This document shows positions 1 through 36,386 of a stretch of DNA of 36,386 bases, one piece after another. The notes under the pieces were generated by a model. It made no database searches. It was not told where the DNA came from and saw nothing but the letters and a program-made list of their open reading frames with translations. Position 1 is the stretch's first letter. The number at the start of each line of letters is the position of its first letter. The DNA lies in contig JAITBE010000093.1 of the NCBI GenBank assembly GCA_031283755.1, positions 1-36,386 of the forward strand. Reading direction: 5' to 3'. This stretch comes from Spirochaetaceae bacterium (GTDB taxonomy: Bacteria; Spirochaetota; Spirochaetia; Treponematales; Breznakiellaceae). The position numbers were made by a program, and so were the translations under genes.

Positions 1-168
1 ATGTGGGTAATCATGTGCCGGGCGCCATGGATGGTCAGGGGCTCCCCCGCCCGTTCATAGGCCCCGTGATACAGGATATTACAAACCCCGTATCCCCGGG
101 GATCCAGATGCATCAGGGAATCCAGGCTTTTTCCCAAATTATATTCGGTAAGCTCCCGCTGGGTCATA
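1..168 (-). CDS. Partial CDS (N-terminus only, runs off the left edge): MTQRELTEYNLGKSLDSLMHLDPRGYGVCNILYHGAYERAGEPLTIHGARHMITH...; possibly DUF4392 / D-glutamate cyclase-like
   Basis: Minus-strand open frame starting just before the aminotransferase stop; 'SLDSL..LD.RG.GV..LY..A....GEPLT' resembles the N-terminus of DUF4392 proteins. Family call is from memory. Confidence 0.4.
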
Positions 169-1018
169 ATGGGTCAGATTTCCAACCCGTGGCGGCGCAG
201 AATTCCCCAAAAACTTCATCCTGGAGTTTTTTAAGTAATTCCGGCGCCTTACCCCCCGCCGGTTTATTGTCAACGGCCTCGACGCCGAGCCCCATGGTAC
301 TGGTACTGGAAACAAGGATTTCATCGGCGTCAAACAACTCCGCCAGGGTGAAGGGCCGCTCCTCCACCGGGATTCCCAGCTTTTTACAGGCCGTGAGCAG
401 ATGGGAACGGGCGATACCCCGAAGGATCAGGTTGTCCGCCGGATGGGTGATAAAGACCCCCCCCTTCAAAATATGTACATTACTGTGGGCGCCTTCGGTT
501 ACGATTTCCCCCCGGTGAAATACCGCCTCCTTACAGCCCTGTTCCTTGGCCCGTTGGGCTGCCAGTACATTGGGTATTAAATTGAGGGTTTTGATATTAC
601 AATGAAGAAAACGGGTATCTTCGCAGGTGATCAATTTGATTTTCCGGTAAATATCGGAAACAGGAATCGGTTTGAAGGTTATCAAAAGATTCGCCGGTCC
701 CGGCGGAAAGGTATGATCCCGCCGGGAAGTACCCCGGGTCCATTGCCAGTAGGCCAGCAGAGAATGATTGTCAACCTTTTGTATCAGATCGCGGAGCAGG
801 GTTTTAAGCTCCTCCTTTGAACAGGAGGGTTCAATCTCCAGCAGTCCGGCGCTGGTAAAAAAACGGTCGATATGTTCATCCAGGGTAAAAATGATCCGGT
901 TAACACAAACCGCCGCATCGTATACCCCATCGCCAAAATAGAGGCCCCGATCATTCATCGGTACGGTCATATCATCCAGGAGACCCCATTTTCCGTTATA
1001 ATATCCTAATGCATCCAT
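164..1018 (-). CDS. Class IV aminotransferase (D-amino-acid/branched-chain aminotransferase-like)
   Basis: MDALGYYNGKWGLLDDMTVPMNDRGLYFGDGVYDA...; fold-type IV motifs; start at 1018 preceded by AGGAGC RBS, so the longer 1123 start is not favoured. Confidence 0.85.
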   Translation of the reverse strand: MDALGYYNGKWGLLDDMTVPMNDRGLYFGDGVYDAAVCVNRIIFTLDEHIDRFFTSAGLLEIEPSCSKEELKTLLRDLIQKVDNHSLLAYWQWTRGTSRRDHTFPPGPANLLITFKPIPVSDIYRKIKLITCEDTRFLHCNIKTLNLIPNVLAAQRAKEQGCKEAVFHRGEIVTEGAHSNVHILKGGVFITHPADNLILRGIARSHLLTACKKLGIPVEERPFTLAELFDADEILVSSTSTMGLGVEAVDNKPAGGKAPELLKKLQDEVFGEFCAATGWKSDPL

Positions 1019-1193
1019 AAAAAAGCTCCTCCGGCAAAAACAGGGTAATAAATTTGAAAAAAAATGTATAGCCGGAATATAATAAAAGTATTTACTCTGG
1101 AAAATAACTTGCTGCCTTGACAAAGTTGCTATGCCGTGTTTCTATAATATGGCGGTTTTGTGATCGCCCAATAGCCAAAAAGGAGATGCGCGT

Positions 1194-2420
1194 ATGAGTA
1201 CCTTAGTACAAGCAGGGGATACCTGGGTTTTATGGGCAATATTATTTCTCTTTGCTACCATCTCGATTTTTCTGGAACAACGTTACAAATGGGCTGAAAA
1301 ATTATCCGGTCCGGTCATAGGCCTTATTCTTGCGATTTTAGCAGTCAATTTTCGGATTATTCCCACCGCAGCGGGAGTTTATGACGCGGTATGGGATTAT
1401 TTTATTCCCCTTTCGGTGGCGATGCTGCTCTTCCGGGCAAATATTAAAAGCATTATCAAAGATACGGGGAAAATGTTTTTGTGTTTTAACATCAGCGCCA
1501 TAGGGACCCTGATCGGGGTCATCATTTCCTTTTTCCTGTTAAAAAATTTTATTCCCGAACTGGATAAAATGGCGGGGATCCTCACCGGTTCTTATATCGG
1601 CGGCGGGGTAAACCTTTTTGCCGTGGCGAGTTCCACCCAGATTTCCGAAACCATGCTCAGCGCCGAGGTTATTGCCGACAATTTTGTGATGGCGCTGGTC
1701 ATCTTTGTTTTGTTGTGGATTCCCAGCAGTACCTTCTTCAAAAAAAAATATCCCCATCCTTTCCAGACCCAAATTGAGGCGCGGGGCAAGAATGATACGG
1801 CAAAAACCATGTCGGCGGCTTTCTGGGGCAGAAAGGATATTTCCCTGCTGGATATCGCCATCACCGTGGCGACCGCCTTTGTGGTGGTAACAGTGGCAAC
1901 CAAAATCGCCGCCGGTCTCAAGGGGGTGCTGACCCCCGGGGAAGGAGCGGGCTTCTGGACCGGACTTCCCGCCCTGATTTTGGGCAATCAATACGTAATG
2001 CTCACCGTGATATCGGTACTGGGTACTTCCCTTTTCCCCAAATTTTTTGAAAACCTCAAGGGTGCCCAGGAAATCGGTACCTATCTTATCTATGTGTTTT
2101 TTGTGGTTATCGGTTGTCCCGCGGACCTAAAGGATGTTATCTTTAACGCGCCGCTGCTCTTTGTTTTCTGCGGCCTGATTGCCTTTATTAACATCGTCTG
2201 GACCCTCCTCATCGGAAAATTATTCAAGCAGAATATTGAGGAATTAACCATCGCCTCCAACGCCAATATCGGGGGACCCTCCACCGCGGCGGCCATGGCG
2301 GTAGCCAAGGGTTACGATATGCTGGTGGTTTCGGCCATCCTGGTCGGCCTCTGGGGATACATCATCGGTACCCCCCTGGGTCTCATTATTTCCCGGTGGT
2401 TCAGCACCTTTGTTCCATAA
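1194..2420 (+). CDS. DUF819 family integral membrane protein (YjcL-like)
   Basis: 408 aa, multiple TM segments, 'SGPVIGLILAILAVNFRIIPT', 'ASNANIGGPSTAAAMAVAKG'; RBS AAGGAG upstream. Confidence 0.8.
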   Translation: MSTLVQAGDTWVLWAILFLFATISIFLEQRYKWAEKLSGPVIGLILAILAVNFRIIPTAAGVYDAVWDYFIPLSVAMLLFRANIKSIIKDTGKMFLCFNISAIGTLIGVIISFFLLKNFIPELDKMAGILTGSYIGGGVNLFAVASSTQISETMLSAEVIADNFVMALVIFVLLWIPSSTFFKKKYPHPFQTQIEARGKNDTAKTMSAAFWGRKDISLLDIAITVATAFVVVTVATKIAAGLKGVLTPGEGAGFWTGLPALILGNQYVMLTVISVLGTSLFPKFFENLKGAQEIGTYLIYVFFVVIGCPADLKDVIFNAPLLFVFCGLIAFINIVWTLLIGKLFKQNIEELTIASNANIGGPSTAAAMAVAKGYDMLVVSAILVGLWGYIIGTPLGLIISRWFSTFVP

Positions 2421-2446
2421 GCCCCGAGGGCGCGATCATATCAGCT

Positions 2447-2480
2447 AATTTACGGGCGGTCTCTTTGCCGTCCGTAAATT
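2447..2480. promoter_or_regulatory. Intercistronic stem-loop between DUF819 transporter and dipeptidase
   Basis: AATTTACGGgCGG-tctctttg-CCGtCCGTAAATT: 9-bp plus 3-bp arms with one G-T pair, just before the dipeptidase RBS. Confidence 0.6.
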
Positions 2481-2492
2481 CAGGGGGCGAAA

Positions 2493-3137
2493 ATGAATAT
2501 CAGTACCAGCGGCATCCCAAAAGCGGGGCTTCCCCAGGGATTTGTTTATATTGACGATTTAATCGAGGATTGTATTGTTGATCAAAAGTATTGGGGGACG
2601 GATAATTTTGTGGGTTGCCGGATAGATGGTTATGATCGTCCCCTGGTGATTATGACCGTTGAAGCTGCCCGGGGCGCGGTAAAAGCCGCGGATATTCTGC
2701 GAAACCGGGGATTTTTGGTTAAATTTTTTGACGCCTATCGTCCCCAACGGGCGGTAAATCACTTTATGCGCTGGGGTGCGGATCCCCAGGATATACGCCG
2801 AAAGCCTATACACTACCCCTCTATTGATAAAGAGCGGGTCTTTGAGCTTGGCTATGTGGCGGAAAAGTCTGCCCATACCCGGGGTACCGCGGTGGATCTC
2901 ACCCTGGTTGATAAACAGACCCATCAGGAATTAGACATGGGGACGATCTTTGATTTTATGGATCCCCGTTCCCACGCATTAGCCCAAGGTTTAAACCCCC
3001 AACAGGAACAAAACCGTACTATTTTACGGGAAGCCATGGAAAAATCCGGTTTTGTGCGGTATCCCTATGAGTGGTGGCATTATAATCTCGCCCAGGAACC
3101 CTATCCCGATACTTATTTTGACTTTCCTATCCGCTAG
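2493..3137 (+). CDS. D-alanyl-D-alanine dipeptidase (VanX/DdpX family, M15D)
   Basis: Zn/catalytic motifs SAHTRGTAVDLTLVD and EWWHYN; FDAYRPQRAVNHF. Confidence 0.9.
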   Translation: MNISTSGIPKAGLPQGFVYIDDLIEDCIVDQKYWGTDNFVGCRIDGYDRPLVIMTVEAARGAVKAADILRNRGFLVKFFDAYRPQRAVNHFMRWGADPQDIRRKPIHYPSIDKERVFELGYVAEKSAHTRGTAVDLTLVDKQTHQELDMGTIFDFMDPRSHALAQGLNPQQEQNRTILREAMEKSGFVRYPYEWWHYNLAQEPYPDTYFDFPIR

Positions 3138-3190
3138 CGGTTGAGCCCCAGATTATCATTTGAAAAAGCCTCTTTGTTCGAAAGTCGAAA

Positions 3191-3245
3191 GGGTCAGACT
3201 GTCCGAATGAACCTCCCCTCCGCGGAGCGGCGGGGTATTAGACCC
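3191..3245. repeat. Short palindromic element, copy 1 (GGGTC...GACCC ends, GC-rich inner hairpin)
   Basis: gggtcagactgtccgaatgaacctcccctccgcggagcggcggggtattagaccc; shares AATGAACCTCCCC(T/G)CCGC(G/A)GAGCG with 8230-8271. Confidence 0.55.
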
Positions 3246-3486
3246 CTCTGCGAATAAAACACCCTATATCTTATTCATACCCAGGATTTTTTTCAGGGGC
3301 GTTTGTAGAATTTTGGTTTATTTGACAGCAGCAATTTTTACTTTTATAATAAATTTAGCTTCAAATTCTAATTGGCTTTGCGGCTGCTTTTTTGGAGAAA
3401 TTTGCTTTTTAATTGACGCGGTTTCTCCCGGATAAGGAATGGTTCTAATTTGGTAATTTTGAAGCCCTTCCTTAATTTTTCAGATG

Positions 3487-3537
3487 AGCTGGTTTCAAAA
3501 TCATAGCCTGTCCGGATTATCGGATTTTGAAACAGCC
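3487..3537 (+). repeat. Dispersed quasi-palindromic element, copy A (short form), upstream of the symporter gene
   Basis: agctgGTTTCAAAATCatagcctgtccggattatcgGATTTTGAAACagcc; 11-bp perfect arms 3492-3502/3523-3533. Confidence 0.8.
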
Positions 3538-3608
3538 CCATATTGTTAGTGGAATTTGTTCGGCCGAGGTTTCCGAACAACATTATTATTTTTATTGGAG
3601 GTGGATTT

Positions 3609-4895
3609 ATGGATGGAAAAAGTTCGGCGAAAAAATGGTACAGCTGGTATTTTGACTTTAACCTATTGTACCGGATTTTGATTGGATTGGTGCTGGGTAT
3701 TATCCTGGGACTGATATTAAAGGAAAAGATCCTGTGGATACAGCCCCTGGGGGATCTTTTTGTGCGGCTGCTCAAGATGATTATGATGCCGATCATTGTG
3801 TCCACCTTGATCGTCGGCGCCTCGTCAGTCAGCCCGGCTAACCTTGGCAAGGTGGGTATCCGGGTCATTATCTTTTATATGGTGACATCGGCGGTAGCCG
3901 TGATCATCGGCCTGGCCATGGGGGCTTTGTTCCATCCATCCGCCGAGCTTGCCAATGTGGCGGATGCCGCGGCCAGGGATGCCGCGGCCCCCAGTCTGGC
4001 GGCGACCCTGCTGGCCATCGTTCCCACTAGTATTATGCAGGCCCTCGTCAACGAGACGGTACTGGCCGTAATCTTTGCGGCGTTGATCATCGGCATTGCC
4101 ATCTCTTACCTTCGTATCTCCAAAGACGAGCGCAAGCAGAAAGTCGCCTCAATTTTGTATAATTTCTTTGACGGTATCGCCGAGGTGATGATGTTGATCA
4201 TCAAGGGTATTATGCAGTACGCTCCCATCGGCGTCTTTTCCCTCGTTGCCGTGGTTTTTGCTACCAACGGTCCCAAAGTGGTGGGCAGCCTCGGTATTGT
4301 AACCGCGGCCTGTTTTATCGGTTATGCGCTGCACGTCATCATCGTATACGGCAGTATGGTAAAATTTTACGCCAAACTATCCATAAAACGATATTTCCGG
4401 GACGCCAAGTCCCCCTTTATCACGGCCTTTGTTACCCGCAGTTCCAATGGTACCCTGCCGATAACCATGGAGGCGGCGGAGAATCTCGGGGTCCCCAAGG
4501 ATATCTATTCCTTCTCCCTTCCCCTGGGCGCCACGATTAATATGGACGGTACGGCCATCTACCAGGGGATCTGCGCGACCTTTATCGCCCTCTCGGTCTG
4601 GGGTCACGGTTTTTCCGTTTCCCAGATGGGCACCATCGTGGTTACCGCCACCCTGGCCAGTATCGGTACCGCCGGTGTTCCCGGGGCGGGAGCCATTATG
4701 CTGCTCCTCGTCCTCGACTCGGTGGGACTTCCCGTTACCGCCGGCAGTATCGTAGCCGGCGCCTACGCGATGATCCTCGGTATCGACGCCTTGCTTGATA
4801 TGGGCCGCACCGCCCTGAATGTTACCGGCGACCTGGCCTGTACCACCGTCGTAGCCAGAAAAATGAAGGAGCTGGATCTGAAAAAGTGGGAGTAG
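3609..4895 (+). CDS. Dicarboxylate/amino acid:cation symporter (DAACS, GltP/GltT-like)
   Basis: MDGKSSAKKWYSWYFDFNLLYRILIGLVLG...; DAACS motifs RSSNGTLPITMEAAENLGV, SLPLGATINMDGTAIYQ, GAGAIMLLLVL; RBS GGAGG before ATG 3609. Confidence 0.92.
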   Translation: MDGKSSAKKWYSWYFDFNLLYRILIGLVLGIILGLILKEKILWIQPLGDLFVRLLKMIMMPIIVSTLIVGASSVSPANLGKVGIRVIIFYMVTSAVAVIIGLAMGALFHPSAELANVADAAARDAAAPSLAATLLAIVPTSIMQALVNETVLAVIFAALIIGIAISYLRISKDERKQKVASILYNFFDGIAEVMMLIIKGIMQYAPIGVFSLVAVVFATNGPKVVGSLGIVTAACFIGYALHVIIVYGSMVKFYAKLSIKRYFRDAKSPFITAFVTRSSNGTLPITMEAAENLGVPKDIYSFSLPLGATINMDGTAIYQGICATFIALSVWGHGFSVSQMGTIVVTATLASIGTAGVPGAGAIMLLLVLDSVGLPVTAGSIVAGAYAMILGIDALLDMGRTALNVTGDLACTTVVARKMKELDLKKWE

Positions 4896-4953
4896 GCCCC
4901 CAGTCCCGGCGGTTGTGGCGCCGGCGCAAAACCAGCCGTTTGCTTATGGATTT

Positions 4954-5036
4954 TATCCGGCAGGGGCACCGGGGCAGGCCGGCCTTCCCCGGCGGTCTAT
5001 CGTTTCGAGTGGGGAGCATCTCCCCTGCCGGAGGAT
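4954..5036. promoter_or_regulatory. Nested stem-loop structure in the intergenic leader before the class I/II aminotransferase
   Basis: Outer arms CCGGCAGGGG (4957-4966)/CCCCTGCCGG (5022-5031); inner CCGGGGcAGGCCGGCCTtCCCCGG (4969-4992). Confidence 0.5.
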
Positions 5037-5051
5037 AGAAAGAGAATTTAA

Positions 5052-5119
5052 GGCTGTTTAACAAGCAAAGCTTGTCTTTCAACTTCATGGCCCTGCCGGA
5101 CCATGAAGTTGAAACAGCC
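5052..5119 (+). repeat. Dispersed quasi-palindromic element, copy B (long form), immediately upstream of the aminotransferase RBS
   Basis: ggctgtttaACAAGCaaaGCTTGTcTTTCAACTTCATGGccctgccggaCCATGAAGTTGAAAcagcc; 14-bp perfect arms 5077-5090/5101-5114. Confidence 0.85.
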
Positions 5120-5134
5120 ACAGGAGTAAAAAAT

Positions 5135-6439
5135 ATGGAACATGAATTAGCCCAGGAATTAAACAGGGCTCTGCGGGACACCACTCCCGGAACCCTGCTT
5201 TCCGTTATGGGAAGACGGCTTTATTTCCCGAAAGGGATAATCGCCCAGGGCGCCGAGGCAAAACAGTTCAGCAGTTTAGCGGATGGTACCCTGGGTATCG
5301 CGGTCAAACAAAAAACGCCCCTTATGCTGTCGGCGTTGGGGAAACAACTGCCCGGAATGAGCGCCGGTGAAATTGTTTCTTATGCGCCCACGGCGGGAAT
5401 CTCCGTCTTGCGGGATATTTGGGCCGCTGAAATCCGGCGCAAAAATCCTGCCCTGGGGAATTCCGCTTTTTCTTTGCCGGTGGTAACCACCGGATTAACG
5501 GCGGGGGTAAGCGTCCTTTGCGATCTGTTTTTAGATGAAGGCCAGACCCTTATGGCGGCAAATCCCTCCTGGGATAATTATGGACTGGTGGCGGAGGCAA
5601 GGCGCAACGCTCATCTGCGGCTGGTGGATATGTTTGACGAAGGCGGCATAGATCTGTCCGCCCTTAGGACCGCGTTATCCGGGGAAGCGCAAAAAACAGG
5701 TTTTGTCCGTATCATCTTGAATTTTCCCCATAATCCCACCGGATATTCCCCTACCGTGGGGGAAGCCAAAGAAATTTGCAGGATCATAGGGGATACCGCG
5801 GAAAAAGGCGCCAAGGTTTTGGTAATTTGTGATGACGCCTACTTTGGCCTGCGTTTCGAGGAGAACATAGAGGCCCAGTCCCTGTTTGCCTATCTCGCCG
5901 ATATCCATGAAAACGTACTGGCCGCAAAAGTCGACGGCGCCACAAAAGAAGATTTTGCCTGGGGCATGCGCTGTGGTTTTATTACCTTTGCGGGTAAAAA
6001 CCTATCCGGCGCCCATTACGACGCCCTTATAAAAAAAACCATGGCCGTTATCCGTTCCACCATCTCCTGTTCCTCCACGGTGGTTCAAAATTTGCTGCAA
6101 AAAATGTACTCCTCAGACAGGGATGCGCTGCAAAAAGAAAAAAACGCCTACCGCGATATCATAGAAGCCCGTTATAAAAAGGTACGGGCCCTGGTGGACG
6201 CAAAAAAAAATCATCCACTGTTACAACCTATGCCCTTTAATTCCGGTTACTTCATGAGTTTCAAATGTAAAAATATTGATGCGGAATCTTTACGGCAAAA
6301 ATTGCTCCACGGTTACGGTGTGGGAACTATTGCGATAGATGAACGTACTTTACGGGTCGCTTTTTCCGCTCTTGACGACGAGTGTATCAATGAGGTATAT
6401 GCCGCTATTTACCGGGCGGCCGAAGAACTGGCCGGATGA
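5135..6439 (+). CDS. Pyridoxal-phosphate aminotransferase class I/II
   Basis: MEHELAQELNRALRDTTPGTLLSVMGRRLYF...; NFPHNPTGYSPT, VICDDAYFGL, fold-type I features; RBS AGGAG before 5135. Confidence 0.82.
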   Translation: MEHELAQELNRALRDTTPGTLLSVMGRRLYFPKGIIAQGAEAKQFSSLADGTLGIAVKQKTPLMLSALGKQLPGMSAGEIVSYAPTAGISVLRDIWAAEIRRKNPALGNSAFSLPVVTTGLTAGVSVLCDLFLDEGQTLMAANPSWDNYGLVAEARRNAHLRLVDMFDEGGIDLSALRTALSGEAQKTGFVRIILNFPHNPTGYSPTVGEAKEICRIIGDTAEKGAKVLVICDDAYFGLRFEENIEAQSLFAYLADIHENVLAAKVDGATKEDFAWGMRCGFITFAGKNLSGAHYDALIKKTMAVIRSTISCSSTVVQNLLQKMYSSDRDALQKEKNAYRDIIEARYKKVRALVDAKKNHPLLQPMPFNSGYFMSFKCKNIDAESLRQKLLHGYGVGTIAIDERTLRVAFSALDDECINEVYAAIYRAAEELAG

Positions 6440-6609
6440 TCAGAGAACAAATTTTCGTATCGGGCGTAAAAAACTTAGTTCGTGTCTGTCTCAAAAATCA
6501 GCGCCTGGGGACGATCCTTGTTTTTTCTCATCCATGGCGGTGTAAATGCGGGGTTTATGGAAGCGGTCAATAGCGTCTGCATTATTGACAGGCTTTAATC
6601 ATATAAAGC

Positions 6610-6637
6610 GGTTTCAAACTTCGGTTGGCTTGAAACC
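6610..6637. repeat. Hairpin of TCGGTTGG subfamily, copy 1
   Basis: GGTTTCAAacttcggttggcTTGAAACC; inner sequence shared with the hairpin at 13044-13082. Confidence 0.55.
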
Positions 6638-6690
6638 GGCTTGGGGGAAAGCGGCCTAAAACCCGCCTCCCCCTTTAAATCTAAAGGTAC

Positions 6691-6738
6691 TGTTTTGAAA
6701 TCATGGTCCCGCCGGGACCATAGGATTCTGAAACAACC
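6691..6738 (+). repeat. Dispersed quasi-palindromic element, copy C (short form), upstream of glutamate dehydrogenase
   Basis: tgttttgaaatcATGGTCCCgccGGGACCATaggattctgaaacaacc; 8-bp perfect inner stem plus outer TTTGAAATC/GATTcTGAAA. Confidence 0.75.
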
Positions 6739-6763
6739 TCATATATATTAAGGAGAATATTAT

Positions 6764-8023
6764 ATGGCAAACAATTACAATCCCTACGACAACATGCTCC
6801 AGGTCCTGGAACTGGCTGCTCAAAAACTCGGTTTAAACCGGAATGATTATGAAGCTATAAAATATCCCGAACGGGAATTAAAAGTTTCTATTCCGGTTAA
6901 AATGGACAACGGCGACATCACGGTTTTTGAAGGTTACCGGGTGCAGCATTCGAGCAGCCGGGGGCCCTGTAAGGGAGGTATCCGTTACCACGAGGAAGTG
7001 GATATCGACGAAGTAAAGGCCCTGGCGGCGTGGATGACCTTTAAATGCGCGGTGGTAAACCTGCCCTACGGCGGGGCTAAAGGCGCGGTTAAGGTGGACC
7101 CCAAAAAGCTGTCCCGGGGAGAACTGGAACGTCTGACCCGCCGTTTTACCACGTCCATACTGCCGATCATCGGCCCGGAAAAGGACATCCCCGCGCCGGA
7201 TGTGAATACCAACGCGGAGATCATGGGCTGGATCATGGATACCTATAGCATGCTGCACGGGTACGCCGTCCCCGGCGTGGTTACCGGTAAGTCTATCGAC
7301 ATAGGCGGCTCCCTGGGACGGGCCGAAGCCACGGGCCGGGGGGTGAGTATCGTAACCGGGGAACTTCTGAAACACCTCAATATACCCGAAAAAGGCACCC
7401 GGGTCGCGGTACAGGGTATGGGGAACGTGGGGGGAGTCACGGCAAGACTGCTCCATGAACGGGGTTATAAGATCATTGGGGTCAGCGATGTATCCGGCGG
7501 CGTTTACCATACCGATGGTCTGGACATACCCGGCATTCAGGCTTATATGGCGGCCCACAAAGAATCTCTGGAAGGGTATAGCGCCGCCGGGACAAAAAAA
7601 ATCTCCAACACGGAACTTTTGACCTGTGACTGTGATGTATTGATCCCCTGCGCCCTGCAAAACCAAATCACCGAGGCCATCGCCAATTCGGTGAAGGCCA
7701 AATACATCGTGGAAGGAGCCAACGGGCCTACCTCTGTGGGGGCGGACGCCATTCTGAACAAAAAAGGGGTGATCATCCTGCCGGACATCCTCTCCAACGC
7801 CGGCGGCGTAATCGTATCCTATTTTGAGTGGGTACAGAACATCCAGGAACTCACCTGGGAAGAAGACCAGATCAACGACACCTTGAAAAAGATATTGATC
7901 CGCAGTTTCGGTCAGGTCCTGGACATCGTAAAGGAACACCAGGTTTCCTTCCGCATCGCCGCCTATATGCTGGCTATTTCCAAGCTGGCCAAGGCAAAGA
8001 AGATCCGGGGGGTGTTCCCGTAA
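6764..8023 (+). CDS. gdhA: Glu/Leu/Phe/Val dehydrogenase (glutamate dehydrogenase)
   Basis: GYRVQHSSSRGPCKGGIRYHEEVDIDEVKALAAWMTFKCAVVNLPYGGAKGAV; NAD(P)-binding GMGNVGG; RBS AAGGAG. Confidence 0.95.
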   Translation: MANNYNPYDNMLQVLELAAQKLGLNRNDYEAIKYPERELKVSIPVKMDNGDITVFEGYRVQHSSSRGPCKGGIRYHEEVDIDEVKALAAWMTFKCAVVNLPYGGAKGAVKVDPKKLSRGELERLTRRFTTSILPIIGPEKDIPAPDVNTNAEIMGWIMDTYSMLHGYAVPGVVTGKSIDIGGSLGRAEATGRGVSIVTGELLKHLNIPEKGTRVAVQGMGNVGGVTARLLHERGYKIIGVSDVSGGVYHTDGLDIPGIQAYMAAHKESLEGYSAAGTKKISNTELLTCDCDVLIPCALQNQITEAIANSVKAKYIVEGANGPTSVGADAILNKKGVIILPDILSNAGGVIVSYFEWVQNIQELTWEEDQINDTLKKILIRSFGQVLDIVKEHQVSFRIAAYMLAISKLAKAKKIRGVFP

Positions 8024-8163
8024 CGTTTCGGCGGTATGGGAACCGCAGGTTCGACGATGTTTTGACCGCCCAAGTGAGCGCCGCCCAGCGATGGCCGGGA
8101 TGACGGCGTTGCGGGGGGCAAGATGGACCGCTGGAACTGGATGCGGAAGTTGACACGGCAAAA

Positions 8164-8195
8164 AAAGGGCTGCCCGGTATTGCGGGCAGCCCTTT
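8164..8195 (+). terminator. Rho-independent-type terminator hairpin downstream of gdhA
   Basis: AAAGGGCTGCCCG-gtattg-CGGGCAGCCCTTT, 13-bp perfect stem; flanking A/T runs. Confidence 0.7.
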
Positions 8196-8229
8196 GGGGG
8201 CGGGTTGTTTTCTGCTGCCTGTTCAGATG

Positions 8230-8271
8230 GGGTCAATGAACCTCCCCGCCGCAGAGCGCTAAACTTGACCC
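8230..8271. repeat. Short palindromic element, copy 2 (GGGTCAA...TTGACCC ends)
   Basis: gGGTCAAtgaacctccccgccgcagagcgctaaacTTGACCc; see copy 1 at 3191-3245. Confidence 0.5.
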
Positions 8272-8276
8272 ACAAT

Positions 8277-8417
8277 TCAGGTATCATTTTTCATCGGATA
8301 ACCCATTTGTTCCTTGATGTCCGCTATCCGGCAGGTTTTAACCGTATAGCCCCTATTCTTTTTCACCCACCCAATTACCGCTTTGTATGCGGGCGGCTGT
8401 TGCAGTTTTTTTGCCAT
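8277..8417 (-). pseudogene. Short ORF MAKKLQQPPAYKAVIGWVKKNRGYTVKTCRIADIKEQMGYPMKNDT; probable truncated remnant of a small conserved protein/domain
   Basis: Resembles the 'YK.I..WVKE.YGF.VKTCWIADVKE..GLP' domain seen in larger bacterial proteins but lacks the expected C-terminal half. Recalled pattern, unverified. Confidence 0.35.
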
Positions 8418-8463
8418 ACATTCCTTCTTTATCATATTCAATGTCAGTTATGAGGGCCCGCGC

Positions 8464-8600
8464 CTAATACCCCATCTGCCGCAGCTGCTCAAGTTCTTTC
8501 CACGCTGCGGCGTCATTGGGGTTGATCCGTAACGCCTGCTCATAATCCGCCCGGGCGTGGCGGTAATTTCTTTTGCCCCAGTAGGCATTAGCCCGGTTGG
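8464..8600 (-). pseudogene. C-terminal fragment of a TPR-repeat protein
   Basis: Frame reads PNRANAYWGKRNYRHARADYEQALRINPNDAAAWKELEQLRQMGY*; TPR consensus, no start, abuts the end of the KS gene. Confidence 0.6.
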
Positions 8601-8605
8601 GTCCC

Positions 8606-9829
8606 TTATCGTATTTTTTTAAAAATCAGGGACGTATTAATACCGCCAAAGGCAAAGTTATTGGACATGATATATTCGGCCTCCAGTTCCCGGCCCTCCC
8701 CGAGGATATAGTCCAGGGGCGCGCATTGGGGATCGATTTCCGTTACATTGATGTTGGGAAGGAACCAGCCTTCGTTCATCATATTGACGGAAACCCAGGC
8801 TTCAATCGCCCCGCAGGCTCCCAACGTATGGCCGATGTAATTTTTCAGGGTGCTTACGGGAACCGGGCGGCGGAACACGTCAAAGGTCGCCCAGGTTTCG
8901 GCGATATCCCCGGCGGTAGTACCGGTACCGTGGGTATTCACATAAACGATGTCGGCGGGGCAAAGGCCGGCATCCTTGAGGGCCAGGGTCATAGCGCCCC
9001 CCATAGTGGCCCGGTTGGGCTTGGTAATGTGGGTTCCGTCGGTATTGGTGCCAAACCCCACCAGTTCGGCGTATATCCGCGCCCCCCGGTTTATGGCGTG
9101 GTCATACTCTTCCAGGATCATAGTCCCCGCCCCTTCTCCAATAACCAGGCCGTCCCGTTTGGCATCATAGGCCGCCGGAGTCAGGCCGGGGGTATCGTTT
9201 TTTACGGAGGCAGCGAAAAGGGTATCGAAAATCGCGGCGTCCGCGGCGCTCAGTTCATCCGCCCCCCCGGCGATCATCAGGTCCTGGACGCCGTTTTGTA
9301 TGGTTTCATAGGCGTACCCCAGGGACATACTGCCGGAGGTACAGGCGGTATTGGTAGTAATAATCCGGCCCGTTAACCCGTAAAAAACTTCGATGTTCGC
9401 CGCGCAGGTATGGGGCATGGATTTGATGTAGGTGGTGGCGGTCATCTCCTTTACATTGTTGAGGATGAGCATACTGTAAAAGCCAAGCAGAGAATCAATG
9501 TTCCCCATGGAAGAACCATAGGCCACTCCGCAGCGGCCCCGGGCCAGTTCCGGGGAATCGGTGAGGGACGCCATGGCCAGGGCCTTTTCGGTGGCGGCGA
9601 GGGAAAGCAGGGCTACCCTGCCCATGCTCCGGATTTTCTTCCGGGGATAATCGGGGATCTCAAAATCCACCGGCGCCGCGAGGCGGGTATTCATCTGTTG
9701 ATATTTATCCCATTCGTCCATCCGGCGGACACAGTTTTTCCTTGCCTTTAGTTTTGCCAAAATAGTCTGCCATTCCGAACCCAGGGCGCTGACCACGCCG
9801 CCCCCGGTAATAACCACCCGTTTTTTCAT
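8606..9829 (-). CDS. Beta-ketoacyl-ACP synthase (FabF/ApeR-like) of APE cluster
   Basis: MKKRVVITGGGVVSALGSEW..., active site TTNTACTSGSMSLGYA, VNTHGTGTTAGD, KNYIGHTLGACGAIE; start 9829 has RBS AGGAAGG. Confidence 0.9.
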   Translation of the reverse strand: MKKRVVITGGGVVSALGSEWQTILAKLKARKNCVRRMDEWDKYQQMNTRLAAPVDFEIPDYPRKKIRSMGRVALLSLAATEKALAMASLTDSPELARGRCGVAYGSSMGNIDSLLGFYSMLILNNVKEMTATTYIKSMPHTCAANIEVFYGLTGRIITTNTACTSGSMSLGYAYETIQNGVQDLMIAGGADELSAADAAIFDTLFAASVKNDTPGLTPAAYDAKRDGLVIGEGAGTMILEEYDHAINRGARIYAELVGFGTNTDGTHITKPNRATMGGAMTLALKDAGLCPADIVYVNTHGTGTTAGDIAETWATFDVFRRPVPVSTLKNYIGHTLGACGAIEAWVSVNMMNEGWFLPNINVTEIDPQCAPLDYILGEGRELEAEYIMSNNFAFGGINTSLIFKKIR

Positions 9830-9848
9830 ACCTTCCTCTTTACCATAC

Positions 9849-10586
9849 TTACACAAGCCCGCCGTCTACGGAAATGACCTGCCGGGTGATATAGGCTGCG
9901 GATTCCGAGAGGAGAAATACCGCCAAGGCCGCCACTTCTTCGGGCCGGCCTATACGCCCCAGGGGAATAACGGGAAGGATCTTATCCAGGGGCGCGCCCC
10001 GGATCATGTCGGTTTCGATGATCCCCGGGGCGATACAATTTACCGTAATGGACCGGCTCGCCAGTTCCACCGCCAGGGCCTTGGAGGCGCCGATAATGCC
10101 CGCTTTGGAGGCGCTGTAATTAACCTGCCCCCGGTTCCCGGTGATCCCCGACACCGACGCCATGGTGATGATACGTCCCTGTTTTTTCCTGCACAGGGGC
10201 ATGATCAGGGGATGGAGGACATTAAAAAAACTGTCCAGGTTGGTATGGATCACCTGATCCCATTCCTCCTCAATCATGGCGGGGAAGACATTATCCGCAT
10301 GGATCCCCGCGTTACAGATAATCCCCCAAGGTACGCCTTCGGTTTCGATATACGCCTCAAGTTTTTCCCGGCATTCCTCCCGGCGGGCAATATCAAAGGA
10401 CAATAAGGTTACCTTTCCACCCCGGGAACGGATTTCCCGAGCCAGGGTTTCCGCCGCCCCTTCGCTTTGGTGATAATGGGCTATCACCCGATACCCCGCG
10501 CCGGAAACCGCCAGGGCGATTGCCCGTCCTATGCCCCGGCCCGCGCCGGTGATCAATACGGACTTTTCATTTTCCATAACAGCCAT
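9849..10586 (-). CDS. 3-oxoacyl-ACP reductase (FabG/ApeQ-like SDR)
   Basis: SVLITGAGRGIGRAIALAVS (TGxxxGIG), ICNAG, YSASKAG, ISVDGGLV. Confidence 0.92.
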   Translation of the reverse strand: MAVMENEKSVLITGAGRGIGRAIALAVSGAGYRVIAHYHQSEGAAETLAREIRSRGGKVTLLSFDIARREECREKLEAYIETEGVPWGIICNAGIHADNVFPAMIEEEWDQVIHTNLDSFFNVLHPLIMPLCRKKQGRIITMASVSGITGNRGQVNYSASKAGIIGASKALAVELASRSITVNCIAPGIIETDMIRGAPLDKILPVIPLGRIGRPEEVAALAVFLLSESAAYITRQVISVDGGLV

Positions 10587-10587
10587 A

Positions 10588-11082
10588 TTATAAACTTTCC
10601 CAGCGGGAAAGATCACCCGCTTCCATCACCATGATGTTCGCCCTCCCTACGGGATAAGAGCCCGAAAGGTCCTGCCCGGACATTTCGCAATTATAGGAAA
10701 AGACCGCATCCAGCCGGTAATCTTCCCGGACATAAGTCCGCAGGACAGTACCGGAAGATAAAAAAGGAACGGCCAGTTCCAAATTAGAAATACTCAGAAT
10801 AAAACCCGGGGGTGGTTTTTTGCCCTCGTCCCGGTTGATGATTCCGGACAGGGCGGAAATACTCTGGGCCATACACTCAATGCCGACCCAGGAGGGGACT
10901 CCCCCGAATTCCGGATCGTAAAAGAGGCAGCCCGGACCAATGTCATATTCGGCGGACAGAGTATTTTTCTTTTTATTATACGTACTGATCCGGCTTAATA
11001 AAAACATTTTCCCCCGGTGGGGAAGCAGGGAACAAAGCTCTTCCCCTTCGATAATTCCGGTTATATCCTTATCCTGGAACAT
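10588..11082 (-). CDS. 3-hydroxyacyl-ACP dehydratase, hot-dog fold (ApeP-like)
   Basis: EELCSLLPHRGKMFLLSRI, WVGIECMAQSISALSG; located between KR and KS genes. Confidence 0.8.
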   Translation of the reverse strand: MFQDKDITGIIEGEELCSLLPHRGKMFLLSRISTYNKKKNTLSAEYDIGPGCLFYDPEFGGVPSWVGIECMAQSISALSGIINRDEGKKPPPGFILSISNLELAVPFLSSGTVLRTYVREDYRLDAVFSYNCEMSGQDLSGSYPVGRANIMVMEAGDLSRWESL

Positions 11083-11085
11083 TCC

Positions 11086-12330
11086 TTAATCCTCCCTTCC
11101 GATTATTAAACTGATGTTACATCCTCCAAAGGCAAAGGAATTACTCATACAGATCCTCAAACCCCGCAGGGTAGTATCCCTGCCGGCAAACCGCAGACGG
11201 GGCAGGTCGTCATCGTATACCCCGTCCCAAACATGAACCGGTAACAACAGGTCCCCGGCAGAGGTTTCCGCGGCATAAGACAGGGCCAGCCAGCAAAGGG
11301 CCAGCTCCAGCGCCCCCGCCGCGCCGAGGGTATGCCCGGTAATGGACTTGGTAGAGCTTACCGGGGGGCTTGCGGCGCCGGGAAAAACCGCCGCCACCGC
11401 CAGGGCCTCCATGGCGTCATTGAGGGGTGTTCCGGTTCCGTGAAGATTGATGTACCCCACATCCCTAGGTCCGATACCGGCGGCGGCCAGAGCTTCCTTC
11501 ATGGCCCGGATTGCTCCCTCTCCGTCCGGCCGGGGAGCGGTTATGTGAAAGGCATCGGCGCTTTCGCCGGCCCCCAAGAGGGTGATGGGAATGCCCAGGG
11601 ACTCCCGGGAGAGTACAAAAAAAGCGGCCCCCTCCCCCAGGGTAATCCCTTTCCGGTTTTTACTAAAGGGATTACAGGGAGCATCCGACACCGTCTCCAA
11701 GGAATCAAAGCCGAGCAGCACGGTTTGGGAAACAATGTCCACTCCCCCGGCTATGACCGCGTCACAAAAACCTCCCCGGATAAGTACGGCCCCCTGGCTG
11801 ACCGCCCCCGCGCCGGAAGCGCAGGCGGTGGAAACCGTCAAAACAGGACCGGTCAGGCCAAAGCGGCGGGCAATATACTCCGCGGGGTAAGCCGCCCCCT
11901 GATAACGAAGTTCATAGTTTTCCGGGAAACAACCGGTGCTAAAATAGGCCCGGTGGGCCTCCAGGGATAACTCTGAACCGTTATCACAGGAGCCGATACA
12001 AACCCCCACCCGATCCGGACCATAGACGGCGGCGGCCTGTTCCACCTCGGGACGGATCTGCTCCAGGGCGGCGCCGGCGATACGGAAGATCCGGGACCCC
12101 TCCCGGATACCGGCGTTTCCCGCGGGGGGAAAAAATTCCTCGGGGATACGCCCCGCCGGAAAGGATCGCCGCCCGGAGGAATTTTGGGGAGCGCCGGGAA
12201 GGGAAAAGGGGACAATCCCGCTCCGGTCTCCCCGTTGGGCGGCGTCAAAGAACCTTTCCCTCCTGTCCCCGGCGCAGCAGAGCAGCCCCGGGGCGGAAAG
12301 ATACACCGGCGTCTGTTTGGGCATCACCAC
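11086..12330 (-). CDS. Beta-ketoacyl-ACP synthase (ApeO-like)
   Basis: LTVSTACASGAGAVSQGA, INLHGTGTPLNDAME, STKSITGHTLGAAGALE, SNSFAFGGCNISLI. Confidence 0.88.
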   Translation of the reverse strand: MVMPKQTPVYLSAPGLLCCAGDRRERFFDAAQRGDRSGIVPFSLPGAPQNSSGRRSFPAGRIPEEFFPPAGNAGIREGSRIFRIAGAALEQIRPEVEQAAAVYGPDRVGVCIGSCDNGSELSLEAHRAYFSTGCFPENYELRYQGAAYPAEYIARRFGLTGPVLTVSTACASGAGAVSQGAVLIRGGFCDAVIAGGVDIVSQTVLLGFDSLETVSDAPCNPFSKNRKGITLGEGAAFFVLSRESLGIPITLLGAGESADAFHITAPRPDGEGAIRAMKEALAAAGIGPRDVGYINLHGTGTPLNDAMEALAVAAVFPGAASPPVSSTKSITGHTLGAAGALELALCWLALSYAAETSAGDLLLPVHVWDGVYDDDLPRLRFAGRDTTLRGLRICMSNSFAFGGCNISLIIGRED

Positions 12331-12887
12331 GATCCTTCCAGGGTATAGGCGTAGCGGCGGAAATAATTGGTATAGACCACCGAGGAGATCCCCTTTTCTA
12401 TCTTGATGATAAGGGTATTCCCCTCAAATATGGTCCGGACTTCAAGGGCCGCGCCCTCGGCCTTTTCCACCTTAAAAGTCAGTCCCGCCCGTTCCAGGGC
12501 CTCCGCAACCGCCTCGGCCCGGTAAAAACAAAACTGAAAATCCGCCAAAATATATTCGGCGCTGATCTGGGGGGGCAGGAAGGCCGATGAAAAAAAAAGC
12601 CTTCCTTCATCAAAGGAGAGATCCCCCATACCGACCCCAAGGGTATTAAAAAAAGCCATGGTTACCCGGTTTTCGTCCGCTTCCGTCCATGCATCCAGGA
12701 TGAATTCCCGTTCCCCGTAAGTTCCGGTAATATGCTGTCCCAGGTCCATGGGGGCCTCAATGTCCCCGGGGGAAAGCAGAATGTACCGGGCCTGTTTGGT
12801 GAGATACACCGGCGCGTAGGGAGATTCCGGCGGCTTAGTAACACAAGAAACCAATAAAAAGATCAAAAAAAGGAAACCGATGCGCAT
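12324..12887 (-). CDS. DUF3261 family lipoprotein (APE cluster)
   Basis: N-terminal signal with lipobox FLLVSC; 'YILLSPGD...', position between MMPL and KS matches APE clusters. Confidence 0.7.
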   Translation of the reverse strand: MRIGFLFLIFLLVSCVTKPPESPYAPVYLTKQARYILLSPGDIEAPMDLGQHITGTYGEREFILDAWTEADENRVTMAFFNTLGVGMGDLSFDEGRLFFSSAFLPPQISAEYILADFQFCFYRAEAVAEALERAGLTFKVEKAEGAALEVRTIFEGNTLIIKIEKGISSVVYTNYFRRYAYTLEGSW

Positions 12888-12918
12888 ACCGCAATACTAC
12901 CCCAACCATGGTATATGA

Positions 12919-12988
12919 AGCTGTTTTCAAATTCTATGGTCCGGCGGAACCGTGATTTTGAAAGACAAGCTTTGTTTGTCAAGCAGCC
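12919..12988 (-). repeat. Dispersed quasi-palindromic element, copy D (long form), upstream of the DUF3261 gene
   Basis: Reverse complement ggctgcttgACAAacaaagcTTGTctttcaaaatcacggttccgccggaccatagaatttgaaaacagct matches copy B over its whole length. Confidence 0.8.
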
Positions 12989-13043
12989 GTAAATATAACG
13001 GAAAAGCAGGCGGGTTTAATCTTGGCTCCCACCGCTTTTTCTA

Positions 13044-13082
13044 AAGCCTGTTTCAAAACCAACCGAGTTTTGAAACAGGCTT
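13044..13082. repeat. Hairpin of TCGGTTGG subfamily, copy 2, directly before the PPTase ORF
   Basis: AAGCCTGTTTCAAAAC-caaccga-GTTTTGAAACAGGCTT, 16-bp perfect arms. Confidence 0.75.
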
Positions 13083-13095
13083 ATACTGAAAAATT

Positions 13096-13896
13096 ATGGT
13101 TATATTTTATCTGGGATTATCCTATGTGTCAAACCAAGATCCGGAGTATATAGGGCAGAAAAGCCTCCGGATCCTCCGGAAACTCGACCGGCGGGCAGAA
13201 AATAGCAGGGCCCTGGGTCTTGGGTTTGAGAAGGCTGCCGGAGGCAAAGGGGAGCCGCTTATTTTGACCGAAACCGGGGGCAGGCCCTATTTTGCCGATC
13301 ATCACGCGGATTTTAACATAAGCCACTCAAAAAGGATGGCGGCGGTTTCCTACCTCAGTTCCCCTAACCGGCGGTTCCGTACCGGCTGCGACATTCAGTA
13401 CCAGCAGCCTAAAAAGACATACCGTGAAATAGCGGCCCATTTTTTTCATCCCCCGGAGCGGGAATTCCTTACCGCGGCCAGAACCGGGACCGAAGGACTC
13501 CGCTCTTTTTACCTGCTCTGGACATTAAAAGAAGCATACCTCAAAATCCGGGGACTTTCTGTTTTTGACCTCCGCCGTTGTCCGGTTTTCAGCTTTGACG
13601 GTCAGACCGGAGGGAAAATTCCATCGGAAGTGTTCCGGGACCACGGGGAACCGGAGGGAGAATATTTTTTCTCAGGAGATTCCGGGAACGACCGGAACCT
13701 GGAATTTTTTTTATACGAAACCAGGGATCCGGCAAGGGGCGCTTACTCTCTGGCGGTATGCCGGGAACAGGACGAACCCGGCCCATCCGCCGAACCTGAG
13801 GTACGGTGGTTTTCCCGGGAAAAATTGCCGCTCAAAAGTATCGCCAAAATAAAGGCCGCGGAAAGACCGATAAAAACCGTCAACCCAAAGATATGA
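13096..13896 (+). CDS. 4'-phosphopantetheinyl transferase (Sfp/AcpT-like)
   Basis: FNISHSKRMAAV, GCDIQ, FYLLWTLKEAYLKIRGLSVFD motifs; opposite strand to neighbours. Confidence 0.88.
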   Translation: MVIFYLGLSYVSNQDPEYIGQKSLRILRKLDRRAENSRALGLGFEKAAGGKGEPLILTETGGRPYFADHHADFNISHSKRMAAVSYLSSPNRRFRTGCDIQYQQPKKTYREIAAHFFHPPEREFLTAARTGTEGLRSFYLLWTLKEAYLKIRGLSVFDLRRCPVFSFDGQTGGKIPSEVFRDHGEPEGEYFFSGDSGNDRNLEFFLYETRDPARGAYSLAVCREQDEPGPSAEPEVRWFSREKLPLKSIAKIKAAERPIKTVNPKI

Positions 13897-16187
13897 ACCG
13901 GCGTAAAAGAACTGAGGCTGAGGGCGCCGAAGGAGAGGGCGGTGGTGATAAAGGAGAGGAATACCGCCAAGGCTGTCAGGGACCGGCCGGGGGAAGTACG
14001 ATCTTCCCTCATATAAAACATATAATCCAGGCCTAAGCCGAATACCAAGATTAAGCCGGTCACGGAAAAAAAGCTCAGGGGAATATCCACCATGGCAAGG
14101 AAACTTATGGTGATGAGGGCCGCCAGGATCGCGGCAGCGCAGATCCGCGCCGTATCCCGGAGAGAATAAAAAAACCGGATCACCAGGGCGACAACAAAAA
14201 AAGCCATAGCGAAAAGCAAGAGCATTGTCCGGGTGAGAGAATCAAGTTCCCGGCTGATATCCTCGACCTTGTTTATAAAAAAAACAAAATCCAGTTCCGC
14301 CGCGATTGCCCTAAAGGGCTCCTCGTTTTTTATATGCCGGGGCAAGACGCAGGAATAATACTGTCCATTCACCGGGCCTATCCACAAATTGGCGATAATG
14401 TCCGCAAGATACGGCAGAAGATCCCCTTCGGGAAAAACAAATTGATCCCGGGCCCTATCAAATTCCTCCCGGAAACCAATAATCGTCTCCGGGGGAAAAC
14501 CCAGATACTCAAACTGACGTTCCGCCCAGGGGAGTAAAGCCGCCGCCGCGGCGTAGTTTTGCTGTTGGGTCCTGACCGAAGGAATAAAGAGGGAGGTGGA
14601 TATATAAGAAGAAAGATTCCCTCCGGCGATTTCCACGGCAAGGGCGGCGGCAAGGGTCTCTTCATGCTCCAGCACTTCCTCGGGGCTTTCCCCGGAAACG
14701 ATAAAGTACCAGGGGGCCGAGCCGTAGTTTAAAACCGAAGCGGCGGTTTTTTCGGATTCCGCCAAATAATCAGGCATGGTGTATAATCCGCCGATGTTGT
14801 TTTCTACCCGCAGCTTATCCCGATTGATAAAAAACATGGCAAGCGCCGCAAGGCTTATTCCCGCAAGCAGCAGTACCTTGGGCAGGGGGAACCCCATTAT
14901 ACCGGGGGGCCTCAAAAACCGGAAGATAAAGCGCTTTTCCGGGGGAGGGTTTTTTAGTATTGGGTACAGACAAAAAACCGATAAAAATGAACTGAACAAA
15001 CCGGTTATCGAAAATACCGCAAACTGCCGAAGAATGACAAAGGGAGCGAAAAGGAGCAGGGTAAAACAGATTTCCGAAGAAACCAAACTCATGGCGATAC
15101 TCCGCCTGATATGGGAACGGATTAAAGAACCCGTTTCCAGGGCGGGATTCCCCTTCCGGTGGATAAAATAATGGACCGAATAATCCACCCCCATACCAAT
15201 AAGGGTGGTGCCAAATACGAAGGTCAATACGTGGATCTCCCGAAAGAAAAGTAAAACCGCGCCCATGGCTGCCAAGATTGAAACGCCGATGGACGACAGG
15301 GTTACGGCTATGGGCAGGAAAGAGCGGAAAACAGCCACAAACAAAATAAGGATAATAAGGGAAGTAACAGTACTGATCAGGGATATCTCCCGCTGCGCCC
15401 CGGAGGAACTGGCGTAACTGTGGAAGGGTACCCCGGAATAAACGAATTCCACGGCGGGGTTCTGCCGCCGGATCACGGCGGCGGCGGCGTATATTTGCTC
15501 CACCCCGCTTTGCGCATTGGTCAGGGAAACCCCTTTAACGGAAAGGCTGCCCCGGATCAACACGTACCAGGTATCCCCCGACCGGGCGGCAAGCACCTCA
15601 TCCCGGAGGGAAAGGCCGCCGCCTGAAAGCAGGGCCGAAGCGAGGAACTTTTTCATCCCCCGATCGGCCAAGAGAAAGGGGTCCCGATCAATAGTGTCAA
15701 GGCCCGTCAAGGTAAAGGTCCCAAAAGCCGTGGACAGGGCTTCGTCGGCGACGGTTTGAGCCCGGCCGCTTTCCAGTAGTTCCCGGGTTTCCCGGTCCAG
15801 GAGAACATAGCGGTACTTGTCGAGGTAACCTAAAAACTGCGTCAAAAGGGTATCATCCACATAGAAGGCAATACTTTCAAAAACCGGGGAATCCGCCAGG
15901 TCCTGATACAAACGACGGGCGGCCTCCTTGGCCTCTCCAAAATCCCCGCTCCCCACGAGGATGTAGACTCCCCGGCCGGTCCTGGCCCCCAGGGCTTTAT
16001 CCGCGGCGGCTACGGACTTTAGGGAGGCGGAACCGGGAAGGATATCAAAAAGGTTCGTATTGATCCTCACCGGACTCCCTGAAAAAAGGGATAAAGCGAG
16101 GGCAACGGCAATCCCCGCGTGGAGTAACAGCCAAACTCCGGAGAAAAAGGAGTATTCCCCCTTAGAGGGAAAAGAGGGCAATTTCAC
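13743..16187 (-). CDS. MMPL/RND-superfamily exporter (ApeM-like)
   Basis: 814 aa with two TM blocks, FGTTLIGMGVDYSVHYF and LVFGLGLDYMFYM; GTG start. Confidence 0.88.
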   Translation of the reverse strand: MKLPSFPSKGEYSFFSGVWLLLHAGIAVALALSLFSGSPVRINTNLFDILPGSASLKSVAAADKALGARTGRGVYILVGSGDFGEAKEAARRLYQDLADSPVFESIAFYVDDTLLTQFLGYLDKYRYVLLDRETRELLESGRAQTVADEALSTAFGTFTLTGLDTIDRDPFLLADRGMKKFLASALLSGGGLSLRDEVLAARSGDTWYVLIRGSLSVKGVSLTNAQSGVEQIYAAAAVIRRQNPAVEFVYSGVPFHSYASSSGAQREISLISTVTSLIILILFVAVFRSFLPIAVTLSSIGVSILAAMGAVLLFFREIHVLTFVFGTTLIGMGVDYSVHYFIHRKGNPALETGSLIRSHIRRSIAMSLVSSEICFTLLLFAPFVILRQFAVFSITGLFSSFLSVFCLYPILKNPPPEKRFIFRFLRPPGIMGFPLPKVLLLAGISLAALAMFFINRDKLRVENNIGGLYTMPDYLAESEKTAASVLNYGSAPWYFIVSGESPEEVLEHEETLAAALAVEIAGGNLSSYISTSLFIPSVRTQQQNYAAAAALLPWAERQFEYLGFPPETIIGFREEFDRARDQFVFPEGDLLPYLADIIANLWIGPVNGQYYSCVLPRHIKNEEPFRAIAAELDFVFFINKVEDISRELDSLTRTMLLLFAMAFFVVALVIRFFYSLRDTARICAAAILAALITISFLAMVDIPLSFFSVTGLILVFGLGLDYMFYMREDRTSPGRSLTALAVFLSFITTALSFGALSLSSFTPVHIFGLTVFIGLSAAFILAILLSGNFSRENHRTSGSADGPGSSCSRHTARE

Positions 16188-16845
16188 GGGGGTCTAAGGC
16201 TCCGGGAAAAACATGACCGGATAACTCATAATAAATGGTATCTCCGTTTTGTTCGTAGAGGGTGATTTGCCGGATAACCGAATCCCCCCGCAGGATGATC
16301 CGCCGGGCAAAGGAGCGGAGGTTCTTTTCCCCGGGGACCAGCCCCACCGTCCAGCTTCCGTCCGCTTCAACAAAATAATTATCAAACTTATCCAGCAGTT
16401 TTTCCGTATTCCCGGAAAAAACAGCGCTTATGGTTTCGGCTAGCTGCAAAAATGTTTCGTTTCCCCGGGCATCGAGTTTTGTTTTCCTTCCCCCGGGACT
16501 CCACTGGATAAGGTAATCCCGACCCACCGCCATGGTGGAGGGAAAGGGCCTGAGGGTTTCCCAGACCATACCCCGTTCCGCATCAATAATAAAGGCCCCT
16601 CCCGATTCCAGGGAACGTTTAAGCCGGCTCAAGGTCTTTTTTTGGACAAAATCCCCCTTAACCAGGGGATGGGCCGAAAGAATCGTATTTATCTCCCGGT
16701 ACCGGGGCAGGGCCGCCGGGGAAAGGGGATGCCGGAACACCTCTTCGGAAAACTCCTGGGCGGCAAGGGGAATACCGGAGAAACCGATAAAGAGAAACAG
16801 ACTGAATAGGAAAGATCGAAGGGGACCGAAGAAGCGGCAGATCAT
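16162..16845 (-). CDS. LolA-like outer-membrane lipoprotein carrier protein (APE cluster)
   Basis: Signal peptide; 'ILSAHPLVKGDFVQKKTLSRLKRSLESGGAFIIDAERGMVWETLRPFPSTMAV' typical LolA-related sequence. Confidence 0.85.
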   Translation of the reverse strand: MICRFFGPLRSFLFSLFLFIGFSGIPLAAQEFSEEVFRHPLSPAALPRYREINTILSAHPLVKGDFVQKKTLSRLKRSLESGGAFIIDAERGMVWETLRPFPSTMAVGRDYLIQWSPGGRKTKLDARGNETFLQLAETISAVFSGNTEKLLDKFDNYFVEADGSWTVGLVPGEKNLRSFARRIILRGDSVIRQITLYEQNGDTIYYELSGHVFPGALDPREIALFSL

Positions 16846-17288
16846 GGGGAACCCTCCGGGTCAAGCTGGGCCAACAGGGTTTCTACTTTATCGGTAAAAA
16901 TCCGGGGGCACACAAAACAGGAATCCTGGGCGGCGACATGGTAGGCCATTTGGGTACTTACTCCCTTGGTAGTGATTTCCCCGGTTTCAGGGAGGGAAAG
17001 TTCATATTTTATTCTAAGGCGGTTTTCATATTCATCCAGGATCGCTTTGATCCGTACCCGGTCGCCAAAATGAAGGGGTCTTATAAATTTGAGGGAAATA
17101 TCAGTCACCGGGAAAACATACCCCGAAGCCTTCATTTCCCGGTAGCCGTAGCCAATCCTATTCAACAGGGCACAGCGGGCCTTTTCAAAATACTTCACAT
17201 AATTACCATGCCAGACTACATCCATGGGGTCCACATCATAAAATTCTATGGTACATTCCACTTCGGCGGTCAGATTTCGGGGGTTCAT
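16842..17288 (-). CDS. Acyl-CoA/ACP thioesterase, 4-hydroxybenzoyl-CoA thioesterase-like hot-dog (ApeK-like)
   Basis: VECTIEFYDVDPMDVVWHGNYVKYFEKARCALL; stop overlaps LolA start (ATGA). Confidence 0.88.
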   Translation of the reverse strand: MNPRNLTAEVECTIEFYDVDPMDVVWHGNYVKYFEKARCALLNRIGYGYREMKASGYVFPVTDISLKFIRPLHFGDRVRIKAILDEYENRLRIKYELSLPETGEITTKGVSTQMAYHVAAQDSCFVCPRIFTDKVETLLAQLDPEGSP

Positions 17289-17418
17289 AGGACACACCTC
17301 AAAAAATTTATTCGGAGGGGATCAGGGACAGGCGGAAAAGCAGCCGGCTTCCCCGCCTGCCCTTGTTGCGGCGTTTTCAATGAAATCTATTCGGAAACCG
17401 AGACCCCGAATAACCCTA

Positions 17419-18438
17419 TCAAACACCGGTATTGCCCTCCGGTTTCGCCCAAAAATCATAAAAATTATACCATTGATACGGGTACTGTTTACAGTACTCC
17501 TCCAGGGATGCCGCGAAACTCCGGGCAAGCTCCCGAATCCTATCCCCCCGTTCTTTTCGGGAACAGTCGAAGGAGACGCTGCTTTTACGGACCATCATAT
17601 CGTATTCCGATTTCAGGGACAGGTCCTTTCTCCGCAGGGCAAACACAAAATAAACGGGAACCTTCAACAGAGCGGCGAGAAAAAACGGACCATAGGCAAA
17701 GGGCGCGTCTTCCCCCAAAAAGGGAAAAAGAAAATATTTGTTCCGGGTGTTAATTGAAGTCCGGTCCCCGGCGATCACCACAAGCTCCCCCTCGGCCAGC
17801 CGGTCCTGGAGCAAAACCGCCGTATCCGGGCCAAAGTCTTGCGCGTCAATGGTACGCAGTACCGATTGAGGATTCAGATCCCGTAACATCCGGTTGAAAT
17901 AGGCGGTTACGGAACCTTCAACCACCGAAGTTACGGGGATCTCCCGGGAGACACCGGTACGGTTAAAACCCGCCAGAGCCCGCAGGAGTTCGGCGTTCCC
18001 CAGATGGGAACAGATGAGGAACGCCCCCTCCCCTCTTTCAAGCCGGTTTTTCAGATCCCTGATATCATCCTCACGGAAATGGACCTGATCCAAAAAAAAT
18101 TTTCCCCCCCAGGATTCAACCTTTTCCACCAGGGTAATCGAAAAGGCGAGAATATGCCGCAGGGAGCTCCGGGGCGTTCTTTTATCCTTCGTTTTGACCG
18201 CCGCGGCTTTTTTAAGATACCGGCGGGACTCATCCCTGCCTTTTTTGGAGAAAACATAATAAAAAAAACCCACCGGAAAAGCGAGGAACCGTAAAACATG
18301 AACCGGCAGCAGCCTGAAAAGACAGAGGAGGAATCGTACCTGCCAATAACCCACGGCCTGTTCCTTATGTTCCGACCAATGCCGGGGCGGATCCGCGGAT
18401 GCTCCGGCGGATTTTACCGCAAATATCGAAGCCTTCAC
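17419..18438 (-). CDS. LpxL/HtrB-like lysophospholipid/lipid A acyltransferase
   Basis: ICSHLGNAELLRAL..., VVIAGDRTSIN, PVYFVFALRRKD; GTG start at 18438 overlapping the GT stop is favoured over the 18504 ORF start. Confidence 0.78.
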   Translation of the reverse strand: MKASIFAVKSAGASADPPRHWSEHKEQAVGYWQVRFLLCLFRLLPVHVLRFLAFPVGFFYYVFSKKGRDESRRYLKKAAAVKTKDKRTPRSSLRHILAFSITLVEKVESWGGKFFLDQVHFREDDIRDLKNRLERGEGAFLICSHLGNAELLRALAGFNRTGVSREIPVTSVVEGSVTAYFNRMLRDLNPQSVLRTIDAQDFGPDTAVLLQDRLAEGELVVIAGDRTSINTRNKYFLFPFLGEDAPFAYGPFFLAALLKVPVYFVFALRRKDLSLKSEYDMMVRKSSVSFDCSRKERGDRIRELARSFAASLEEYCKQYPYQWYNFYDFWAKPEGNTGV

Positions 18439-19187
18439 GGGCTCCTCCCGGGGACTTGGAACCGGCGGTAGATCGTTACCGGCAGACGGAGAAGCATGCC
18501 CCAAAAAAGCCTGAAAAAAACCAGGCTGATGCGGATATTATCCCGAACCAGACGAAAATGGGAAATCCCGTCCGGGGGGTACACCACCCGGACGGGATGG
18601 AAAAAAAGAGGAATCCCCAGCCAGACCAGGCGGACAAGGATTTCAATATCCACCCCCATCCGGGGATCAAGGCGGTACCGGTGGATAAGCCGCCAAAGGG
18701 GTTCCACCGGATACACCCGGAACCCGCACATGGCATCGGGAATGTTCCCGGAAAGGGCCGTTATCCGGGTCCAGACATTGGCAATATTCCGGCCTTTGAC
18801 ACGGCTTAAGGGGGCGGTTCCGTCAAATACGGGAAAACCGCAGATCGCCGCATCCGGATGTTTCGCGGATTCTTCCAGAAAAAAGGCCGCCTGCTCCGGA
18901 TCATGCTGTCCATCGGCGTCGATCTGCAAAAGATGGGTAAGTCCCAATTCCCGGGCCCGGTCTATACCCGCGCACAAGGCCGCCCCCTTGCCCCTGTTTT
19001 TATCCAGGGTTACCAGCATCACCCGGGGAAAGGTCCCGGCCGTATCCGCGATATAAGCCTTAGTTTCCCCGTCACTGCCGTCATCCACCAGGATCACCGG
19101 AAGGTCCCGTTGTTTCAGCAATTTTTCCACCAGGGGCCCCGTTGTTCTGCCATGGTTGTATACCGGGATAAGATAACCCTGTCTCAT
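18435..19187 (-). CDS. Glycosyltransferase family 2
   Basis: YLIPVYNHGRTTGPLVEKLL, VILVDDGSDGETKAYI, LTHLLQIDADGQHDPEQ. Confidence 0.92.
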   Translation of the reverse strand: MRQGYLIPVYNHGRTTGPLVEKLLKQRDLPVILVDDGSDGETKAYIADTAGTFPRVMLVTLDKNRGKGAALCAGIDRARELGLTHLLQIDADGQHDPEQAAFFLEESAKHPDAAICGFPVFDGTAPLSRVKGRNIANVWTRITALSGNIPDAMCGFRVYPVEPLWRLIHRYRLDPRMGVDIEILVRLVWLGIPLFFHPVRVVYPPDGISHFRLVRDNIRISLVFFRLFWGMLLRLPVTIYRRFQVPGRSP

Positions 19188-21253
19188 GGAACAGTTTCCT
19201 GGGAATTGGTCGTGGATAATAATAAAAGTCCTGTGGAATAAATTTTCTCACCGGGACCGGTAAAGGTAAAATTCAAGGTTTTTTTGAAGGGATCGTGACT
19301 CAACCTCAGGAAAACCCGGGAACCGGGACGGATCATGGCGGAAAATTTGAGCCGCTTTGCCCCGGCTAAGGTTATACCGGTGGCAAAATATTGGCGGGCA
19401 AACCGCAGGGCCAGTTCAAGCTGAGCCACTGCGGGGAGCAGCTTGAATTCCGGAAAGTGACCGTCAAAATAATCAACTTCCAAAGAAAACACAAACTCCA
19501 GCGTCACCGAGGTCCCGGTCCGCTCCAGTACCCGCAGGCAGGAGAGACCATGGAAGGACGGTAACTCCGCCGCCGGAACTGCCGGTTCCACGGTCTCTGC
19601 CGGTTCCGGCCGTGTGAACAGCGCCTGGATTTCGTCCCTTTTCTTTTTCCCCTGAGGATCCATGGGGAATGCCTCGATGTACCGCCAGCGTTTGGGAATC
19701 ACGACATTTTCAAAAAACCGTGAAAGATACTCCCGAAAATATTGATTCACGAGATATTTTTCGGTGTTACGGAATTTTTCAATCCCCGCCGGGTTTAAGA
19801 CCAGGACCGCCGCCAGATACTGCCGCTTATCCGCCAGGGCCACCACCGCGGCATCGGCCACGAGGCCGGATTGTACAAGGCGGTTTTCCACCTCCGGCAG
19901 GGAGATCCGTTTTTCCTCAATTTTGACGATTGAATCGGCCCGCCCATGGAGGAGAAAACAGCCGTTGGAAAGGATCTCCGCTAAATCCCCGGTGGTAAAA
20001 CCCGCGGGATCTTTGATATAGGGGGACCGGATCACGAGGCAGCCCGATTCATTAAGGGTTATACGGGCGTTATCAAAGGGGTTCCAGGCAAGGCCGTTCT
20101 TTGACTGCCGAAAGGCGATACCGCTGGTTTCGGTGCTGCCGTATACTTCCAGGGGCCAAAATCCCAGAACCTCGCTGGTTTTCCGCGCCGTATCCGGGTC
20201 CAGGACGCCGCCGGAGGTAAAGATCCAGGGAGAACGGAGCCGGAAACTCCTCTTCGCTTCCGGGCCCGCAGGCTCGATCTCCACGGCGCGTTTTAAAAAA
20301 GCGGGAACCGTAATGATCATATACGAATCGTCGGTTAATGTTTCCAGCTCCTCAGGGTACCTGATCCGGGAACGGCGGAAGGGTACGCCGGCGGTAAAGG
20401 GCAACAGAATAGAAAAAAGAAGCCCGTAAATATGGTGCTGGCTGACGGTGGAACAGACCTTGCGGCTCAAAAATTCCTCCCCCCATTTTGAGAGGATAAA
20501 GGCGTTGTCAATTTCGAATTCCGTCAGCCGTTGTTGAACGGCCTTGGGCCTCCCGGTGGTCCCCGAGGTATACATCATGATCACCGTCTCATCCCGGTTG
20601 ATGGCTGGGGGGGAAGCCGGCGGTATCAAAACGCCGGTGGAGGCTAACAGAGCGGGAAGGGAAAAGGAATCGGCCAGGTCCTGATCCGTCAAAACCGCTG
20701 TTCCGGGCAGGCGGATCTCGGCGATATACTCCGACGAAATATTTGCCGTTAGGAGGATCTGTTTTTTGCATTGAAGCAGGGCGGCAAACCCAACCAGAAA
20801 AAACCAGCAGTCCTCAGAATGGAGAATCCACTTTTCCGCCTCCTGAGTACCGATAAACTGCCGCAGCCGGGCGGTATCCTCCAGAAAATCTCCCCAGGTT
20901 TTATAGATTCCCCCGGTAAAGGTCCCGTCATAACACAGGATCCTATCAACGGAACGGGAAATGGGGCTCATCTGTGACAGGGGAAAAGCCCGGGGCATTT
21001 TTTTATCGACCCTCTTGCGAACCATCAATTCACCCCCAAATAATATACCGATAAATATATAGGAAATTCCGCCATTATACAAAGACCATAGGGCATCGGA
21101 GGCAAAAAAAACGGTCGCTGCCGCGATTCCTCCGTTTATAATAAAAAAAAGACACCAGACCAACGTTACTTTCCGGCAATAAGCTTCCACCCGCTTTTCC
21201 GCCAGGGACCCCCGGATGGTCTTATCCCACAAAACCGCAAACCGGAAGATCAT
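19184..21253 (-). CDS. Fusion protein: C-terminal half of COG4648-type membrane protein + AMP-dependent ligase + C-terminal hot-dog dehydratase (ApeG/ApeH/ApeI-like); frame stays open upstream to the A10 tract near 21450
   Basis: MYTSGTTGRPKAVQQR (A-domain), EVYGSTETSGI, HGRADSIVKIEEKRISLPEVE; C-term FDGHFPEFKLLPAVAQLELALRFAR (dehydratase); N-term VTLVWCLFFIINGGIAAATVFFASDALWSLYNGGISYIFIGILFGGE. Confidence 0.88.
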   Translation of the reverse strand: MIFRFAVLWDKTIRGSLAEKRVEAYCRKVTLVWCLFFIINGGIAAATVFFASDALWSLYNGGISYIFIGILFGGELMVRKRVDKKMPRAFPLSQMSPISRSVDRILCYDGTFTGGIYKTWGDFLEDTARLRQFIGTQEAEKWILHSEDCWFFLVGFAALLQCKKQILLTANISSEYIAEIRLPGTAVLTDQDLADSFSLPALLASTGVLIPPASPPAINRDETVIMMYTSGTTGRPKAVQQRLTEFEIDNAFILSKWGEEFLSRKVCSTVSQHHIYGLLFSILLPFTAGVPFRRSRIRYPEELETLTDDSYMIITVPAFLKRAVEIEPAGPEAKRSFRLRSPWIFTSGGVLDPDTARKTSEVLGFWPLEVYGSTETSGIAFRQSKNGLAWNPFDNARITLNESGCLVIRSPYIKDPAGFTTGDLAEILSNGCFLLHGRADSIVKIEEKRISLPEVENRLVQSGLVADAAVVALADKRQYLAAVLVLNPAGIEKFRNTEKYLVNQYFREYLSRFFENVVIPKRWRYIEAFPMDPQGKKKRDEIQALFTRPEPAETVEPAVPAAELPSFHGLSCLRVLERTGTSVTLEFVFSLEVDYFDGHFPEFKLLPAVAQLELALRFARQYFATGITLAGAKRLKFSAMIRPGSRVFLRLSHDPFKKTLNFTFTGPGEKIYSTGLLLLSTTNSQETVP

Positions 21254-21345
21254 GGACGGAGGTAACCTGAGGGTAAGGGAAAAGGCAATTAAGAGGGTTC
21301 CGTTAATGAATACCGGGTAAAGTTTTAAAAAAAGAGCGGAATTGG

Positions 21346-21603
21346 TTACAAAACAAAGGATACCAAGGCAGAGGAGCAGGAAGGAACAGCCCAGGGGCTG
21401 TAAGAATTCAGGCTGTAAGAGCCGCCCCGGGGAACCACTCTTTTTTTTTTCACCGAAACAACCAAAAAATAACCCAGAGCGATGAAACCCACAAAAAGCG
21501 CGATGATCCGCGGGGGGAGTTTAAAAAAAACCAAACCGCAAAAAATCACCAGGGGATACAGTACCGCCTGGATATACAAAAATATTCTGGAGACCTTAAA
21601 CAT
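21346..21603 (-). CDS. N-terminal part of COG4648-type membrane protein, out of frame (-1) with the downstream fusion ORF
   Basis: MFKVSRIFLYIQAVLYPLVIFCGLVFFKLPPRIIALFVGFIALGYFLVVSVKKK then A10; the -1 frame continues RLLQPEFLQPLGCSFLLLCLGILCFVTNSALFLKLYPVFINGTLLIAFSLTLRLPPSMIFRFA into the 19184-21253 ORF with no stop. Confidence 0.75.
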   Translation of the reverse strand: MFKVSRIFLYIQAVLYPLVIFCGLVFFKLPPRIIALFVGFIALGYFLVVSVKKKRVVPRGGSYSLNSYSPWAVPSCSSALVSFVL

Positions 21604-21605
21604 GA

Positions 21606-21854
21606 TTATGGAGCCTTGACCAGGGGGAAGAGAATATCCACCACATCCTGCAGGGTTTTAACGTTTTTAAACTGGGCCGGATCGATCTTATCGGTGGTAT
21701 ATTCTTTCATTTTGACAATAAGATCCACCGCGTCAATGGAATCAAGATCAAGATCCGTTGTCAAAGACGCCCCGGGGATGATTATGGCGGGTTCAAGATA
21801 AAATTCTTGAACCAGAATATCCTTTATGATAACAAAAAGTTCGTCCTTACTCAT
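21606..21854 (-). CDS. Acyl carrier protein (APE cluster, second ACP)
   Basis: LTTDLDLDSIDAVDLIVKMKEY phosphopantetheine site DSID. Confidence 0.9.
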   Translation of the reverse strand: MSKDELFVIIKDILVQEFYLEPAIIIPGASLTTDLDLDSIDAVDLIVKMKEYTTDKIDPAQFKNVKTLQDVVDILFPLVKAP

Positions 21855-22123
21855 AAAACCGGGCTCCTGGTGGTTTCCGCGCTTATAAAGGCGGCTAACG
21901 CATCCACCGATGCAAAATGTTTTTTGTTATCCGCGTTTTCCGCGGAAAATTTTACCCCAAACCGCTTTTTCAGGGCCACCCCCAGTTCCAGGGCGTCAAT
22001 GGAATCCAAACCCAACCCTTCACCAAAAATCGGCGCCGAATCATTGATGTTTTCAGGCTTTATATCCTCAAGCTCCAGGGCGCTGATTATCAATTCTTTT
22101 ATCTGTAACTTAAGATCACTCAT
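21851..22123 (-). CDS. Acyl carrier protein (APE cluster, first ACP)
   Basis: PIFGEGLGLDSIDALELGVALKKRFGV; stop overlaps next ACP start. Confidence 0.92.
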   Translation of the reverse strand: MSDLKLQIKELIISALELEDIKPENINDSAPIFGEGLGLDSIDALELGVALKKRFGVKFSAENADNKKHFASVDALAAFISAETTRSPVL

Positions 22124-22286
22124 TGGTACTCCTCCGCAAAATTATTTTGACCAGCCTCTTTTTCCGCTCATACCATGGCTGCCTGGGGATATCCAGAAAG
22201 CTGGGTATCTTCCGGACATCCGCGGCCCTGCGGTCCGGGACATTTGCCCCTGTTTTGTCGAAACAACAGCAAATACCCATTGAAAA

Positions 22287-22372
22287 AGCTGTCCAAACAA
22301 GTTTTCCCGCCTTTTCGGGCAAGATCTTTCAAAATCACGATCCTGCCGGGCTATCGGACTTTAAGACAGCCT
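22287..22372 (+). repeat. Dispersed quasi-palindromic element, copy E (long form, diverged insert), in the divergent APE control region
   Basis: agctgtccaaacaagttttCCCGccttttCGGGcaagatctttcaaaatcacgatcctgccgggctatcggactttaagacagcc; shares tttcaaaatcacg(a/g)tcctgccgg core with B, D and F. Confidence 0.7.
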
Positions 22373-22373
22373 C

Positions 22374-22402
22374 AATATATATAAAATAAGAAACAATGTC
22401 AA
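22374..22402 (-). promoter_or_regulatory. Sigma70-type promoter for the minus-strand APE operon
   Basis: Reverse strand TTGACA - 17 bp - TATATT, reading toward the ACP genes. Confidence 0.6.
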
Positions 22403-22520
22403 ATCTGAGACGCAGCAAAGGCATTTATTTTGCCAGGCGAGGCAGTTTTAAAATTCAACATGGAAAATTGCCTTAAACTAAAGGCCTTTACCAGGACTTG
22501 GCAGAATTCTTTACCTTGAA

Positions 22521-22549
22521 TTGACAAAAAAAATGGACAAATCTATAGT
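22521..22549 (+). promoter_or_regulatory. Sigma70-type promoter for the methyltransferase/KS/acyltransferase operon
   Basis: TTGACA (22521-22526) - 17 bp - TATAGT (22544-22549), 24 bp before the GTG start. Confidence 0.65.
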
Positions 22550-22572
22550 ATTAATAAGTATAAGGCGGCTCC

Positions 22573-23682
22573 GTGGACATAGAAAACTACAAAACAGATA
22601 CCATTCGGGCGGTGGACGCGAAATTTGAGGCTCAAAAGATATGTTTTGCCCCCTTAATTTTTCAGGCTGTCCGCGCCCTGCGGGAATTGGGAATTTTACG
22701 GAAAATATCCGACGCCGGGGATACCGGCTTGACCCGGGAGGAAGCGGCGGAGGCCAGCGGCCTGCCCGTATACGGTACAGGGGTTTTGGTTGAAATGGCC
22801 CTGGCCCTGGGCGTACTTAAACTCCGCGCCGATACCGCCGGAGGGCCGCCGGGGGAGGAGAAGTTTATCCTGGGGAAGATCGGTTGGTTCCTTCTGGAAG
22901 ATGATATGACCATCGTCAATTTTAATTTTGTAAATGATGTATGTTACCAGGGGGCATTTAAGCTTAAGGAATCGGTGCAGGAGGGTAAACCCCGGGGACT
23001 TTCAGTATTCGGTGAACAGTGGGGCACGATTTATGATGCCCTTGCTTCCCTCCCCCCCCGGACCCGGGAAAGCTGGTTCAACTTTGATCATTTTTATTCG
23101 GATATCGCCTTTCCCGAAGCCCTCCCGCTGGTATTTGAAACCAAACCCCGCCGCCTCTTTGACATCGGAGGAAATACCGCCAAATGGGCCATTGCCTGCT
23201 GCGCTTATGATCAGGCGGTGGAAGTTACTATCATCGACCTGCCGGGCCAAATTGCGGCGGCCCAAAAAAACGCCGCCGCCGCCGGTTTTGCGGCTCGGAT
23301 CTCCTGTTGCCCCGGTAATATTCTGGATACCGGAACCATCTTTCCCCCGGGGGCCGATGTGATCTGGATGAGCCAGTTTTTGGATTGTTTCTCCCCGGAG
23401 AAAATAGGCCTCATCATGGGGAAGATTCGGGCTGCCGTGTCGCCGGATACGGATATTTACGTACTGGAACCCCTCCGGGACAAGCAGCGTTTCGAGGCAT
23501 CCTCCTATTCCCTTCGGGCGATATCCCTCTATTTTACCTGCATGGCGAATGGTTCAAGTAAAATGTACTCTTTTACTGAGCTCAATCCGGCGGTGGAAGG
23601 AGCGGGATTCAAGCTGCAATCCGCCCGGCATGATCTGGGTTCCAATAACTATTCCCTGCTCCGTTACCGGAAGATCCCATGA
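22573..23682 (+). CDS. SAM-dependent methyltransferase, O-methyltransferase-like (APE cluster)
   Basis: GTG start; RRLFDIGGNTAKWAIACC (SAM motif I), VTIIDLPGQIAAAQKN, WMSQFLDCFSPEKI. Confidence 0.85.
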   Translation: MDIENYKTDTIRAVDAKFEAQKICFAPLIFQAVRALRELGILRKISDAGDTGLTREEAAEASGLPVYGTGVLVEMALALGVLKLRADTAGGPPGEEKFILGKIGWFLLEDDMTIVNFNFVNDVCYQGAFKLKESVQEGKPRGLSVFGEQWGTIYDALASLPPRTRESWFNFDHFYSDIAFPEALPLVFETKPRRLFDIGGNTAKWAIACCAYDQAVEVTIIDLPGQIAAAQKNAAAAGFAARISCCPGNILDTGTIFPPGADVIWMSQFLDCFSPEKIGLIMGKIRAAVSPDTDIYVLEPLRDKQRFEASSYSLRAISLYFTCMANGSSKMYSFTELNPAVEGAGFKLQSARHDLGSNNYSLLRYRKIP

Positions 23683-24374
23683 CCCCGGTATCTCCCCTCT
23701 ATGTCTCCCGGTTCACTGCCTGGGCCCCCGGTTTAGACCGCTTGGAGCTTTGGCAGGCGTGGGCGGCGGACAACCGGGAGATCCCCGGCTCAGAGGAGAG
23801 CCCCGGTGCGGGGCGGAACCCTGCCCTGGAGTTCATCGATCCCCTTTTACGCCGCCGGATAAGCCGGATAAGCCGGATGACCATTCAGGTACTCCACGAT
23901 CTCCTGCCCGTGGGGGAAGACATCAGGATCCTGTTTTTTTCATTCCGGGGCGAAATTACCCAGCAGCTACGGATCAACCAAGGGCTGATAGAGGAATATA
24001 CGGTACGGCCCGCGGTTTTTTCCCTGTCGGTGTTCACTACCCCGGTGGCCCTGGCCACCATCGCCCTGAATCTGCGGGCCGGATACTCCGCAATATACCC
24101 CGGTGAGGGACGGTTTAACACGGGCCTCCGGGCTGCGGCGGCCCCGGTGGCAGCCGGTGATGTGGAACGTATGGTCCTGGTTTATGCCGATGAACCGGCG
24201 CCGGAGGAATACGGAGCCCTTTGCCCTCGGGAGAACGGTTCCCTTGCCCTGGGGGCCATTCTTTCCTCCCAAAACTCGGAGGGCGCCCTTCCCCTGGAAG
24301 TAGCGGATGGGACATCCCCGGGAAATTTTCTACGATCCCTGCTGAGGCGGGGGGTACCCTATGGCTCCCCCTGA
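23679..24374 (+). CDS. Beta-ketoacyl synthase-like chain length factor (ApeC-like, Ketoacyl-synt_2)
   Basis: Short KS-like protein: RRRISRISRMTIQVLHDLLP, SFRGEITQQLRI, RPAVFSLSVFTTPVALATIALNLRAGYSAI; no Cys nucleophile. Confidence 0.8.
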   Translation: MTPVSPLYVSRFTAWAPGLDRLELWQAWAADNREIPGSEESPGAGRNPALEFIDPLLRRRISRISRMTIQVLHDLLPVGEDIRILFFSFRGEITQQLRINQGLIEEYTVRPAVFSLSVFTTPVALATIALNLRAGYSAIYPGEGRFNTGLRAAAAPVAAGDVERMVLVYADEPAPEEYGALCPRENGSLALGAILSSQNSEGALPLEVADGTSPGNFLRSLLRRGVPYGSP

Positions 24375-25164
24375 TATGCCCCCGGTTTCCAACTGGTTTC
24401 TCTACATCTACCGGGTGGCGATGAAATGGTTTTCCTTTTTTATATTCGGTTTGGGTACGCTCCTCCTCATGATGGTGATCTTTCCGGTGCTGCGGCTCTG
24501 TGTACACCCCCGGGAAAAATTCCGCGCCCATGCCCGGTATTTTGTTTTCCTGTCCTTTCGTTTTTTTACGAAGGCCATGGAATTGTTGGGAGTCGTAAAA
24601 CTGGAAGTGGAGGATCGGGAGTTTTTTAGGCGGCTTAATTCAAAAATCATTGTCGCCAACCACCCCTCCCTTCTGGATGTAGTGATGCTTATCTCCCTTA
24701 TTCCCAACGCGGATTGTATTGTCCGGGGAGCCCTGTCCCATACCATTGTTCGGGGGATTATCCGGCAGCTTTATATCCCCAACTCTCTTGACTTTGAAGA
24801 CCTGATGGCGGCCTGTATCAATTCGCTTAACCAGGGAAACAACATTATTTTTTTTCCCGAGGGTACCCGGACCCCCCGGACCGGAGAAATTATCCTAAAA
24901 AAAGGAGCATCCCGTTTGGCCCTGCGTTCGGGGCGGGGTATTATCCCGGTTTATATCGGGGGAAACGACAAATATGGCTTGGGAAAGCGGGATCCCTGGA
25001 CGGCCTTTAATCACCGGGAAAAATACCTGTACCACATCCGGAGGGGTACGGAACTCTTCCCGGAAACCTATGGAACCATGCCGGCCCCCCGGGCGGTACG
25101 GCAATTGACCGAGGATATACGGAATTTTTTTTTGTATCCATCCCAAAATCCGGGAAAGGTATGA
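24361..25164 (+). CDS. PlsC-type 1-acylglycerol-3-phosphate acyltransferase-like (ApeD-like)
   Basis: IIVANHPSLLDVVML (NHxxxxD), FFPEGTRTPRTGEI; 14-bp overlap with upstream ORF. Confidence 0.88.
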   Translation: MAPPDMPPVSNWFLYIYRVAMKWFSFFIFGLGTLLLMMVIFPVLRLCVHPREKFRAHARYFVFLSFRFFTKAMELLGVVKLEVEDREFFRRLNSKIIVANHPSLLDVVMLISLIPNADCIVRGALSHTIVRGIIRQLYIPNSLDFEDLMAACINSLNQGNNIIFFPEGTRTPRTGEIILKKGASRLALRSGRGIIPVYIGGNDKYGLGKRDPWTAFNHREKYLYHIRRGTELFPETYGTMPAPRAVRQLTEDIRNFFLYPSQNPGKV

Positions 25165-25442
25165 AAACACCCCCTAAGATCCGCATCCGCCCCTTTCCGC
25201 GAAAAAAGGCGGCGGTTTTCCTCGCCGGTATTCTTTGCCTTGGAAACCGGACTTGAAAAAAACCAGGGTAACTTCAATCGTCCCGGAATTCCGATATGGT
25301 TGAAGAATTGATCGTTTTATAAAGGAAAAGGGATATATGATGCAGACTTCACTACCCTCATCATATTAGTTGATGGAGGATACGGAACCAGGGCGGAAAT
25401 CCGGCGGATCCGGAAAAACCGGTCAAAATAGTAAAAAAGGGC

Positions 25443-25471
25443 TTGACGGATCAAAGACTTTTCTGTATTGT
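25443..25471 (+). promoter_or_regulatory. Putative promoter upstream of copy F and tRNA-Lys
   Basis: TTGACG - 17 bp - TATTGT. Confidence 0.45.
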
Positions 25472-25478
25472 AATACAA

Positions 25479-25527
25479 GTTGTTTCAAAATTATGATCCT
25501 GCTGAATCATCGGATTTTGAAACAGCC
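25479..25527 (+). repeat. Dispersed quasi-palindromic element, copy F (short form), upstream of tRNA-Lys
   Basis: gttGTTTCAAAATtatgatcctgctgaatcatcggATTTTGAAACagcc; 10-bp perfect arms. Confidence 0.75.
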
Positions 25528-25567
25528 TCCCTAGCCCAAAAATAGTGGCTAGATTATAGTTAAGGCA

Positions 25568-25609
25568 GCCGGCTTCAAATCCGTAAGCTGCAGGTTTGAA
25601 CTTGCCGGC
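25568..25609. repeat. Imperfect long hairpin between copy F and tRNA-Lys
   Basis: GCCGGCTTCAAATCCgtaagctgcaGGTTTGAActtGCCGGC. Confidence 0.5.
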
Positions 25610-25651
25610 CAGAGGGTTGATAGCGGCGCGGCAGTCTCAGGACGGTGTTTT

Positions 25652-25724
25652 GGGCCGCTAGCTCAGCTGGTAGAGCAGCAGACTCTTAATCTGCGGGTCG
25701 CAAGTTCGATCCTTGCGCGGCTCA
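25652..25724 (+). tRNA. tRNA-Lys (anticodon CTT)
   Basis: Cloverleaf by eye: acceptor GGGCCGC/GCGGCTC, anticodon arm GCAGA-CTCTTAA-TCTGC, T-arm GCAAG-TTCGATC-CTTGC, discriminator A, no encoded CCA. Confidence 0.95.
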
Positions 25725-25854
25725 AAGTTATAATTCATTATTGTACAATGAATTAAAAAATATGAAACTTGGTTAAATATCAGAAACACCTATGAAACTT
25801 TCAGTGTAATTTGACACTGCAACTGAACATCGGCAAACCTTACCGATAGAAGGG

Positions 25855-26115
25855 GTGTGTATGGCTCGAAAATCAATTCTCCAAAACGATCGTTTTGTTT
25901 TTAAACTCTATCTAAGAACGCTTCCTTCAGGCCCGGTTTATTCGAAAGAGTCGAAACGGGAAAGCGCCGGTATTGTTCCCATGGCGGATGAATTAGCTGA
26001 TGCCCTTATGGCATTGAAACGGGTTGCCTCGATACTCAAATTTGATAATGATAATCAAAATCGGCCGCGCAAGGTTTTAGGCTGCCTGACTCCTTACGAA
26101 GTTTTTTCGCCATAA
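25855..26115 (+). pseudogene. IS30-family transposase C-terminal remnant (degenerate)
   Basis: ORF ends NDNQNRPRKVLGCLTPYEVFSP, matching the IS30 C-terminal 'NRPRK.LG..TP.EVF'; only 86 aa. Confidence 0.6.
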
Positions 26116-26349
26116 AATTCGCACTTCAAAAAAAATTCCGTGAGGAACAAATGGGGTTTACCATTGCAGAGAAAAAAAGATAGCGGCAGAGTGCACTTCC
26201 CGCTACCGGAAAGCCGGAAAAAGTGAAAAGCCACGAATCCCGAACGAGTATCTCACCCGCTCAGGCAGTAAAAACCGGCAGGACAGTTCATTTCGCCCTC
26301 TTGAGCAAGGCTTCAACCTGGGTTGTCCAGGCCTTGGACAGGCGGAACC

Positions 26350-26379
26350 TTGACAAAAAATTTTTTTTACTATTATTAT
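26350..26379 (+). promoter_or_regulatory. Putative sigma70-type promoter for the Dpp/Opp operon
   Basis: TTGACA (26350) with TATTAT at 15 or 18 bp spacing; about 100 bp before the SBP start. Confidence 0.5.
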
Positions 26380-26481
26380 AGTCTTAATAGGATTTATATA
26401 GAAGATACTCCCAGCGGGAACAGCGCCTGATGGCGGTATCAAATTAAGACAGCGGCTTACACCGCTAAAAAAGGAGAGACC

Positions 26482-28011
26482 ATGAAAACGTTTCAGAGCT
26501 TTGTTGTGGTACTGTTGACAGCGGTTTTGCTTGCGTCATGCGGCGGTGAAAAGGAAGGAACCGTTTCCCAAGAGGTTAAAAAAGACAGCCTTACTATCGC
26601 GGTGCTTGCCGACCCCGCCACCTTTGACCTCTTTGTCGCTACGTCCATGCTGGAAGGTCAAATCGGAAACAACATCTACGATAACCTTCTTTTCTTTGAT
26701 GACCAGGGGAACATTAAACCCTATCTGGCCGAACGCCATGAGGTGTCGAACGACGGCTTGGAATATACCTTCTGGCTGAGGAAAGGAGTTAAGTTCCATA
26801 ACGGAGAGGAATTAAAAGCCGACGATGTGGCCTTTTCCATTGAGTATGGCAAGGATACTCCCCTCGGACAGGACACCTGCAGCATCATAGGAAAGGTTGA
26901 AGTAATAGACGACTATACGATTAAGCTGTTTCTTTCCGAACCCTATGCGTCATTTATGTCTGAACTCTGCGGAGACCAGTTCCCCATATATAACCGCAAA
27001 GCGCTTACCGAAGCCACCGCCGGAGGCCAGGCATACGGGGCGAATCCGGTGGGTACCGGCTCGTATAAATTCGTCAGCCGCGAGGCCGGAGTGGAGGTAA
27101 AATTTGAGGCCTTCCAGGACCACTTTCAGGGGCCGGCTCCCATCCGGTACCTTACTTACCGCATAATTCCCGATGATTTTACCGCCGGCGTCGCACTGCA
27201 GACAGGCGAAGTTGACTTTATCTGGACCATCGGCGCCGCTACCGCCACAAGCCTTGGAGAAGACAGCAATCTGACGGTAACCCAGGATCCTTCAAACAGG
27301 GTTAATTTTATTACCATGAATACCGAAAAGCCCCCCTTTAATAATGTCAAGCTCAGACAGGCAGTAAATTATGCCATTGATCGCGATGCTGTCAGGGATA
27401 TTGTGTACGAAGGCAATAGTACAAACAAGGATCATATGGCCTTCCCCTGGATGGCGGGCTATGCAGAACCTGCGGTGAAGTATAACTATGATCCGGCAAA
27501 GGCTGTGGCGCTTGCGATGGAAGTGGGTGTATCAAAAGACAAACCCGTTACCGTTTCCTATATTTATACCGCCTCGTCCCAGAAAGTGGGCGAAGCGATT
27601 CAGCCCTATCTTGCCGAAATCGGGATTAATCTTACCCTGGATGTTATGGAATATAATTCCTGGGCCACCGATTATTACGGGGGGAATTTTCAGCTGTCAG
27701 GCAGCGGCTATTACATGGTTTACAAGGATTTGCAGCTTGTAGGCTGGTTCTATACGTCTTCCAATATAGGCTGGACCAATGGGGCAAGGTACAGAAACGC
27801 CGCAGCTGATGCTCTTTTTGAACAGGGCAAAAAAGAGATCGATCCTGCCAGGCGTTCGATCATCTATAAGCAGGCTTTGGATATTATCCAACAGGATGCC
27901 CCCTATGCGGTCTATGCCAATCCCTCAACTATCAGGGCGTACAATAAAAACCTCAATATTGCCTATTCTTACGCCAACGGTATTTTTATTAGGGATATTT
28001 CCTGGAATTGA
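26482..28011 (+). CDS. ABC transporter substrate-binding lipoprotein, family 5 (DppA/OppA-like)
   Basis: Lipobox VLLASC; FDLFVATSMLEGQIGNNIYDNLLFFDDQGNIKPYLAERHEVSNDGLEYTFWLRKGVKFHNGEE; RBS AAGGAG. Confidence 0.93.
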   Translation: MKTFQSFVVVLLTAVLLASCGGEKEGTVSQEVKKDSLTIAVLADPATFDLFVATSMLEGQIGNNIYDNLLFFDDQGNIKPYLAERHEVSNDGLEYTFWLRKGVKFHNGEELKADDVAFSIEYGKDTPLGQDTCSIIGKVEVIDDYTIKLFLSEPYASFMSELCGDQFPIYNRKALTEATAGGQAYGANPVGTGSYKFVSREAGVEVKFEAFQDHFQGPAPIRYLTYRIIPDDFTAGVALQTGEVDFIWTIGAATATSLGEDSNLTVTQDPSNRVNFITMNTEKPPFNNVKLRQAVNYAIDRDAVRDIVYEGNSTNKDHMAFPWMAGYAEPAVKYNYDPAKAVALAMEVGVSKDKPVTVSYIYTASSQKVGEAIQPYLAEIGINLTLDVMEYNSWATDYYGGNFQLSGSGYYMVYKDLQLVGWFYTSSNIGWTNGARYRNAAADALFEQGKKEIDPARRSIIYKQALDIIQQDAPYAVYANPSTIRAYNKNLNIAYSYANGIFIRDISWN

Positions 28012-28033
28012 ATTTCATACACCATAGATTTGT

Positions 28034-28071
28034 TTTGTCAGGTAAGAATTGCCTAATTTTTGCCTGACAAA
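28034..28071. promoter_or_regulatory. Intercistronic stem-loop between SBP and permease genes
   Basis: TTTGTCAGG...CCTGACAAA, 9-bp perfect arms; followed by GACATTC-aca-GAATGTC at 28093-28109. Confidence 0.5.
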
Positions 28072-28124
28072 CAATTACAATCGGTAATTCCGGACATTCA
28101 CAGAATGTCAGAATTTAAGGCAGG

Positions 28125-29072
28125 ATGGCGATGCTACGCTATGTTCTAAAGAGGTTGTTTCTCTTTATTCCCATTTGCCTCGGGGTTATTTTCATTGTAT
28201 TTTTTATTATTGAATTCATCCCCGGGGATCCTGCCCGTCTTATTCTCGGCGAACGGGTAAGCGGTTCTCAGATACTCCAGATGAGAAAACATCTGGGACT
28301 GGACAGGCCCTTTCTTATCCGTTATGCGGATTATATATACCGCATAGTTACCCATTTTGATTTCGGCAATTCTTACCGGCTTCAGACGCCGGTAATCACG
28401 GAAATTCTTAAAAAAATCCCTTCTACCATAAAGCTGGCCTTTATGGGGATGTTCTTCGCTTCCCTTATCGGAATATCGGCCGGAATTTTTTCTGCCATAA
28501 GGCAATATTCTCCTGCCGATACCCTGTCAACTTCAGCAGCCATGTTCTTTGCATCTATACCCAATTTTTGGCTGGGTATGACATTGATACTGTTCTTTTC
28601 TCTCCGTCTGGGACTGCTTCCTTCAAGCGGGTTTTCTTCATGGAGGCATTATTTTCTGCCTGTTACCGCAATAACCCTGCCCGCCTCGGCGGGACTTTTG
28701 CGGCTTACCCGCTCCATGATGCTGGAAACAATACGCCAGGATTATATACGCACTGCCCGGGCAAAGGGTGTAAAAGAAAGGTCCATTATCGTTAAGCATG
28801 CCTTTAAAAACGCAGTGCTTCCTGTCATTACCTCTATGGGCCTGCATTTTGGGGAACTCCTCAGCGGCGCCATTATTACCGAGACGGTATTTGCCATACC
28901 GGGCCTGGGAACCCATATTATCAATGCCATACGCATGAAAGACACGCCGGTAGTGCTGGGGTCTACTGTTTTTCTTTCCATGGTTTTCAGTTTAATAATG
29001 TTGTTGATTGATATATCATACGCCTTCCTGGATCCGCGAATCAGAATTAAGTATGCCCGGAGGGGACGATGA
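28125..29072 (+). CDS. ABC transporter permease, DppB/OppB-like
   Basis: MLRYVLKRLFLFIPICLGVIFIVFFIIEFIPGDPARLILG...; RTARAKGVKERSIIVKHAFKNAVLPV. Confidence 0.93.
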   Translation: MAMLRYVLKRLFLFIPICLGVIFIVFFIIEFIPGDPARLILGERVSGSQILQMRKHLGLDRPFLIRYADYIYRIVTHFDFGNSYRLQTPVITEILKKIPSTIKLAFMGMFFASLIGISAGIFSAIRQYSPADTLSTSAAMFFASIPNFWLGMTLILFFSLRLGLLPSSGFSSWRHYFLPVTAITLPASAGLLRLTRSMMLETIRQDYIRTARAKGVKERSIIVKHAFKNAVLPVITSMGLHFGELLSGAIITETVFAIPGLGTHIINAIRMKDTPVVLGSTVFLSMVFSLIMLLIDISYAFLDPRIRIKYARRGR

Positions 29073-29917
29073 AAAAAAACAAAGACGAATCTGTGTTTGA
29101 CAGACTTAAAAAAAATAAAGCCGCTATGGCCGGCATGATAGTTTTGTCGGTGTTTGTATTAACCGCGCTTTGTGCGGATTTTATTTCTCCTTATTCCGAG
29201 GGCATAAGACAGAACAGTTCAGAGCGGCTCAGATGGCCCAGTGCCGCCCACCCCTTTGGGACCGATAATTTTGGACGGGATGTCTTTACCAGGATAATAC
29301 ACGGAGCTCGTTTTTCCATTGCCCTGGGCCTTTCTACCATTACCCTGGCAATGACCATCGCGTTAATCCTGGGTTCTGCAGCAGGATACTTCGGCGGCAG
29401 ACTGGATGAGATAATCATGCGCATTATGGATATAATTATGTGTATTCCCAGCATACTTCTGTCCCTGGCCATCGTAACCGTTCTCGGGCCGGGACTTTTT
29501 AACCTGATGATAGCCATCGCCGTAGGCAGTGTTCCCAGTTTTACCCGTCTTATCAGATCAGTGGTATTAACCATAACGGAAAGCGACTATATCGAAGCCG
29601 CCAAAGCCGCCGGTTCCGGTCATGCAAAAATAATTTTTACCCATATAATCCGTAATGCCCTGGGCCCCCTCATTGTATATGCCACTACTTCTATCGCCGG
29701 GATGATACTTATGGCTGCGGGTTTTTCTTTTATAGGGCTGGGCGTACGTCCACCGGCGCCGGAATGGGGAGCTATGCTGTCGGATGCCAGGGAAAACCTG
29801 CGCCGGGCACCGTACCTTATGGTTTTTCCGGGTGTCTCCATTCTCCTTACCGCCCTGTCTTTTAATCTTTTGGGCGATGGTCTTAGGGATGCGCTGGATC
29901 CCCGGCTCAAGGTATAA
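29069..29917 (+). CDS. ABC transporter permease, DppC/OppC-like
   Basis: HPFGTDNFGRDVFTRIIHGARFSI; EAAKAAGSGHAKIIFTHIIRNALGPL. Confidence 0.93.
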   Translation: MKKNKDESVFDRLKKNKAAMAGMIVLSVFVLTALCADFISPYSEGIRQNSSERLRWPSAAHPFGTDNFGRDVFTRIIHGARFSIALGLSTITLAMTIALILGSAAGYFGGRLDEIIMRIMDIIMCIPSILLSLAIVTVLGPGLFNLMIAIAVGSVPSFTRLIRSVVLTITESDYIEAAKAAGSGHAKIIFTHIIRNALGPLIVYATTSIAGMILMAAGFSFIGLGVRPPAPEWGAMLSDARENLRRAPYLMVFPGVSILLTALSFNLLGDGLRDALDPRLKV

Positions 29918-29919
29918 AT

Positions 29920-31188
29920 ATGATGAAGATCCTTTTTTCTGCCAATCCCGCCCCGATTTGGGAAAGAGTATCGGTTTCGCTTTCAGGATGCAGGCCATTA
30001 AGCAGGGTCAGCCTCATTGCCGAAATGGCAGACTTTTACGGGAGGCTGTACCATTCTTCCGCCCTTTTTACTGCCGATTCCGAAGGAAAAGTATACCTTG
30101 ATACTTCCCCGTCGCTGGAAGGAACCTATACCGGCACAGACCCCATCGGCATTTTCTGGTCCCAGGTACTGGTTAAGGAACCTGAACAGCTTCTGGCAAA
30201 TACGGATGATCCCCTTTTTATGCGTTTTACCGCGGAACAGGACGGGGAGAAGGCTGAAGTCGTCCTTGAACGGACCCTGATAAGCCCCGGAGTTACCGTC
30301 GAAAAGGTTCGAAATTACGGACTTGTAGCCGAGTATTACCGGCCTGCCGCTTTTGGGCCCGAAAAAAAAGGGCTTTCCAATATCATTGTTTTTGGCGGTT
30401 CAGACGGCGGTATTAACTCAGGTAGATTTTTGGCCCGGTTTTTGTCGGGCCATGGATTCGGCGCCCTGGCGCTTGCCTATTTCGGACTGCCGGAGCTGAA
30501 AAAGGATTTAGTCCGCATCCCCCTTGAAATAATAGAAAACGCCATAGGGTATGTGCAATCCCGGCCTGACAGCGATCCCGAAAAAACCGGTATCTCAGGA
30601 ATTTCCCGGGGCGGAGAACTTACCCTTCTTGCCGCATCGGTATTTCCCCAATTACATGCTGCTGCGGCGCTGACACCTTCTTCTATACTTTGGGAATCCG
30701 AAGATATTTTTAACAAGGCGCCGTCCTTTACCTATAGGGGCAAAGATTTTCCCTGGGTAATGTGTGATTTTTCTCCCCTCTACGATGAGATACGGGGCCG
30801 CAAACCCTTTGCCTGTGCATCGGTCTATGCCGAGGCAATGAAAAAGACCGAAGAATGTGAAAAAGCGATGATACCCGTAGAGCGTATCAACGGACCTGTA
30901 CTGATGGTTTCGGGCAAGGCGGACCTGGTCTGGCCAGCCTATGAAATGTGCCTGTTGGCGGAAAAACGATTTCAGGTGCATAAATTCCCGCATCCCTACA
31001 AACATGTGTGGAGCGAGGATCTGGGACACGGAGTTTTTTCCTCCGGGTATCTGCCTACCAATAATGCCTACACCCCTTCACCGGATATAACCCTGATACG
31101 CGGGGGAAAACCAAAAGAAAACTCCTATGGCCAGGAAAAGACCAGAAAAGAGTTGATTGAATTTTTTAGGAATACTGCAGAATTTTAG
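29920..31188 (+). CDS. Acyl-CoA thioester hydrolase / BAAT-family alpha/beta hydrolase
   Basis: N-terminal BAAT-like beta domain, 'LVAEYYRP...NIIVFGGSDGG', nucleophile motif GISRGGE, C-terminal HKFPHPYKHVW; lies between permease and ATPase genes. Confidence 0.75.
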   Translation: MMKILFSANPAPIWERVSVSLSGCRPLSRVSLIAEMADFYGRLYHSSALFTADSEGKVYLDTSPSLEGTYTGTDPIGIFWSQVLVKEPEQLLANTDDPLFMRFTAEQDGEKAEVVLERTLISPGVTVEKVRNYGLVAEYYRPAAFGPEKKGLSNIIVFGGSDGGINSGRFLARFLSGHGFGALALAYFGLPELKKDLVRIPLEIIENAIGYVQSRPDSDPEKTGISGISRGGELTLLAASVFPQLHAAAALTPSSILWESEDIFNKAPSFTYRGKDFPWVMCDFSPLYDEIRGRKPFACASVYAEAMKKTEECEKAMIPVERINGPVLMVSGKADLVWPAYEMCLLAEKRFQVHKFPHPYKHVWSEDLGHGVFSSGYLPTNNAYTPSPDITLIRGGKPKENSYGQEKTRKELIEFFRNTAEF

Positions 31189-31205
31189 CGAATAAGGAGT
31201 TCAGC

Positions 31206-32027
31206 ATGTCAGAATTCAATTTATCTGAACAAGCCTATCTCGATATGGACGAGGTGGAATTCAGAGCCCGGTTCCGCGAGCGTACCCATCATACATTGGA
31301 AATACAGGTCTACCATGCAGCGTACCGGAACAAAACTCTGTCGAACAGACAGGCAGATACAGTTAAAAAACTCTGCCGTATCTGGGTTAAGCGGGGAATT
31401 TCAACGGAGCAGCATGATTATAAAACAGCCCAAAAGCTCATCGAATTTGCCGAAGCCATGGCCGCGGAAAAGAGTATCGACCTCTCACCCTATGCACCGC
31501 ATCCGGTTTCAAAACCCCAGGAAAAATCTTTTTTCAATATTATTCACGAACGCCGTTCTGTGCGGGAATTTAAAAAAGACAGGGTCGGTGATGAACTTAT
31601 CGACAAAATTCTTGATGCCGGAATATGGGCCGCCCATTCGTGTAATCTCCAGTCCATCCGCTACCTTGTTGTACGGGAAGAAACCAGTCCGGGGCTTTTC
31701 AGGGGAAGCGATATCCCCGGCGGTCCGGTACATCTGGTTATATGTCAGGATTTCCGGGTTTACCGGGCAAATCCTTACAATCCTGTACGCAACCGGCTTT
31801 TGGATGCGGGAGCCGCAGCCCAGAACATTGCCCTTGCCGCCCACGCCGCCGGGCTTGAAGGCGTGTGGCTTACCTTTACCGATAAAATAAAGGAGCGGCT
31901 GATAAAAAAGTTTGACCTTCCTGAATATGTTGAACCGGTAACCTATGTGGATATAGGATACGGTGATCAGACGCCATATCCCCTGCTGAGGCCCCAGGTA
32001 AAAGATGTGGTTTTGGGCAGAGGGTAA
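31206..32027 (+). CDS. Nitroreductase-family protein with about 105-aa N-terminal extension
   Basis: FFNIIHERRSVREFKKDRVGDELIDKILDAGIWAAHSCNLQSIRYLVV; DAGAAAQNIALAAHAAGLEGVWL. Confidence 0.85.
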   Translation: MSEFNLSEQAYLDMDEVEFRARFRERTHHTLEIQVYHAAYRNKTLSNRQADTVKKLCRIWVKRGISTEQHDYKTAQKLIEFAEAMAAEKSIDLSPYAPHPVSKPQEKSFFNIIHERRSVREFKKDRVGDELIDKILDAGIWAAHSCNLQSIRYLVVREETSPGLFRGSDIPGGPVHLVICQDFRVYRANPYNPVRNRLLDAGAAAQNIALAAHAAGLEGVWLTFTDKIKERLIKKFDLPEYVEPVTYVDIGYGDQTPYPLLRPQVKDVVLGRG

Positions 32028-32038
32028 AAGAACAGCCG

Positions 32039-33040
32039 ATGGCAGAAGCAGAGGTTCTCCTCTCGGTCAGGGGACTTAAAACATATTTTCATACCCGCAA
32101 CGGGATACTCAAGGCAGTGGATGATGTATCCTTTAAGGTAAACCGGGGAGAAACCTTCGGCATAGTCGGAGAATCCGGCTGCGGCAAGAGCATTTCCTGC
32201 CTGTCTATACTGCGGCTGGTTGCTTCTCCTCCCGGCAGGTACGAAGGCGGGGAGATTCTCTTTGAAGGCCGGGATACCTTAAAAATGAATGATGCCGAGA
32301 TTCATGCGTTCCGGGGCGGAGAAGTTTCCATAATTTTTCAGGAACCCATGACAGCCCTTAACCCGGTCTATACCGTGCGGAATCAGCTCGAAGAGGCAGT
32401 CATGCTGCACCAGAAGGTAAACCGGGGAGAAGCGGCGGCGATTGCCCTAAACTGGATATCTAAAATGCGCATCCCCAATCCGGAGAGCATACTGAAAAGC
32501 TATCCTTTTGTACTTTCAGGAGGAATGAGACAGCGGGTCATGATTGCCATGGCTCTGGCCTGTAAGCCGAAACTTCTCATCGCCGATGAACCGACTACCG
32601 CCCTGGACGTAACTATTCAAGCTCAGATACTTGACCTTATCAACGCCATAAAAGAGGAGACCAGCGTTTCCTGTATTTTTATAAGTCATGATCTGGCGGT
32701 AATAAGCGAAATGGCTGACCGGGTAATGGTGATGTACGGCGGCAGAGTCTGCGAAACAGCGGACACCGATAAACTCATAAGCAATCCCCTTCATCCATAT
32801 ACCCGCGGCCTTATCAACTCCAGACCCGGAAAGAAAAACGCCCAAAAGCGGCTTAAAGCCATTCCCGGCAATGTTCCTTCACTCAAAGATATGCCTCCCG
32901 GCTGTCCTTTCCATCCCCGCTGCCAGGAATTTACCGATCAATGCAGGGTGGGTTTTCCGCCTATGTTTGAAACGGCTCCGCCGGGAGGCAAAAGCCATAC
33001 GGTTGCGTGCTGGAAATACGGGGAGAAAAGCCATGTCTGA
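32039..33040 (+). CDS. Peptide ABC transporter ATPase, DppD/OppD-like
   Basis: [41 protein letters not shown]-terminal CPFHPRC. Confidence 0.95.
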
Positions 33041-34028
33041 GAACGCTTTCATCCGGGCTGTGGATCTGCAAAAATTTTTTACGGTTGACAGCGAGTTTTT
33101 TGCCGGTTCTGTCCGGCAGGTCCGGGCAGTGGACGGCGTAAGCTTTGAAATTAAGAAAGGAAATATCCTTGGTATTGTGGGAGAATCGGGCTGCGGTAAA
33201 ACAACGGTAAGCCGTTTGATGGTAAACCTTCTAAAACCCTCAGGCGGTACGGTTTATTTTGACAGTACCGACATAACCCATATAAAGAATCGTAAAATGC
33301 GTGATATACGTAGGCGTATGCAGATTGTTTTTCAGGATCCTTTTTCGTCCCTTGATCCACGCATGACGGTATATGAAATTATAGGCGAAGGATTAAAAAA
33401 TTACGGGATAGTAAAAAACACCGCCCAGCTCAGGGAAAAAGTGGAAACCCTGGTGGAAAAATGCGGCCTTTTTGCGGACCAGTGCCTCCGCTATCCGCAC
33501 CAGTTTTCAGGAGGCCAGCGCCAGCGTATCTGTATAGCCAGGGCCCTGGCCGTGAAACCTGATTTTATTGTTCTTGATGAAGCGGTTTCGGCACTGGATG
33601 TTTCAATACAGGCACAGATACTCAATCTTCTTAAAAACCTTCAGGAAGAAATGGGGCTGACCTATCTTTTTGTCTCCCACGATCTTTCTGTAGTTGAATT
33701 TATCAGCGATGAAGTCGCGGTGATGTACCTCGGCAGAATAGTTGAATTAGGCAGAACCGAGGACATTTTTAATTATCCGCGGCATCCATATACAGAAGCC
33801 CTTCTCAGCGCTGCTCCGGCATTTACCGCCGAAGAAAAAGCGGTAAAGAAACGTATCATTCTGGCAGGAGATATCCCGTCGCCGGAAAATCCTCCACAGG
33901 GCTGTTATTTTTCTACCCGCTGCCCTTATACCGAAGAAATATGCAAAAAAGAATATCCTGAATACCGCATGATCGGTCCCGGACATGCAGTTGCCTGCTA
34001 CCGGGCTGGGGAGGATGGAAATGTATAA
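33033..34028 (+). CDS. Peptide ABC transporter ATPase, DppF/OppF-like
   Basis: GESGCGKTT, FSGGQRQRICIARALAVKPDFIVLDEAVSALD; start 33033 (MSENAF) rather than ORF start 32871. Confidence 0.93.
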   Translation: MSENAFIRAVDLQKFFTVDSEFFAGSVRQVRAVDGVSFEIKKGNILGIVGESGCGKTTVSRLMVNLLKPSGGTVYFDSTDITHIKNRKMRDIRRRMQIVFQDPFSSLDPRMTVYEIIGEGLKNYGIVKNTAQLREKVETLVEKCGLFADQCLRYPHQFSGGQRQRICIARALAVKPDFIVLDEAVSALDVSIQAQILNLLKNLQEEMGLTYLFVSHDLSVVEFISDEVAVMYLGRIVELGRTEDIFNYPRHPYTEALLSAAPAFTAEEKAVKKRIILAGDIPSPENPPQGCYFSTRCPYTEEICKKEYPEYRMIGPGHAVACYRAGEDGNV

Positions 34029-34665
34029 CGAAAAAACCCACGCGTCTATTATTGGCTTGTTTTACCGTTCATTTAGGGAAGAGGGAGAAAAGGGGATACG
34101 CCTCTTTGTAAAGGCCGCCCAGTTTTATGCCGAACAACGGGGCCGGCGCATGTCCTTGCGGGCCCTGCGGGACGGACATAAGCTTGATTTTGACACATAT
34201 CTCGCCTACGGAGAATGGAGCGCCGTCTGTCCTATTACTGTTGAATATGGACAAGAGGGGAACGATTTTATCGAAAGGGTCTATTCCTGTCCCTGGGCCG
34301 AAACCTTTGCGGAAATGGATCTAAAAGACTGCGGGCTTGCATACTGCCGGGAAATAGACAAGGGCCTGGTGCGGGGTTTTAACCCTGAGCTTGTTTTTGA
34401 ACTGAAATCAGTGCTTCATGACTCGGCCTGCTGTGTTCAGGTTCTTAAAAATTATAGGCCCCTAAAAAAAATCTCTTCCCCTCCTGACGCCAAAAAAGAC
34501 TGGCAGTTCCACTGTGCCCATATTTTCAGCGCCATGTCCGGAATTGCCCATTCTGCCGGAATGATCGGGATCGTCCAAAAAACAGAAAAGCTCTTGGCCG
34601 AGAAATTCGGCCAAGAGGTCCTTCGGAGAATAATCAACACCGAAATAAATTTCAACCTTATTTAA
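34015..34665 (+). CDS. L-2-amino-thiazoline-4-carboxylic acid hydrolase (ATC hydrolase) family protein
   Basis: VYSCPWAETFAEMDLKDCGLAYCREIDKGLVRGFNPELVFELKSVLHDSACCVQV matches the PF14196-type pattern (CPW..F...GL.YC..iD....GFNP.L). Confidence 0.78.
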   Translation: MEMYNEKTHASIIGLFYRSFREEGEKGIRLFVKAAQFYAEQRGRRMSLRALRDGHKLDFDTYLAYGEWSAVCPITVEYGQEGNDFIERVYSCPWAETFAEMDLKDCGLAYCREIDKGLVRGFNPELVFELKSVLHDSACCVQVLKNYRPLKKISSPPDAKKDWQFHCAHIFSAMSGIAHSAGMIGIVQKTEKLLAEKFGQEVLRRIINTEINFNLI

Positions 34666-34685
34666 GACCAAGACCCGGTATCCCC

Positions 34686-35851
34686 CTACAGCCCCTTTAA
34701 CTGCTCGCAGGCCCTTTGGATAAACTCCATATCCTTCGCAAAACAAAAACGGACCAGATTGGCCCCCTTTGTTCTGTTGGAGCCGGTCCCACCGCTGTTA
34801 TGAAAAAAAGCCTCCCCCGGAACTGTCCCTATTCCGGCTTTGTTTAAGATGAACATGGCTCTGTCTTTGCCGGTTTTCCCCGGAAGCGAAGACACATCGG
34901 CAAGAACATAATAAGCGCCCTGAGGAATATGAGGGGTGAGTCCCAGGCTGGATAAAGTTGAACACAAAAGATCCCTTTTTTTCTGGTATTCGACCGGTAA
35001 AACGACTCAGGAATAGTTTCGATGGCGCGGGCCACTCCGTACTGGAGCGGACTGGGCGCGCAGACATATAAAAGATCGCTGGCATTGCCTATCCACTTTA
35101 TTATAGACCTGTCGGCAATGCAGTAACCGATACGCCACCCCGTTATGCTGAACGTTTTTGAATAGCCCGAAACCGTAATGGTACGGCCCTTGAATTTTTC
35201 AAGAGAAGCAGGACTTATATGTTCAGTACCGTCAAAAGTGATATACTCGTATATTTCATCGGTGATAACAATTAAATCGTTTTTTATGCAAAAATCTCCC
35301 AAGCTGTCTAGATCTTCTTTAGAAAAAACCTTTCCGCAAGGATTTGACGGTGTACAAATAACAATTCCCTTCGTCTTCGTACATACTAGTCCCTGCATCT
35401 CCTCCACATCAAAAGCCCAAGAAGGCTCTTTTAAGGGCGCAAAAACCGGAACCAAATCCAGGGACATCAAGGTATATTCGTGGTATCCGTAATAGGGCTC
35501 AAAAAGGATGATTTCATCTCCAGGATTAAACAATGCATAACAGGTACTGTAAAAGGCCCCGGTAGCGCCGCAGGATACGACAATGTTTTCATCATCAATG
35601 TGTATATGATTAAAACGCCCAGCCTTTAACGCTATTTGTTTTCGTAGCGTTTCAATACCGTCATAACGGGTATAGTGATTCTGTTCTTCCTTCATGGCGT
35701 CAAAGGCGCCCCGGGCAAGGACCGCTTCCAGGGGCAGATCACAGATACCCTGGGCCAGATTGATACCTCCGGCATTATCGCATTCTATCGACATATTCCG
35801 TATTTCGGATTGTAGCAAGCGGCGGGCTTTATCTGACTGTTTGTAAACCAC
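34686..35851 (-). pseudogene. Class I/II aminotransferase, interrupted by a single frameshift near 34991-34997
   Basis: First frame ...PLQYGVARAIETIPESFYRS; the continuation EYQKKRDLLCSTLSSLGLTPHIPQGAYYVLADVSSLPGKTG...VRFCFAKD is in the other frame (ORF 34686..34967). GTG start 35851 has GGAGG RBS. Confidence 0.8.
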
Positions 35852-36232
35852 CGGTACCTCCAAAAGGAACCCACAGGGCCCCTGAAATTCGTAAGAGCGG
35901 GCCGTTATGTCCCGATCATCAATTTACCATTTCAATACGGAATTCGAGCGCATCCTGCGCCAGGTGTAGGGCCGGGCTATCCACTTCTATCCCTTACGCG
36001 GGTGGTCCTTGCCGCAATCACAGGCCGGTAAACGGACCTTTCACCGTTTTGAAATCTACGGTATATAAATTACTAAAAGTCGTTCGGAAAGCTCAGTTTT
36101 CGAACAACTCTACTGTACCCGATACGGTATGGCTGTACAACCCTCGTGTTTACCTAGGGCGAGCGCATATAAAATTAACTAAAAGAGCGCGGAAAAAGGG
36201 TCATTAATGGCGGATTGGCGGGGAGACGTGTT

Positions 36233-36337
36233 GTGATTGAACATATAAATGCCAAAATAAAAACGTTCAAGAGCATGGCATATCCTTACCGGGTTTTGTT
36301 TAATTCCTCCTCCAAACATAACCAACACCCAAGCTAA
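36233..36337 (+). pseudogene. Remnant of IS5-type (DDE) transposase C-terminus
   Basis: Frame reads VIEHINAKIKTFKSMAYPYR..., resembling 'VEHVNRRLKIF.ILAE.YRNR'; short and truncated. Confidence 0.45.
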
Positions 36338-36386
36338 GATTATTCAATCCGTAGGTAGCACGATCAATTTCTTCGCCAAGTACATA

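Follow-up and report, generated by a model that had tools for sequence, protein, structure and literature searches.

The DNA that was analysed, here called the window, is a stretch of 36,386 nucleotides of a Spirochaetaceae bacterium genome (contig JAITBE010000093.1), and it carries a gene cluster of the aryl-polyene (APE) type. Profile searches identified two acyl carrier proteins, a ligase, an ApeI-like dehydratase, ketosynthases, a ketoreductase and a thioesterase, together with LolA-like, MMPL exporter, acyltransferase and glycosyltransferase genes; COG4648 was assigned by similarity only. The gene list of the E. coli aryl polyene cluster was used for comparison (PMC8253772). Divergent from the cluster lies a methyltransferase gene (22573-23682, plus strand) with a strong match to FlxJ (flexirubin) that stays below the cut-off (422 of 560 bits). 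Given this FlxJ-like methyltransferase, the cluster product may be flexirubin-like.

The gene under study starts with an ATG at 21603, immediately behind the nearer acyl carrier protein gene, whose stop lies at 21606. In this frame, called frame 0, the tract is read as GTG AAA AAA AAA AGA GTG, and translation terminates at 21346. No stop interrupts the -1 frame from 70 nt ahead of the tract (about 21520) via KKKSGSPGRLLQPEFLQPLGCSFLLLCLGILCFVTNSALFLKLYPVFIN... to 19184, where it ends. This confirmed, in coordinates and in frames, the original prediction of a gene split at an A10 tract with the -1 frame open into a ligase/dehydratase. The 689-aa ligase/dehydratase ORF that had been described exists, but it is only the ATG-started part of the -1-frame piece, which amounts to 754 aa from the tract. 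The features are collected in Table 1. Comparison of the COG4648 domain with solved structures gave no significant fold match.

Table 1. Features of the split gene and its neighbours in the window
Feature	Position	Strand	Description
Second acyl carrier protein, upstream	21851..22123	minus	NCBIfam NF006617, above cut-off
Acyl carrier protein immediately upstream	21606..21854	minus	NCBIfam NF003757, above cut-off
Frame-0 ORF, 85 aa	21346..21603	minus	COG4648 (ApeG-like) helices 1-2 up to the tract, then an unconserved tail of 30-odd codons
A10 slippery tract	21441..21450	minus	Switch point from frame 0 (upstream) to -1 (downstream); homologous A10 in 18 of 43 loci
-1-frame continuation, 754 aa + stop	19184..21448	minus	Remaining COG4648 domain, acyl-ACP ligase, ApeI-like dehydratase
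COG4648 membrane domain, C-terminal part from helix 3, -1 frame	20984..21448	minus	Similarity to in-frame orthologues; no Pfam model match
AMP-binding (ligase) domain match	20108..20653	minus	Pfam PF00501, E 1.1e-19
AMP-binding_C domain match	19646..19894	minus	Pfam PF13193, E 2.1e-5
ApeI-like dehydratase domain match	19262..19501	minus	Pfam PF22818, E 1.5e-6
Glycosyltransferase gene, downstream	18435..19187	minus	Its ATG overlaps the stop codon of the fusion (ATGA)

The predicted structure of an in-frame relative (locus L005) places the run in a loop of the COG4648 domain that joins helices 2 and 3 (mean pLDDT 82, with the lowest value, 57, at the tract). This loop is lysine-rich and, in the alignment, hypervariable in length. 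Since its length varies so much, small indels in the loop should be cheap, and this tolerance would explain both the origin and the persistence of the tract at this place. The COG4648-ligase fusion is already present in in-frame treponeme relatives, and L005 carries the three-function fusion; outside the spirochaetes, COG4648 forms an ORF of its own at all 13 loci examined. The idea that slippage creates the three-function fusion was rejected, because the treponeme relatives are fused while in frame. Thus, of the proposed protein of about 800 aa made by slippage, the full-length product is supported by the comparison, but slippage is not what creates the fusion. Nor does the tract seem placed to set a ratio of ligase to membrane anchor, as had been suggested, since it lies inside the COG4648 domain and not between the anchor and the ligase. 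The short truncated membrane peptide survives as a two-helix fragment; however, it is half a membrane domain with an unconserved tail and not a free anchor.

The break was then compared with orthologues in related genomes. The search set comprised 201 genomes of the window's family, one per species, all drafts and several of them from one project, and a relative of the gene was found in 59. In 43 loci (41 in the family and two outside it) both the half with the first helices and the rest could be placed. The named copies come from Treponema/Spirochaetaceae metagenome-assembled genomes; their isolate codes and family read as a termite-gut origin.

The comparison bore out the core of the original prediction, and showed that the break recurs. 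At the tract site 15 of the 43 loci are broken, in 15 genomes and 10 genera of the window's treponeme family, and in all 15 the frame change coincides with exactly A10, never with A7-A9. The shift needed is -1 in 14 of them, in two codon phases, and +1 in the remaining one (L111). Five loci are in frame despite a run of at least A9 (L005 with A11; L038, L048 and L058 with A10; L053 with A9), and L005 is sister to the window's clade. None of the 23 loci lacking such a run is broken (Fisher p = 1e-7, with related loci counted as independent). In a related treponeme family all 60 loci are in frame, and the longest run is A9. Uninterrupted orthologues free of the homopolymer, which had been thought able to overturn the prediction, do exist (these 23 loci plus the 60 of the other family), but they are interspersed with the broken ones on the tree and do not refute it. 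When the broken state is mapped onto the tree of the downstream protein, about 8 changes are required, and well-supported branches force at least 4 of these; as far as the tree goes, the break was gained or lost repeatedly and does not go back to a single old accident.

Two further arrangements were seen among the relatives. In L042, L055 and L101, about 1.5 kb into each, the COG4648 domain is apparently devoid of helices 1-2 and begins directly before helix 3. At eight loci of the same family (L009, L056, L092, L100, L103, L106, L107 and L117) no COG4648 half can be recognised directly upstream of the ligase copy, and these loci are possibly second copies or rearranged clusters.

Long runs are rare elsewhere. 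A survey of 185 kb surrounding the 43 loci counted 461, 153, 82, 17 and 0 further A/T runs of lengths 6, 7, 8, 9 and at least 10, respectively, while A10 occurs at the tract site itself 18 times. The window's own genome (2.78 Mb) contains 97 A9 runs, 8 A10 runs and 2 runs of A11 or longer; of the eight A10 runs, only the tract at 21441-21450 breaks a long conserved frame, and no similar breakage was found at the other A10 runs or at the two longer ones. Note that just one other A10 of this genome (L122, contig C128:4163) lies within a long ORF, of which more than 600 codons are open, and is in frame; an A11 (L129, contig C155:6629) is also in frame, in a short ORF that by eye resembles ZapA (AVENTKKKTGLEDPLKIAIITGFLLCDELQ).

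Since the assemblies are draft metagenome assemblies, several of them from one project, a miscounted homopolymer or an assembly error had to be weighed as the source of the break. Against this, an identical A10 length was found in 15 genomes of 10 genera, with the -1 offset in 14 of them, whereas A9, A11 and in-frame A10 also occur at the site and the 60 loci of the other family are in frame. The recurrence across 10 genera makes a simple assembly error, on which the prediction could have foundered, very unlikely, and we give an artefact of either kind next to no chance.

Selection was estimated as dN/dS from pairs of broken relatives sharing A10, in which silent sites have diverged widely. 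The stretches compared are short, and the ratios are rough estimates. For L051/L093 the ratio was 0.084 before the tract, 0.072 after it and 1.18 in the frame-0 tail, and for L054/L057 it was 0.17, 0.29 and 1.24, respectively. For the window and L004, of the same genus, it was 0.51 before the tract (51 codons), 0.32 after it and, further on in the COG4648 part, 0.16, with a value of 0.60 in the frame-0 tail that covers 18 codons only and carries little weight. Constraint on the window's own N half is thus only moderate (0.51). The frame-0 tail also varies in length and sequence among loci. Judged by these ratios, both halves of the gene are under purifying selection and the frame-0 tail is not.

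These values also bear on the idea that the gene is a pseudogene, or that it encodes two proteins, with the frame-0 two-helix piece made separately from an enzyme that begins at an internal start. The enzyme half could be translated from a conserved Met (MIFRF), which in the window lies 197 nt downstream of the tract start, and L042, L055 and L101, which do without the first two helices, would fit such a division, as would L110, with its ATG 14 nt after the tract start. However, purifying selection acts on both halves, including the -1-frame stretch from the tract to the MIFRF Met. Moreover, in six loci (L003, L004, L044, L051, L054 and L057) the downstream frame contains no ATG, GTG or TTG from the tract to helix 3, so this frame is hardly reachable there except via the tract. 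Internal re-initiation was rejected because this constrained stretch offers no such start in the six loci, and we regard a pseudogene or a pair of proteins as highly improbable. Note that in L110, which is broken, re-initiation is possible at its early downstream-frame ATG, unlike in most others.

A further possibility is phase variation, in which slipped-strand mispairing during replication would leave some cells with A11 or A8 (on) and most with A10 (off), the assembly reporting the majority. Homopolymers are a standard device for this, and genes of the surface and envelope are frequent cases (PMC3711429); APE lipids belong to the envelope (PMC8253772), and L005 has an A11 in frame. Yet among the 20 runs of A9 or more at the site, 18 are exactly A10, a count made between species, whereas free switching should spread the lengths and produce a fair share of runs in the on state. 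In addition, the consensus is off in nearly all broken lineages despite strong constraint on the downstream frame. We consider phase variation quite unlikely here.

Taken from these comparisons, the gene is probably functional, with its full-length product made by slippage of RNA polymerase at the A10. Gain of one A in the transcript (A11), or loss of two (A8), would bring the upstream and downstream frames into register, and the full-length COG4648-ligase-dehydratase of about 800 aa would be read only from transcripts slipped at the tract. Unslipped A10 transcripts would give the 85-aa two-helix fragment, and they could also lower downstream expression by polarity, which is possible because the next gene overlaps the stop codon of the fusion. 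Genes that use slippage are expected to change frame at a homopolymer of at least 8-9 A or T, and this was found in 15 of 15 broken loci; the frame change is conserved across genera (15 genomes, 10 genera), and purifying selection acts in both frames across the break. For comparison, the GeneTack criteria ask for 5 or more genes with a conserved site (PMC3711429). The core of the original prediction, slippage or a -1 frameshift at a conserved A10, has good support from the 15 broken loci in 10 genera and the selection on both sides, but its functional part is unsupported.

The shift could instead be made by the ribosome, by -1 frameshifting on A AAA AAA in an unedited A10 mRNA, with the tract as the whole signal. 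Exactly -1 is needed in 14 of the 15 broken loci, and any run of at least A7 contains a slippery heptamer of the X XXY YYZ type in every phase, so that A AAA AAA fits both codon phases observed. The stimulators that accompany such sites are a different matter: no Shine-Dalgarno-like element or downstream hairpin common to the broken loci was found, and the folding z-scores lie mostly between -1.4 and +1.1, with two exceptions. The CCCCGGGG hairpin after the tract was rejected as a stimulator: it is no more stable than shuffled sequences (z = -0.07) and is not conserved. Moreover, A7 would suffice for the ribosome, yet the out-of-frame run is always A10, and in an E. coli system ribosome sliding is robust at A11 and slight at A9 or A10 (PMC4363877). 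L111 needs +1, which polymerase slippage gives directly by the loss of one A, although this argument rests on one locus. Frameshifting by the ribosome as the whole explanation seems to us unlikely; RNA polymerase is the favoured slipping machine, with the ribosome as a possible helper. A point against polymerase slippage comes from Borrelia, also a spirochaete, for which suppression of slippage on long runs has been proposed (PMC1088944).

The single +1 case, L111 (G201:C215), combines the most stable downstream fold (z = -3.1) with the strongest upstream Shine-Dalgarno-like match (-8.4 kcal/mol), and it may work differently from the other broken loci.

Since 23 of the 43 loci lack the tract, the A10 arrangement is not needed for function. 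The narrow distribution of tract lengths favours some selection on length, and two alternatives suggest themselves for the A10: a regulatory set-point, or a tolerated defect that persists because the gene would not survive loss of the run. As a set-point, the A10 would be held by selection while slippage fixed a low, steady fraction of full-length product, and perhaps of the exporter operon too via polarity, so that the frame turned over while the run stayed; we hold this to be possible but doubtful. If true, it would place such a device in termite-gut treponemes with genomes of ordinary size, with frames turning over between -1, +1 and in-frame.

In the open-access literature, the coverage of which is incomplete, no earlier account of slippage was found for Treponema or for biosynthetic clusters. 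The locus looks like a natural case, spread over many genera, of a bacterial biosynthetic operon whose expression depends on slippage. The known slippage examples compared come from endosymbionts with reduced genomes, from secretion systems and from insertion sequences, and the treponeme operon falls outside these. Its -1, +1 and in-frame relatives form a comparative series in which regulatory runs could be set against merely tolerated ones. In practical terms, annotation pipelines will label the gene as broken, or omit helices 1-2, in many spirochaete genomes.

Finally, we compared the locus with known systems. In tssM1 of Citrobacter rodentium, slippage on an A11 amounts to 20-25% in the RNA, and the in-frame counterpart is tssM3 of Yersinia pseudotuberculosis (PMC4256274). 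As in the treponemes, a long A run lies in a membrane-protein gene; the out-of-frame version gives the long form by slippage and the in-frame version the short form, a pair that parallels the broken loci and the in-frame L048 and L058. The difference is that tssM1 has A11 and proof from RNA and protein, whereas the treponeme locus has A10 and evidence from sequence, across a far wider series of genera.

Among the endosymbionts, Buchnera and Blochmannia are reported to keep poly(A) frameshifts by slippage (cited in PMC3017870 and PMC5009743), with 12-50% of transcripts corrected on endosymbiont poly(A) runs (PMC5009743). There too a poly(A) frameshift is common to several species, the gene is undecayed and corrected transcripts are the explanation; those genomes, however, are described as AT-rich and strongly reduced, with more than 100 long runs in coding regions. 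By contrast, the treponeme has a 2.8-Mb draft genome, a window of 51% GC, 8 A10 runs and one gene that is repeatedly affected.

E. coli dnaX and other genes with -1 ribosomal frameshifting share with the treponeme loci an A-rich slippery site, the -1 direction and a truncated plus a long product, but the treponeme loci have no common Shine-Dalgarno-like element or stem-loop, a longer run and one +1 case. As for the cluster, E. coli ApeG, ApeH and ApeI (PMC8253772) agree with the window in their three functions, in the order of these and in the two acyl carrier proteins that precede them; they are encoded there by separate genes, whereas in the treponemes COG4648 is fused to the ligase and, in the window, also to the dehydratase.
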